From positions 4,801,196 through 4,865,195 of the forward strand of contig OZ025874.1 in NCBI GenBank assembly GCA_964019415.1: a stretch of 64,000 nt of DNA, given 5' to 3'. Both the position numbers and the translations under genes were made by a program. The notes beneath the pieces were generated by a model. It saw only the letters and a list, made by a program, of their open reading frames with translations. It was not told where the DNA came from and did no database searches. This DNA is from Ianthella basta. Taxonomy: Eukaryota > Porifera > Demospongiae > Verongiida > Ianthellidae. This document shows, in pieces, positions 1 to 64,000 of this stretch (the first letter of the stretch is position 1; each line of letters begins with the position of its first letter).

Positions 1-566
1 ATGTAAAATCATAGAACAAGAAATGCCGGGAAGTGGCTGTTTCTCTACTGAATTCAACATGTTTCTGCGGCTGCACAGTACTGCAACAAGCTAAAGTGTT
101 TCCGTGCCAGTGGGGGATTCTCGACAACACTTAAGAGTGCCTGACTCCTCTCCACTTTGTAGCTACGGTGAATTCAGATGATGATTTCCGCTAGTAATCC
201 AAACTCAGTAAAGTCTGGCATACGTAACTACTCATGCGAACCTGTATCCCATTATTGAATATGTTCAGAGACCCAAGACGTCGGAATGATGGTTGCTATG
301 CTGAAATGTTCTTTGTGTAGGCCTCATTGCAGTCAAAGTAGCTCCTCCGGCTGTGGCGAGAACAGCTGCGAGCCCTTCTACAAAAAAGAATCCTTCTGAG
401 TTCTTGCGTATTCCTTCTGATCTGCTATGTGCTTGGCAACAAAACGTTCTTTTAAACTTTTGAAAACAATAAGCCAATTATAGTACACTATGCTGGCCTA
501 TGTGCTACTTATTTCACCCTCGTGCGTCGTGAAATAAAAAGCATAATTATAGGCTGGCTTAGTGTA
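1..566. repeat. Dispersed repeat R1, copy 1 (enters from the left edge)
   Basis: This stretch matches 23115-23765 over nearly its whole length with scattered substitutions and small indels, so it is one copy of a dispersed element. Its right end is a foldback: the sequence around 475-510 (core AATTATAGTACACTA) recurs inverted around 540-566, separated by about 40 bases. A shorter relative sits at 17090-17195. Both long copies carry a short minus-strand reading frame (265-477 here) that ends in the same residues, HSDVLGL. I do not recognise the family. The left boundary is outside the window. Confidence 0.75.
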
Positions 567-570
567 CTAT

Positions 571-668
571 AATTATAACTTACTGTTGGTTGCCATGGCA
601 ATGCCAGAAACATCAAGGAAAAGACTGGGGTATATATCGTATATACCTCAGCTAGCTGGGTCAGCTAC
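571..668. repeat. Dispersed repeat R1b, copy 1, with a 23-bp palindrome
   Basis: The segment from TGTTGGTTGCCATGGCAATG through the palindrome centred on ATATATCGTATAT is repeated almost exactly at 22785-22872. The near-perfect palindrome (GGGGTATATATCG and its complement) could mark a transposon end. Here it directly follows R1, whereas in the other place the order is reversed and about 240 bases lie between them. No coding potential is seen. Confidence 0.65.
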
Positions 669-769
669 CAAGGTTATCGGAAGTTTGCAATGTACATGCT
701 CTTGCCATCGGCTCAGGGCATATACGCTGCAAACTTCCTCTGCCCTCGGTTCTTGGTTGTATATACACG

Positions 770-988
770 TGTAAACAGGGCAACTCCGGGCACGAGGAAA
801 CTGAACAACTCCAATGTACAGACAACTCAACAACTCACAGTACCAATCAACAACATGAGGCAGGGCACCAAACTTAGCATGCGCATAGGTGAAGGGGGAA
901 AGTCTACAATTAGTTACAATCAAAAAGCAACACATGCACTACTGTAAAAGGTCCTATTAAATATATAGGGTTAGGTGAAAATGCCACA
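770..988 (-). repeat. 3' LTR of the LTR retrotransposon
   Basis: This 219-bp repeat matches 3546-3762 with scattered differences, including a few small indels. On the coding strand it begins TGTGGCATTTTC and ends CCCTGTTTACA, the usual TG...CA form. The polypurine tract abuts its inner edge, which makes it the 3' LTR. The divergence from the other LTR shows the insertion is not recent. Confidence 0.88.
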
Positions 989-1002
989 CACCTCCTCCCT
1001 TT
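989..1002 (-). other. Polypurine tract (plus-strand primer)
   Basis: On the minus strand this reads AAAGGGAGGAGGTG immediately before the 3' LTR begins TGTGG. A purine run in this position primes plus-strand DNA synthesis in LTR retrotransposons. Confidence 0.8.
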
Positions 1003-1179
1003 AAGTTAATCTCACAAATGTCATGTCCACCCGTAACGCTGCATGGGTTTCACTTGATGACCACTACAAGTGGTTACTGGTGTTGGCGTTTTTGTAGACA
1101 CAGAGGGTGCCAAGCCAGGACTCTGTGAACCTTCTTGTGGATTAACTGTGACCAACAGAGGAGTTAGAGAAGCCTCCTC

Positions 1180-2190
1180 AGTCTGGGAACAATCCAGCTA
1201 TGGTGATTTGGCACCTCCTACAAAACTTGCAATGTTGAGTCATGTCATGTGCCATCCCAACCCAGTAAGCGATCTGACAAGCTGGCCAGTGTCTTGTCAA
1301 CACCTTAATGCCTGAGCGGGACCAAGATGGGCCATTTTCAAGAGGGATCCCTGCTGTGCCCTGGGAATAACAGGTATCAGTTTGTCTTCCTCCATAGAAG
1401 AAGTCTTCACTTTACGGCAGATGGTATCTTGTACGAGGATGAGTTGAGACCAGAGATTGTCAATAGCACTTGAGGGGGAACTTCAACCAGTCTCCAGTGG
1501 ATGGTGGTGCATCATTGGATTTCAGCTGGTGAGAGACGAAGGATAGAACTGGGTCTTCTCTCTGGGCCAGAGCAATGCCTGCAGCTTCGAGAGAAGAACG
1601 AATGGCTACCAGTGCCACGGGTCTCAAGAGGGCATCTGCATTTTGATTGATCTTACCGTGTTTGCACACCATGGTGAACTCAAAAGCTCTCAGCTCCAAG
1701 GACCAGTGTTCCAAACGCTGTGAGCGAGCCCTGCCCCGGACCAGGGCAGAAAGCAGTCTTTCAATGACATTCGCATTCATTGGGAACTGCCAGTAAGCAC
1801 TTCTGAGATCTAGTTCTGAGAATACCATCTTATTGGCCATTTCAGCTGTGGACCATCAGCCCTAGGGACTGGGTAAGAATCCTTCTTGGTAACCTTGTTC
1901 AGCTGGACAAAGTCTACACAGATTCTGACTTCCCATTGCTTTGGGGAATGCACACTGCAGGTGCACTCCATGGGCTGCTGCTGGGCCTTATGATGCCTTC
2001 CTGGGCCATTTCCTGGAGCTGATTTTGCACCTTTTCCTGGTAATGAAAGGGAATAGGGTGAAGTGGCACTTTGACAGGAGCTGCATCTCCTGTATCAATG
2101 ACATGTTCTGTGACATGGGTCCAGCCAATTAATGTTTTGAAGAGTTTCTGGTGTTCTCGCAAAACTGGTTCAAGAGCAGGATGATACTTT
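1180..2190 (-). pseudogene. Fused remnants of gypsy-type RT, RNase H and integrase
   Basis: The minus strand carries a recognisable RT N-terminal block (HPIPFHYQEKVQNQLQEMAQ followed by EGIIRPSSSPWSAP) in the frame that stops at 1914. The FSELDLRSAYWQ motif A region follows in another frame (1460-1840). A few residues later the frame jumps straight to the end of an RNase H domain (LEHWSLELRAFEFTMVCKHG, then NQNADALLRP). RT motifs B to E, including the YxDD box, are absent, as are the RNase H catalytic residues. Near 1320-1195 a GMAHDMTQHCKFCRRCQ stretch is the CxxC end of an integrase zinc-binding domain, and no catalytic core follows. The deletions and frameshifts make it nonfunctional. Confidence 0.85.
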
Positions 2191-2256
2191 GTGGGCATGT
2201 CAAGCTCTGCTTGATCACCACCGTTACTCTTCAAAGGGATGGCTGGTGGGCGTTCT

Positions 2257-2945
2257 TCATCCAGCACAAGGTTGCAGGTGTTGTTTGGCTGTAGGCTCAG
2301 TTTGCCTTCCATAGACTGGGGGCTTCCATGGCGGAAAAGTCCCTCGCCCAAAATCCAGGGCTATGTCATGTGTGGTCAAGACGTTGCAGCCTAAGATGGC
2401 TGGTACAGATAGGTGTTCTACCACTACAAAGGTATACTTGGCCTTCAGGTCGTTTAGTTGTACCTTCATGGTGGTGGGTCCCAGAGAGCTCAACCCCCTT
2501 CCATCTGCATTAATCAATTTCACAGGGGACATTGGTTCCAAGATAACTGATGAGACATAGTCCTGGTGGATTACTGAGCAGGATGCTCCTAAATCCAGCA
2601 ACACCTCAACCTTGTGGTTGTTGATTTGGCCCCGTGCATAGGCTGCCTTTGTGGTGCTTGTGCAATTTACAAGTGCTGGTATGTGTTCTGAGGTGTGGGC
2701 ATTCAGTTGCAATAGAGCGTACCCTCTGCCTGACGAGTCGGGACACCCCCTCTGCCATTTCCCGGAAGTTGGCATTGGTGTGCAATGTAACCCTTCTGTC
2801 CACAGCGAAAGCACTCAATTTCTTTTGCTGCAGAGGCCCTGCAGTTTGTTGCAGTGTGTCCAGGTCTGCCACATCGGAAGCATCCATTGCCACTGCCTGC
2901 TGCATCTGGGTGGTGAGCGCTCAGGGCAGCTACTTGTTGGGACAC
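2257..2945 (-). pseudogene. Nucleocapsid zinc knuckles and aspartic protease of the LTR element
   Basis: A frame starting at 2945 holds two CCHC zinc knuckles, CFRCGRPGHTATNC and CFRCGQKGYIAHQC, both CX2CX4HX4C, the RNA-binding part of Gag. An overlapping frame (2814-2257) carries a retropepsin-like domain. Its active-site triad reads DLGA (around 2595) instead of D-S/T-G-A, and the later flap and AILGCNVL motif are present. The protease is followed by a linker leading into RT. The frame change between knuckles and protease could be programmed frameshifting or decay. The Leu in the active site argues for an inactive enzyme. Confidence 0.85.
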
Positions 2946-3304
2946 TTGCTGTACAGCTCTTCCAGCTTGTTGAGGCGGTCATTATCCTGGCTAGTGTGAA
3001 CCTGATTCACTGACTCTGCTGCTCACTGGTAGATCAGCAGAAGCTCCCCTGCCTTGGATATAGTTTCCTGGTAAGTCTGCTTGGGCAGCAGTTCAACTGA
3101 AATAAGATTTGTCAGGAAGAACATTGGAGAGGTGGAATTGCAACTCAGTATCCCTAATCTCAGCAGGGAGACCAGGGGATGCTTTGTCTAACAAATTCTT
3201 AATGTCCTGGCCAATTTGTTGACATTCTCCCTGTCTTCTCAAAGGCACCTTCTGACTAGCGCGTCTCGGGCGCTCAGCCTATCCTCTTCCGTGTCGGGAC
3301 TCAG

Positions 3305-3520
3305 CTAGAGAGGAGCACCGCCTTCAGGTGAGCGTACGTGTCTGTGCCAGGCATCGAAAATAGCCCACGCTCGGCCCCGAAGAAAGGTTGGCAATCGTAA
3401 GAGCTTCTTCCTGTCATACAACTTGTTTGTGGCTGTGCTAATTTCGAATCGTTTGAACCACAACTTCGTGTCATACTCTTGCAGCGGCTCTGGTAAAGCA
3501 AGGCCAACACGCGTCGCCAT
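3305..3520 (-). pseudogene. Gag N-terminal fragment
   Basis: The frame begins with an ATG at 3520, seven bases inside the primer binding site, and runs for about 70 residues (MATRVGLALPEPLQEYDTKL and onward to FLRGRAWAIFDAW). This resembles the start of gypsy-type capsid proteins. It stops at 3305, and the rest of the capsid region (about 3300-2950) is readable only in pieces across frames. The position next to the PBS fixes the start. Confidence 0.7.
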
Positions 3521-3526
3521 GATTCC

Positions 3527-3544
3527 TCCTGGGTTTCGGCACCA
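3527..3544 (-). other. tRNA primer binding site
   Basis: On the minus strand, one base after the 5' LTR, the sequence reads TGGTGCCGAAACCCAGGA. It begins with TGG, complementary to the CCA tail of a tRNA, which is the expected form and spacing. I cannot assign the tRNA species without a search. Confidence 0.8.
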
Positions 3545-3545
3545 A

Positions 3546-3762
3546 TGCAAACAGTACAACTCCGGGCACAAGGGAACTGAACAATTCCAATGTACAGACA
3601 ACTCAACAACTCAGTACCAATCAACAACATGAGGCAGGGCATCAAACTGAGCATGCGCATAGGTGAATGGGGAAATCCTACAATTATTTACAATCAAAAA
3701 GCAACACATGCACTACTGTAAAAGGTCCTGTTAAATACACAGGGTCAGGTGGAAATGCTACA
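3546..3762 (-). repeat. 5' LTR of the LTR retrotransposon
   Basis: This is the partner of 770-988. The primer binding site follows it on the minus strand. The CACG target duplication lies immediately outside it at 3763-3766. Confidence 0.88.
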
Positions 3763-3766
3763 CACG

Positions 3767-4636
3767 CAATACACCACCAACCATGATTCATATAATATAT
3801 TTGCTGGTCTGTCACGGGCAGGGATGCCATTTTGCATCTAATCATGACATCACCCTGTCATTTTGACTACTATGTCATGTCTGTGCATGCGTAGTCCATT
3901 TTGGCGGGTTTTCAAATGTGACATTCTGGAGAGACCATCTAGCAGTTGAGTTGAAGGTTGCACAAAATATGCCAAGGTAGAAAACCTTCTTGCACTGAGG
4001 AGACTATTGGGAGAAAGCGATTTAGACTCAGTGTCAGTAACGAGCCTTGTTTGGACTTTTGTCAGCCATCTTGCTTCTTTCCATAGTGGCAGCATTGCAT
4101 AAAGAAGGCGGAGCAGACGAGCAGCTGCCTCGCACTACTGTGAAGGACTGGCTTCTGCGCTGCGTTCGTTTTCGTTGCCAAAAAAGCGTTTTTCAAGTGA
4201 GTTTGTTTCAGTGTCTTCAGGCCTTTCTGTATTGGTGTCTAGGACACTTCCTCCCGCAGGTATTGTCGTGTTGGCATGATTGCCATTGGCCTTAGACAAT
4301 TCTCTGGCAATTGTAAGCACTTTTGAGTGAAATCAATGAGAACGATGCATACATGAACTACTTTCAACAATTGGTATATATTTTCATATACACCTGTTAG
4401 GTGATAGTATATAAAAAATATACCACCTGCGCTCAGAATAGGGATCAGCGTATATATAGTGCAAATTGCGATATACACCACTAATCTAAAGTAAATAACA
4501 TAATATACATCTTGTTGCCATGGTAACGTGCATCTAAACAATGTTTCGAAACATCGTAGACACCCCAGGTGTTGTTTCACGCCGTGGTCTATTTTGTCCA
4601 GCCGTGTTCTAATTTGTTGCATGGCGTTGGCACCTA
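3767..4636. other. No gene recognised
   Basis: I see only short reading frames without family resemblance. The block is AT-rich toward 4380-4500, with several TATATA-containing stretches, and has no convincing repeats. Confidence 0.4.
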
Positions 4637-4714
4637 TGCTCTAAATACCGATTTAGAGCATGGGTGCGGCACACACAGCATTTGCGCTATGCTCTCAATA
4701 CCGATTTAGAGCAT
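4637..4714. repeat. Two tandem copies of a 26-bp perfect palindrome
   Basis: ATGCTCTAAAT-ACCG-ATTTAGAGCAT appears at 4637-4662 and again, with one change, at 4689-4714. The palindromes sit in a duplicated block together with the flanking GGGTGCGGC/GGGCGTGGC. The arms pair over 11 bases with a 4-base loop. A related GCTCTAAAT arm occurs in the hairpin at 5177-5270. Confidence 0.75.
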
Positions 4715-5176
4715 GGGCGTGGCTTAGGCCCATGGTATATAGCATAGAAACTGCAGCTGTGATAAGCAATAGTAGCTAACGCTACAACATACGATGCACA
4801 GGTTGCCCGGCTCACTTGTTTCGTTGAGAAACAGTGTAATGCCACAATCTGTCTACGAACCAGAGCCAATAAAGGAACTGGTTAACTACGAGCTGGGAAC
4901 AGGCTTAGGTTAAAGACACCGCTCTGGGAAACGCTGTGGCTTACGTGACTGACAGTGAGTAAGCTTAGGCTTAGCTGACACGCCGCATCCACTGCCAACC
5001 TGTAGGAAACATCCGCTGCGAGATGAATAACTCAACTTGAGACCCTAATCACTCGACATTTCTCTGCCACTGTCAGGAATAGCTAACTGCTTCCAGAAGA
5101 CGCGTGATGACACAGGGACGAGTAGTAAATTAATTTGCTGCTGGCTCCTCATCCAAGCATTTAGGATCTATAACAC
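4715..5176. other. No gene recognised
   Basis: There is no supported coding sequence or repeat in this interval. Confidence 0.4.
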
Positions 5177-5270
5177 TTAAATGCTGACCAATCGGTGTCT
5201 CTGAAGATTTAGACCACTCAGCACTCGCCTAGTGCTCTAAATCTCAGAGACACCTCTTGGTCAGCATTTA
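5177..5270. repeat. Foldback hairpin, about 94 bp
   Basis: TTAAATGCTGACCAATCGGT near the left edge pairs with the complement near the right edge (ACCTCTTGGTCAGCATTTAA). Pairing continues inward through GTGTCTCTGA and a TCTAAAT block with few mismatches. It resembles a very short MITE or a solo foldback end. Confidence 0.65.
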
Positions 5271-5429
5271 ACTATTACGTAATATAAATAAATAATATAA
5301 TGTCCTGTGAATTTGGCGGCCTTCATGAACATGTGCTAGGTGTGGCTTTGAAGTATGGGAGATTATAAAACTTTCAAATGAGACAGAATTTCAATTAGAC
5401 CTTCGTTCTTCTACAAGCAGCCTGCAAAG

Positions 5430-5560
5430 TGCTACCACCATGTGGATATATACCCACCAATACCACCGCCACAATGCAAGCTACAAGACATGCATTCAGT
5501 ATAAGTGCCAGAGCTCTAGAAAAACAACCAGCACCACCACCAGCACCACACAGTGCAGTA
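5430..5560 (+). repeat. Degenerate module of the GTGCAAGTTAC family
   Basis: The stretch has the same succession seen in the array at 6440-7010: a CCACC-rich run, ATGCAAGCTAC (a variant of the box), ACATGCATTCAGTATA, then a CTCTAGAAAA and CACCACCA run ending CACAGTGCAG. It is a stand-alone, worn unit in the same orientation. Confidence 0.55.
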
Positions 5561-6119
5561 AAAAAAACACACTAGTATATATATATATATATAGTATGGT
5601 GATTGCACAACTATAGGGATTTAAGCATTAGCAGGTGGTCCTATATATGTGATATAGACCTGAAAAGAGGTCTGATATCACGATATCAAAGCTCTGATTG
5701 CGCAAGAGGTCTGATATCAAGAAGGAATATAATGAAAGCAGAGCCAAATGTGCGTACTGTCAGGCGAAGCAGTCTTACCATTTCACTGTGGCTGTGACAA
5801 TCAGTGCTGCGGAGGATCTTGATGCTCCAAGAAAAAACGCGACCGCTAAAAATCGTGGCACGAAGGGAAGTCGGTTAGACAAGATACCAATACATGCGTA
5901 AAGGGACGTATTCTAGGAACCGAGCACTGAGTCCGGCTCTGTTGCGCGAAACTGTGGCGTGGAAGATGCGCAGACACGGTCCATTGAGCGACTTCTTCAG
6001 ATGACGAAAACAAAGTCCAGCTGGATATGGTCGAAAGCTCTCAAAAGTGACTAAAATTGCCCTCTCTAGTTCCGAGTCCGCAGCGAAGTCGGTGTTCTGC
6101 CAGAAAAGAAGCGTTTTCA
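5561..6119. other. No gene recognised; short TA repeat
   Basis: A (TA)n run lies at 5575-5592. The minus frame at 5875-6120 has no resemblance to a known family. AGAGGTCTGATATCA is repeated twice at about 5660-5720. Confidence 0.4.
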
Positions 6120-6189
6120 AGACTCTCTGTGCAGCACCCTGTCACGGCCACAACAAAAACTGCTGACTGTGCATTATTTTGAATTCGGT

Positions 6190-6345
6190 TCCCTGTAATC
6201 TCATTGGTCAGCGTGCTGCCAAAAGGCGCACAGTATTCTCATTGGTCAGCCCTGAAGCCTGTTGTGACGTCACGGAAGCGTCTATTGAATGCAATGGTGC
6301 CGTAGCCCGTTCCCAGAAGGAGCAATGACGTAATGCAGGCGCTTA
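6190..6345. promoter_or_regulatory. Promoter-like cluster: two inverted CCAAT boxes and a CRE
   Basis: CTCATTGGTCAG occurs twice (about 6201 and 6238), each giving an inverted CCAAT box. A full TGACGTCA cAMP-response palindrome followed by CGGAAG (ETS-like) lies near 6264, and ATGACGTAA near 6326. The density is promoter-like, but no gene can be tied to it, so it may be the internal promoter of a repeat. Confidence 0.35.
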
Positions 6346-6439
6346 TCGAATACAAATGGCGTCGTTTCCGGAGAGGTCTGGCCTCGATATTGCTGCGAAA
6401 GTTCTTCCTGTTGCGCACTCACCATACTATATAAGACAT

Positions 6440-7010
6440 ATAGTATTGCTAAAGCTGCAAGAAGACAAACCACCACATCAAGTGCTGTTACCCCATACCA
6501 CCACCACCACCACATAGTGCTAGTAACAATATTATGGACACCACATGTATTCCTAGATGAAAATGACCACCACCACATGGTGCAAGTTACAATGCAGTGA
6601 ATGCATGCATTCAGTATATGCAGCATTGCTCTAGAAAATAGACCACCACCACCATCACCACACAGTGCAAGTTACAATATTATGGCCACCACATGCATTC
6701 CTAGACGAAAAGGACTGCCACCACCACCACTACCACACAGTGCAAGTTACAAAACATGCATTCAGTATGTGCGCATTGCTCTAGAAAACAGAACACTACC
6801 ACCACCGCCATACAGTGCAAGTTACAATATCGCAGCCACCCCCACCTGTGCCAGTAGAGTATCTGCGCCAGTTGGTCATAGAAAAGGACCACCAGTGCAA
6901 GTTACAGTGGGCACAGGGCAGCACGCGCACCATTCACACCACCACATGTGCCAGAGTAAATTTGCTCAATGGCTGAAGAAAAGGACCACCAGCGCAAGTT
7001 ACAGCTGGTC
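6440..7010 (+). repeat. Tandem array 1 of about 80-bp modules with a GTGCAAGTTAC box
   Basis: The box GTGCAAGTTAC (or a one-base variant) recurs about every 75-85 bp at roughly 6515, 6580, 6666, 6741, 6815, 6896 and 6992. Between boxes the same sub-blocks alternate: CCACCACCA runs, ACATGCATTC..AG, GCTCTAGAAAA, and GCCAGTAGAGTATCTGCGCC. The array is in + orientation. Related arrays lie at 27960-28870 (minus), 29195-29430 (plus) and 48230-48490 (minus). It has no coding function that I can see. Confidence 0.75.
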
Positions 7011-7013
7011 AGA

Positions 7014-7175
7014 ACCTGCACCGCCGCCATTGAATTGCACACTGCAGCAAGCAAATGTAGCTTGCCTAAGGGCATGCCATTGAATTTCTGCCCATATCCC
7101 CAATTCAATGGCATGCCCTTAGGCAAGCTTACATTTGCTTGCTGCAGCGTGCACTCCAATGGCGGTGGTGCAGGT
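7014..7175. repeat. Near-perfect foldback element, arms of about 72 bp
   Basis: The left arm (7014-7086) begins ACCTGCACCGCCGCCATTG and includes GCAAGCAAATGTAGCTTGCC. The right arm (7103-7175) is its reverse complement with only a few differences, leaving a loop of about 16 bases. The strong arm identity suggests a young or structurally maintained element. It abuts the array at 6440-7010 and the putative Helitron start at 7179. Confidence 0.8.
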
Positions 7176-7178
7176 ATA

Positions 7179-7627
7179 TCTATCTTATTATAATAAACGT
7201 AACGCACAATTTCGTTGTTTGGGATATACTCATTCAGATCTGGACGGAATGTCACGAAATGCGGTAAGATTATGAAGAAGCTTAGTGTGAGTAACCTTGT
7301 TCCGTCTGAGTTCTTGCCACTTTAATGGTCGCCACCATATCTAAGATATAGGGAAAAGATCGTGTTTCATTGTCCAGAAACTCCTTCAACTTTCCACCAA
7401 ACTTAATAGAGCACATCACGGCAATATGGGGGGTGATCTAAGGTGGTTAGCACCTTTGCCACTGAATTTTAGATGAGACGAATTAACAAAAATAAATTCT
7501 GTACACATGGAGTTTTGGGAGCGAGTCTACGGAATGCTCCCAAATTTATGTATGGTTTTGATTGGTTAAACACTCAAATTACGAACCATAGACTGGGAAC
7601 CCACCCAAAGGGCGGGCATTCAGCTAG
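7179..7627 (+). mobile_element. Putative non-autonomous Helitron
   Basis: The right end reads GGGCGGGCATTCAGCTAG followed by T. That is a GC-rich potential hairpin shortly before CTAG at an A/T-type target, as Helitrons have. The end closely matches the Helitron that disrupts the Harbinger transposase (ends 32990). A candidate 5' end is A|TCTATCTTATTATAATA at 7178/7179, but this start is a guess. It has no protein coding, as expected for a short Helitron derivative. Confidence 0.45.
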
Positions 7628-8268
7628 TATATATAAAGAGTTGGGCGCAACCTTTGTCCCAATTATTCTCGGGCGCCCGTGAACGAATTGCCACTAAACT
7701 TGCCCAGCATTACAACACTGTGCCATAGGTTGCACTGAAGTGTTGGCCCACTTTGATAACCTACAGCCGAGGATGGGAAGGCGAACGAGTTTTTGGGAAA
7801 ACTCATCCATCGACCCTTTTGCAATCATCTCACCTGTTGCTGCTATGAATCAAGCTGACTATCATTTTCGAAAGCAGGCCTATTCTGAGCAGCGTGATGA
7901 CAGTTCTTCGCTAACCCCACACGGTGGCCATCTTCATTAGTGGTGGATCCCATGTTGCCATTGAGAACTCAAGCAGAACTTTGTCCCGACTTGCGAACAG
8001 ATCGCCACCTAATGTTCAAAGCACTACGATGCCGTGTGGTAGGGTGCACTGAATCGTCGGCATTCTCCAACAGCCAATGGCTGAGGAAGGAACGGCAAAA
8101 GAGTTTAGGCCAAATTTCACCTGCCAACCTCCCATGCACGGGAACGGTTCGCCATCAAACTTTCAGAAGCCCAGGGACAATGCACTATGGCATAGAGCGT
8201 CGCAAGGGATGGGGAATGGGTGAACGGGGCCAAATCTAGGGCTTGCCGAAGGTGGGCCTTGCAGCTAG
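7628..8268 (+). mobile_element. Region ending in a Helitron-type 3' terminus
   Basis: At 8236-8268 the sequence reads GGGCTTGCCGAAGGTGGGCC then TTGCAGCTAG|T, a stem-loop followed by CTAG, the Helitron 3' signature. The same ending occurs on the minus strand at 13385. I could not find its 5' end. Inside, two imperfect copies of a GAACG..TCGCCA..AA pattern appear (near 7680 and 8145). Family A sequence resumes directly after 8268, so the element probably inserted into that repeat. Confidence 0.4.
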
Positions 8269-8377
8269 TTACATATATTTTGGGCAATTCAAGATAGCGG
8301 TGCTTGAGAGCTACGCTTTACAAGGCTCGTAATCATCTTTGTTAGCATTTCACCATCTATCTATCAAGCAAGACATG

Positions 8378-8553
8378 CAGGAGTGTATTTAGGGGGAGGG
8401 GGAGGGGGGAAAGGGGGGCATTCGTCCCTCCTTGCTATATTCCCGATACCCCTTGGAAAACATATCCAGCCTTATGTCATTTTAAGAGCCCCCCTTTATT
8501 TCCTGAAACCTTAATCTTGCCCCCACTTGAAGAAATTTCTAAATACAGCACTG
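8378..8553. mobile_element. Short MITE with 5-bp target duplication, inside family A
   Basis: The element begins CAGGAGTGTATTTAG and ends with the complement of CAGTGCTGTATTTAG, so it has terminal inverted repeats of about 15 bp with differences. ACATG flanks it at 8373-8377 and 8554-8558. Family A sequence continues cleanly across the junction. The interior is rich in G runs on the left and C runs on the right, which can pair. The CAG..CTG ends suggest a hAT-type helper. Confidence 0.7.
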
Positions 8554-8621
8554 ACATGGGTATGTGTTTGCATGGCAATGCTAGTAAGAAGCCAATTGAA
8601 TGATTCTCCTGTGAGATATAG

Positions 8622-9124
8622 TAGGGTTTCCAAGCTAAAATATGCAGGTATCAGTATGGATTCCATAATGATATATCTTGCAAGAGTCCACCTAGTTATG
8701 AAGGAACACCATAACTGAATTTGCACAGCAATCTTGCAAGATAAGCGATGAGTTCGGGACTCAATATTTTCCCAAAAAAGGACACATGACCAAAGTGAAG
8801 GTCAGTGCCAAGCTGAAACATGAAGGCAATCACATTGATTTGGAAGGTATAAATCTACTGCACTACCACTGCAGCATCTAAATGACTGGTTACCTTATTT
8901 CTCTTCAGACGACTCACCCCGTTGAAGTCACCACCACATCATCCCAATTATGGTCACGTGCCCATTTTCTGGAATTTACCGCTTCTTAAATTGTCACTTA
9001 TCTCGCTAGATCGCCATGCAAATTTAGTTCTGCTGAGGTTTTTTCTTCTAAGTAGGTGGACTCTTGTGAGTTATGTCTCTTTGGAATCCATTCTGATACC
9101 TTTATATTTTAGCTTGAAATCCTG
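8622..9124. mobile_element. Foldback MITE, about 503 bp, inside family A
   Basis: About 85 bp at each end are inverted copies of each other, containing CAAGCTAAAATAT and GGTATCAG.ATGGATTCCA. GATATAG flanks the element (8615-8621 and 9125-9131). Extended to 8 bp, the flanks differ at one position, as hAT-type insertions would show after decay. Removing it rejoins family A in register. Confidence 0.75.
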
Positions 9125-9175
9125 GATATAGCTCCAAATATATATCACGAAGACTGAGCAACGGGCAATTTTGGA

Positions 9176-9310
9176 TTGGATTGGAAATCCTATTTAAACT
9201 GGGAAGACCTTTAGTCTAAAGGCTACTTCTCAAGGCACCCAGACACAAAGAGAAAGAAAACAAGGACAAGAACAGGACAATAAATAATGAATAAGAGAGG
9301 TGCGTAGTGC
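9176..9310 (-). repeat. 5'-truncated LINE 3' tail
   Basis: On the minus strand the block ends in TTTCCAATCCAATCCAAA, a short microsatellite tail typical of some LINEs. It contains GTAGCCTTTAGACTAAAGG, which also appears in a similar piece at 29440-29535. It splits family A at 9175/9311. Confidence 0.5.
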
Positions 9311-9645
9311 TGTAGTTGGTGGAGGGGGGGTTAGAACCAATTGTTCGATATAATATTTATACCAATGCAAAGAGGTTCCTTGGATGAATTGGCTTGAGTT
9401 CAATCGAAAAGCCTGACATTGCATGATGAGGAACTGCCCTTGTGGAGTTTGTTGAGACAGTGGAACAGCGCGGCGCACTTCAGGAAATCATGGCACTGAA
9501 GTGTGCAAAGGTTAGTACTCTTAGAAGAATCAAAATTGCACTATGGACAAGTAACATGTGCTGAAATGTTCCTCTATTTACAACCGACATTCCTAGATAA
9601 CACTCTCTGTCTACCCCTTCACCCCTCTCTCTCTGACTGGGCAAG

Positions 9646-9710
9646 TAGCTCGAGTTCAGGGGCGCCCCGGCGATCCACGAGTTGTTTTTAACTCAAAATA
9701 CTTGTTGTTC
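9646..9710. repeat. Palindromic terminal block of family A
   Basis: AAGTAGTTCGAGTT pairs with AACTCAAAATACTT, with a GC-rich centre (GGGGCGCCCCGG). The same 60-65 bp block ends family A copies at 14930-14995, 19018-19083 and 62466-62531, and occurs alone in inverted orientation at 40783-40850. Confidence 0.75.
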
Positions 9711-9810
9711 TCATTTAATGCTAAACTGAGTCACCTCTGAGAATTTATAGTCAGAGTTATACCTGGGTAGCTATACAAGGTTGAACCATTGCACGATCCC
9801 TACACCTACC

Positions 9811-10092
9811 TCAATTTCTAATAAAATGTATCACTATTGCCAGTACAGCTTTCAAACCTTGCAGTCTAGGATCTGTCGCTTTCTCCACTAGTTCCTGTAC
9901 ATAATTCTCTCCAAAATGCCTCTGACCAGCTTCATAGGCTTCAAGGATGGCATCAACTGATTTCTTCTTGCTCACAGCAACTAGTTGCACTTCACCAGTG
10001 ATGAAATCATTAAGACTGGTTGCATGTTCTATCTCCTTCTTCAGCATAGACAGCCGCTCAGTGATAGCTGTAGAAGGGGTCGACACCGCCAT
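9811..10092 (-). CDS. PLPBP: Pyridoxal-phosphate homeostasis protein, first coding exon (possibly damaged)
   Basis: The frame opens with ATG at 10090-10092 and gives the N-terminal part of the YggS/PROSC family. [20 protein letters not shown] contains the lysine that binds pyridoxal 5'-phosphate, followed by the hallmark [11 protein letters not shown]. Family members are cytosolic or mitochondrial PLP carriers of about 230-280 residues that keep free PLP low. Only about 80 residues are encoded here. After RLQGLK the family continues with a WHFIGxLQ motif; this sequence instead reads [12 protein letters not shown] and a TGA, just before an excellent donor, GAG|GTAGGT. The end of the exon therefore appears shifted or mutated. 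I found no further exons between 3767 and 9800, so the rest is either left of the window or lost. Confidence 0.8.
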
Positions 10093-10100
10093 AATAGAAA

Positions 10101-10117
10101 CACGTGGTTGTCACGTG
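10101..10117. promoter_or_regulatory. Two CACGTG E-boxes just upstream of PLPBP
   Basis: CACGTG occurs at 10101-10106 and 10112-10117, the second inside TGTCACGTGC, close to the TFEB/TFE3 CLEAR motif. They lie 9-25 bases before the PLPBP start codon, so near the likely transcription start. FNIP, the other host gene here, belongs to the pathway that regulates TFE3/TFEB, but any link is speculative. Confidence 0.4.
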
Positions 10118-10353
10118 CGAATGGCGACACAACACTTGGTCATATGACTGACGTACGACGATATGTCAAAGTGAAGGTTGAAGGTGAGTCTCGTTGGAGC
10201 ATATTATATTGTCGTTGGGATGAAATAAATCAGAAGCTCGTTCTAGTCCCTTAAATCATCCAGTGAACGAGCAGCATATCTGGGCAACCAAATAGGGCCT
10301 AGACTTGCCTCAACTAAAGTAGCTATTCTATATAACCTCCTCCTACTTAGTTT

Positions 10354-10388
10354 GGTGGTGGGGGTGGGGGTGGGGGGGGGGGGGGGGA
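10354..10388 (+). repeat. G-rich tract, potential quadruplex
   Basis: Guanine runs separated by single T residues end in an unbroken run of 17 or more G. It is a simple repeat, and the exact length is prone to sequencing error. Confidence 0.7.
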
Positions 10389-10513
10389 GCTTCTCAACTC
10401 TGCTGGCAGAGGAGGGCCATGTCCTCCTATTCTTTTACGAAAGTTTTGCTATCTTTTGTATGCAGGTAATTATTGTCAAGAGAAATAATAAGCTGGTCAG
10501 AAATCATTGTTAA

Positions 10514-10741
10514 TCAGGCAATGTTCAGTCTGTTTGGTTGCCAAGATGGATTAGAATGCTGCATAAGTAGAGCCTTATAAAAGGCAGAATCTGAGCTCGT
10601 GGACTTTACTTCATTTGGAAGGTCATTGTATAACTTGGCTCCAAAGTACTCAAACGAAGACCTATACCAATTAGTATGCAGTGCTTTCAAATGCAGATCT
10701 TTTGCCCCGATGATGTAATTCAATGTTTTGGCGACAGGCAT
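10514..10741 (-). pseudogene. C-terminal fragment of a LINE reverse transcriptase polyprotein
   Basis: The 75-residue frame contains NWYRSSFEYFGAKLYNDLPN, EVKS and a short helix. This is the pattern (R.SF.YR.AK.WN.LP..IK..S....FK) found at the very end of many CR1/Jockey-like LINE proteins, and it resembles the end of the LINE at 44722. No RT domain lies upstream, so it is a truncated scrap. Confidence 0.65.
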
Positions 10742-11049
10742 TCGTCTAGTCCTCCTTCAAATTTAGTTCCATTGTTTAGCAGTGTTGTCGTGTGTCCGTT
10801 TGAAGTTACGTACGTGGCTAGCCTCGGCCAAAGTTAGCTTTTGCGCCATTTGAAGGGCACTTGCGCTCGTGTACTTCCACGCCATTTTTACTTACTCTGA
10901 GCTTAGTGTGGAACCCAGGTATTTAGCTAGCTGAAACCTCGAACCCCAGGGTTAAGGAAATAAGGTCCAATATAAGCAGCATCAACGTCCTATGGTTGTG
11001 TGTTAGTATGTTGCTACGGCTTAGCTCGTTAAGCACTGTTAAATGTACA

Positions 11050-11311
11050 GAAACTAGAAATAATAAAATTTTCTACAGAATAGTAAGGATGCAGGGATGG
11101 CATAAAAAGGACAGAAACAAATAAAGGCTGTCACACAGTGGAGCATTAACAATAGTCCCTACATTCAAGGTTGTAGGACCATTAGGTGCGACATTCTTGC
11201 ATGTAGGACCATGGTTAATGCTCCACTGTGTAACAGCCTTTACTTGTTTCTGTCCCCATGCCATCCCTATCTTTACTATTCTTGTAGAAAATTTTTATTA
11301 TATCTAGTTTC
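11050..11311. mobile_element. Foldback MITE B, copy 1 (about 262 bp)
   Basis: The ends AAACTAGAAATAATAAAATT and its complement bound a long foldback. Pairing arms include TGGAGCATTAAC and AACAGCCTTTACTTGTTTCTGT. Copy 2 is at 40979-41242 with the same ends and arms, and a half copy lies at 19756-19885. It has no coding capacity. Confidence 0.8.
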
Positions 11312-12344
11312 CTGTGTAAGTGTTGCCTATGTATACTGTTGATCAAGTGTCATTGGCATTACATCTTGCATTAGGTGCATTCCCAGGCATGAGTGTTTTT
11401 CAAAATATTTTGGGCAAGTTCAGGAGCAAATGCAGTTCGGGAGATAGGTGAGCATTACTTTTATCATAAAAAGGGCATTATTTGTGGTGTTATCTTATTA
11501 CTATTTTATGAATGAACCTTGAAATGACTATTGTGAATGAAAGAAGCAATGAACTTCGATCTAATCAATGATGATATCTTTGAACTATTTGTTACGTATG
11601 TTAGCAGTGAAGACATACAATAGCAAGCTGTGAGGATGTACAATAACAAGCTGGAAATAACATAATCTATGTAGGACATGTGCAAGCAGGTGTGCTTGTC
11701 ATAGACGTAGTACAAGGTCTGGCAGGCCGGCGGCTGCCAGACCAATAATTTCTCAGTCAAGGAAAAATAAATGTAAGCAAAACTCACAGTTAGTGGGCAA
11801 ATGGTTATGTTTAATCCAAAGATTCTATAACTGGCAATTGCTACTTATCTAAGTCCAATGGGTAAGAGTTGTCTGTTAGAAATATTGTTCTCTTGATGAG
11901 CGCTGCTCAACATGCCAGGCAGGACTGCCTTCAAGCAACCATTTTTGTTCTATTGCAAAATGGAAGTTACCCTATATAGCCATAAATAATATGGCAGCTC
12001 AAAGCATCGATACAAACAATGGCTGATTAAGGTATGCTAACTCAAACGAGACGGTGTGGCATGCCACCGTGTGGTTGCACAGTGCCCTTGTGTAACGTCA
12101 TTTCCATGGCACAGCATGGGGTGCCACCACACAGTGCCAGGATGTCTCAGCTATCATACTAGCCAGCTGTAAGTTTACATTTCACACTTTGGTCACATCC
12201 ATACTAAATGGTATCCGTAGATAGCTGGCTGCCTCAGTTATCATCATAATAGCCAGCCATTAGGTACTAAGGCCACATCCAGGGTGCCACCATGCTGTGC
12301 CACGCTGTCTCAGTATAGTAGCCGCATATAGCTAAAGTCTTACA
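11312..12344. other. No gene recognised; probable 5' side of the hAT element
   Basis: Short repeats around GTGCCACCA..TGTG (near 12060-12300) and two copies of ATAGCCAGC lie just upstream of the hAT coding start. A CAGGGG-type inverted repeat matching the one at 16481 was not found, so the 5' terminus is not defined. Confidence 0.35.
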
Positions 12345-12999
12345 ATGGCTGAAGTACAGATCGGTTTAGTCCCTGCTCCTCACCAGCCAAGGAAGCTCTC
12401 CTTCCTGCCCCACTCCTTTAGAAGTAAGGGAGAAAAGCGTTCATTTAAGCCAGCATGGTTCGAGAAGTGGTCATGGCTTCATTATAGGGAAGCGAGTGAT
12501 TCAATCATATGCTTTTATTGCTCAAGTGCACACGAGAGGAAACTTTTACCAGAGAGACTTTACAGCAAGCGTGAGGACGCATATGTCACAAAAAGGGTTC
12601 ATTCGAAAGATGCTTGTGTTAGTTTCCGGGTGCAGGGAACCACCAAATATCATGTAGATGCAGTGCAGGCTATGACTAAGCCTCAGAATGATGTTGGTGA
12701 ATTGCATTCTCGTGATTACAGTGAAGAAAAAGCTCATTGGACGTATGCTGCAGATGATTATGCAAAACATTCAGTTTCTGGGTAGGCAGGGCCTTGCTTT
12801 AAGAGGGTATGATGGTGGAGAGAGTAATTTCTTTTGATGAATTTAAGAACGCATGATCAATCTGAAATTGCTGATTGGTTAATGAAGAAAGTTGACAAAT
12901 ATATCAGCCCGGAGATACAAAATGAAATTTTAGCATTAATGGGCACCACAATACTCCATGTGCTTGCAGGGCGCCTTCAGCAGACAGATTTTTGGGTTA

Positions 13000-14995
13000 T
13001 TGTTTTCACTGTTAGGTATTTGTATGGCTTCATGTTTGTATATATATTTCTGTCATTGCTAAAGGCGGTGCTCATGTCGTTCTTTACAAAGCTTTAAATC
13101 TTCTCTAATGGCATTTCGCCGTCTTTGAATCAAACGCAGTGTGGTCATGAGCATGTGTTAATTAGTGATACTAATAAAAGGCCTAAGGAACGTCTTTTTT
13201 TGTGAGATACAGCTCCAATTATCAATGACGGACATTGTAAAATGGCCACATGCTTGACACTCTCTATTTGCTAGGCTCAAAATCATCTTTCTTTTTATTA
13301 CGCCGTGTATCCAAAGAACCCAAAGTGTTTCTGGAACTTATTTAAATAATGCATTGTTGTCCCTCATTTGTATATAAGTATATACTAGCTGCAAGGCCCC
13401 GCCTTCAGCAAACCCTGTAGGAGGGTCCCGTGTATACTGTAAAGTGGTTGAGTGCTTCTTGTAGGGGTGTCTAGTGCATCCTGTAGAGGGGTCCTGTATG
13501 TTTTTCGCAGATCCAAGATGGCCCACGGTCGGTTCATCCTGGGTTTTCACCACGCACTCCTCAGCAGCAGTTTATTTCAGCACGTCTACCACTTTATATT
13601 GAGATGGGGTATAGTTTGCGATGGATGGGAGCATTTGGGCGCTTTTCATCGACGCTCGTGGGAGGAGTTCACGAACAACGGTTGGGGCTCCTCTTTTGTA
13701 TTGTCAGCATAGGAGCGTGTGCAGAAAACCGTATATTTTCTCTGTAAATCCAAGATGGTGGACGGTCATTTTGAGTTTTTTTCGCTGCGTACTCCTCGGC
13801 AGGGGCTTCTTCGCGCACGTTGCCCCCCTTAGATTGAGACCAGGTGTGGTGTCCGTAATCTGGGAAAGTTTGATGTCGTTGCGCTGTTGCTAGCGGGAGC
13901 ACTTCGCGGACAACCGTTCTGCTCAACTCCTCTTTATATATATGTATATATATATATAGATGTATATCCATCCCAGTCAACCCAAGACACCTAGATTGCA
14001 CAATAGCCTGGTGTTCTCCGCAGGTGCCCATGACAACAATTAAACCGCTCTACTTGGCCACCATCGGCCGCAAAACTGCTCAACACTCCACTTCATCGCT
14101 GCACACTGGGTTCAGATTGTTGTTAACGTCACCCAATGCTCCAGCATGGGCTACACGCCTGTTGGTGATTCCGCCATACTGGCTGATGTCATTTGCCCCG
14201 TGTGGCTGGGAACACTTCCACTGTTCTCTCGGGTGAAGCGCACAACGTGCACTGTGTTAGCTCAGCAGGGACAGGCTTCCCTGCGCAGCTCCAAATACGT
14301 ATGTAGGTGTCGATTGCCCAGCTGCCATCCCGTGCTTCGTCTGGCTTGCTATCCCTTCTTTCTGACAGCCAGTGAAAGCAGATTATAGTTCTATTGCCCA
14401 AAATGTACTTGCCCTGGCCAAGTTACACTCATGCACTGTACTTTACTGAAATAGTTACAGTAGCTATATACATTCAAGCGTGGCTGGTTGCATTTTAATG
14501 TATGCCCTAGTAGTATTGTAGTAGGAAGCTTACCTAACTGTTCTCCTGCAAGCTACAGCCCAAAATACAACGGAAATCTAATGACCCGTTGGCCAATAAT
14601 GGCAGACCAGCGAATCATGGCATATATAGCTAGCCATGATTCGCTCATAGGGTCATCATAGGGTAGCCTTTCAGCTAGCACACTCCTCCTCCAGGCACAA
14701 AGTAACAATTACATTCTCATTCAGAATGTCATATAGATGAAAAGCAGTTAGCAAACATTTGACACATTGGTAGGGGTGCTTTCACTGGATGACTGGCTGC
14801 TCTGGAGACTTGAAACTCTTACAAATCCAACAATCTAGTGTATCTTGATGTATCTTTCAGGCCAACAACAATGCTGTACCCCCAACTATCTGGTTTACTG
14901 AACATACATGGGGAAATTGCTAGCAAGTAGTTCGAGTTCAAGGGTGCCCCATGATTTTTCTTTAACTCGAAATACTTGTTTCACTATCATGGCTG
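13000..14995 (+). repeat. Family A copy inserted into the hAT gene, itself interrupted
   Basis: TATTGTTTTCAC, the 5' start of family A, follows directly on the hAT codons at about 13000. A diverged 5' half runs to about 13310. The 3' half is at 14755-14995 (GGTGCTTTCACTGGATGACT to the palindromic block), after which hAT coding resumes. The middle is occupied by a Helitron-like element (13385-13960) and by unassigned sequence (13961-14754). That unassigned part includes a foldback around 14581-14656, with GCGAATCATGGC pairing with its complement. Confidence 0.7.
13385..13960 (-). mobile_element. Putative non-autonomous Helitron with an internal duplication
   Basis: On the minus strand the element would begin A|TCTATATATATATATAC at 13960 and end with GGCGGGGCCTTGCAGCTAG at 13385, followed by T, as Helitrons do. 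The last 19 bases match the end at 8268. Two diverged direct repeats of about 200 bp (around 13497-13690 and 13745-13930) share AGATCCAAGATGG/AAATCCAAGATGG, a G.GTACTCCTC block and ACGAACAACGGTT/GCGGACAACCGTT. No helicase or Rep sequence is present. Confidence 0.55.
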
Positions 14996-16480
14996 ATGAG
15001 TGTGTTGATGGGTTGTGTGTCCAGACATAAAAGCAAATACAATTGTTAAACGTTCTTGAGGATATACTGTTGAGACTCAATTTGAAGATATCTAGATGTC
15101 TTTTGGCATCTACAATGGATACTGCACATAAGATTGGCAAAATGCTGCGGTATTCCCCAAACGTGCAGCTATCTTCAAAGACGTAAAGGCACAAATCTCT
15201 CCAGACTTGGCTGGGTTTCAGCTGTTATGCCGATGAACTGTCTGCAGTGAAACATTCAGTAGCATTATTGACAACTATGATGCCTTTATGGAATTTTGGG
15301 AGTCTCTCCTGGGCATTCAGCCAGACTCTGAGACAAGAGCATGTGTGAATGGTCTTGCCAGCCAGATGAAAACATTTAACTTTTTCTTTGGTGTGTGCCA
15401 ATTTTACACTGTGCTCAGACATGCTGACAATCTGAGCAAGACCTTGCAGTATACCATGCTAAGTGCTGCTGAGGGACAACGCTTGGCCACGATGACAGTT
15501 GCTACCTTGAAGACGATTAGATCTGAATAAACCTTCAAGCTACGTTATTAGGCAGAAGGCAGTCAAGTAAGCTGGTGAAGTAGACATCAGAGAACCTGTT
15601 CTACCAACGAAAAGCAAGGCACCAAAACATTTAGAGGTAGGAAGTAGTGCTGGAACTTCGTCCACTTTGCCTGAAGACCACTATAAAGCCATTTACTTGG
15701 AGGTTGTAGACACAGTTACTACTTGTATTACTGACAGATTTGACCAAGGATACCAAATGTAGAGTATGGTGGAGCGACTTCTTGTTGAACAAGATCAAAC
15801 AGAGACCGAAGTTGCTGAAGTTTTGACATTCTATGAGGATGACATCGACAGAGCCACACTCCTAGCTCAGCTGCAGCTTTTTCGCACTAATTTCCTAGTT
15901 GAACAGAAGAAAACTCTTCATTATGTTGTTTCTATAATAGAAGGCATGTCAGTAGGGGAGCGAGCCATATTATCATGATGTTGTGAAGCTGGTATGTTTA
16001 TTGCTAGTTATGCCAGCAACAAACGCTGTCAGTGATCAGTCATTTTCAGCAATGTGGAGTGGCAAATCAAGACCTATCTATGATCGACAATGTTGCAGGA
16101 ATGCCTCAATGCTGCAATAACCTTACATCAGACGTCTCGGAAGGAATTTTTAGACACTAGTATACATAAAGACTTGACTGACAGCTTGGACCTAAAATCT
16201 GTAAGTAATGACTTCATTGCCAAATCTAAGTTTTCTATGCATGAAAGCATGTAACACTTTCTGCTTGGATTACTGAACTGTTCATTGTTTTATTGATATT
16301 TATGGATATTGGAACATCATTGTGTGCATTATGTATATTTGTGCATGTAAGTACCCTTTGTAACAAAAATGTGTAGAATACTGTAATAGAATGCTAAAGC
16401 CAACACAGGTATTGGAATAAGAATGTATGGCGAGTGAAGCGAGCAAATAACCTTTGGTCCCGCTGGACCAAGGCATATCT

Positions 16481-16496
16481 CACTGCTACACCCCTG
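16481..16496. repeat. Probable 3' terminal inverted repeat of the hAT element
   Basis: CACTGCTACACCCCTG is the reverse of CAGGGGTGTAGCAGTG, the common start of hAT transposons. It lies 240 bases after the transposase stop, as expected. The matching 5' end was not found. An upstream near-palindrome, CCTTTGGTCCCGCTGGACC, could be a subterminal binding site. Confidence 0.5.
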
Positions 16497-18409
16497 GAGG
16501 TGGTGGGAGGGGGAGAACATTCGCCTCTGTTATAATTTTGCCCACCTTGGATTGTTAGCAAGACCCACTTGTCCCACTTGATGGTAACATCAAAGGAATC
16601 TAGTGTACGCTAAAGTAGTTGTCACCCAGCAATAATTTGGTTATCACCCAGTGATAGCTTAGTTATTACCCAGTGCTAACACCTATCGCCTGATGATAAC
16701 TATAAATCATTGGCCTAAAAATAGGTGATAGTTGTCACCTATTGATATAAGTATCACCTTTTGTCCTTTAGTTGTCACCCTGACATGCATGGTTGATGTT
16801 CCCCTGATGTAATCTTCTGTCATTTGCATGTACAACTCATGCCCCTCTTTGCCCCGACCCAAGTGATACGTGCTTGGGTGTTCTTTCTGATTGTGCCACT
16901 TGAGACTAAGTATGACACCAATTGCAAGGTTGCCCGTTGTGAGCATGAAAGCACTGTTCACTGACCCATGTTGAAGTGTAATGGCAGTAGCAACATGGAT
17001 TCGCTTCTACTATAAGACCCTGCATTCTTGTGCATTCCTGTTAATCCTATACGTGCTTGGCAACATAACATTTGGGGGTTAAGACAATTGGCAGCATGCA
17101 CTTTGAAACAATAAGCCAATTATAGTACTTCACTCCCTTGTACCTCATGAAATGCATAAAGCTCATAGACTGGCTTAGTGTATTATATTTATACCACTAA
17201 GCGCGGCAACGATGTAAACCGATACCAGATCAGCTAACTGTTCTTTGCACGCTGAACGCATGGCAATAGTTTGGGCTTCGCTGTTGTTAGAGTGCAGTTG
17301 TTGTAGCTGTTTTTAGATTGAAATGGCTTAGCTTGAGAGTCTGCAACAGTCGATTTATGCGTAGATCGCTAGAAGGGTGTTTATCTCTGACAGCAACCTG
17401 GAGGACTTTTTAAACGGCACAGCCAGCATTGGAGATGGGCTGACATGCTTGAACAGCTTATAATTCAATTATGGAGTACAGAATAAGCCATGAAGTATTG
17501 GAATGCCAATTGTGTGTTACTAGTAAGCGTTTGTCTCTTCAATTAATTACCTAGCACCTCTAGTGCAACACCTTTTGGCTACTTTTCTGTCTTCCATAAC
17601 TTGCTCAGGGAAAAAGGGATGGACTCTAAACTTTAGATATGTATTACAGGCACCTTAATCAACCATTTTACTGAAAATTGTCCAGGATTGATTTTGACAC
17701 GTGAGCCACTCCTGCTACTTTAAGGGTAAACATTGTTCATGAATACGCTGAATATTCTGCCTAGCTCCCTTAGACCCCAGAAAGAATTATCTTTGCATGT
17801 AGGATATCTAAATCACTCAAAATAGGTGCAGTAGGACCTAGGGTTACTCCTGCTTTCATGCTGCCATTTGGGTGACACCACAGATTATGCAATGAGGTCA
17901 CATCGATGATAAGACTTTGCCTGTTAATGTCTAAACTCGAAAGTGAATTGGAACATGCCCTTTGGCCCTTGGTTATGTCTTGCATTGGACACTCCAAAAG
18001 TGGAAGGAAAATGCACTGAAACCCTTTTTGTGTGGAAGTTACATAATAGGTCATTCCTGTGAAGCTTAGCTGTGCTCACTGTATACACAGTGCTAGGTCA
18101 TGGGTTAAAGAATACAATGACAGATTCATATAACTGTGTATGTATTCTACTCTATTGCGTAGTTTGCCAAAGGGAGATTTGAACCATTACCACAAGCTGC
18201 TGTACCCTGAAGAGTGAGTATCAGTCTGCATGTACAGGCATTTGTAGATTGTGATAGGCACTGTGTAGCAATGTGGTGTGGTTGCATATATATTAAGAAC
18301 ACCGTGCAAGTAACTAAGGTTTAGAACTGCAAACACACTGGTTGGTAGTAGATAATGACTACCAGTACAAGTTACTGAAGGTAAATTGCTAGGTTGGCAC
18401 CTATGTCTC
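16497..18409. other. No gene recognised; degenerate TTATCACCCAGTGATAG repeats
   Basis: Between 16610 and 16760 the motif TATCACC(C)AGTGATA and its inverse recur five or more times, forming a worn short-period repeat. Minus frames at 16707-16961 and 17770-18054 show no family resemblance. R1 sequence lies at 17090-17195. One GTGCAAGTAAC-like box pair lies near 18306-18375. Confidence 0.35.
17090..17195. repeat. Partial copy of repeat R1 (foldback end)
   Basis: AATAAGCCAATTATAGTACT and the inverted GACTGGCTTAGTGTATTATA match the right-hand foldback of R1 at 475-566 and 23630-23765. Only the end and some upstream sequence are recognisable. Confidence 0.6.
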
Positions 18410-19083
18410 TATTGTTTTCACTTTTGAGTATTCGTACGGCTTCATGTTCGTAATGAACTATATTTGGGGCATTCAATATGGCGGCACTTGAGGTCTACGC
18501 TTTATAAGACTCGCAATCATCTATGTTCACATTTCGCCATCTATCTATCGAACGAAATTAGGACATAGGTATGTGTTTACACAGTAATGCTAGTAAGAAT
18601 CCTATTGAAAGATTCTCCTGTGAGACATAGCTCTAAAATTGAAGACCGAGCGGCGGACATTTTAACATGGCGGCCCTCTGAGACAAGTCCAGTTATAGAC
18701 TTACTACATTTCAGCTTCCTCTCTTGTGTAGTACTTTAAATAGTTGGTTGAAAGGGGATTAGAACTATTTGTTCATTATAATAACTATACCAACGCAAAG
18801 AGGTTCCTTGGATGAATTGGCTTGATTTTCAACCGAATAACCTGATACTGCACATGATGTGTGTGGTAGAGGTGCTTTCACTGGGTGACTGGCTGGTCTG
18901 GAGACTTGACACTCTTGCAAACCCAACATTCTATTACATATTGATGTACCTTTCAGGCCATCAGCATTGCTGTATCCCCACCTTTCTGAACTACTGAACA
19001 TTCATAGGGAATTGCTAGTAAGTAGTTCGGGTTCAGGGGCACCCTGGCGCCCCATGAGTTTTTAAACTCGAAATACTTGTTCC
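18410..19083 (+). repeat. Family A repeat, essentially complete copy
   Basis: It runs from TATTGTTTTCACTTTTGAGT through CTACGCTTTATAAGACTCGC, GATTCTCCTGTGAGACATAG and AAGAGGTTCCTTGGATGAAT to the palindromic end ACTCGAAATACTTGTT. No reading frame spans it. The GGGGATTAGAACTATTTG block near 18750 is the counterpart of GGGGGATTTGAACCATTTG at 62043. On the minus strand that reads like a pol III B box, so a tRNA-derived SINE component is possible but unproven. Confidence 0.8.
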
Positions 19084-19755
19084 GATTAGGATCCTCTAGG
19101 CGGCATAGGTTTTTCAGAGAAACCATCATTATTGTCTTGGGTTGATAGCAACTGTTAGCATAAGTGGCTGGTGGAGGATCCTCTTCATCACTCTTATGGT
19201 CATTGATGTATTGTTCCCTCCTTGTACAAGTGAATGATGTCTTTGTAATAGACTCTTCTCTAATGCCCTCATCTCCTATTTCAAGATTTTATTTCAAGGT
19301 CAAGGGATTTGATGGACACAGATGACATATTAATGCACTCAAATGTTTCCTATTTCACAATATAATGCTGTAATTTCTGTTACCTGAAGCATCTCGTCTG
19401 AAATTGATACGTAGGTCTCTAGAGTGGACACTTCTGAACCAAATCCACAGAGCCTTCTCTAGTTGAGTGTAACGACTTTTTTCTTCTTCGTGGAAATACT
19501 GTCCTCTGTACTGAGCCTATTCTTGGAGTTTTTAAGGATGTCGCTAGCAGCTGTTTTGGAGTTGTATAGATGCCTACACGTACACATGAGTACCTCCGTA
19601 TGGTAGACACTCATAAATCTACACAAGTAAATTGAACAATGGAAAGCTTGTTCTTAGGTTTTCTGGGACATCTTAAGCCATTGTTCGATACACACTCGAA
19701 GGGTAGCAACGTGCTGCGCCTCGGTTTTGGAGTGCAGCAGCGCCTAACTCCAGTG
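19084..19755. other. No gene recognised
   Basis: Only short frames are present. No repeat shared with the rest of the window was identified before the MITE B half copy. Confidence 0.4.
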
Positions 19756-19885
19756 GTCCTTCCGTACAAGAATGTAGCATCATCCTTGAATGTAGGGACC
19801 ATTGTTACTTCTTCACTGTGTATAGCAGCATTTACTTGTTTCTGTACTTTTTATGCCTTCTCTACATCCTTACTATTTTTACCCC
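19756..19885. repeat. Half copy of MITE B
   Basis: ATCCTTGAATGTAGGGACCA and GCATTTACTTGTTTCTGTAC match the right arm of 11050-11311 and 40979-41242. The left arm is missing. Confidence 0.65.
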
Positions 19886-19919
19886 ATGCATGATAGCACA
19901 GGGGGTCAAGTGATTGCTT

Positions 19920-20340
19920 CAGTCTGTCTGTCGGCAGTTTTGACATTTGTCGCTCGCACGGTCGATCTAGAACCCTATGCGACCCCGTGCCTGAGACAGT
20001 AACGGAAGATCGTCATTTGGTCTTGTCTGTGGACCTGGATTCCATCGATGTGGATGGTTTGCCAAGAAATTTCCATCTTTCGTGGCATTTCCTGGGGTCC
20101 ACCATTTGTTTGTGTACTTTAACCATATGGACGGTGAGCTGAGGCTATGTAGGAAAGCTGTGGACAGCTGGCAGCAGTGTCAGTCTGTGAAGACCCTGAA
20201 AACCTACCTATGGATTCGCTGGGGAGTTAGTCCTTTCACTGAAATGATCTTTGCTTGTCTCCTAATACTTTTCTTGCCTGTCTGCGCCCAATCTTTCTGT
20301 TCCCTACCTTGCAATTGACTGAAAATAATTAGAAGCAGCG
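19920..20340 (+). other. Unassigned coding-like stretch upstream of FNIP
   Basis: One frame (about 19981-20130) reads DPVPETVTEDRHLVLSVDLD and continues to a possible donor, GGACGGTGAGC. A second frame (20082-20318) starts MAFPGVHHLFVYF. The codon pattern looks more gene-like than its surroundings, but I cannot match it to FNIP or another family. The missing 5' FNIP exon should end in phase 2, and neither frame clearly provides that. Confidence 0.2.
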
Positions 20341-20435
20341 GTCTCAGATGTAAGTGGCTCACCTTCACTCAGAACTGGCCATGCATGTAATCATAGCTCA
20401 GAACATCCCCAATGACATCTCTAGACACCAGTCAC

Positions 20436-21189
<754 letters not shown>

Positions 21190-21307
21190 TGTTCCTGTAC
21201 GTGATTTTGGTTGCTATGATGTGAGACTGGTTGTCATGAAAGAAGATAAGCCTATCTTTGACTCGGACAGGCATCACTCCTTGTTTAAGAAAGAGTCAGG
21301 TCAAGTG
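21190..21307 (+). CDS. FNIP: FNIP exon A (N-terminal block)
   Basis: Acceptor TTGTAG, donor GTGAGT at 21308. The exon starts with one base completing an upstream codon, then 39 codons including CYDVRLVVMKEDKPIFDS. This aligns with the FNIP segment in which a short strand is followed by Leu-Phe-Asp-Ser. The upstream exon was not found. Confidence 0.8.
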
Positions 21308-24300
21308 GTGAGTATGATGTGATGTTGGGTTGTGTAGGAGCAAGAGTAGATAAGAGATGAGAGTATGCAACCACGTATCCCTGCGTGTATAACAGCATTT
21401 TTCTAAAATGATGTAGCAATACGTCACACGTGGGCATGGTAACACTACTTAATATTCAGATGTAATGGATGAATACCATTAACTCAATCTTCCAGTCTGT
21501 CCAGTCTGTATGTTTGCGCAGCTCTTCTGTTTGTTGGTCGAGAGTTTCAACAATGTCCAGGACCAGCTGGTTGACGCCGGTCTCTTCACTGGATAGATCG
21601 AGCCTAGGACTTAATGCATAGCCACCGTGAAACTCGGAGGGCAGCGCTGAGGAGCCGCGGATGGCAGCGCTGTGACCCAAATCCATGCTTGCTGTTCTGG
21701 TCCTTCCTTGCGGGTGCTGCAGAGGCGTCCTGTTCATTGTTGCAACTCCCGACTAACAAACCGAAGGGCTCGCAATCGATGCCGAGTACATACAGACTGG
21801 CAGATTGAGTTAATAGTATTCATCCATTACATCAGAATATTAAGTAGTGTTACCATGCCCACGTGTGACATGTTGCTGCGTCATTTTAGAAAAATGCTGT
21901 TATGGGTGGGTATACGCGGTTGCACACTCTCATCTCTTATCTACTCTTGGTAGGAGTTGTTGCCTCTAGTGGTGCGCAATAATAAATTTCAGTGATATGA
22001 TTATGTAACACCACTACAACTGTCACTGATTCACTCAATAATCAGATGAATGTTGGTTCAAGTCTTGTGTATGAATGTTTTGGATAGTTTGCAACTATGA
22101 CATCATTTACAATGGTTGCCTCACACAAGGGTTGAAGCATCCACTAACTCAGAATCGTACATGGAGATGAACGAAGCAAAGCCAAAACTAATTAACAGCT
22201 TGGACAAGGCTAAAAGATGAAATGAATGTATGAAAGTGAAACTGACTGTCTGCAAGACTGAAGACAGCAAGCAGACTGCAAGACAGACGAATGGATATAA
22301 TATATAATGAAGAGTAATTAATACTGGCAGAACTTATGTTATGCAATTTGGTGTGTTGGACAAGGGATGCCAGTACTTGTCAGCATTGAAAGCCACTATG
22401 AAAAATGTGAACCACTTATTCCAGTAATGCTTGTTTTCAAGTACCTTCCTGACTGATTGTGCTGAACTGACTAATTGTTCAACGGGGTGGCCAAGATTGT
22501 AAGCGCTGTGTGAATCAAGTCGCCGAACTGCTGGGTGTTATCCTGCTGCTTCCTGTATGTCTTCATACCAGATGTGGTGTGGTTGCTTGTTCTACAACTT
22601 TCGAAGGCTGAAGATGCCTATGCTCCGTTAGCGATGTTTGGAAGCCAGTTTCTTCCTAGGTCTTTCCGGCGTGAGAGAGGCAAACAAAATAAACACTATA
22701 TAAATTACTTATCTTCAATACTTCTGTCGATACATTATTATATAAATGCAAGCACACTTATACTACCACAGTTAACGTATTTTATTGTTGGTTGCCATGG
22801 CAATGCCAAAAACATCAAAGGAAAAGACTGGGGTATATATCGTATATACCCCAGCTAGCCGGGTTATAAATTTACCAGGAGCTCTGGGCTCTTATTTTCA
22901 GCCAATCCGCTTCATGTCCAAAATTTACTTTATTTTAAAATTGTTGTTCACTTTTCACACCTTTTGCATCGAGCAGCTGCTGTCCACATTGCATGCATCA
23001 CTTTCTCGCAGCATGTGCATGTGTCACCTTGTCATGTCATGGCAGTGTATGCTCATGACATCCCATGATTGAGCATGATTTGCTTGTGTGCATCCTATGT
23101 TCATGCAAGAAAGGAATGGTGGATGTAAAATCATTAAGCAAGAAATGCCAGGAAGTGGCCATTTCTCTACTGAATACAACATGTTTCCGCTGCTGCACAG
23201 TACTGCAACAAGCTAAAGCGTTTCCGTGCAAGTGGGGCATTCTCTACAACACTTACAGTGGCTGTCTCATCTCCATTCTGCAGCTATGTACAGCGAATTG
23301 AGGGATGTTTTCCGCAAGTAATCCAAACTTGGTAAAGTTTGGCGTATGTAACTACTTATTGCGAACCTGTATCCTGTTGTGGAATATTTTCAGAGACCCA
23401 AGACGTCGGAATGACGGTTGCTGCGCTGAAACGGCCTTCGCGTAGGCCTCATTGCAGTCGAAGTAGCTATGTAGTTTATACTAGTTTCTCCGGCTGCGGC
23501 GACAGAAAGAGCAGCACTTCTACAAAAGATTCCTTCCGAGTTCTTGCGCATTCCTTCTGATTTCCTACGTGCTTGGCAACGAAACGTTTGAGGGTTCGGC
23601 AAATTGGCTATGTTCTTCTTAACTTTTGAAAAACAATAAGCCAATTATAGTATACTAAGCCGGCCTATATGCTTCTTACTTCACTCGCCCTCAGGCGCTT
23701 CGCGCCCTCGTGCCTCGTGTAATAAAAAGCATATATAGGCTGGCTTAGCGTAGTATAATTATAGCATATAAACCGATGTACTGACATACCACCGGAAGTG
23801 TAACACAAAGCCATACAGCAAAATGTTCCAGCAAAAACAATACAGGGGCTGCCCGTTGCAGCCCCTAAAATATACTTGAATTTCCTGCCATCCTTCCATT
23901 CTGGAAATTCCCCACTACAATATCTCTGAGGTCAGTACCTAAAGTTTCATGCATTCTCCATTGGTTGAAAGAGCATTAAGGTTGTGTAATGAGTATAGCT
24001 GTAAAATTCCTTTGCCAGCTTTTCTGGAGTTGCTTAATCCATATAGGGGCAATGCATATTATTGCGGACACTTGCTCATCACTGCAATTATTATGCTTGC
24101 CTTCTGAAACATTATATAGGGTTTGAGTGATTCTGAATTGAGTATGACTGCATCTGCCCATGAACCAAGTGAGGCCCAGGCAATTCATAACGGCCTACAT
24201 GAGAAGACGAAGAGTCTAGGATCACCTGCAGTGACTTGTGTATCTAGAATGGCAGCCTCCAGATCAAGAAGTGTGAGTCATTTTTGCACTAGTTGGCAAT

Positions 24301-27300
24301 AAAGGTTTATTACAATGCCTCTGATTATGATATTCATTTTAGTGAATGCATTTGCTGCCACACCAATTGTGGATATGGCCAATGCACATGCACGTATATA
24401 CTGTTATAGTGTGTAGGCCCTTTTTCAGAATTCCGAGATCGCAGTCTACACTGAACTAATGTTTGGAGCAGTTGGTGTGAAGAGGAAGGAAAATCAAACC
24501 AAAATTCACTTCATTAAGTAGGTTCCACTATCCTTTCTTCTTTTCTTTCTTGTGTAGTCATAGGGCTTTGTGTGTGAGTTTGGTATTTGCTTTATATAAA
24601 CAGATCGAGAAATGAGTTGCTTATTACCAAGGTTTTCTGCCCTCGCCGAGTGTTGCCCCCTGTGTGTCCTCTGGGTGAGGAGGAACTGATGTGTGGATCT
24701 GTGCCTGTGAATGAAGACATGTTGTGGAACAACAGTTGCAGAAGCAGTGAGTCTTTGTTTTATTCTTATACACAGTGTGTGACAATATAATGTTTCTTTT
24801 CATTTTTACAAAAATGCCTAATCATTCTATGGTCCATCCATTTTGATCCATTTTAGAACAGAATAGTTGCATAATCAAATGATCCATGGTGCAGCATGCT
24901 AAGATTTGGCACAGTCCAAAGGGACTGGTGTGCACTTGTAGTGTTGAACACGCAACAGAGGTGCACAGCAGCAGCCCTGCTGTTCAGAATTTTATCTCCT
25001 GCCTGTGCCCGACTGTTCGTAGTTGCTTCATTCACCTGGCATGCCATCGTTTCAGTTGTTTTATTTGCTATTTTATTCATCTGTCTGTTTCATAGTTTGA
25101 TGTGCAACGGAAAAGGATGTTCTGTATTTCTAAAATGAAATGTTATTGTAGTGTTATCATATGCTGGGTGCTGCAAAAGTTTTGTGACTGAAATATTTTG
25201 CGAACCTCTTGCAAAAATGGGGCAGAAATATTCTCAAATAGAATTTTGCAAAGGAAGCGCTCTGGTGCATTATGCAATACCATATTATGGCTGTGCTATT
25301 TTATGTGTTGCCCATTGGATCATTGACATAGGAGTATACACTGTTGCTTGTCTATAGCGGGTGTCTAGAAGAACTCAGCAAATGTCTTAAAGCAGTAATG
25401 TGTGTATTTTTGAAGGTACGTGGAAGGTACGTAAGGGCTTAATAGTCTCACTTAGACAGAGCGCCTGGCTATGTAAATAGTCATTTCTTTGTTAAAGGAT
25501 GAATGGCTGCAGCAGTGCCTTGGCTGGCTATATGTTTCGCTACTAGTAGTTTAGGTCCTATGTGACAGAGTCAGCACATATGTTTGGGTGGACTTTTGGT
25601 TGCAGTTCCGTTTCCTTAGTTGAAAATATCCTGCACCGTGCTGGCCCAGCAGAGCCTGGCCTTGGTCTTGGCCTGTTGATTGCCGTCTCGTGGCCGGGAC
25701 TAGAGCTTCAGTAGGAGTTCGCCCCTGTCGCAAAAGGCCCCGTTTCCAGATCATGGCAGTCACATTTGCTGGTACCTGTGGCAGGCCTTTGCCCCCCATA
25801 GACTCCCTTTGCGACTGAGGCCAGACCACGTTGGGCCTGGGGGGGCAGGTTGACTACCAGAGTAGACGCCAGGTCCCTGGGTGGGACAGGGTTGAGGCCA
25901 AAGACCTCCCCTCTGCCGTTGGGGGTTGTGGTGTCAGTGGCCGGTGCCACGAGTGAGGCACCGTGGATCTGTGGGATCCCCCCAGGCCATGGCTGGGGGC
26001 ATTGTATCCCGCCTGCACACAGGACACGTACATTCTGGTAACATTGGGCCCTGTTGTCTACCCCATGCCAGGAATTCCATGGCATTCATCATACCACCAG
26101 AGAGAGGTTACAGGGAGCTTGTATGGGCATCCCCAGTCATCTCGGAGGCCTACTGCCCCCGAGAGAGCTATCCCTCCTGACCAGCACCTCGCTCTCCATG
26201 AGACGGCCATTTCACCTATGCGGCCAAACCAGATCGGCTAGGTCGCCTGCTGTGCATGCATGCTGCATGACCTGGATGAATGCAGATGCTTGAGGAAAAG
26301 CCTTGCTCTCTGAGAGACAGCCGATTCATCTACATGGCCGGTGCCTTGTTGGCTTGGTTGCCGTTTGCACGTGTGAATGACAGTGTGGACGGTTTCCTGC
26401 GTGGTACGATACTATTGGTAGCGGCTGAACGGTTTCTGTTGTGTAAACACGATATTACCATGCTGACACAGTTCGGATTGGTCCGTTTACTGGGAAACTT
26501 GAAAATGGTCGCATGCCCACATGTCCGCTGGCCCCAGAATAGTGGATAGTGCGGTCCCATAGGCATTATAGAAACCACGCTGGCATGGTTTCTAATTCCT
26601 GGCAACATAGGTGCAGTTTTGCCTATTTGAATAAGAATTCTGTTCCAAACAAAGATGGTGTCCCCCACGAGTAGGAACGAAGCCCAACTGCTCCTGTAGT
26701 TCCTATCGCCACTTGCTTAGCATTCCCCCATAGTTCAACCCCTCGTGGGTCAAGACGAAGGTCTGCACCTTCCCCTTTGTCATATTGGCCTAGTGTGATC
26801 TGCGCCCCTTATCCCTCACACTCACGTCTTTCCCGTTGCTTTCAGCTTGTTCCTCAACAACAAGTGATCCACCTTCATCACTGCCCGGTTTTGATAACGC
26901 CATACTAAGGCCATACACGGGTTTGCCACTTGGGATATACGGTAGTAGCACTTTGGCTTGTGTGGAGTCGTTTCCATGTAAATGCTGAGAAATGGAAAGC
27001 AATGTGTCAGACTAGAGGATGCAAGTGCAGCCTTGCTTTAGGTGAAGCTGCCATCTCACCTATGCGGCAGAATTGGGTCAGATTGGTGACCATGCCCATG
27101 CGTGCATGTGAGGACAGTGTTCATGATTCCCAGTGTTCTGCAACGCGATTGGGACCAGTTTGCATCCAACTGAGTTGCCATGTGAACGTGGTACTTGCTG
27201 GCGTACGTACCTGATTGAGACCTGGTCCTGGCCATCAACAAGTGAACGTGCTCCAAGTCGTGGGGCACCAGGACGCTGGCCCATGTTTGAACACGATAGT

Positions 27301-30300
27301 CAGATGACTATGTCCTGCCTGGCCTGGGCTCGCCACAACGGCTCTTTGACCCCCGAGTCATCCTCTTGAAGTGTACCAACTCCAGAACAGGACTCCTCCG
27401 ACAAGGTAGTCCCCCTGGCTGCACTCAGCCTGCCCATGGGGCAGGGCCTAGCCCACATACACAGACCCTGACCAATTGACCCTCGTGCCCCCCATCAAGG
27501 CTGGTGTGGCTGACTGCCGTAGCCTGAGATATCCACCCCCCTGTGACTGTCGTGACTGCCGTCACAGCCTCTGTGGGGTCGTCAGGGATCTGGGAGACCT
27601 CATACTTTGCAGTTGCTGAGGGCTTCATGCCCCCGACTGGTACACACAGTCCATAACAACCTCAATAGTTCACATGACTTTCATTCCATCTGCCGATATA
27701 TGTTTGTCCCCAGTGCAAGTGGCATGCCCTGCTATCTGGTAAGGTTTTACTGGGAACCGCCCGTAGGTGTCCCTGATCATCTCAGGGGCTACTTGTTCCT
27801 GAGAGAGGCCACCCCTGCGTGGATCAGCCACAATATGTAAGCAACCTCCCATGTTTGCCACTGGATGGCCACAGCGCGTATGCAACCCCGATGCATATCA
27901 TGGACTATATTATCCTGCTAAGCACGTTTCCGCCAGGGCATCCCAAGTGCCTGAAACAGTTATATGGCTTCGCCGTAGTATTTTGTAACTTGCACTGTAT
28001 AAAGACCACTAGCGTAAGTTGCAGAGGTTACCACCATGAATGCATGTAGATTGTTTGCACTAGTTGATGGAATTTAAGAATGCCACCAGTGCAAATTGCT
28101 GAAGGACAATGTGACTGGGCACCAGCAGCAAAGTCTGGATAGTCTTTTTCTTCAACCATTGAGCGCATTTACTTTCTGGCACATGTGGTGGTGGGAGTGG
28201 CGAGTGTGCTGTCATGGGCCTACTGTAATTTGCACTGGTGGTCTTTTTCTATGACCAACTAGTGCAGATACTCTACTGGCACATGTGGTGGTGGCTACTG
28301 TAACTTGCACTGGTGGTCTTTTTCTATGACCAACTGGCGCAGATACTCTACTGGCACAGGTGGTGGTGGCTGCGATATTGTAACTTGCACTGTGTGGTAG
28401 TGGTGGCGGTGGTGTTCTTTCTAGAGCAATGGCGCATATACTGAATGCATGTTTTGTAACTTGCACTGTGTTGGTGGTGGTAGTGGTGGTGGTGGTGGTC
28501 TTTTTCGTCTAGGAATGCATGTGGTGGTCATAATATTGTAACTTGCACTGTGTGGTGATGGGGGTGGTAGTACTTTTCTAGAGCATTGATGCATATACTA
28601 AATACATGCATTCACTGCATTGTAACTTGCACCGTGTAGTGGTGGTGGTGGTGTTTTTTTTTCTTCTAGAAATGGCTGTGGTGTCCTTAGTATTGTCACT
28701 AGCACTATGTGATGGTAGTGTTAGCATGGACTAACAGCACTTGATGTGGTGGTTTGTTTTCTTGCAGCTCTGGCACATAATATACTGGGGTGGTTTTTTG
28801 ACTGCACTGTGTGGTAGTGGTGGTGGTGCCAGTCATTTTTCTAGAGCTCTGGCACATATACTGAATTAAGTAATCCCGCTAATAGCTTAGGTAGATGGGC
28901 CACTTGGACTTGTTCACCAAGTTTCATGCGCCAGCGAACCCAGTTGCATTAATATACTAAGTACCCCTATGCATCAATATGAATATACCATACATCAAGT
29001 GTTATGCTATGCACATTTATATTAGCACTTCTCAGGCTGCTTGTAGAAGAGCAAAGGTCTAAATAAAGATCTGCCAAATTTAATAGTTCTAAAAATTGGC
29101 CATTCTTCCTAGGCACACCTAGTGCATGCACATGAGGGCCTCCAAATCCCCAGGACATTATTTATATTATTTAATTATTAATAATTTATTTATTTACTAA
29201 TAAGACCACCAGTGCAAGTAACAGCAACCACCACCACCACACAGTGCAAGTAACAATGGGACCACCACTGTTGCAGTAGAGTAAATGCAGTAGTTGGAGG
29301 TAGAAAAGGCCACCTGTGCAAGTAACAGAGGGTCAGAACCTCATATGCCACTGGAGTAAATGCACTAGTTGGTGGCAGAAAAGACAAGAAACACAAGGAA
29401 CAGAGGGTCAGGATCACATGTGCCCTTAGACTAAACAAATTGCAATTGGAATTGGAATCAGAAATGCTATTAACAAGCATGTGGGGAATCCTTTTAGCCA
29501 GAAGGCTACTCTTCCAGCAGCCCACAATACACACGACTTACACAAGCAATTCAGTAAGTCAGAGTACATTGGTTTCTGTTCAGTGGGCAATGTTTGTTGT
29601 TAGAAGGTGTAGTCACTGAAAATCTTGCCGCCATGGCCTGGGCGTGATCGATTGACATCCCATAATCTCTGGCTTTTGAACCTTGTACCTTGCACTCTAG
29701 CCCACCAGCCCCTCCCCCAAACCCTACCCAATTAGTTGGTGGTAGAGAAGACTACCATGCATATACAGCGCAAGTTGCAGAGGGTCAGAACAAGCATGAG
29801 CACAATTGGAGTGCCCGATATGCAGCAAGCAATTGTTACTTGCACAAGGGCAGCAGCAATTAGTAATTCTTGTATATAGACATTAAATGGGCAAGGTACA
29901 AGGTTCAAGGTAACTTCTTTGTTGTCCAGATTTAGCTGATGAGTGCCACCAGGGTGATTCTTTGGCCCATGCTCAACATTGGTAACACACTCAATAAGTG
30001 TGCCAGGCTGTTTTGGGTTAGGAACAACTTTGAACTGAAACTGTGAAAGTTTCAGGGTTCTGTGCTCTGCACCACCACGCAAAATCAAGTGCAGCCCATT
30101 GTAAAAGAAAACAGCATTGAGGAGTGACTTTGCATGGCCAACACCAACAACACCTGCTGACCAAAGGATTTCCTCATCTTCTTTAGATAGCGTTCCTGCC
30201 TGATGCGGAACTGCTCCAGCTCCTTGCCCATGTAAAGAACGAGAAACAAGGTGTTTAGAGTGTGATGTAAAGGCTTAAAATTTGGGTGCTTGCCATCCAC

Positions 30301-33300
30301 GATGGAAACTGTGAGTGATTTTGTAACATAGTGTAAGATAGCAATAACAAGGATCTAAAGGCATGATTGACAGGACAAGACAGAAGGGCTGATAGCAATA
30401 ACAAGGATCAAAAGGCATGATTGACAGGACAAGACAGAAGTGCTGAACAACACCAGACAACTGACATTGCATGATCAGAACACTTTGTATATAAGCTTTG
30501 TATCTGAGCAGATTCAAGGTGTGTGTCTCATTGAAGCCCTAATCTATATCGAGTCCATTTGTCGTCAAGTTGCCCGAACAAGATAATCCTGTTACAGTTT
30601 CTCAGTCCGAATGTGCCGCTGAATTCCTACAAGAATCTGCATTAGGCGGCGTTCACACTACGGTAGAAATGACGGCGACGGTACGGTCACGTTTCGTCGT
30701 TCACACTTCACATTACGTAACGTGGCCGTGACCGTGGGCGGGAACGTCACCGTGGCAATGGCCGCCACAGTGACGGTTACGATGACGGCAATCGAAGGTG
30801 TTATTCAGCGAAGAAGCGAGCGATGGCAGCTAAGGGCAAGAAGCCAAGAGTACAATGGGATTCGGAAGTCGAAAGACAGTTGATAGACATCTGGGCGGAC
30901 ATCCTCGAGGAATTTGGCGGGAAAACAATCACGAGGAAGAAGAAAGAGGCAATCGCGACCACCGGCCTGAACGTTTATGTGTCTGAGGAGCTCAGCAAAG
31001 CTGAGAAATACACGGAGAAGGAAGTTTGCAACAAGATTGACAGCATCTTGAGGAAAGGAAAGAGTACGTACATGAATTACCAGAAGAAGGGGGAGACAGG
31101 AAAAGAATATACGCAGGATGAAGCCGATTTGGATATGGAAGCTGCAGAAGTCCACTGGCCTAACTTTAAGACGTTCTATGAACGTTTCAAGGATCATCCT
31201 GCGTTGGGCCCAGGATCGGTGAATGACACAGCAGTGACCCCCATTGCCACAAGAGAAGAGGTTGTGGAGCAGGAAGGAGACGTTTCCACACCAAGCAGTT
31301 CTAGATGCCCAAGCAGGCAGTCAAACAAGAGCATCAGTGCCGATACTGATAGCGAAGAGGAGGAAGATGAAATTCCTATTCCTGCTAAGAAGGCCAAAGG
31401 CGAGGAAACACCACTTGTTGCCAGGGTTGGGAAGTAGAAGGTTAAGCAGACAGGAGCAACACAGTTCCTTGTAGCATTTGGTGAGCTGCAGGAACAGACT
31501 CAGATGAAACAGCAGGAGCATGAGCGCAAGATGCAGCAAGAGTCAATGGCCTTCCAGCAAAAAATGGAGCAGGATAGGATAAAGTTTGAGGCAGAACTTT
31601 CAACAAGTCTGCAGCAGCAGAGCAGCCAGTTTCAAGCTAACTTGATGCAGCAAAACCAACTTTTTCAAGCTGAGTTATTCAAGAAATTGTTCGAGAAAAA
31701 AGACAACTAGCTAGGTAATTTCAGACTATAATTGTGCTGTCTTCAAGACTTTTATTGAAACACTTATATATTACATAATTATTATTACAAGGCTTATTAC
31801 CATTGCTCATATTCATGTGCACTGTAATTTCTGTATTATTGATGTAGCTATATATACCATGCAGTGGAAGTTGTTCATCAGATAATCACTGTGGGGCTGG
31901 CCTGGTGCGATGAATATGTCTTGCAAGGGCTCCTCGAACACTGGCTGCTGATCCAATTACTGCAGTCACTTGCAAATTGGGTGGGGTGGTGTCAATGTAG
32001 ACACTTTCATCAGGAAGCCAACCAGGCTCAAATGGGCATTGGTATCTTTCACAAGCATTGTGCAAGGCACAACAGACCACTGCCACTTGCCGTACAAACA
32101 CTGGGTCCTTTATTGTGCATTTCCCATCCATAATTTTCCATCGCCCGTTCAACCTGCCAAATGCTTGCTCCACTACTCTCCTTGTACGTATCAGACTGTA
32201 GTTGAAGCTGCGTCTGTAGGCAGGTTGGCCCACATCGTAGCACTTCATACAAGATGCCGAGAGGGTAAAAGCAGAGTCTGCTACAAGGAATGGCTTGATG
32301 TTCACTCCTGCAATGGACCTTGTAGGATGTGCCAGCCACTCGCCACTTTCAATTTTCTGGTGCATGATGCTGTTTCGATACGCATAGGAGTCACCTACTG
32401 AACCAGGCCTACCAGCATTGACATCCTACTATAATTCACGGGATCTAGAATTTGGATGTATGTTTGTTCAGCCATAAAATCGGCGCCTTGCCGGGAATCG
32501 GCTCGAGACGCTCCATGCCTGTTGATGAACTCGGGGGACATGTTCTTAGCGGGGTGCCGTTCGCCTAGCTGCCTTGCGGCCGAAAAGCGAGACGTCCTTC
32601 GTCAATTCTCCGCGGGCCGACACGTCATTTTTAACATTATCAACTGGCCCTTCCACTACCTGTCATTGGCGTACTTGATACGAGGCATGCCAGTTAAGGG
32701 AGTTGGAGGACATGAGCTTAGAGGGGTGTCGTTCACCTAGCTTCCCTGCAGCCGAAGAAAGTGCTTCCTTTTTTCCCGCGGGCCGAGACGCCATTTTTAA
32801 TTATTGGTTTCTGGGACTTACGGTTATGGAAAATCTTATTCGTTGTCGGCAAACGTTCGAATTAAACTCTACCGTCGTTATAGCAGCCAGCCTCCGTTGC
32901 TACCTGTGCAGATAGTTCAAAACTGGCAAGGTACCGACTCACTGGCTTGCGATAAGCTGGAACCTGCCCGTAGGGCGGGCATGCAGCTCGTAGGTGAAAA
33001 TTCCCCTTGCATCTACACAGGCTAGGACAATGATGGCAATGAACTTCTTATAGCAGAAGTAGGTGTCCCCAAACTCTGATGGCTTTTTCATAGGCATGAA
33101 TGTACCATCCAAAGCACCACCACAGCATGGCAACCCACACAAGGCTTCGAAATCTATCATTACACGATCCAACTCTTGTCCAGTGGGGAATAGAATTACC
33201 TCTGGAACAAGTCTTCATGTACTACCACAGCAACCGTGGACTTTCCAATGGCATACATAGCTGCCAGTTCAGAGAAGCTGCTGGCTTGAGCTAGCCAGTG

Positions 33301-36300
33301 CAAAAGAATGGCCATTCTCTTTGCTGGGACAAGTGGTCGTCGCAATTGGGTAGTTGCCTTGCTGAAATGCTTGCCAAACGTTTGACAGAGATACCAGAAG
33401 GTATCTTTTGACATCCTGAAATGTTGTAGGTAGCAATTTTCCTCCCAGTCGGGGTAAATCTTCCCCATGTTCCGCCACAAGAGACACACATCCTTCTCCC
33501 AGAAGCCCTGCTCTCGAGGTGCTGCCCAAAATCTCCTCGGAGCTCGAAGAGAGCAAACCATGTCCTGAAAGGGAGGCAGAACCAAGAGCGAAGACCAAGA
33601 AAGCAGACGCGACAATGATCCACGGCTGCTGGGTGGACGGTGCTGGTCCAAAACGTTGTAGGAGAGACTGCAAAGATGAATTCTTTGAGCGCGGAAAGTG
33701 CTAGACGGCTGCGCTAGCGAGAAAAGGGTGATCCACACAAGTACAATATCCACGGTAGCCATTTTTCCTTCATTTACCATGGATAGGTGAACGGTTTTGT
33801 TTTCTACTGTCACTGTCGCCGCTACCGTCGCCGTCATTTCTACCGTAGTGTGAACGCCGCCTTATAGACTTGGAGTGTAGGGATGTCCGTCTTCTTTCCT
33901 TGCTTCGTTGCAAAAATGCACAACCAGTGACAGAGGGATCTGTTACCATCAGTGAGTAGTATCTGGTCGCTACACAAACCATCAGGAAAATGCTCATTCC
34001 TCTGTTGTCACCAGGTATGAAAGGTACAAACTGCCCATTCAGTACACCTTTTGGTGTTCTCTGGTACAAAACCTTCTTTTCCTTTCTTAACAGCTTCTGA
34101 AAAACAACTGGAAACCTTTCTCCTAGAGGCACTTTCTGTTTTTTCAAACACAAGGCTTTTGTCCGCTTTGCTTCATGCTCGACATTCTTCTGATTTTCCA
34201 TTACAGTTCTTCCATCCCTTTAACTCTGTCCACAACTGCGGTGAAATGCCGCCAAATCTAACTGCACATGCGTACACAGGGTACTTATACATGGAAACCT
34301 GCAGTTGGCTGCAAGGTGTGGATAACTGTGAAATTTTTCCTATCAGCATCTTTTAGCTATGATGTCACATGACATCACTTCCCAATGCAGTGCATTTTTA
34401 CAGGTTGAGCCAACATTTCCCTCAATAATTGCTCTTGGACTCCAGCAAACAGTATAGCAACTCTACCAAAACGCAAAGAACACATTTGTTCTGAGAATAC
34501 ATCCTTATATAATGAGTACAGCAGCAGTACCAGTCAAAAATGACACCTACCAAGCATCAACATCAGGAAATGTAAGGTAAAGTAGGGGTTTTCCGAACAA
34601 GATGGGGTTTCCGAACACTGCGCCGCGCTCCATCTGCATTCGAAGGAACAGCTTCTCGTTGTGTCAGTTTATACATTGACTCTTGTGCTAACTGCATACA
34701 GAAATGGAAGCTGTTCTACTGAGTGCAGGTGAAACGCGACGCCCTGTTTGGAAACCCGTCTTGTTCGGAAACCCCCTCCCCTACCTTAGCATTCACAAAG
34801 ACTGAACTCACTTTTAGACATGATTCACTCTTTCATGTGCTTAGAAGGCAATCTTAAGCTATTTGCAGTTGAATTGAATAATCTGATCGCTCCGTAAACT
34901 ACGTTTTCAGCTCCTCTTTGGCTTCGATTCAATTGCCATCTTCAAAGGTGTCACATTTCTTCCTCAAGCATACTGTCGGTATTCTATTCGCCTTGTCTTG
35001 TATAGCAATGAGCGCACTTTAGTATTTGATAAGTCAAATGGAAAACAAGCATACACGGAATGAAATAAATGAAGTTTAAAAAGGTGCAAAATGGCTGGCA
35101 TATTTACTGTTTCCAGTTATAACCACCCTGTGTAATTGATAAATTCCTTTGGAAATGGCACACAAAACAATTGCATCATCTTGTGATGTTTATTGTAAGA
35201 AAATGGCCGTAGCCCTACTATTGTGAAAAGCAGGATTTCCAGTCTTTATAGTGGTAAGCTGTAAACATCACAACCATATGTAAGAGTTGCCAGTAGAACT
35301 CAAAGATTAGTGCATTTGGCTATTTGGAGATTAGCCCGGATTTAGGTGGCTACACATCTTCTTAGAACGTTTAGCAAGTTTGAGGTGCACCTGAGCTTCC
35401 ATTGCCGAGAAATCGTCAGTTGAATGTAGCTGACTCACCATTTTATTTATATACGCAGAATATGAAATAACAATTAAGAATGGCCACTCCGCCGTAACTC
35501 CTGACGAATTAGGTCTCATTTCGTACCGTATTGATGTTCAATAGAGCTATAACTGTGGAAATCGTCCACTCTAGTGAGAATGAAGCCTTCAGCAGAGTGA
35601 AGCTCATGTTACACTGGCCGAATGTTCCAGTCAGCATTGGGCAAGTGGTCTTCGAAAATATGAAACCAAGGGCGACTTTTGCAGCCAAAAGGTACAAACT
35701 GTAGTTTACATAATGCAGAAGGCATGCCTTATCCAAGTGCATTTACTTAAAGGGTTTGAAAATGTCGTTCAGTGGTACTTTCCATCCCTTCAATGTTGCC
35801 GATTTTCGGCGGCCATTTTCGAATTACATGGATTTGCGCTAATCTTCGATTTCTACTGGCGATTCTCACATATGACATATATATTATGAAGTATAGAAAA
35901 GCGGTTGATATGCCAAATAGCGGGTCTTGGCACTCGGGCGTTTTAAATATTGACCTCTGTGCTTCGCACCTCGGACGATATCTGAAAGCCCTTGGCCTCG
36001 ACCCGCTATTTGGCATATCAACCGCCCTTCTATGCTTTATACTAAACATAATATGTTTAGCTACGGTTGTACATCGATACCTACATCTATATTGAATGTA
36101 TTGGGCAAAGTATTGGGTATAGGGAATATATATTGTATGCCATTTTATTTGGCCGGAACTGGACCGTGTGCGAGACCAAGGGACTTTCAAAGCTGGCTTC
36201 TAAATGTTGTCTTAGTGAACTTTTGATGTCTTCTTCTGCTGCTAATTGTGGAACAGACTCCTACAGCACTTCTGGTCGAGGGGCAAAGAGACAGCTTCAA

Positions 36301-39300
36301 GACAGCGGCCAACAGGTCATTGACTTCACCTTGCGCCTTCTTTGATAATAGCCACGCCTACCTCGGAGAACTTCACTTCACTCCTGTAGCACATTACAGG
36401 AGTAATGTAGAAACTGGTGGCGCCATGATATGTACATGCTAACATTTTTCAACTGTCTGTAGCATTGAAAAGCTTAGCACCCCAGTTGCTGCGACTGCAT
36501 ATGAAGTTGTTGTGATCATTTCCCTTGCATTCAGCACCTGCAGGTGACAAATTAGTCACAGAAAATGGGCAATTTCATGTGAATTTTGTATATTATGTTG
36601 AATATCTTCTTTCTTATACCTGTAATCAAGAAAGGGAGCTTGCCATGATATTGTATGGTTTCTTCTCATTCCAATGATATACCTTTACCTTCACTGAGGC
36701 TCTGCATGTCAATATGTTAAGATAGGGAAATTCCTGCTGCTTTGTTTGTTTTGTCTGTAGCTCGGTTATGGAATGCAATCACCGTATGGGTAACCTAGCA
36801 ACGTGTACGGTGGGAAATGGCCTATCCAACGGTGCATTTGTCAAGGGAGTCATCTAAGCAGGAGGTCAGCGTTTTGAAGCTTTGTGCAACGCTTACAAGC
36901 TTTGATCATGAGAAGGATTGTCTCAGTATGTTTCTGTGTTTCCGCCACCTTTGGGTATTAATTGGAGTGCGATTGGAAGGCTCTTCAGCATCAGATCGCC
37001 AAGTAAAACTGCGCATATACATACTGAGTAGTCGCAAGAAGTAATAATTAGTTTCGCGGTTCCAGACCGTAACTGCGTTGGGAGACAGCACAATGGCAGC
37101 TTGGCTCTGCAAGACTAGTGCACAGGTGTGGTCTGCTCGTGTAGTGCAAGGTAACCTGAGGGGGTAGCTACAGTCTTGATTTTATTCTTCCTATGGCCTC
37201 TCTACTCATCATCATATGGAGCAACTGAAGAGAAAGCTTCTTGCGTGATCTTCTGGGCTTTGAGGTTTGTTGCACTCGCTGGACCAACCATATTTTTCCC
37301 ATGGAGCAGCGCTGCCTGCCCCCCCCCCCCCCTTTTGTAGTGAAGCAAGCTTGAGTCCATACATTCGCAATATATCACATGCGCTTGCTGTTCTTCACCT
37401 GGGCATTGAGCCCAGTTGGTTGGTATGATTCTCTAGCTTGGTCCCATACCACTTTACATTGTTTGCGTATGCGCATTTGGTGCAGTGTGAAAGAGGTAAT
37501 GTATTGCCTTCCCTTTCACTGCATTCTTGCAACTGAAGCTAATTTTAACCATAGATTTAGGTGTATGCTTCTAGTCTGCATTATGCTGTTTATGCCATTG
37601 CTTCGTTTTTCAAATGGGATTATTATGAGAAACTTAACAGACAAAGACCTAGTGTTTACAGAAGCTTTGTTAAACTCATTATCACCTTTCATATTTGGTA
37701 GAGTGATATTAGATCCTGGAGCTCCTATTGTAGTTATACACCTGCGTTGCCATTGCAATGAAGTATATGGATAGTTAGATAGATTGATGAGCTCTTGTAT
37801 TATCTTATTCTTCTATATTTTCCTCATGACATTTTAATGTTGCTGTTATCTCCATGTAGCAACTGAACAGCGGACTCGATCAGCCAGTCTCAGCTTACCT
37901 CGCTCCAGCAGAGACGCAAACAGCCCTAGTCCCACACACTCAGGCAAGTCATCTCCAGTTTCATTCAGCAGCAGCCTTGTAAATAAAAGGAAAACAGCGC
38001 CAGGATTAGTGCACCGTGTAGCTCATCCAATATCTGAGGTTAGTAACCTATTCTTGTTTGGTGATGCTTGTGTGTTTCATCTGTGACACTGTGAATGAAG
38101 ATTTGCATTTTACTTTGTGCCTGGAAGAGACATAGCCGGGCTAAATAGACCCTAGATGGTAATCTAAAGATTTGCCTATCTCTGTCATTATTGGCAAATG
38201 AAATGTTCAACTTCTCTTGTATGTGGCATTGTAACCTGCAGGAGAGCATTTAGGTAAGCTTTTTGCTACTATATTGTTACTTCAACCTATTCTATAAACA
38301 CTTTGTATTAGATGCAAGGCAAGTTATAGAGCCTACCTAAAAGAAGCCTTGATCGTGGCCATTTTACAGGTCTGTCATTTGTTTTTTGTGATAATTGGAC
38401 CTGTACCTCAGAGGAGATTCCTTCATTAGGCTATTTATTAGTATCACACTAAACTACCATATATTGGAAAATTTTGCATTATTGCTTGAAGACAAAGCAA
38501 TTCGAAGTTTTAATTTTGCAATAGGAAATCTGATGAGTGTGTAAATACACATAATATAATAAGCCGAAGATGTGCATTATCAACAATTAATGATAATTGT
38601 TTCTGAATTACATTGCAATGATTATAACACATGCATAATTGACAAACGACATTAATATCAAACAGGAGCACCTACACAGCAATGAATGATTAATTAGAAC
38701 ATGCAGAAAATTCAGCAAACTCAACTAATCCTAGGGATCATGCAACTAGCTCGTATTGAGCAGCAGAGTCCCTCTCTGCAGTCCCAAGGATGGCTGCTGC
38801 ATTACCACGTTGGACTGCCACTGCAACCCACTGCAAGAGATATTGATGTGACAGTGGCTCTGAAGTGGCAGCTGTGATCCGCCATCCGAGGTCTCTTATA
38901 AGGTGGCCTGCCTCTGGCCCCATTGCCCCCAAAGTCCCGACTGCAATAGGGACAAAGAAATGGCTGGAGTCTAGATGGACATACTTCTCCCTCTTCCTCC
39001 GTTCCATTTCTGCTGCCAATGCCCCAGCTTCCCTCGTTGAAAGAGCTGTGTAGGATGGCGCCAGGGTATCAGGGCATGTGACGTCCCAAACCATCACCCT
39101 CCTGCCCCTCCAGGGGACAACAGATGCCCCATCCGGGCGTTTGCCATCTGACTTGTAGATGTCTGTGGGTTCCAGGTGGGCCCAGATCTTCACTGCTTCC
39201 AGCAACCTCTTGACAACATCATTCACAGCACCATGGTGTGAGTGGCAACCCTTGCTGAAACGGCAGCTGAGGCCTCGTGTGCACCGGTCATTCACTTCTG

Positions 39301-40630
39301 CTTCACAGTGGGTGCATTGGTGAGGGCGGCAGAGAGGCAGACCAAGGTGAAGGCCAACTGCAACTCTGACCACATCATTGTCAAGGCGCAGGCCCAGGGA
39401 GGTGACTGGCAGAGCATTGAACCACGCCCCCGACTCTTTGGTGGCTGCCGTGAGGAGGCAGGCCCGCATCATGGGGTCACGTGAGGATTCCAAGAGAGTC
39501 TGCTAGAGGGCTTCAATCCTTGGGGCATCCCAAGCCCGCTGGCGATGGGTGTTGGGAGGAGTGGGGGGAGCTTGGCTGTGTCCCTGGCTCCAGGTGGTTA
39601 TGGCACACTCTACACAAGGGTTTGTAGTGTCTTGCAGCCGAGGGGGAAGGATCTGGTGGACAAGGTCGGCGCAGCCCTCAGCAGAGGCCAGATAGGCAGA
39701 TTATGCCAGCTGAGCAGCGCTTCTGATCCCAACCCCACCAGTACGCACAGGTAGTGAGACTTGCAGCCAAGCAGGCCCCAGCTCCAAACGCACATTGATG
39801 ATGTCACTGAGAATGTCCCTGAGTAGACCATCAAAGTCAATGAGGAGTGTGGATGCAAAACAAAGAGAGGATTGCAGCACGTGAAGGACTTTCAGGATGG
39901 CCAATGAGTGACGAAGAAGCAACAAAGCATCTTGTGTCTGGAGGAGGCGCAGTCTTTCACCCAAGAGTTCTAGCAATCTGATCTTCTCTTTGATTACCAC
40001 ATCTACTGATGTCATGCTACCTACCGGAGATCCAAGAATTTCAACTTGGTCCATGTCGATCACCTGGAGCCCTGGGACAACCTTCAGCAACTGATCCCTG
40101 GTGGTTGGGTCTTCGCAGAGCAGCTTAGACATTTTGCAATATGTGTGTTTATATTTTGCGTTTGTGTTTGATAGTGTGCTTTTAGGATTTCTTACACAGG
40201 GAGCAAGCGAGTGAGGTGTTTGGCTATGACTGCAATGATGATTGAAGGCTGCGTAGTAGGCTGCCAGCGCTGATTTACAGCAATTCTGTGAACTTCCTCT
40301 TTTGTAATTCTCTTTGTACATTAACTTCCACGTTCTGACAGTAGCTAGCTAGCTAACATCCATCAGATTGATGCCCCATTGTTTGGAGTACATCATTACT
40401 GCCTGTTCATTTACTGACTCCATTGCGTAGTTAGCTACCTTGGCCTTCTGTTCAGCTGTGAAAGGCCCAGGGCCGTCGTCACTCGCACTGGAATTAAAAG
40501 CGAAGAAAGCAGACATCTTAAGTCGCGTGGGTTCCTTGGTACATTATGTTTCTGTAAGTACTCATTGTAAATGCATGTGCTGTAAGCAGTCATGTGTCTA
40601 TCTGCTGGAGATTTCTCTGTGCTTGTGTGT

Positions 40631-40680
<50 letters not shown>

Positions 40681-43600
40681 ATGTAGCTGTCTGGTGACTA
40701 TGGTGTGTGTGTACTGTCACTGAGGTGTATGACACAATGTCATGTTTACCAATCATGAGTGACAGAGCAGCGATCGAAGGGAGCAAGTATTTTGAGTTGG
40801 GGTGGCAGCCCCACGTGTTATTTAACTCGAAGTACTTGTTTTCCACTATATGGTATAATACGCTGACAATGGATGGCAAAATACAACAAGGTACAATTAT
40901 ATCATTACAGAACCAACAAATGATTTATTATTACATGAATCTCAGCAAAATCAACCATACCTTAGACTAAATTTATATAGAAATAATAAAATCTTCTACC
41001 AAAATAGCAAGGATGCAGGGATGGCACAAAAAGTACAGAAACAAGTAAAGGCTGTTACACAGTGGAGCATTAACCGTGGTCCCTACATGCAAGAATGTCG
41101 CACCTTATAGTCCTACATCCTTGAATGTAAGGACGATAGTTAATGCTCCACTGTGTAAAAGCCTTTACTTGTTTCTGTACTTTTTGTGCCATCCCTACAT
41201 CCTTGCTATTGTTGTAGAAAATTTTTATTATTTCTAGTTTCTGTACTTTTTATGGTGTGCAAGCTGCACATGCTAAGTGCCACTAGAGGACATCCATGCA
41301 GGTTACAGTATAGGACCTTATTTCTGTAATCCTGGAGCTCGAGGTGTCAGCTATCTCCTAGCTTCTGCACCAGCCCACCTAAGAGTTAGAAACAGTGACC
41401 AGAAGTTAGCCGAGTACTAATTTAAAATGGCTGGATATGCACATCCATGGATGACCTTTTGAAACGATGTGCAAGCTAACTTCAGCCTAATCCCTTGTCT
41501 CATATACACCTCAAATGGCCTCCTGACGGTGTTGGCTGGCTTTTGGACAGAAACTGAAGGAACAGTAGGCGGAAAACTGCCGTTTTTCCTCAACGTCATC
41601 ATAAAATGGCGTCTTGCGTGTAGCAACTTGTCTCCTGAAAACTCGGTAGCCCCAATATGTGAACAATACACTTTTGGAGCCTATACTTCGAAAGAATACA
41701 GTTCAGTTAATGTGCAGTAGTTTCGTAGTTCAATAGCTAATTCTGTTCATTAGTTACAGCTGGAGAAAAAGAATGAATATGAAGAATATGAAGAATATGA
41801 AGACGAAAATGGATGTTTTTGAGTGTCATTTTCTCGCTGACAGACCATGTTTGCTTGCCTTCCAGGTAAGTTTAGTGTATGAATATTTTGTATTTAGCCC
41901 TACGAAGCCTCGTTTTGGCGGTTTTTGCCGCTTTTCGCGATTTCGTCCCTATGCCAATGTATTGTGGATTCGAAACACCCTTTACCATCCCTACATAGAG
42001 AGTACTATCGTACTCTCTGATGCAGTCCTCTACACTACATGTTTCTGGGCACATTTTGTTTGATAGGTAGATGCCAACAAAAAATGATTTTGACTTCAGT
42101 AGAACAGAAAGCGTCAAGTGCCGCCATTTGCAATGACAGATATATTACCAAATAGGGTTGAGCAGCAAGCCGCTTTTCTCTTACATGTACTCCAGGCCTG
42201 CCTTTGGTTTGTTATCGTGTTTGAAGTGCCTATCCATGGCCTTCATTTTTTCTGCTGCTACTGACTGACTAGTCGAATCATGCTAATACATTTACATAGG
42301 ATTAGCCATTTTATTTGGTACCTTCTTAAATGGCCATCATGTGTGTGACATGTAATAATATCATAATGATAATGAGCATGAGTCATACATATACCTAAAG
42401 CTGAAACAATATAAGGCACCTTTGGCACCCTTAAACATGCATTTTAGGACCATGGCTAATGATCTACTGTGTAATATACTTTCTTCAATTTCTAAACTTT
42501 TCGGTGCCATCTCTGCATTTTACTACTTTTGTAGAAAGTGTTCATTGTTCTCTTATATACTGTGATTTTCTTTGTGTGCTATTGTTCATATTGTAAGCTT
42601 TATTGTATACTAGTATATTGCAAATTTCCTTTAAATTAAAAGGGATTTAGGAATGGCCAGCAGAAAATGCATAGAAACAAGCCAACTACTCAGCACTATA
42701 ATGTACGTACCTCATTTCTGTAGAGTTCATTTTAACATTCCTAATTCCCTTGTACATGGAATTTGAACCAACATGTTAATCATACACATTATGGGTGTGT
42801 TACAAGATAATTAGGGATGTCAAATAATCTCCACAAAAATGAGGTGCATTATAGTGCTGAGTAGCTAGCTTGTTTCTATGCTTTTTCTGCTGGCCTACCC
42901 TAAATCCCTTTAAATTTAAAGGAACTTTTTAATATACTAATTTGTACACATTTTGCATTTCCAAAGGACCATGCTACATCAATTTCTTCTTGAGCTGGCT
43001 ATTAAGGCCATTAGTCAGGCATCACTTGACCCTCAAGTGATGCCTGATATATGGCCATACTATATGCTAACCATGAACATGGCAGCATTGGGGTATCTTT
43101 AATTCACAGGGAAGACAAACTTCGTACTTGGTCCAACACTGTACTTATCGGATTGCCACCGGCGCTTAGATCCTAGTCCTTCACATATGCATGTAAGTAG
43201 TCTTATAAATTGGGGTCAATAGGTGCCCTTTGTTGTGTGCTAGGAGCGGGCAATAATTCTGTAGGAAGGAGAATAAAAATGAGATTATGAACAGAACAAA
43301 TGGGGTAAGAGCAGTCTAAGATGCTTTTCTCATATGTGTACTCCAGGTTGCCTTTGGGTGCACTGCCGTCTTCAATACATCCAAAGAAGCCTATCCATGA
43401 TCTTTAATTGTTCTTTGCCACCACCGTTTGGTTAGTTTCGCTGAAGCGCTCTAATACATTAAGATTGGAGATGCCATTTTCATCGGGCACATTCTTAAAT
43501 AGAAGTCATGAATGTGACATCTGATAGTTCAGGCTATACAACTGTCTGTTGAATGTGTAGGTTTCTGTGTGTTATGCAAAACTTGTATGCAGCCATGTTA

Positions 43601-46600
43601 TGCTCTGTGCCATTTGTGCATATATCGATGGAAGTGCATGTTTAATTTCTAATTAAAATTATGCGTAGGATTCCAGCTGTAAACCACATTTGATGAAAGG
43701 TCCCAAGATGGCAGTTGGTGTTGTGCTCAGACTCTTTGGGAAACTTGACAATAAAGGACAAATTGTAGCTTTGAGGTAAGTAGCTTTCCTAGCAATTGAA
43801 TTCAGCCTTGTATCCCATCTGAAAATTAGCAGGAAAGACAGTCTGGGTACCACTGTTTGCACATGCACCTGTCTGAAAGAAGTACTTTAGATTATATGTA
43901 AGATAAATGTGTGCATTTGTATCGAAATCTTAGCAAAGTTCAATGCTAATGAGTAGTATGAGGGTGCATCAATGGCTGTCTATATTGTTCCGTATTGTTT
44001 TCACTTTTAAGTATTCGTATGGCTTCATGTTTGTAATGTAGTGTATACAGTACAGGTTACAAAATACTAGGGTGAAGCCATACAAGGAATGCATCATTGT
44101 GAATATGCAGGCCGGTGCTTGTGCTGTGGGCATGATAGCGCAACTCGGCTCATGTGGCCCACGCTATAGACAGGCAAACATAGGAATGCTGCCTTACTGT
44201 TTGAGTACCTGAGATGGCCTGGTGGTAAAGTGCACACCACGATATTAAAGCTTGCAACATTTTCTGATGTATATATCTTTATTTTCTGAAGAAGATCTTT
44301 GTTCTTGTTTAAGGCGCGCTGAAAGTGGACATATTGTTGTTATTGTTATTGTTATTATTAAAGGTGACCCCTTCAGCCATGGGCTGGTATCAATGGGGGA
44401 CCCAACAGTACAAGCACGATCATATTAACAAGATGACAGAATGACAAAACAAAGAATAGTAGTCTAAAAACAAGCAGGTGATAAACTATGATTGACATGC
44501 ATACTTGTGCAAGCAACAGATTTGTGGAATGAAGGTAATTAATAATGAACATGCACAATGTCATATACACAAATAAATTAAATTAAAGCTGATCTGTAAA
44601 CTTGAAAGAATGAAATTGAATTGGCAAATCAGGCAACAGAGTTCTGTTTGTAAATTGCAAAATTAATTAATAAACAAATAGATAAATTAGGTTAATTTCA
44701 GACAAATAAAATAATGCTAAATTAGTCCATATAGTATTGTTTAATCATGTCCTTAAAGGCATTAGCGCTTGCAGTTCTGATTGGCATAGGTAGTGAATTC
44801 CAGTCAGTGCCTGCCTTGTAATGAAATGAGTTAGCCATCCAGTTTGATCTAATGCTTTGCAAGTATATATCATTCTCCCTTCTAGAACTACGCAGACCCA
44901 GGTCCTTATGCGTTCTGAACAGCTTAGCCATGTACCTTGGACAGTCACCCGATAAATATCTCTTTGTGACTGCCGCTCGCATCATTTTCCTTCTATTGCC
45001 TACTGTCATCCACCCTAGTTGGGATCTCACTGAGGCAGAGGGACAGTCCCAGCTTTCACCGAGAATCATCCTCATACCTTTCTTCTGTATTCTGTCTAGC
45101 TTGGTGGCATCCTGCTTACTACATTCTGCCCACACGGCTGCACAGTAATCAAGATGTGGCTGGACTAATGCCTGGTACAGGTGCTTTCTCAATTCTGCTG
45201 GTAGAGCTTGTTTGACTTTACAGACAAGACCCAGTGTAGAAAGGCATTTCCTCTTCACTCTGTCCACGTGTTTACTCCAATTCAGTTGCCTGTCTACGAT
45301 CACTCCTAGATACTTCACGTCATCACACTTCTTCAGCGCTTCCTGTTCCACCAATACTCGCAGGCCATTGGCCTTCTTTTCTTGACACTTCCTAGACAGA
45401 CTCATAAATTGAGTTTTGTGCACATTCATTGTCAGGCCATTCATACCAAGCCATGTAGTAAGTCTTGTAAGGTCATCTGTGAGCACCTCTTCCACCACTT
45501 TGGCACTTTTGTCAGAGAAATATACAGTAGTGTCATCAGCATACAACATTACTGTGCTTTTCAGCAGCGCTGCTGGCAGGTCATTCACAAATATGCTGAA
45601 AAGTAATGGTCCTAAAATAGACCCTTGTGGGACACCCACATGTATATTTGCCCACTCAGAGATTGCATCTCCATGAACCACACACTGCCTCCTGCCATTA
45701 AGATAGTTTCTGAACAACTCCAAAGTTTCACCTCGAAAACCGTACAGAGAACGTTTCTGCAGCAGTAAGTTGTGATTGACAGAGTCAAATGCCTTGCTAA
45801 GATCAATGAAGGCAGATCCAACTATTTCATTCTTTTCCAGGCAGTCTCTCCAGTCTTCCACGGTTTTCAAATGGACATCCTGTGTACAGTGATTTGGCCT
45901 AAAGCCAGATTGAGCTTCATGGAGGATGTCATGCTTGTCAAGGTACCTGGAGACTTGCATGTGTACCAACGATTCAAAAACCTTCGCGACAACTGGGAGG
46001 ATGGAAATGGGGTGATAGTCCTCTGAAGTTCTCGGTTTAGCTGTCTTGGGGATAGGAATGATCTTAGCTGCTTTCCATTCAGAAGGGATCTTAGATACCC
46101 TCAAACCAGAGTTGAAGAGGTTGCACAAACTATCACAAATGGAGGGAGCAGTGGTCTTTAGCATCCATGCACTGATACTGTTCACGCCGGTTGCCTTTTT
46201 TGTGTCGAGTCTAGCTAATGCTTTGGCGACCTCCTCTCTAGTGAAAGGTTCCAAAGTGATGGATGTAGATTGACCTGGAAAGGCAGAGGGTTGCAGCGTT
46301 TTTGGGAGGTACCACTTAGCCTAGAAAAGTAGTCACTGAATGTCCCAGCAGCATCACCCTCATGTGCAATGTCATGATCAGCTATACTTGGTGTAGCTCG
46401 TTTGCCTCTACCCAGGAGTCTATTCAACTGCTTCCAAGTTCTCCTTGCTGACCTTGAAGGCTTGTTGGTCAGTGACACAAAGAAGGCATGCTTGGCTTGC
46501 TTCAATGCCACAGTGACTTTATTCCTGACATTTCTGTAGCTGTTCCATAACTCATCACTACCAATTCTGCTGGCCCGGCTACGTATCTGATTTCTCTTTC

Positions 46601-49600
46601 TCATGAGCTTTCTAATGTCAGCATTAATCCATGGCAGGGACTCGCTACGCACTCTGCATCTAACAAGTGGAGCATGTCTATCAAGTATGTTAAGCAATAC
46701 ACTCTTCCAATGATTCCACTTGTCATCAATATCTCTGCTACTTGTCTCCCACGAGGCACTTTGTAGATCTTCCAAAAGAGCATCTACATCACAATTCTTA
46801 AATGCCCTTGTCAATTTGATCTCATGTCCTTGAGGTGACCTGCCCAATTTGATTGCATACACCATGTGATGGTCACTTACTCCTATGTCCAGACACCCAG
46901 TTTCAAAAAAAGAACAGGGTTGGAGGTCAAGATATGATCAATCAACATCTCAGAAGTCTGAGTCACCCTGGTTGGTACTGTAATCATCTGGGTCAGGCTA
47001 GCTTCATCACACATAGATCGCATTTGCCTTGTAATGGAGCAGTCAGATAGGTAGTTAATGTTCATATCACCCATCACCAGGATCTCCTTGCATTCATTGC
47101 CAGCACTTTCCATCATTCTAGAGAAATCATCAAAAAATTTGCAACTGGAATCTGGAGGTTGGTATATGGTACATATTAATAAGGACTTTTTCCTGGTGCT
47201 AATCTTGACCCAGACAGCCTCTAAGTTGTTGCTCTCCAGATCATCTTGTCGAAGCATCGGTGCAGACTCCGCACATTGAGGTGACATAAAAACTGACTAC
47301 CCTTGTGCTTCTTTATTACCTCACTTACTGTAGGCTCGATGCCACTAAGATATCAACATCATCATTCTCATTAGGCCCAGGACAGAGGTAAGCATCATAA
47401 TGAAGGGAGGAAGCAGGCTCAAAAAAGCTATCTGATAGCGGGGGTAAGCAGCACTGGGCACAATATCAATTATCATCACAGCTGGCCAAAGCAAAGTAGT
47501 CCCCTGTTGGTAAGTATTCACACGCAGAGTGAAACCACCGATCGCATGCATCGCACTGCAATCCCTTCTGATTAGATTTTACAGGTTTATCACACCTCGC
47601 GCAGGGGAACTTACAATTGGGTCCAGGGTTTATCCCTAGTGCCAGCAGGTTTATCTCTATGTCACTGCACAACACCAGGAGAAGGAGGATATTGACAGAG
47701 GAGCCGCATGCAGGTGTTTCAGTTAGATGGAGGCACTTCCTGTGCTCTCTGAAGCCATGAATATCCACGCGGTTCGGCAGAGGCGGCATTGTGGGACGTA
47801 AGAAGAGGCCTGTCAACAAGGACACCTCAAGTTCTGGAACAAACAGGATATTATGTGAGAGATGAGGGATTTCTCCAATATTTCTCCAATGCAAGGAGCA
47901 GGAGACGACACAGGCTGTGAGGACCAACAACCTGACAACAACAATGATTCTCCAGGATAACGCCATTTTTCCAAATTCCAATCATTTTTCCAAATCATAT
48001 AAATGTACGTAGCAGAACACTGCTGTACTGTGCATTTAAATTGAGACATGGTCATGTGTAGTATTCCAGAAAAAGCAGTGCATACAGTCACAAACTGTGG
48101 CAGCTGTACCCAGGTGGTCCAGCTGACCCATAGCATGGACACGATTGCACAATGCGTCTCAAGCTGACCAAGATAAATGGGGGTAATCTAATTATAACAC
48201 CAATCAGCACCAATTACAAAGCTGTTGCTGCATCTAGCTCCAACTTGTGCCGTTTGACTAACACCAACACTGTACTTGCATTCATAGTGGTCCCCAGTCC
48301 CCCTGACCTTCAGCAACTTGCGCTGGTTGTGTTTTTCCTTCCATCAACTAGCGCAAACACTCTACCTGCACTCGGGGTGGCTACTCTTGGCAACTTGCAC
48401 TGGTGGCCTTGTTCATATAAGCACTGGCGCATATGCTGCATGCGCAGATTGCAACTTGCACTGTGATGGTGGTGCATGGAGGTGGTAGTAGTGTCATGGA
48501 AGAGGTGCCATGGGATGGTAGCATGTGGTGGCTGTATATAATATTATAATATTTGGGCACGTGACATTATAGGTGTATGGTGTTGTTGGCTGTACATGTA
48601 TTTGTATGTGGCAGTCAGTGCTGGCAGTTGTGCACTTGCATGCTAGCTTGCCTTTGACGGAATTGTGTGCAAATGCCCTATCACTATTTGTCTCACCATA
48701 ATAATGTGGATGTGGAAGTCGTTGTGGTGATGGAGCACTTGTAAGAAAGCTTGCCTTCAGTGGTGGGTGTGCCAGTGGGTTAGTGAAGAAATGCAAGGTG
48801 CACACACACTGGAACTGTGTGTGGTGTCAGTAGCTATAACTATGCATGTGAAAAGCAACCATAGATAAAGTCTATGGTGCAATACACACTACAGAAAGCT
48901 GCAGTGTACTGGCACATACACAACGAACTGGGAGTTTATGTCTTTCACTGAATCAGGCAAGCACAGCACAATGTTAACCCAGAAGAGCCTTCATCCAGTC
49001 GAGCGCATTGACTCGCAGCAGGCCAACTTGTGCACAAGTGCTCTCCTGCTTATCGTATATGCGTCTAGGTGGAAACGTCCCACGTTTTAATAATGGTTGA
49101 AGAGTATGCCGCTGGCACTAGGGCAGCGTTTCTCGGAACACTTCCTCAAGGCTCTGCCTCCACAGAGGAGGCCGTGTGTCTTCCCAGTACCCATTGATTT
49201 GCTGTCTTGGCGCAGTAGGCAATCAGAATCGTCTGGAAACCCTCTCACACTCGCGTAACCACCAAATTCCGAGGCGCCCTTGGTGCTTGCACACAGTTCC
49301 TGGCAATGGGTGCCAAAGAGAAGCGTGCACAGCGGCCCTTTCTTCCTGTCAGTTGCTTCAAGGGGGTCTTTGAGGTGCAAAAGGTGACGTCACGAATGAA
49401 CCTTATTATTTTGGATTGACTAGGGTGTGACGTTTGCATGACGTCACAATATACCGCCACTGTTCCATGACGTCACACAAAATTGTCAGCCTTCTAATTG
49501 AACAGTAGAGTCTTTAATTACTAATCCCTACTGAATGCACAGCCTCATTGACCACTTGCACTTGCCTACGAAATTTTGTGAGCATTTGCCAGATTTTCAC

Positions 49601-52600
49601 ATTAAATTATTATATCACCCACTATCAGTATAAATGTACTGTGGCAATGATATGGGGCTATGGCATTTTATATTTGCAATTTGGTGCCACCTTGCACGTA
49701 AACAAAGGCCTAATTGAAAATTCTGTCATATTTAAAATCATTCAATTTTCCTTAAGTTTGTCATCTTACCATAGTCTGTGCCACAGGGTGCCCAAAGCCC
49801 CCAAACATTATATTATATTATGTTATATTACATTATTTTATGGCTTCATCACCCTTGTACTTTGCAACTTGCACTGTATTTAGTAAGAAGCCTATTGAAT
49901 GACTCTACTGTGAGATATCGCTCCAAATATTATGAAGACTGAGCAGCAGGCATTTTACAATGGCGGTGCTTAGGCCTACTACGTCCTTGCATTAATTAAC
50001 TTAACTTTCAACTGACCAGTTATAATGAAGAGGAGAAATCAAGTGGCCACTTTTGTGACGGAACAATATTGTTGGTTTCACTGAAAACATATACGTAGAA
50101 TGAAGTTGGGTGAATCACTGGATATTACGCCAACCGACCTTCTACACCAGTGGCTAACAGGAAGCTGGGGAGCCGTAATCCTATTTGACGGCAACCAGTG
50201 ATCGCCTTTCCCCCGCTAGTCATTCTACAAAGATGGTAGAGCCACAGACAGCTGTTTTGTCTTGATTGGGGCTCATCAGTGTCATATATGTAGGTATTGC
50301 AGCATGATTTGTGATGCTACATGCTATACCTTCCAGCTTTTTCCAAAAAAAAAGAAGGATGCCATTTTAGAAATACAATCTTTCCTCATGCTCTAATTGA
50401 ATGTCCTGGGTATGATAGATGCTAATTCACTTCTTGCCTAAATTTTTTAATTGGTTGTACAGCACATGCCCTGCTCTATAAGCACTAATGTTGATGTTGC
50501 TTTTTCATGATTGCCATAGAAATTTGGAGGACTTCGTATTTTCTCACTTTCCCTTGATCAACTTGCGCATACGAGCACTCAAGATGGCTGTTGAGGAATC
50601 TCGCTGCTCGAGAAAGGACAAAACACTTTTCTGGGAAGATATCAGCGATGCCAAGGACAAACTTGCGTCGGAGTTGAGAACCTTATATTCAGCACGGAGG
50701 ATCCAAGTAAGGCTTATGTGTGACTAGTTTAATTAAACATTTTCTTCAATATTAGAAGACATTATGAATAGCAGGCATAGAAGCAAGCAACAGTAACTCA
50801 ACACTGTGGTACAACTCATTTCACTCAAGTTCACTCTATATTCTTACTTTCCTTGTACACGGACCCATAGGTGTATGATTATCTAGCTAGTTTTGTGTAA
50901 GTACAAGGAAATTAGGAATGCAGAATGAACTCCACAAAAATGAGGTGAACATATAATAGTGTTGAGTTACTGACTCTTGCTTTTTCTGTGGGTCATTTGA
51001 AAATGCCTTCAACCTTGAAAGAAAATACCCTAGTTTGTATATTCGTACATATCCACAGAACTGTAGCTACATCAAATTTGATCTTAAGCTGGCTAATATG
51101 CCACGTATCAAGGAGTTGATGCAGAATATGGGGAATATAACTGTGTCACTCTAGATAAACTGCAATGTTACTGTAACCATGTACATATTTATGCGAAGGC
51201 AACAAATTGTGTCAGTGGGGGTAAGCTAGTATCTGGGAACGCAAGCTTTGAAGTTAAGAAGGATTGACACACAGAGCTCAGACCTTCGCTCTTGACTTCT
51301 GTACCCAAGTCCTCTTACATGGCTTGGGTCCGTAGGTGCCCTGCATCATGCATTAGGAGCACACAAACATTCAGTGTGAAGGAGGAAGAGAATGAGAATG
51401 TGTATAATATGTGAGCGGATTTGAGAAAACGACCCACTTCGCGCAATATGTAAACAATAGCTATGGGACAAAACAGCCATGTGGGTGTTATTTCACCAAC
51501 AAACAGATTATGGCATCATTCATATCTATGATACAATCTTTATCATGTGGCCAAGTTTGAAGCCTATAGTCCTCTGAAGCTCAAACTAAGACTGCAAATT
51601 TACACGATGGCCATTGCGTGCGATGTATACGAACATGTCACATAAGCGTAAAAAGCTACTCACGTTATTCAAGGCAACCAGGCCTTGCCAAAGTTGACAT
51701 ACGTACACTAATCTAGCATTCCCAATGAGCGGAAGACCTTCCCATGCCGAGGACGAGGCAGATACGCTTCCCACAACAACCAACCCAACTTGTCCGCCTT
51801 TTGTGCCATGACCGGAAGTCCATGTTTAAACGCCTTTTTCTGGCCAAGCACCTAGCATAATTTCGTATTTTTAGCAAACGTATCTCGGGAACTGAAGCAG
51901 CTATTGAAGTGCAACAAAGAGCAATAGAGAGCTCAACCACTCTGCTTTAACACAGTGTCACTAACTCAAAATCGATAAACTGTGCGAAGTGGGTTGTTTT
52001 CTCATATCCACTCGCATATGAGAAGACTAGATAGGGTAAGAGTAGTCTATGCTGCTCTACACTTACATGCACTTAAGGCTGGGTTTGGGTGCACTAGTAT
52101 ATTCGTATGTTGGAAGAAACCTATCCATCCATTCACCTTAAATTGCTTTTGCCATCACCGTTCGACTAGTTTCGCCGATGCACACTAATGCATACATTAG
52201 CATAGAGGAAGCCATTTTTATTGGGTATATTCCTAAATTAATGTCGTGAGCATGGCATCTGATTTATGTACATCTCTGTATCAAGAGTTACTTTCAGCAC
52301 AGTTGCCAGCCAAAGAGCAGCTCAAGCTACCTGCATGTTTTTAATGTAATTCTAATAATTGTGGGCATGCTGCTGTATGAGATTCATTGTGCGGTAGATC
52401 AAGATTGTGCCATTGATTGCCCTTCTGTGTAAGCTAGATTGCGCATGTGCATTTTTCTTTTTTGGTACATTTCCAGAGGCCAGTTTATCTATCTTTGGTA
52501 AGAAATCCTGACAGTAGAAAGACAGTGCTAGCTTCCCTGGTTGCTGAGTTGGCTGGTGCTGTGGCTACTCTAGACACTAAGGACACTGACCAGTAAGCTA

Positions 52601-55600
52601 TATGGAGTTGCAGTATAGAGATATTCGAATTTGTGTGATATAGTTATCTGTACAAGCACAATCACATGTAAAGATCTTTGGAGCTGCATCACTTGCTTCA
52701 ATTCATTTGATGTACATACGTAGTGTGTGGGTGCTGACATGGTACTCCTTTGATCTCGGTAATGGAGTCCAAGTGCAGTAACTTACCTGCAAACAAAGGC
52801 TGAGGAATTTGGCACATATGGTCTTATATTTAGTGGTGAATCTGTAGCAATTTTGTGTATAGAGCTTGTTAGTGCAGTTATGAGCAGTGTAGTGAAAGTA
52901 CGTATAATCCTTATGGTTGGTGCACATAGTGCAGACTTTGGCCGAAGCTTTGGGAAATCGATGATGATTTTGCATGAATAGTTCTAGCCTTTATCTCAGT
53001 AGGGCTAGCCATGAAGGCATACCTGAAGCAGATGTACAATATCTTTTGGGGACACGTGGCAAGGCCTGTGACAGTCATTACTCGGTGTTCTCCAACTTTG
53101 CAAACAGCTACAGTGCATCCTAATCACTGTCGCCACCACTTCAGTTAATTTGCACCCTCTATACGTCATTGCCAAGTGCAAGTGTACCTTTTGTGCCATA
53201 TTCTAATAACCATAATAAAAGTGTGGTCCAGAAACTTATTAGTGTCAAACGAATGGAATACTGATTTGCCTGTCTTTCTTTATGTTTATATATAATGGCC
53301 ACACAGTTGCCACAGGATGTATTGTCACTACAATCCACAATTAGCTTGTGTGCAAGTGGCCTATTACTTTAGAATGAATTCTACCACGATCCAATCAGTT
53401 AGGTCAGAAATAGGTGTATTGAGGTGGAAGACCTACTGTTTTGACAGAGATTCCGCAAATAGAAATGATAATATCTTTGATGCCTATAGCTGTGATATTA
53501 TATGCTTGCTGTTGTCTTGCAGTTTTTTGTCAAGATTGCTTACCGGTGTCCTAGCACACCATGTCGGTTGGATTCATTCTTCCTGTGGAATGGCAAGATC
53601 AGCTACTGAGCATGTCAGCAGTGAAAGATCACATACTGTTAGTTATTTGAGTGTGTTAAGTGGGCTCATTTGTTGTTTGTCATATTGTTTACCATACCAT
53701 ATGCGCTAAAACTATTCGCGGACTAAACTTTCGCAGATGGTGGATTGCCAAAATTTTTTGCAGTTTTTATTTTGCGATACTTGGGTCACCAATATTATAT
53801 TCTTTTATTATTCTCAAATTGGAGAGAACGCCTGCCACCCACTTCATTTCAGTTATCACTGCCTCTGCTACACCAGGAGAGACAACCTTTCCAACTCGGG
53901 CTCATCACACTGCTTCACTGTACAGTAGGAATGAATTGACATTCTTGAAGACTTCACACAAGGGTAACCAAATGCTAAACTGATGCGAAACAAAGCGACG
54001 GTTGTATTTGTACCCAGAGACGCCACAAAGGCAACAATAGAACAAACCGGGATATTGTGTCGTGTGACGTCCATGTTTTTCACAGTTATGCAACACTTTC
54101 ACCCAAATATTTGCGGATTAAATTATTCGTGGATGGCTATCTGAACCACGAAAACTGCTAAAGTTTAGTCCGTGAATAGTTTTAGTGCATACAGTATCAG
54201 GGCAACTATGAGTGCACAAGAGTATAAGGCTTGAAGGTGTTGTGTTAAGGAACAGTACATTATTCATTGCTAAACCTTCCTCAGAACCAATGTCTTGCTG
54301 GCTTGACATTGTTCTAGATATTACAATAATGATGTTGTTAAACACATACATATAATATTGTCTTGTCAACTGCCCATTTGTTTCAGAATTAGTTGTGATT
54401 TTCAGCTGTGGTAGCCTGTGACTTACCACACTAGTAGGGAGGACTTGTTTTTTAAGTTGGTCAGCTATGTTCATGGTCATGTGGTGGCATTGGTGGGTGT
54501 AATTCTGGTCCTCCGTGGGAGAGAGGGCCCCTTGAGGTTGACCAACTCCCATTGGACAGGTTGCCCTCCCTCATCTGGCTTGCCAGGCTGGCTTCCTGCA
54601 CTAAAGCACCCGCCAGTTCGTGTTGGGCTAATCATCCAGCATGGATCATTTACTGTGATTTCATTTTGCCAAAGAATTGCAATCCAAGGTGACCTTAATC
54701 CCAGGTCCGCGCAGGGAGGACAAAACATTGGCCAGTCCAACTGCACGCCTAACCCGACGTGTGCTTCACCTGTAGGCGGCCTCTCGATGGGGGAAGCACA
54801 GGTGATCTTGACCCGGTTGGAACTGTCGGTTCTACCAGGCATGGCAGCAAGGAAGAAGAGCAGAATTCTCTGGAACACAGAGAAGGAGAAGCGTCTCGTG
54901 AGGCTTTACAAGCTCAGTTCTGTTGATTCGTCACGGAGCTATGCCAGGGGGCTTCTGAAGTTGTAGACCCTAAACTATCCAGAGTACCCCACCACATCAA
55001 ATGCTCTGATGAAATGTGTAAGACTTATAAGGCCTTTACCTGAAACAGCCCAGCCGCCTGCCTTTGGCTCACAAGCCTCTCCGGAGTGCAAAGAGAGTTC
55101 TCTGCCAAGCTGTCCAGCACCAAAGAGAGTTGAAACTGGAGAAGGAGGCCCCACCATCATGTCTCCAAGAAAAGGGATAGCTGGTGACCCAACAGGGATT
55201 CCAGTGATGCCCTAGGGAGAGCCAAAAAGGAATCCATGGATTCCAATCCAGATGTGGAAGAGTTAGTGCTCAACCAACCAAGTCGACCAACACTACCTTC
55301 GGCTATTGTGAGAAAACAACCTGTGAGGGAGGAGAAGCACAAAGTGGCTTGGGGTCCACATGGACAGCAGAAGGCGTGCAGTGATCAACCAATGAATGAG
55401 AGTAGTGAAACCCTTAACACCTTGGGAAATGAACTGCATGGTGTGTGCAGCGGCTTCAATTCTGCGGCCCCAAACACCTCCTGAGTCTGAGGTAAAGGTA
55501 CAAGGTAAAAGAATAGAGAAGTGTCTTCTCTTCAGACGTCTCATAGCTTGGCTTGATGTAGAAGTCACCCAGCAGAAGCAGAATGCCAAAGTCACCTCTA

Positions 55601-58600
55601 GGCAGAGATGGATTTGATTACAACTGCAGAGTTTCATACTCTGGCCCTCAAATGCCTGCTGAGTGTCCGTGAAGAGATGCTTGGGAAACTAATGGTCTGG
55701 AAGACTCAGGAGAAATGTAAGAGGAAGCAAAGTGAGTTTTTAGAGGTCAACAACCACTGGGCTGCACTTGCTCTGGGCTTGGGGACCTGGATGTGCTCAC
55801 ACGGAAAGTATCAAAGCCACCTCTTGAGAGCCTATCCTGAGAGATTGTGTCTTCCTTGCTCACAGGAAGGTAGGAGACTCATTAGTTGCCTGCTGACCTA
55901 GGAACAGGATGTGGCGAGACTAGCACCTTGTGACCATCTGAGATCCCATCATAGTTGTGGTGTACAAGCATCTACAGCTGTGGGTGGAAAGGAGCTGCTG
56001 TAGTTTGCTTCCTGCAGCAAGGAAAATCCTTCAAGAGGCCAAAAGTGACGTGGCGTTTCCAGACAACCTTCCTCTGAGTCAGAAGAGGGTAATTTGTGAC
56101 CTTCAGAAAGCTCAGCAGGAACAGCTCATCTCAAAAGCTGCTTCAAAACAGCACCAGGGGAAGTTCATGAGAGAATTGCAATGTCAAGCTGCCCTTCATG
56201 AAGACTTGTTCTATCACTGGTTGAAGAAAGGGCAATTAGAAACACTACGGAAGCCCTGACTGAGCTGATCAGGATGACTGCATTTACACTTGCTCGTTCA
56301 AAGTGAACTGCATGGGTGGTGCAGGCGATACACACTGATGTCAATGTGGTAATGGAATTTAAACCATCTGGCACATTCTCAGCCAATGCCAGCCAAAGGA
56401 GTATAATCTCTATTTGGAATGGCACAATCATGCTCTGCTAGCAGTCTACCATGACCTCTGCATTCACTACGGCTTTGAAGTGACACTTTGATGGTGGGAA
56501 CTTGAACCGTTGCCTGCCTGTGAAAACCAATGCATGAAGATTCTTTGGGATGTCCCCATTCTCACAGACAGAGATCTTGTAGTCCATCTTTCAGACATCT
56601 CTTTCCAGGACAAGGGAAAAAGGCGGCTGTATCTCATTGAGATGTCAGTTGCTTGGGATTCTATCCTGGCAGAAAGAAGAGCTGAGAAGCTGTCCAAGTA
56701 TGATAATCTACAGCTGACCTGAGACAACAGTACCCGGCTATCGACTGGACACTGTGCCAGTGGTATTTGGGGGACTGGGTTTGGTTGCTCACCAACTGGT
56801 GAGTGACTTAGGCTGCCTCCCCACCGCGGAGAAAACTGAGTCACAGATTGAAGGGATGCAGCGTGCTCTGTGCTGTGTTCTGCTGTGTGGATTCTGAAAG
56901 GTCACCTTTCAGTGTCTGAGCTGGCGGCCTGAACCCATTGGGATCTGTTGTCGGTCACTGACCTGTGAGGACCGCTCCCCCCTGAACTGAGGTGACGAGG
57001 GCTGAACCCCTGACTCACCTGTTATGAATGGCTTGAAAGACAGTCCCGATGAGGTGATAGGGGGTCAATGAAAATACAGAAAAAAGCCTGGGTCTATTGA
57101 ATCCTAGGCCAACAGACCTAAAGATGGTGACGCTGGAATGTATAGAGCCTAAAAAAGTATTTTATCGCCTTTATTTTGTTTTGTTTAAAAATATCTGGCA
57201 ACCTAGTCATTCATCTTGGGTTCAAGAAAAGAAGTTAATTCTTCTGCCTACAGTCAGCTATGTTCACGGTCATCATGTTTTAGAAGACATTTGGAGTTTG
57301 ATGGTGTGAGAAGAGCTGACATTTGTGAGGGAGGACAATGCATGTCTGTTAAACTGTGTGGATGATACTAGCATTGAAAGCGTAATGTTCACTTGCATTT
57401 TGTCTTTGGTTGACATTGAGAGGATGGTGGATTGACTTCTCTCAGCTGCAAGTTCACCGTGGCTGAAGAACAGCACTTGTCCCTTCTTGGTGGGCTTGGA
57501 AACAGTGTGCATTCAAGCACAGCAAGTATGTATTCCCACGAGGGGTGAGCGTTCCTTCTACAGTAGCAATGTTATCCAGGGTCAATGCAAGTTTTGACAC
57601 AACCTGTTCCCCTGAAAACTAAGGAATATGTTCTGAACACAATTGGGAAGACATAACAATTGTGGATGAAGGGACTAGGGCCAACATTCACTGTAACGCA
57701 CCTCTGGACAGGTCTTAGGTTCGGGTCTATGGCATGCCTGCAGATCATCTGTTCATGTCCTCATCTCATGTCCTCCCAGTCAGAATGAAGAGTAGGCTGT
57801 ATTGTGCTCACGATTGTGAGCCATTTATTTTAGACTGCTTCTTGTTGTGGTAAAGACAACCATGCCAGTTTAGTTTTCACTTAAAATGTGGACCTCTTCC
57901 CGCAAGAAGGATTTTCCAGATCTTGTGCAACCAAAACAGCTGACAACACATTTCTGCCCAATACCAACCAACACCAGAATGTCTGTTATTTATGTCTTCC
58001 ATGATGTAGTCTGGTGCAGTCATTTCCATTTGATGCTGAGCGGTAATACCTGGTTTCGAACCATTTTCTGTCATCATTTATAGGGTGGATGCATATTCAA
58101 AGACATCTCTCTTTTTCTAGAGATGTCTGTAGTGTAATGTTTGAAGTGATATGCCTACAAGCTAATATATTGTCTAATAGGTGTCAACCACTTCAAACAA
58201 AGAGCCATCCAGAGGTAAGGTAGGAATGGCGTTAAAATTGAAACGTTGCCATGGCAGGAAATTAGCTGGACCTCGTGCAGTTTACAAGTGAAGTTCTTCA
58301 AATGCGCTGTTTGTATCTTAACTACCCTTCTACAGTGTGCCAACTTGTAGCTGGCTAAGACACTGGTGTGCAACACTGCACACCTACAAATATTGAGATG
58401 GTGATATTCCGAAGTTGAGTGTTTCTTCAGCCCAGGTAGAAGGCTAAAGTCCATTGTTGATTACATTTTTGTGTGAAGCAACCCAAGGAAGGAGGTACAT
58501 GATGTGAAAGTGATCCGAGGAGCAGAAATTGGCAACAACCACTATCTGGTGCTGATGAAAGTGACTATCTGTGGAAGCAATGAAGAGAAAAGAAAGAAGC

Positions 58601-61600
58601 TGCCAGTTGAGGAGGGAAAGACTGAGAATGAAGGAGGGGAAAATGAGGTTTCAGGCTAGACTAGAGCACCTATAGTACAAAGCAAAGCAACTAACAGGGG
58701 AAGATGTTGAAAGAGCATGGGGAGAGTTTAAGAGGAGTGTCCTGGAGATGGCTGAAGCTGTGTATGGGAGAAGAAAGTGCTGAAGTGACTTAAAAAGAAC
58801 AAAGTGGTGGAATGGCGATGTTGAAGCTGCTGTGAGGAAGAAGAAGGGAGCATATAAGAGGTGGCTTCAAGTTCAGACATCAAATCAAGAGATGAGAGTA
58901 CCTTAAGGCAAAGAAGGAAGTGAAAGATGCTGTGAGGAAGGCCAAAAATGAAGTATGGGTCAAGCCAGGAGATTCACTCCAGAAGGACTTCAGCCAGAAC
59001 CAAAGTAGATTGTGGGCAAGTGATATGTGAAGAGGAAGAGGTGAGAAGAAATGGAAGTAGTAGTTTACTGTGCTACTGCAGAGTAATGGCCAACCGCAGG
59101 AGGGGATACCATATATCACAAAATGTACACGACCAATAATTTTCGCGAATTTCACAAATGAAGCAAATTTGCAAAAATTTCTATTGCGAATTTTATATGC
59201 TAATAATACCTATGGTATAATAATAACTTGTCTATGCGCGTAATGTCATAATAAAATAGCGGATCAACTAAGAACGTGTAGCTCTTTTGTTTGCTTGATT
59301 TCAGAAGCGATTGCTCCTGCCATTTACACTAAAAGGCTTTAATGTCCACCTTGTAGAGTCTCCGCAAATTTTTATTTGCGAACATTTGTGACACCCGTTT
59401 TGGTAGTGATTTGCGAAAATTTTAGGTCGTGAAAATTTTGCGATATACGGTACCACATGGAGATATTTATGGAGAGGAGATGGTGGAAGAGATTGATGAA
59501 GAGATCACATTGGAGGAAGTGCATACAAATGTAGCCGTTAAAGAGCAAGAAAGCACAAGGCGTATGCCAGGTAACTGGCGAAATGATCAAGGCAGGAGGT
59601 GAAATAGCTGTCAGGTGGATGCGTAGCATTGTGAATGTGGTATGGAGGTCAAGAACTGTACCAGAGGACTGGAGGAAAGCCCTAGTCATTCCTGTGCATA
59701 CAAAAGGGAGCAAATTGTAGTGCACAAACTACTGTGGCATCAGTCTTCTGAGCATACCAGAGAAGGTGTATGCAGGAGTACTAGACAACAAGATCAGAGG
59801 CATCACGGAAGCAAAGGGAACAAGAAGCATTTACGTAGGCAGAAAAGAAGTTGCATTGGTCAAATGTTCACTGTCGGGCAGCTGGGGGAGAAAATAATTG
59901 AGAAGAATAAAAGGATGGCGATGGTGTGTGTAGACCTAGAGAAACCGTATACAGGGTAGACAGAGAGTTGTGGCAAGTTTTGGAGTCCTATGTAGTTGGT
60001 GGGAGACTACGCAGAGCAGTGAGGTCACTGTATGAGAGGTGTTGGGCATGTGTGAGAGTGTTAGGACAAAATTTAGACTGGAGTTGATCAGGGAGTGTAA
60101 TGTCCCCGTTGCTGTTTAACTTGTACATGGACAATATGGTGAGGGAAGCAATGGAGATGTTTGGGGGAAGAGTTCAGTTAGAGAAGACTACGATACAGCT
60201 GCTCCTGTTTGCGAATGACCTGATGTTTGTGGCAGAGAGAGATGAGAATGTGGAGAGAAGTCTAAGAATGCTTGATGAAGTGATGGAGAAATGGATGATG
60301 CAGATCAACTGGAGAAAGACTAATGTGATGACAGTTAAAAGAAGAGGTCGTACATGTAATATTTCAGTGAAAGGGGAGAAAGTTGAGGAATCGAAGATGG
60401 TAAAATACCTAGGAGCACTGTTCAATGAAGAAGGGTCATGTGAAGAAGAGACAGAGAATAGAATTGGAGCTGCATCAAAGGTGATTAGGGCAATGAGATA
60501 TGAAGTCCTGGAGAGAAGAGTGTTGAGCAAGGAAGCAAAGTTATGAGTATTTAATGCAATGGTGGCTCCTACACTACTGTATGGATGCAAAACCTGGATC
60601 ACACAGAAGCAACATGAGAGCAGACTACAGGCGATGGAGATGAGGTATTTGAGGAGAGTGGAGGGAGTGACAAAACTAGACAGAGTTAGGAATGAGGACA
60701 TCAGTATTAGGTTGAAACAGGAAGCAGTTGTGAAGTAACCTGAAGAAAGCAGAGATTGTGGAAGGAAAAAGTAGATGGTATGGAAAGAGAAAGACTGGTG
60801 AAGCATGTGTACAGCGAGGAGATGAATGACAGAAGACCAAGAGGTAAACTGAGAAAGCGCTGGATGGACAATTTTAATAAGTAACTTGTATAATGTATAT
60901 ATTATGACTGTTGACACTAGCACTTAAGATTACATTACTGCTATGTTGTAAGGGCAACCTCCAGCACTGGAGATCATGCCGGCAGAGTTATTCATTTGTT
61001 CAAGTGTTCCTTCAACCAGCTAGAAATATCTAGCTTGTATCAGCAGGAATCACACTGCAGTAGCTATGTTTTGCTAAGAAGCTGGAACTGGTGCTCCTTC
61101 ACAGAATTTGATACAAGCAATTTTCCTGTCATACTCCAACTTTACGGTAAGTGCCATAACTCATGAAAGGTATCTGCTGCAATTGTGGCTTCCTAATAGA
61201 ATCAGTGATCACCTTACAGCTAGCCACTGAAACCAAGTTTCAGAATGTGAGCCCCTCTCTACATGGAGATACATTTCGCACTAGTTAATCTGTGAAATCA
61301 TTGCCTGCACCAACCCTCAAATTCTGTTCAAAACAAGTGTGTATGGCAACTCACCTGGAACCCAACTGCACATCTGCTTCGACCATCTTTCAAGCAATTG
61401 GAAATCGTGACATGGTGTGGATTGCACAAAGCTATGCATTGCGATCATCTCCCAAAGGCAGCATGGTCCATCGGTTATGCAAACTTCTTGATATTGCATG
61501 ATAACACATTTTACGGAACAGAAGTGCACTCCCATGCTTGCTTGAATTTGCTCACACTAGCCACAATTTTACAACATGTCACAACAATTTTAGACATTTT

Positions 61601-62201
61601 GGTAGCTTTCAGCTACCTTCATCAGTATAAAGTTTAAGAAAGCACTCAAACTGTTTGAACGCTTGATGGTGACAGGTACCTATATTGTTTTCACTTTTAA
61701 GTATTTGTATGGCTTCATATTCGTAATGGACTATGTATGTATGTATGTATGTATATTTTGGGCAATTCAAGATGGTGGCGCTCGAGGTCTACGCTTTACA
61801 AGGCTCGCAATCATCTATGTTCGCATTTCGCCGTCTATCTATCAAACGAAATTGGGACATAGGTATGTGTTTATATGGTAATACTAGTAAGAAGCTTATT
61901 GAAAGAGTCTCCTGTGAGATAAAGTTCCAAATGTCACGAAGACCGAGCAATGGGCATTTAAAAATGGCGGCGCTCTGAGACGAATCACTATTGACTTACT
62001 AGATTTCAACTTCCTCTCTTGCCTAGTACTTTAGTTGCTTGAAGGGGGATTTGAACCATTTGTTCATTGTAATATATCAACACAAAGAGGTCCTTATGTG
62101 GTACAGTGCGACGCACTTCAGAAAATTATGGCACCGAAGTGTGTAAAGGTTAGTATTTACAATAGACACTGCTAGCTAGCTAGCACTCTGTACCTACCCC
62201 C

Positions 62202-62242
<41 letters not shown>

Positions 62243-62256
62243 TGTGTTGTGTTGTG

Positions 62257-62317
<61 letters not shown>

Positions 62318-63664
62318 GTGTGTTGTGTGTGCCTCTATTGCTTAGCCTATTCGTCATTTTGACCTTTCCTTAGACTGTTTCTGTTTCTTGCATCCTGGGG
62401 TCACCTCACTAATGCTGAGGTAATGCTAAATGGCATGATCAATTAGTTTCTTTAAAATAACAATTAGGCAAGTAGTTCGAATTCAGGGGCGCCCCGGCGC
62501 CCCACAAGTTTTTAACTCGAAATACTCGTTACTCTTACGTTTGGATGCACGAATTTGTAAATGCTAATTAACAATGTTTACTAGAGTGTTTCGGTGCTAT
62601 GCAAGCATTTTCTGCACATATTTTTCATATTTGCAGAAGGTTCACTAGCGCAAAGAGTATATGTAGTATTCTAGAAATTCCAAGAGGTGACCCCAGGCTC
62701 CATACCTACCTTAAGTTCACCTTTCAATCATAATCCGTGCCAGCAGCAATTTGCCCTTCCTACTTTATTTCTGGCTTTGGCATGCCTCTTTGCAACAGCC
62801 ACCCTTACACAACTCCTGCCTCACTTATTTGCCTATGCCATGTGGAGTATACCAAACCATGACATCTCTAACATCACTTTAACACGATACCTTAGTGATG
62901 ACAACTGTTTTTGACTGATTTAGTAATCTTGTGTGGGCTATGGTTTATAACTGCTATGGTGTATTGCTCATATTGTCTTCATGTAGCTGTCAGGCATCAC
63001 ACAAAATCTTCAAATGGATCAATTTTGGTGAGTGCAATGCCTGGAAGTAAGTGTATAATTGCAACAGTGCTGAAACTAGTGCCACATATGTATTTATTTG
63101 CTGTAGGAGCATGTATGGTGCAAGTAACAAGCCATGGAAAGTTTGCCGCACCGTTGTTTGTGGTCATTCAGAAGTAGACATTAGTCGCATCTTGTACATC
63201 TTAACATACTTCATTCGTTGCAAAGATCTTGTTAAAAGTACAGCACTTGTGGACAAGGAAATTGGAGACCTGGATTTGGAATCGCCTCAACCACGACCTC
63301 GGCTGGGAGCTTTCAGCCAGTCAGATTTTTCCCATCGATTATCACTGTCACCAGAAGCTGACGGTAGCACACAGCTACCCTTCCATCATGAAACACCTTC
63401 TATGCCATCATCCACCTTATTCTTCTCAGGATGCAGAGGAAGTCGCTCTTCTCCATTGCCACATGAGGAGACATGTGAATCAGTAGACGGAGATAGTGGC
63501 TTCTCCTGCAGTGCTTCTGATTCTGCCCTCTGTACTGTTGCAGATTCCGGGCATAATTGTAGGACTGAAGCAGGCAAGATTGAAGTGAGTTCAGACAGTG
63601 GGTTAGATTATCCCTATAACGATAAGGATCTGGAATCAGTTTCTCAGAGTGAAACGGGAATCCG
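21190..63664 (+). CDS. FNIP: Folliculin-interacting protein (FNIP1/2 family), 11 exons, partial at both ends
   Basis: Eleven exons with standard AG/GT borders can be joined with matching phases: 21190-21307, 24120-24272, 24429-24517, 24604-24746, 37860-38038, 43669-43775, 50520-50706, 52477-52592, 53523-53637, 62987-63027 and 63107-63664, about 600 residues in all. The protein shows the FNIP blocks in order: the N-terminal longin-like strand region, MFGAVGV..TKIHFI, a serine-rich RSASLSLPRSS segment, KMAVGVVLRLFG, FVFSHFPLI, RLLTGVLAHHVGW, and YGASNKPWKVCRTVV..LYILTYFIRC. FNIPs bind folliculin to form a lysosomal GAP for RagC/D and interact with AMPK. The C-terminal DENN half lies beyond the window. 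Missing are the first coding exon(s) before 21190 and everything after 63664. The introns are very large (13.1 kb from exon D to E) and full of transposons. Confidence 0.88.
21341..21949. mobile_element. Foldback element with arms of about 180 bp and a coding-like loop
   Basis: CAAGAGTAGATAAGAGATGA at 21341 is matched inverted at the right end (21949), and pairing continues for about 180 bp on each side. GTAGGAG flanks both ends (21334-21340 and 21950-21956), a 7-bp match fitting a 7-8 bp target duplication. It sits 33 bases inside FNIP intron A. The roughly 260-bp loop carries an open minus frame (part of 21456-21737, with LSSEETGVNQLVLDIVETLD) that could be a captured exon. Confidence 0.75.
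21957..22784. other. FNIP intron A, no feature recognised
   Basis: No exon-like or repeated block was identified in this interval. Confidence 0.4.
22785..22872. repeat. Repeat R1b, copy 2
   Basis: Nearly identical to 571-668, including the palindrome around ATATATCGTATAT and the flanking CAGCTAGCCGGG. Confidence 0.65.
23115..23765. repeat. Dispersed repeat R1, copy 2
   Basis: Matches 1-566 across its length and ends in the same foldback (CCAATTATAGTATACTAAGC and its inverse at 23745-23765). Its minus frame (23390-23644) aligns in sequence with the one in copy 1 over RKSEG.RKNSEG and the shared end HSDVLGL. Confidence 0.75.
24120..24272 (+). CDS. FNIP: FNIP exon B
   Basis: Acceptor ATATAG, donor GTGAGT at 24273, 51 codons, phase 0 at both ends, fitting exon A. 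It encodes a polar Ser/Glu/His-rich linker (GLSDSELSMTASAHEPSEAQ at the start). The linker is poorly conserved in the family, so support comes from splice sites, phase and position. Confidence 0.7.
24429..24517 (+). CDS. FNIP: FNIP exon C
   Basis: Acceptor TTTTTCAG, donor GTAGGT at 24518, ends in phase 2. It contains ELMFGAVGVKRKENQTKIHF, matching the FNIP block MMFGS(V)A..YKGSTLKIH, in which the longin fold lies. Confidence 0.85.
24604..24746 (+). CDS. FNIP: FNIP exon D
   Basis: Acceptor ATAAACAG, donor GTGAGT at 24747. It continues exon C in frame as SRNELLITKVFCPRR, the counterpart of RSPPQLMLSKVF in vertebrates, and then becomes variable. It ends in phase 1. Confidence 0.85.
24747..25499. 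other. Start of the 13-kb FNIP intron D, no feature recognised
   Basis: Short frames only, with no shared repeat found. Confidence 0.4.
25500..27900. other. GC-rich decayed block of unknown origin
   Basis: The base composition is clearly richer in GC than the flanks, and open frames lie on both strands. On the minus strand, 27885-27670 (LSQEQVAPEMIRDTYGRFPV) and about 26180-26050 (a weaker echo of the same pattern) look like two copies of one coding segment. CACCTATGCGGC occurs at about 26214 and 27056. A proline/glycine-rich minus frame lies at 25708-26085. It resembles a decayed retroelement or captured gene, but I recognise no domain and would not assign a function. Confidence 0.3.
27960..28870 (-). 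repeat. Tandem array 2 of GTGCAAGTTAC modules
   Basis: The inverted box GTAACTTGCAC or a close variant occurs near 27985, 28226, 28299, 28380, 28455, 28539, 28620 and, in worn form, 28692 and 28800. Spacing is about 75-85 bp over most of it. The units share GTGGTGGTGG runs, TTTCTAGAGC and GGAATGCATGTGG with array 1 at 6440-7010, in the opposite orientation. Confidence 0.75.
28871..29194. other. No gene recognised
   Basis: AT-rich spacer between two oppositely oriented module arrays, including a TTATTTA-rich run at 29158-29196. Confidence 0.4.
29195..29430 (+). repeat. Tandem array of GTGCAAGTAAC modules, opposite to array 2
   Basis: Boxes AGTGCAAGTAACA near 29209, 29245 and 29309 are separated by CCACCACCAC runs and AGTAGAGTAAATGC / TGGAGTAAATGC blocks. 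It faces array 2 across about 330 bp, so the pair could form a large hairpin. Confidence 0.6.
29440..29580 (-). repeat. 5'-truncated LINE 3' tail
   Basis: The minus strand contains GAGTAGCCTTCTGGCTAAAAGG and ends in a TTCCAATTCCAATTG-type tail, similar to the fragment at 9176-9310. Confidence 0.45.
29845..30642 (-). pseudogene. Crypton-like / DUF3504 protein, downstream half
   Basis: Reading the minus strand leftward from 30642, the frames give ILVGIQRHIRTE, then HPNFKPLHHTLNTLF, then (after a frameshift) TLSKEDEEILWSAGVVGVG, NAVFFYNGLHLILRGGAEHR and LKLSQFQF. This order matches the tyrosine-recombinase-derived DUF3504 domain of Cryptons and of ZMYM/QRICH1-type genes (LRGG.EHR is the hallmark). 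Several frameshifts show decay. Its upstream half lies at 33862-34201, beyond an inserted Harbinger. A 53-bp tandem duplication (30338-30390, 30391-30443) lies inside. Confidence 0.75.
30338..30443. repeat. 53-bp direct tandem duplication
   Basis: GATAGCAATAACAAGGATC..AAAGGCATGATTGACAGG appears twice in a row with only two or three differences. It lies within the decayed Crypton-like gene and is probably replication slippage. Confidence 0.85.
30823..31710 (+). pseudogene. Harbinger Myb/SANT-like DNA-binding protein with one in-frame stop
   Basis: The ATG at 30823 opens a Myb/SANT-like domain (RVQWDSEVERQLIDIWADIL near residues 9-28, then a helix-rich region to about 125) that helps the transposase bind the ends and enter the nucleus. 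It is followed by an acidic stretch (TDSEEEEDEIPIPAKKAK) and a C-terminal coiled coil rich in Gln and Met (31504-31710, residues KQQEHERKMQQESMAFQQKM). A single TAG at 31435-31437 separates the two parts of one frame of 296 codons. No frameshift is present, so this is a recent nonsense change or an assembly error. Confidence 0.85.
31886..33770 (-). pseudogene. HARBI1-like transposase, interrupted
   Basis: The likely start is the ATG at about 33762 (MATVDIVLVWITL); an upstream ATG lies inside the TIR. The order is a helical N-terminal region (FRMSKDTFWYLCQTFGKHF, then KRMAILLHWLAQASSFSELA and IGKSTV), then the DDE domain. GGALDGTFMPM carries the first Asp, ACVDARGIFTY the second region, and VADSAFTLS plus RRVVEQAFGRLNGRW the last block. 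There is one frameshift near 33195-33215. Between GIFTY and VNAGRPGSVGDSYAYRN lies a 567-bp Helitron; without it the frame is continuous. The enzyme would cut and paste the element but is now inactive. Confidence 0.9.
32424..32990 (+). mobile_element. Non-autonomous Helitron nested in the Harbinger transposase
   Basis: The insertion begins TCCTACTATAATTCACGGGA after an A (32423) and ends GCCCGTAGGGCGGGCATGCA followed by GCTCG, before a T (32991). It has no target duplication and no TIRs. Its left end starts with TC, and its right end has a GC-rich hairpin (GCCCG..CGGGC) a few bases before the terminus. Both are Helitron features, although the last four bases are CTCG instead of CTRR. Removal restores the transposase frame exactly. 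Inside, two related segments (about 32527-32640 and 32701-32806) share GTTCGCCTAGCTGCCTTGCG-like and CCGCGGGCCGA blocks. Confidence 0.75.
33862..34201 (-). pseudogene. Crypton-like / DUF3504 protein, upstream half
   Basis: The minus strand just outside the Harbinger reads NEARKEDGHPYTPS in one frame and LHSKSI in the next. This is the segment (EARKKDG..Y.P.S) that precedes the ILVGIQRHIR block found at 30642 on the other side. Dropping the transposon and one TTA gives a sensible junction, apart from a one-base frame change. Farther upstream (to 34201) is a basic, lysine-rich stretch that I cannot assign. Confidence 0.65.
34202..34572. other. No gene recognised
   Basis: Intronic sequence of FNIP without a supported feature. 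Confidence 0.4.
34573..34788. mobile_element. Foldback MITE, about 216 bp
   Basis: TAAGGTAAAGTAGGGGTTTT at the left and its inverted form at the right (CCCCCTCCCCTACCTTA) bound the element. The next repeat unit, CCGAACAAGA.GGGTTTCC, occurs on both arms. The arms pair for about 55 bp. No coding sequence. Confidence 0.7.
34789..35880. other. No gene recognised
   Basis: FNIP intron D continues. Short frames only. Confidence 0.4.
35881..36045. repeat. Foldback element with a GC-rich loop
   Basis: GCGGTTGATATGCCAAATAG near 35902 is repeated inverted near 36030 (CTATTTGGCATATCAACCGC), with flanking AAGTATAGAAAA / TTCTATGCTTTAT also pairing. The loop of about 75 bases is GC-richer than its surroundings. 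Probably a small MITE. Confidence 0.75.
36046..37859. other. No gene recognised; C-tract at 37318-37332
   Basis: The + frame at 36817-37044 has no family match. Pure-C homopolymer at about 37318-37332. The acceptor of FNIP exon E ends at 37859. Confidence 0.4.
37860..38038 (+). CDS. FNIP: FNIP exon E (serine-rich segment)
   Basis: Acceptor CATGTAG, donor GTTAGT at 38039. It starts with two bases that complete exon D's codon, then 59 codons: TEQRTRSASLSLPRSSRDAN and onward. The RSASLS motif matches the phospho-serine loop of vertebrate FNIPs. It ends in phase 0. Confidence 0.8.
38039..38737. other. FNIP intron, no feature recognised
   Basis: AT-rich, no supported element. Confidence 0.4.
38738..40140 (-). 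pseudogene. Retroelement C-terminal region: RT thumb, zinc finger and restriction-like endonuclease, 5'-truncated
   Basis: Reading leftward from 40140, the frame gives an RT end region (VEILGSPVGSM, LLLLRHSLAILKVLHVLQSS, LPVRTGGVGIRSAAQLA). After a frame change, sequence from about 39720 to 39490 follows. The last frame (39493-38738) has a cysteine/histidine finger (HQCTHCEAEV..CTRGLSC), then SDGKRPDGASVVPW and MVWDVTCPDTLA, a PD-(D/E)XK-like core of the kind seen in retroelements with a restriction-like nuclease. The fingers and catalytic palm of the RT are absent, so it is a 5'-truncated copy, as target-primed elements often leave. I cannot name the clade. Confidence 0.75.
40141..40626. other. 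No gene recognised
   Basis: Flank of the truncated retroelement. No supported feature before the microsatellite. Confidence 0.4.
40632..40678 (+). repeat. (GT)n microsatellite
   Basis: An unbroken GT/TG run of about 47 bp. Confidence 0.95.
40783..40850. repeat. Solo palindromic block of family A (inverted)
   Basis: GCAAGTATTTTGAGTTGGGG..CCCCACGTGTTATTTAACTCGAA is the family A terminal block in reverse, without the rest of the element. Its presence alone suggests that the block can move or survive independently. Confidence 0.6.
40979..41242. mobile_element. Foldback MITE B, copy 2
   Basis: Same ends and arms as 11050-11311 (TAGAAATAATAAAAT at the left, its inverse at the right). The arms GTAAAGGCTGTTACACAGTG and its complement pair around a centre with GTAGGACCA-like motifs. 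Confidence 0.8.
41243..42159. other. FNIP intron; short GAATATGAA repeat
   Basis: At 41774-41800 the 9-base unit AATATGAAG is repeated three times. Otherwise no supported feature. Confidence 0.4.
42160..42345. repeat. Intronic repeat D, copy 1
   Basis: The segment from TACTCCAGGCCTGCCTTTGG to CTTCTTAAATGGCCATCATG has counterparts at 43305-43530 and 52020-52265, in the same orientation, at moderate identity. Confidence 0.65.
42629..42927. mobile_element. Foldback MITE C, copy 1
   Basis: CCTTTAAATTAAAAGGGATT at the left pairs with AATCCCTTTAAATTTAAAGG at the right. The arms include GGCCAGCAGAAAATGCATAG and CTGCTGGCC. A diverged copy lies at 50742-51005. The arms span about 80 bp with a central loop of about 135 bp. 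Confidence 0.75.
43015..43047. repeat. Perfect 33-bp hairpin
   Basis: TCAGGCATCACTTGA-CCC-TCAAGTGATGCCTGA pairs over 15 bases with a 3-base loop, with weaker pairing of GGCCA outside. Function unknown. Confidence 0.85.
43305..43530. repeat. Intronic repeat D, copy 2
   Basis: Shares TACTCCAGG.TGCCTTTGGG, AGCCTATCCATGAT, GCCACCACCGTTTGGTTAGT and CACATTCTTAAATAGAAGTC with copies 1 and 3. The adjoining upstream part (43180-43290) also resembles 51310-51400. Confidence 0.65.
43669..43775 (+). CDS. FNIP: FNIP exon F
   Basis: Acceptor GCGTAG, donor GTAAGT at 43776, phase 0 in and phase 2 out. It encodes GPKMAVGVVLRLFG, matching KKIAIGVIFSL of vertebrate FNIPs, the strand that opens the second conserved block. 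Confidence 0.88.
43975..44046 (+). repeat. Family A 5' fragment
   Basis: TATTGTTTTCACTTTTAAGT followed by ATTCGTATGGCTTCATGTTTGTAATG equals the family A start. It breaks off after about 60 bases. Confidence 0.65.
44722..46254 (-). pseudogene. LINE reverse transcriptase domain, intact frame of 510 codons
   Basis: The frame contains the RT motifs in order: AAKIIPIPK, GSAFIDLSKAFDSVNH (motif A), GVPQGSILGPLLFSIFVNDL (motif B), MLYADDTTVYF (catalytic YADD), KCDDVKYLGVIVD, and the C-terminal RSNWMANSFHYKAGTDWNSL block. The reading frame is open for 1.5 kb, so decay is limited here. It would copy LINE RNA into DNA at the nick, but upstream frameshifts leave it without a start. It is the best-preserved LINE domain in the window. 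Confidence 0.93.
46230..47287 (-). pseudogene. LINE endonuclease and linker, N-terminally deleted
   Basis: The frame 47287-46883 begins in the middle of the domain (NNLEAVWVKI, TIYQPP) and carries ILVMGDMNINYL and LIDHILTSNP. The next frame continues with the SDHH-MVYAIKL motif (about 46875-46845). The first catalytic Asn and the ET W motif are not seen, and about 100 codons appear missing. From 46865 to 46230 follows the linker (KRNQIRSRASRIGSDELWN, then KHAFFVSLTNKPSRSARRTW). Confidence 0.85.
47466..47981 (-). pseudogene. LINE N-terminal region with PHD-type zinc finger and an interrupted 2A-like motif
   Basis: The frame starts with hydrophobic stretches (MALSWRIIVVVRLLVLTACV). A PHD-like cysteine pattern follows: CKFPCARCDKPVKSNQKG, then CDACDRWFHSACEYL. 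Just before it is LLLVLCSDIEINLLALGINP followed by GPN. Removing NLLALGI would leave a DIEINPGP motif, the 2A-like ribosome-skipping sequence known from animal LINEs. Here 21 bases bounded by a direct repeat of ATAAACC separate its halves (47619-47663). Confidence 0.8.
47991..48229. other. No gene recognised
   Basis: Flank of the LINE 5' end, which is not sharply defined. Confidence 0.35.
48230..48490 (-). repeat. Array 3 of GTGCAAGTTAC-type modules
   Basis: CAACTTGCGCTGG (48311), CAACTTGCACTGG (48389) and CAACTTGCACTGTG (48452) are spaced 60-80 bp apart, with CTAGCGCAAACACTCTACCTG between them. Same family as 27960-28870, here in a more diverged form. Confidence 0.6.
48491..49086. other. 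No gene recognised
   Basis: TG-rich stretches continue from array 3 but no unit is discernible. Confidence 0.35.
49087..49380 (-). other. Unassigned minus-strand frame downstream of a CRE cluster
   Basis: A 97-codon frame (with TKGASEFGGYASVRGF and LRQDSKSMGTGKTHGLLCGG) runs leftward from 49380. Three CRE sites lie just upstream on that strand. The composition is gene-like, but I recognise no domain and no downstream exon. It could be a first exon, a captured fragment or chance. Confidence 0.2.
49383..49475. promoter_or_regulatory. Three TGACGTCA cAMP-response elements within 95 bp
   Basis: GTGACGTCAC (about 49383), ATGACGTCAC (about 49439) and ATGACGTCAC (about 49468) are full CRE palindromes. 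A fourth, GTGTGACGTTTG, is a half site. The palindromes would bind CREB/ATF dimers. The cluster is unusual for intronic DNA and may be a promoter or part of a repeat. Confidence 0.45.
49476..49874. other. No gene recognised
   Basis: AT-rich intron sequence with ATTATATTATGTTATATTAC at 49807-49835. Confidence 0.35.
49875..49985 (+). repeat. Family A internal fragment
   Basis: AGTAAGAAGCCTATTGAATG, GTGAGATATCGCTCCAAATA and GAAGACTGAGCAGCAGGCAT match the middle of family A (about 61890-61975). Both ends are missing. Confidence 0.7.
49986..50519. other. FNIP intron, no feature recognised
   Basis: No exon or repeat identified before the acceptor of exon G. Confidence 0.4.
50520..50706 (+). CDS. 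FNIP: FNIP exon G
   Basis: Acceptor GCCATAG, donor GTAAGG at 50707. One base completes exon F's codon and 62 codons follow: NLEDFVFSHFPLINLRIRAL, then SELRTLYSARRIQ. FVFSHFPL is a signature of the family (EFFFSHFPL in vertebrates). It ends in phase 0. Confidence 0.93.
50742..51005. mobile_element. Foldback MITE C, copy 2 (diverged)
   Basis: Arms share CATAGAAGCAAGC..AACTCAACACT and its inverse AGTGTTGAGTTACTGACTCT with copy 1 at 42629-42927, and the centre carries CCTTGTACA. Its flanks also resemble those of copy 1 (about 51041-51110 versus 42961-43010), which suggests duplication of a larger segment. Confidence 0.6.
51407..52020. mobile_element. Foldback MITE, about 614 bp, in FNIP intron G
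   Basis: ATATGTGAGCGGATTTGAGA..AACGACCCACTTCGCGCA at the left pairs with the inverse of AACTGTGCGAAGTGGGTTGT at the right, TIRs of about 40 bp. The interior holds a minus frame (51713-51940, RNYARCLARKRRLNMDFRSW) of unknown origin. It splits intronic repeat D copy 3 from its usual upstream neighbour. Confidence 0.65.
52020..52265. repeat. Intronic repeat D, copy 3
   Basis: AAACCTATCCATCCATTCAC, GCCATCACCGTTCGACTAGT and ATATTCCTAAATTAATGTCG correspond to copies 1 and 2 at 42160 and 43305. Confidence 0.65.
52477..52592 (+). CDS. FNIP: FNIP exon H
   Basis: Acceptor TTTCCAG, donor GTAAGC at 52593, phase 0 in and phase 2 out. It encodes RPVYLSLVRNPDSRKTVLAS and an alpha-helical stretch ending TKDTDQ. 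This corresponds to GEPVWLTMM..  in vertebrates. Confidence 0.85.
52593..53522. other. FNIP intron H, no feature recognised
   Basis: No repeat shared with the rest of the window was found. Confidence 0.4.
53523..53637 (+). CDS. FNIP: FNIP exon I
   Basis: Acceptor TCTTGCAG, donor GTTAGT at 53638. With exon H it reads HFLSRLLTGVLAHHVGWIHS, matching [20 protein letters not shown] in vertebrate FNIPs. It ends in phase 0. Confidence 0.93.
53697..54194. mobile_element. MITE with TA target, about 498 bp
   Basis: The ends CCATATGCGCTAAAACTATT and the inverse CTGTATGCACTAAAACTATT continue through CGCGGACTAAACTTTCGC-like arms. TA flanks both ends (53695-53696, 54195-54196), as for Tc1/mariner elements. 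It inserted 59 bases after FNIP exon I. Confidence 0.8.
54440..56880 (+). pseudogene. Degraded retroelement with Myb-like N-terminus and nuclease-like C-terminus
   Basis: A frame ending at 54966 carries AARKKSRILWNTEKEKRLVR followed by LYKL, and the next frame carries YPTTSNALMKCVRLIRPLP, a Myb-like DNA-binding pattern. After a long unreadable middle, 56525-56722 reads QCMKILWDVPILTDRDLVVH..  and YLIEMSVAWDSILAERRAEK followed by LSKYDNLQ. This matches the KILWDVxIxTDRxIxxxRPDI / DVAVPGD..KEKEKxEKYQDL domain at the end of a group of animal retroelements, and PVVFGGLGLV follows. The central catalytic PD is replaced by LSD. No RT palm is left. GTCAGCTATGTTCA.GGTCAT recurs at 54458 and 57251. Confidence 0.6.
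56881..58479. other. Decayed retroelement 3' region and unassigned intron sequence
   Basis: Stop-rich sequence (56881-57120) follows the nuclease-like domain and contains alternating short GGACC/CTGAGG motifs. Nothing recognisable was found in 57130-58479. Confidence 0.35.
58480..60890 (+). pseudogene. Non-LTR retrotransposon (RTE-like) with degraded endonuclease end, linker and RT
   Basis: Fragments in three frames occur in the usual LINE order: VKVIRGAEIGNNHYLVLMKV (endonuclease end, with SDHY changed to NNHY), KRTKWWNGDVEAAVRKKKGA (linker), NYCGISLLSIPEKVYAGVLD and MVCVDLEKPY (RT motif A region), SPLLFNLYMDNMVREAM (motif B), and LLLFANDLMFVAE, where the catalytic YADD/FADD reads FAND. APTLLYGCKTWITQKQ and MERERLVKHV..RGKLRKRWMDN (C-terminal tail) follow. 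The longest frame is 60100-60546. The Asp-to-Asn change and many frameshifts make it inactive. The RTE assignment rests on the C-terminal style and is tentative. Confidence 0.8.
59109..59450. mobile_element. MITE with TA target, about 342 bp, inside the LINE
   Basis: CCATATATCACAAAATGTAC at the left and the inverse CCGTATATCGCAAAATTTTC at the right form TIRs that continue through CACGACC. TA lies on both sides (59107-59108, 59451-59452). LINE coding sequence resumes after it (CGGAAGAGATTGATGAAGAG-like frame). The ends resemble those of 53697-54194 in the TACC.TAT start. Confidence 0.8.
60891..61682. other. FNIP intron I, no gene recognised
   Basis: Short frames only, no supported feature. 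Confidence 0.4.
61683..62531 (+). repeat. Family A repeat, full-length copy with an internal GT/CT microsatellite
   Basis: It starts TATTGTTTTCACTTTTAAGT, passes a (TATG)n run, CTACGCTTTACAAGGCTCGC, TGAGATAAAGTTCCAAATGT and GGTTAGTATTTACAAT, and ends with ACTCGAAATACTCGTT after the palindromic GGGGCGCCCCGGCGCCCC block. The microsatellite (62197-62332) separates the last two parts, which explains its greater length compared with 18410-19083. Confidence 0.8.
62197..62332 (+). repeat. Compound (CT)n(GT)n microsatellite
   Basis: A CTCTCT run is followed by two GTGT runs interrupted by GTTGTGTTGTG. Expansion within family A. Confidence 0.95.
62532..62986. other. End of FNIP intron I
   Basis: No gene-like sequence. 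The acceptor TCATGTAG for exon J ends at 62986. Confidence 0.4.
62987..63027 (+). CDS. FNIP: FNIP exon J (41 bp)
   Basis: Acceptor ATGTAG, donor GTGAGT at 63028. The 41 bases encode LSGITQNLQMDQF plus two bases. With exon K the join reads QFWSMYGA, matching QLGDLYGA of vertebrate FNIPs. A microexon this short was identified through its phase (0 in, 2 out) and this junction. Confidence 0.75.
63107..63664 (+). CDS. FNIP: FNIP exon K (conserved block plus serine-rich tail)
   Basis: Acceptor TGCTGTAG, donor GTAAGT at 63665. The first 45 codons (SMYGASNKPWKVCRTVVCGH, then ISRILYILTYFIRC) match the FNIP block YGAIGSPVRLARTVVVG..RILYVLTYFLRC. The remaining roughly 140 codons are Ser/Asp/Pro-rich, as in the variable linker of the family. 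It ends in phase 2, so the gene continues to the right of the window. Confidence 0.93.
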
Positions 63665-64000
63665 GTAAGTGGAATTAGGGCTGTATTTGGTTTGAATGTT
63701 AAACTGTGTGTCTGGTTGTGCTAGTGGTGAACTAATCACGCAGAATTGCATGGTTTGAGAAGCATTCATTTGCATTCACTGCTGTCACATTTACAAATGT
63801 TTAATTGATGTCTAGTTTATTGTCTGATATCACCATGATTTGAAAATGTGCCAAATTGTTTGACTCCAGTTTACTTAACCCAATTTCGAACTTTGCCCTC
63901 GTGTACTGTGAACCCAATCTAAAACTGGCGGCTGTGTACACAAGCCCCGTACTTTGGCTTTTCGGTGGCTTTCCTGGCTTCCTTTGTGCAAGATGTTGAC
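63665..64000. other. Start of the next FNIP intron
   Basis: No exon is seen before the window ends. The DENN-domain half of FNIP is expected downstream. Confidence 0.5.

Follow-up and report, generated by a model that had tools for sequence, protein, structure and literature searches.

The window, by which we mean the whole 64,000-nucleotide stretch of Ianthella basta DNA analysed here, contains a nest of three elements: a Helitron lies within a PIF/Harbinger transposon, which lies within the decayed remnant of a DUF3504 gene. Three successive insertions very probably account for this locus, and we regard them as its best explanation. The order of the Harbinger and Helitron steps, the exact ends of both elements, the families of copies to which they belong, and the empty Harbinger site can all be read directly from the genome. 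A three-level nest had already been proposed in a preliminary description of the DNA. Its inner level, the Helitron in the Harbinger, stands, as do the identity and the relative order of these two elements, which are borne out by copy comparison and element anatomy. The outer level is weaker, with a host that is truncated and frame-shifted, and the outer limits given for the nest (29845 and 34201) do not coincide with the ends of any element.

The Harbinger element and its genes

The Harbinger extends from 30645 to 33861, with the transposase on the minus strand and a putatively Myb-like gene on the plus strand. It is bounded by terminal inverted repeats (TIRs) of 39 bp at 30645-30683 (plus) and 33823-33861 (minus), which are exact reverse complements of each other (39/39 bp), and it is flanked by the target site duplication TTA at 30642-30644 and 33862-33864. 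These are the ends, repeats and duplication that had been described before, and our reading of the sequence agrees with them. In the same 209-Mb genome, there are 11 close copies besides the one in the window, 96-97% alike over a 538-bp query; these 11 were examined, and two partial copies at 96% as well as 26 distant ones were left out. Both ends could be parsed in 10 of the other copies, with matching TTA or TAA flanks in six and non-matching flanks in four. Nine copies are mutually only 0-0.7% apart in the left part and 0-1.1% in the right part, and as such nearly identical copies with open frames are present in the genome, the family has moved recently. In the window copy, 78 of 2650 positions bear private substitutions, and the identical TIRs of this copy are therefore no sign of youth.

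The transposase is encoded in three parts on the minus strand. The C-terminal part (31889-32425) matches Pfam DDE_Tnp_4 with an E-value of 4.8e-17, and the middle part (32942-33214) covers the start of the same domain with a match (E 3.5e-4) whose 20.7 bits remain below the cut-off of 24.8. The last codons of this middle part, 32942-32990, fall inside the Helitron. The N-terminal part (33199-33861) is in a different frame, gave no Pfam match at E 1, and agrees in its reading with the N-terminal region of the transposase in a sister copy (L019), where the frame is open; near 33196-33214, the window transposase has its own frame break. The second open reading frame, putatively Myb/SANT-like, at 30721-31710 (plus) is split in the window copy by a stop codon at 31435-31437, and is a single open frame of 329 amino acids in six of the seven Harbinger copies inspected. 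Its similarity to Pfam Myb_DNA-bind_4 (E 0.079, 13.8 bits) is under the 27-bit cut-off.

The Helitron insert and its empty site

The insert at 32424-32990 (plus) is a non-autonomous Helitron of 567 bp that starts with TC, ends with CTCG, and is inserted between A and T. A 3'-terminal hairpin is located at 32955-32988 (plus), with a DNA folding energy of -11.9 kcal/mol and a z-score of -3.36, and none of 200 shuffled sequences reached an equal value. In all 11 near-identical Harbinger copies, base 32423 joins 32991 directly (the letters were read for 10 of them), from which it follows that the insert is 567 bp long and caused no target duplication. Positions 32424 and 32991 each hold a T, which leaves a freedom of one base in placing the ends. 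The insert had been said to split the transposase between GIFTY and VNAGRPGSVGD, and we find these peptides on the minus strand at 32990-33004 and 32390-32422, respectively. Removal of the insert had been said to restore the frame; this is in line with the transposase frames of L019 and L020, the two copies without the insert for which full translations were obtained, which are continuous across the insertion site.

The 567 bp could in principle represent an intron or a standard segment of this Harbinger family, as they lie within the transposase frame and the copies without them are in frame. Such an origin is extremely improbable. None of the 11 close copies examined carries the insert, and for these copies we reject both an intron and a family consensus; the minus-strand junctions also lack an initial GT. 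Moreover, the sequence is repeated at 40 further sites in the genome, giving 41 matches that span at least 555 of the 567 bases when the window copy is included. When up to six mismatches relative to the 30 end bases of the window copy were tolerated, 29 copies could be parsed, all of which start with TC and 28 of which are inserted between A and T, whereas the one exception stands second in a head-to-tail tandem. The earlier assignment to the Helitrons thus agrees with the 5' TC, the hairpin, the A|T target and the dispersed copies. The 3' end, which is canonically CTRR, is CTCG in the window copy and CTAG in L008 and L076, and in the wider family 83 of 100 listed 3' ends (of 243) have CTAG. 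Exceptions to CTRR, namely CTTG, are in print (PMC4778049).

Helitron tandems have been described in plants and bats (PMC5876387). We considered an insertion of one Helitron into the 5' end of another as their origin and dropped it: this end has a T at position +9, unlike most targets, and rolling-circle multimers may therefore fit the tandems better. The 567 bp contain no long open reading frame of the RepHel type. The genome has 49 matches to Helitron_like_N (Rep), three of which lie within open frames of 1435-2581 amino acids. The ends of this family were absent from the 20 Rep loci searched for an autonomous partner, and among 100 listed exact 5' ends (of 112), none falls in the 30-kb stretch upstream of one of these 49 matches.

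The window Helitron differs from its nearest group at 9 of 567 positions. Dating by divergence had been suggested as a check, and the comparison of Helitron and Harbinger divergence points in the expected direction, but is not significant (Fisher p 0.086).

A possible spaced feature of the Helitron target

The target sequence 3' of the Helitron (32991-33001, plus), with an A at +9 (32999), is also found in the empty sites. The sequences of ten sister Harbingers, read base by base, display the Helitron target as it was before insertion, and as these sites are empty, the A at +9 of this locus belongs to the host DNA and not to the element. In the 3' flank, position +9 is an A in all 26 non-tandem Helitron copies and in 243 of 279 exact 3' ends genome-wide, against a background of 29%. 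We lean slightly towards the view that the transposase of this family reads a second, spaced feature of its target, consisting of a nearly invariant A at +9 and usually an A at +8. This feature could arise if the RepHel protein touches the target strand at a fixed distance. A preference for AT-rich DNA, strongest on the 3' side, is also known for Helraiser (PMC4778049), and the Helitron literature consulted mentions AT targets with AT-rich flanks but no single fixed base. A resemblance of the target motif to the 5' end of the Helitron itself (TCCTACTATAAT) was dropped, as the likeness is infrequent among the distinct octamers listed: TATAA occupies +5 to +9 in 7 of 71, and TAA occupies +7 to +9 in 27 of 71. 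The nest comes with a precisely defined, naturally unoccupied Helitron site, through which the target choice of a Helitron transposase becomes testable from sequence.

The DUF3504 host

On the left side of the Harbinger, the region 29894-30312 (minus) encodes the first half of the catalytic domain of a DUF3504/tyrosine recombinase (Pfam E 6.9e-14), including LRGGAEHRTL, and was matched in tblastn by 14 of 22 query proteins from sister loci. A probable further remnant of the gene, the MQILVGIQRHIR segment at 30607-30641 (minus), adjoins the Harbinger and has weak matches only; its ILVGIQRHIR piece (30607-30636, minus) reached its best E-value of 0.038 with L047. On the right side, the N-terminal part of the gene is found at 33861-34088 (minus), with tblastn matches to six of the 22 query proteins (best E 1.1e-7). 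This right-hand remnant bears an internal stop and frame changes. The peptides reported earlier, ILVGIQRHIR on one side and EARKEDGHPYTP (33871-33906) and LHSKSI (33863-33880) in two frames on the other, were all found, those on the right likewise on the minus strand. At E-values up to 0.01, the DUF3504 similarity covers 29807-30312 and 33861-34088 only, and the C-terminal half, including the later part of the catalytic domain, could not be located in the window. What remains of the host gene is truncated and frame-shifted.

The placement of the Harbinger within this gene is supported by the protein matches on both sides. It is weaker than the inner level because a search of the genome for an empty DUF3504 site found none; at the DNA level, the right flank matches only itself up to 34273, where other matches begin, and the left flank matches one 83% fragment and a high-copy repeat. 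It could be argued that the Harbinger split no gene and that two unrelated DUF3504 fragments flank it by chance, as the frames differ between the sides, the strong left match stops about 330 bases before the Harbinger, the space between holds just one match, weak and short, and an empty site is missing. We consider this improbable, as the two matches are collinear in sister proteins (in L038, residues 90-162 correspond to the right and 199-305 to the left side), both are on one strand, and the right match reaches the Harbinger end.

A second question is whether the split gene was mobile. A resident, domesticated DUF3504 gene instead of a Crypton would agree with the presence of DUF3504 in domesticated animal genes (PMC3212892) and with the fact that no element ends were found at the locus. 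We regard this as unlikely, because the genome contains 86 DUF3504 matches with dispersed, near-identical pairs, four locus pairs being 92-97% alike over 1.4-2.0 kb. Furthermore, domesticated DUF3504 genes, as described in the same source, are without most of the R-H-R-Y tetrad, whereas the later catalytic residues were read by eye in the sister proteins L033, L037 and L043 (HSLR, GHRS or GHKS, then Y). The window remnant itself keeps only the region around LRGGAEHRTL. We infer that the gene belonged to a mobile Crypton.

Cryptons are expected to carry short direct repeats at their ends and to lack TIRs. Inspection of the boundaries of the four locus pairs established no element ends, and those of L033 lie in TA repeats. 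Inverted repeats around the DUF3504 elements were considered as TIRs at 11 loci and rejected, as they are mostly local hairpins: such hairpins lie beside the gene at L034, L037, L038, L040, L041 and L043, TA simple repeats are present on both sides at L033 (among the 5 pairs listed of 17), L042 has one distant inverted pair of 27 nt, and no inverted repeats were found at L035, L036 and L045.

Order of insertions and comparison with known elements

In the order that we propose, a Crypton-type element encoding a tyrosine recombinase (DUF3504) would have been present first, with its decay or truncation occurring before or after the arrival of the Harbinger. The two-gene PIF/Harbinger would then have entered the DUF3504 coding sequence with duplication of TTA. 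Finally, the 567-bp non-autonomous Helitron would have entered the Harbinger transposase gene between A and T, without target duplication and presumably mobilised in trans by a RepHel transposase encoded elsewhere. As the coding frames are broken and the Helitron has no frame of its own, all three elements are probably inactive at this locus. Nested DNA transposons are common, and in this sense the nest is an ordinary finding. A literature search on such a nest gave no paper that combines all its terms, and Rfam had no match in the window at gathering scores.

With the CryptonA tyrosine-recombinase elements, the outer host shares the DUF3504 domain and the dispersed multi-copy family, but the window holds only a remnant without the later catalytic part. 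The Harbinger resembles known PIF/Harbinger elements in its TIRs, the 3-bp TTA/TAA duplication, the DDE_Tnp_4 transposase and the weakly Myb-like second open reading frame; no structural difference was found, apart from the non-matching TTA/TAA flanks mentioned above. The insert has in common with Helraiser/Helibat of bats and Xuan-Feng of wheat the 5' TC, the hairpin before the 3' end, the A|T target, the lack of a duplication and the head-to-tail tandems, whereas the CTCG 3' end of the Ianthella subfamily and the nearly fixed target base at +9 set it apart from these Helitrons.

An exact empty site for the Helitron

The PIF/Harbinger transposon at 30645-33861 (minus strand), which has a transposase gene and a second ORF weakly like Myb/SANT, carries a non-autonomous 567-bp Helitron (32424-32990) in its transposase frame and is itself flanked on both sides by a remnant of a DUF3504 gene (Crypton-type tyrosine recombinase). 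We set each layer against its own relatives in the genome (209 Mb, 96 contigs; loci outside the window are numbered L002-L082), and the three-level nest of the preliminary description, together with its interpretation, holds. Nesting among three known classes of element is ordinary; the value here lies in the exact empty site that is supplied for a Helitron whose target rule looks sharper than usual.

The two 39-bp TIRs of the Harbinger are exact reverse complements, and TTA adjoins both ends. The C-terminal part of the transposase as query gave 40 genome matches, comprising the window copy, 11 full-length copies at 96-97%, 2 partial copies at 96%, and 26 at 69-74%. The empty-site check covered the 11 full-length copies, and in all 11 the bases on either side of the insert are adjacent, as confirmed at the level of letters in 10 (L017, with its incomplete right end, was omitted). 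L019 and L020, the only two copies with a translation in full, read GIFTYVNAGRPGSVGD through the site, in agreement with the claim that removal of the Helitron restores the frame. Because the sister Harbingers have empty sites, the Helitron is later than the Harbinger. The proposed divergence dating of the two elements agreed in direction but did not reach significance (Fisher p 0.086).

Non-matching flanks (TTA/TAA or TAA/TTA) were found in 4 of 10 parsed Harbinger copies (L013, L018, L019, and L020), all within the nearly identical group; a yeast assay of mPing with such flanks has been described (PMC4561436). A MITE-like element at 34573-34788 has 37-bp inverted ends, TAA and TTA included, and one half of it matches many places at 92-97%.

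Age and coding state of the Harbinger

Of the ten copies compared, nine differ among themselves by 0-0.7% in the left part; there L010 is 2.6-2.7% from these nine, and the distance of the window copy is 3.8-3.9% to the nine and 4.6% to L010. In the right part, the nine are 0-1.1% apart, and the window copy is 3.7-5.4% from them. With 78 private substitutions (51 + 27 in 1779 + 871 bases), the window Harbinger thus ranks among the older copies, even though its TIRs are identical. Its coding is broken independently of the Helitron, by a frame change near 33196-33214 in the transposase and a stop at 31435-31437 in the second ORF.

We looked at open frames in seven other copies. L011, L014, L019, and L020 have a transposase frame of 476 aa and a second frame of 329 aa, L012 has frames of 421 and 329 aa, and L010 has a transposase frame of 428 aa with a shortened second frame. 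The seventh, L016, lacks about 264 bp immediately past the Helitron site, a separate deletion that it shares with L015. As L011, L012, L014, L019, and L020 combine these frames with a left-part divergence of 0-0.7%, the family moved recently.

The Helitron family and its target bias

With the Helitron as query, we obtained at least 46 genome matches, a lower bound, with 40 of 733 first-look candidates scored; counting the window, 41 of the matches cover 555 bases or more. All 29 copies parsed from the window and 27 loci start with TC, and they end with CTCG (26 copies), CTAG (L008 and L076), or CTCA (L081). The A|T junction noted at the window copy recurred in 28 of 29, the exception being a copy that stands second in a head-to-tail tandem. 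The 3' end forms a hairpin, and none of 200 shuffles folded as well. The six nearest copies are 1.8-2.5% apart, and the window copy differs from their consensus at 9 of 567 positions. Rep-type proteins (Helitron_like_N) gave 49 genome matches; an autonomous element with the window Helitron's ends was not found in 20 Rep loci, nor by position, with none of the 100 listed (of 112) exact 5' ends within 30 kb upstream of any of the 49. L066 and L078 contain head-to-tail tandems, whose units abut with no bases between the 3' end and the following 5' TC.

In the 26 non-tandem copies (L002-L008, L063-L082, and the window; both L066 units and L078 were dropped from the 29), the ninth base of host DNA 3' of the insertion point (+9; window flank 32991-33001) was A without exception. 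A at +8, A at +10, and T at +11 each occurred in 17 copies. Positions more than 25 bases out averaged 0.10 bit (maximum 0.33), and nearer positions with some signal, for which we offer no explanation, were -10 (0.54 bit), -3 (0.63), and +25 (0.45). The background of A nine bases after AT is about 29% (2785/9521 in the window, 11519/40278 in the compared loci). Genome-wide, 279 exact Helitron 3' ends have T as the next base, and 243 of these carry A at +9; the window Helitron does not fit the exact pattern and so falls outside the count. Ten of the 36 non-A ends resemble the 5' start of another Helitron, i.e., tandems. Duplicated loci inflate these counts, and distinct octamers numbered 71 with A (among the 100 listed of the 243) and 28 without A (all 36 listed), a share still far from background; 54 of these 71 also have A at +8. 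At the window locus, the A at +9 belongs to the target DNA, since it is already present in the Harbinger empty sites.

The stretch 7601-7627 is the 3' terminus, with CTAG, of a different Helitron from the wider family; TATATATAA comes next, again with A at +9. A likeness of the target motif to the Helitron 5' end was rejected, as only 7 of the 71 distinct octamers with A have TATAA at +5 to +9 and 27 have TAA at +7 to +9.

In the consulted portions of the literature, Helraiser targets AT within AT-rich DNA over about 20 bp, most strongly on the 3' side (PMC4778049), and wheat Helitrons target AT dinucleotides (PMC13286980). A fixed base at +9 was not found in this text, logo figures apart, which does not prove its absence from the literature.

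The outer DUF3504 layer

To the left of the Harbinger, the frame at 29735-30274 matches the DUF3504 domain (E 6.9e-14). We queried with 22 proteins, taking from 20 DUF3504 loci, and from L054 and L022, the longest frame in each case; some of the frames are not DUF3504. With matches of E 0.01 or better counted, 14 of the 22 hit the left part, within 29807-30312, and 6 hit the right, within 33861-34088; L051 and L052, whose frames are not DUF3504-like by eye, gave two more weak matches near 20.6 kb. ILVGIQRHIR, the left-hand piece closest to the Harbinger, gave only weak matches (best E 0.038), and the protein of L038 matches collinearly across the Harbinger, with residues 90-162 falling to its right and 199-305 to its left. 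That two unrelated DUF3504 fragments flank the Harbinger by chance, with no gene having been split, is very improbable. As the gene was split, the Harbinger is later than DUF3504. The remnant is broken by a stop (FHTW*QQRN) and by changes of frame; its C-terminal catalytic half was not found in the window, nor an empty DUF3504 site among genome matches to the left- and right-flank DNA. Near where the remnant stops, a high-copy repeat lies at 29600-29892, whose copies are for the most part 82-86% alike; many of them have a further copy next to them in inverted orientation.

DUF3504 gave 86 matches genome-wide. In L034, L037, L038, L040, L041, and L043, the gene has a hairpin next to it, its arms 41-58 nt long. 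Pairs such as L033/L034, 96.9% identical over 1978 bp on different contigs, indicate that these genes are dispersed, as expected of Cryptons. Domesticated DUF3504 genes are without most of R-H-R-Y according to Kojima and Jurka (PMC3212892), whereas the sister proteins here, as read by eye, retain HSLR, GHRS or GHKS, and then Y.
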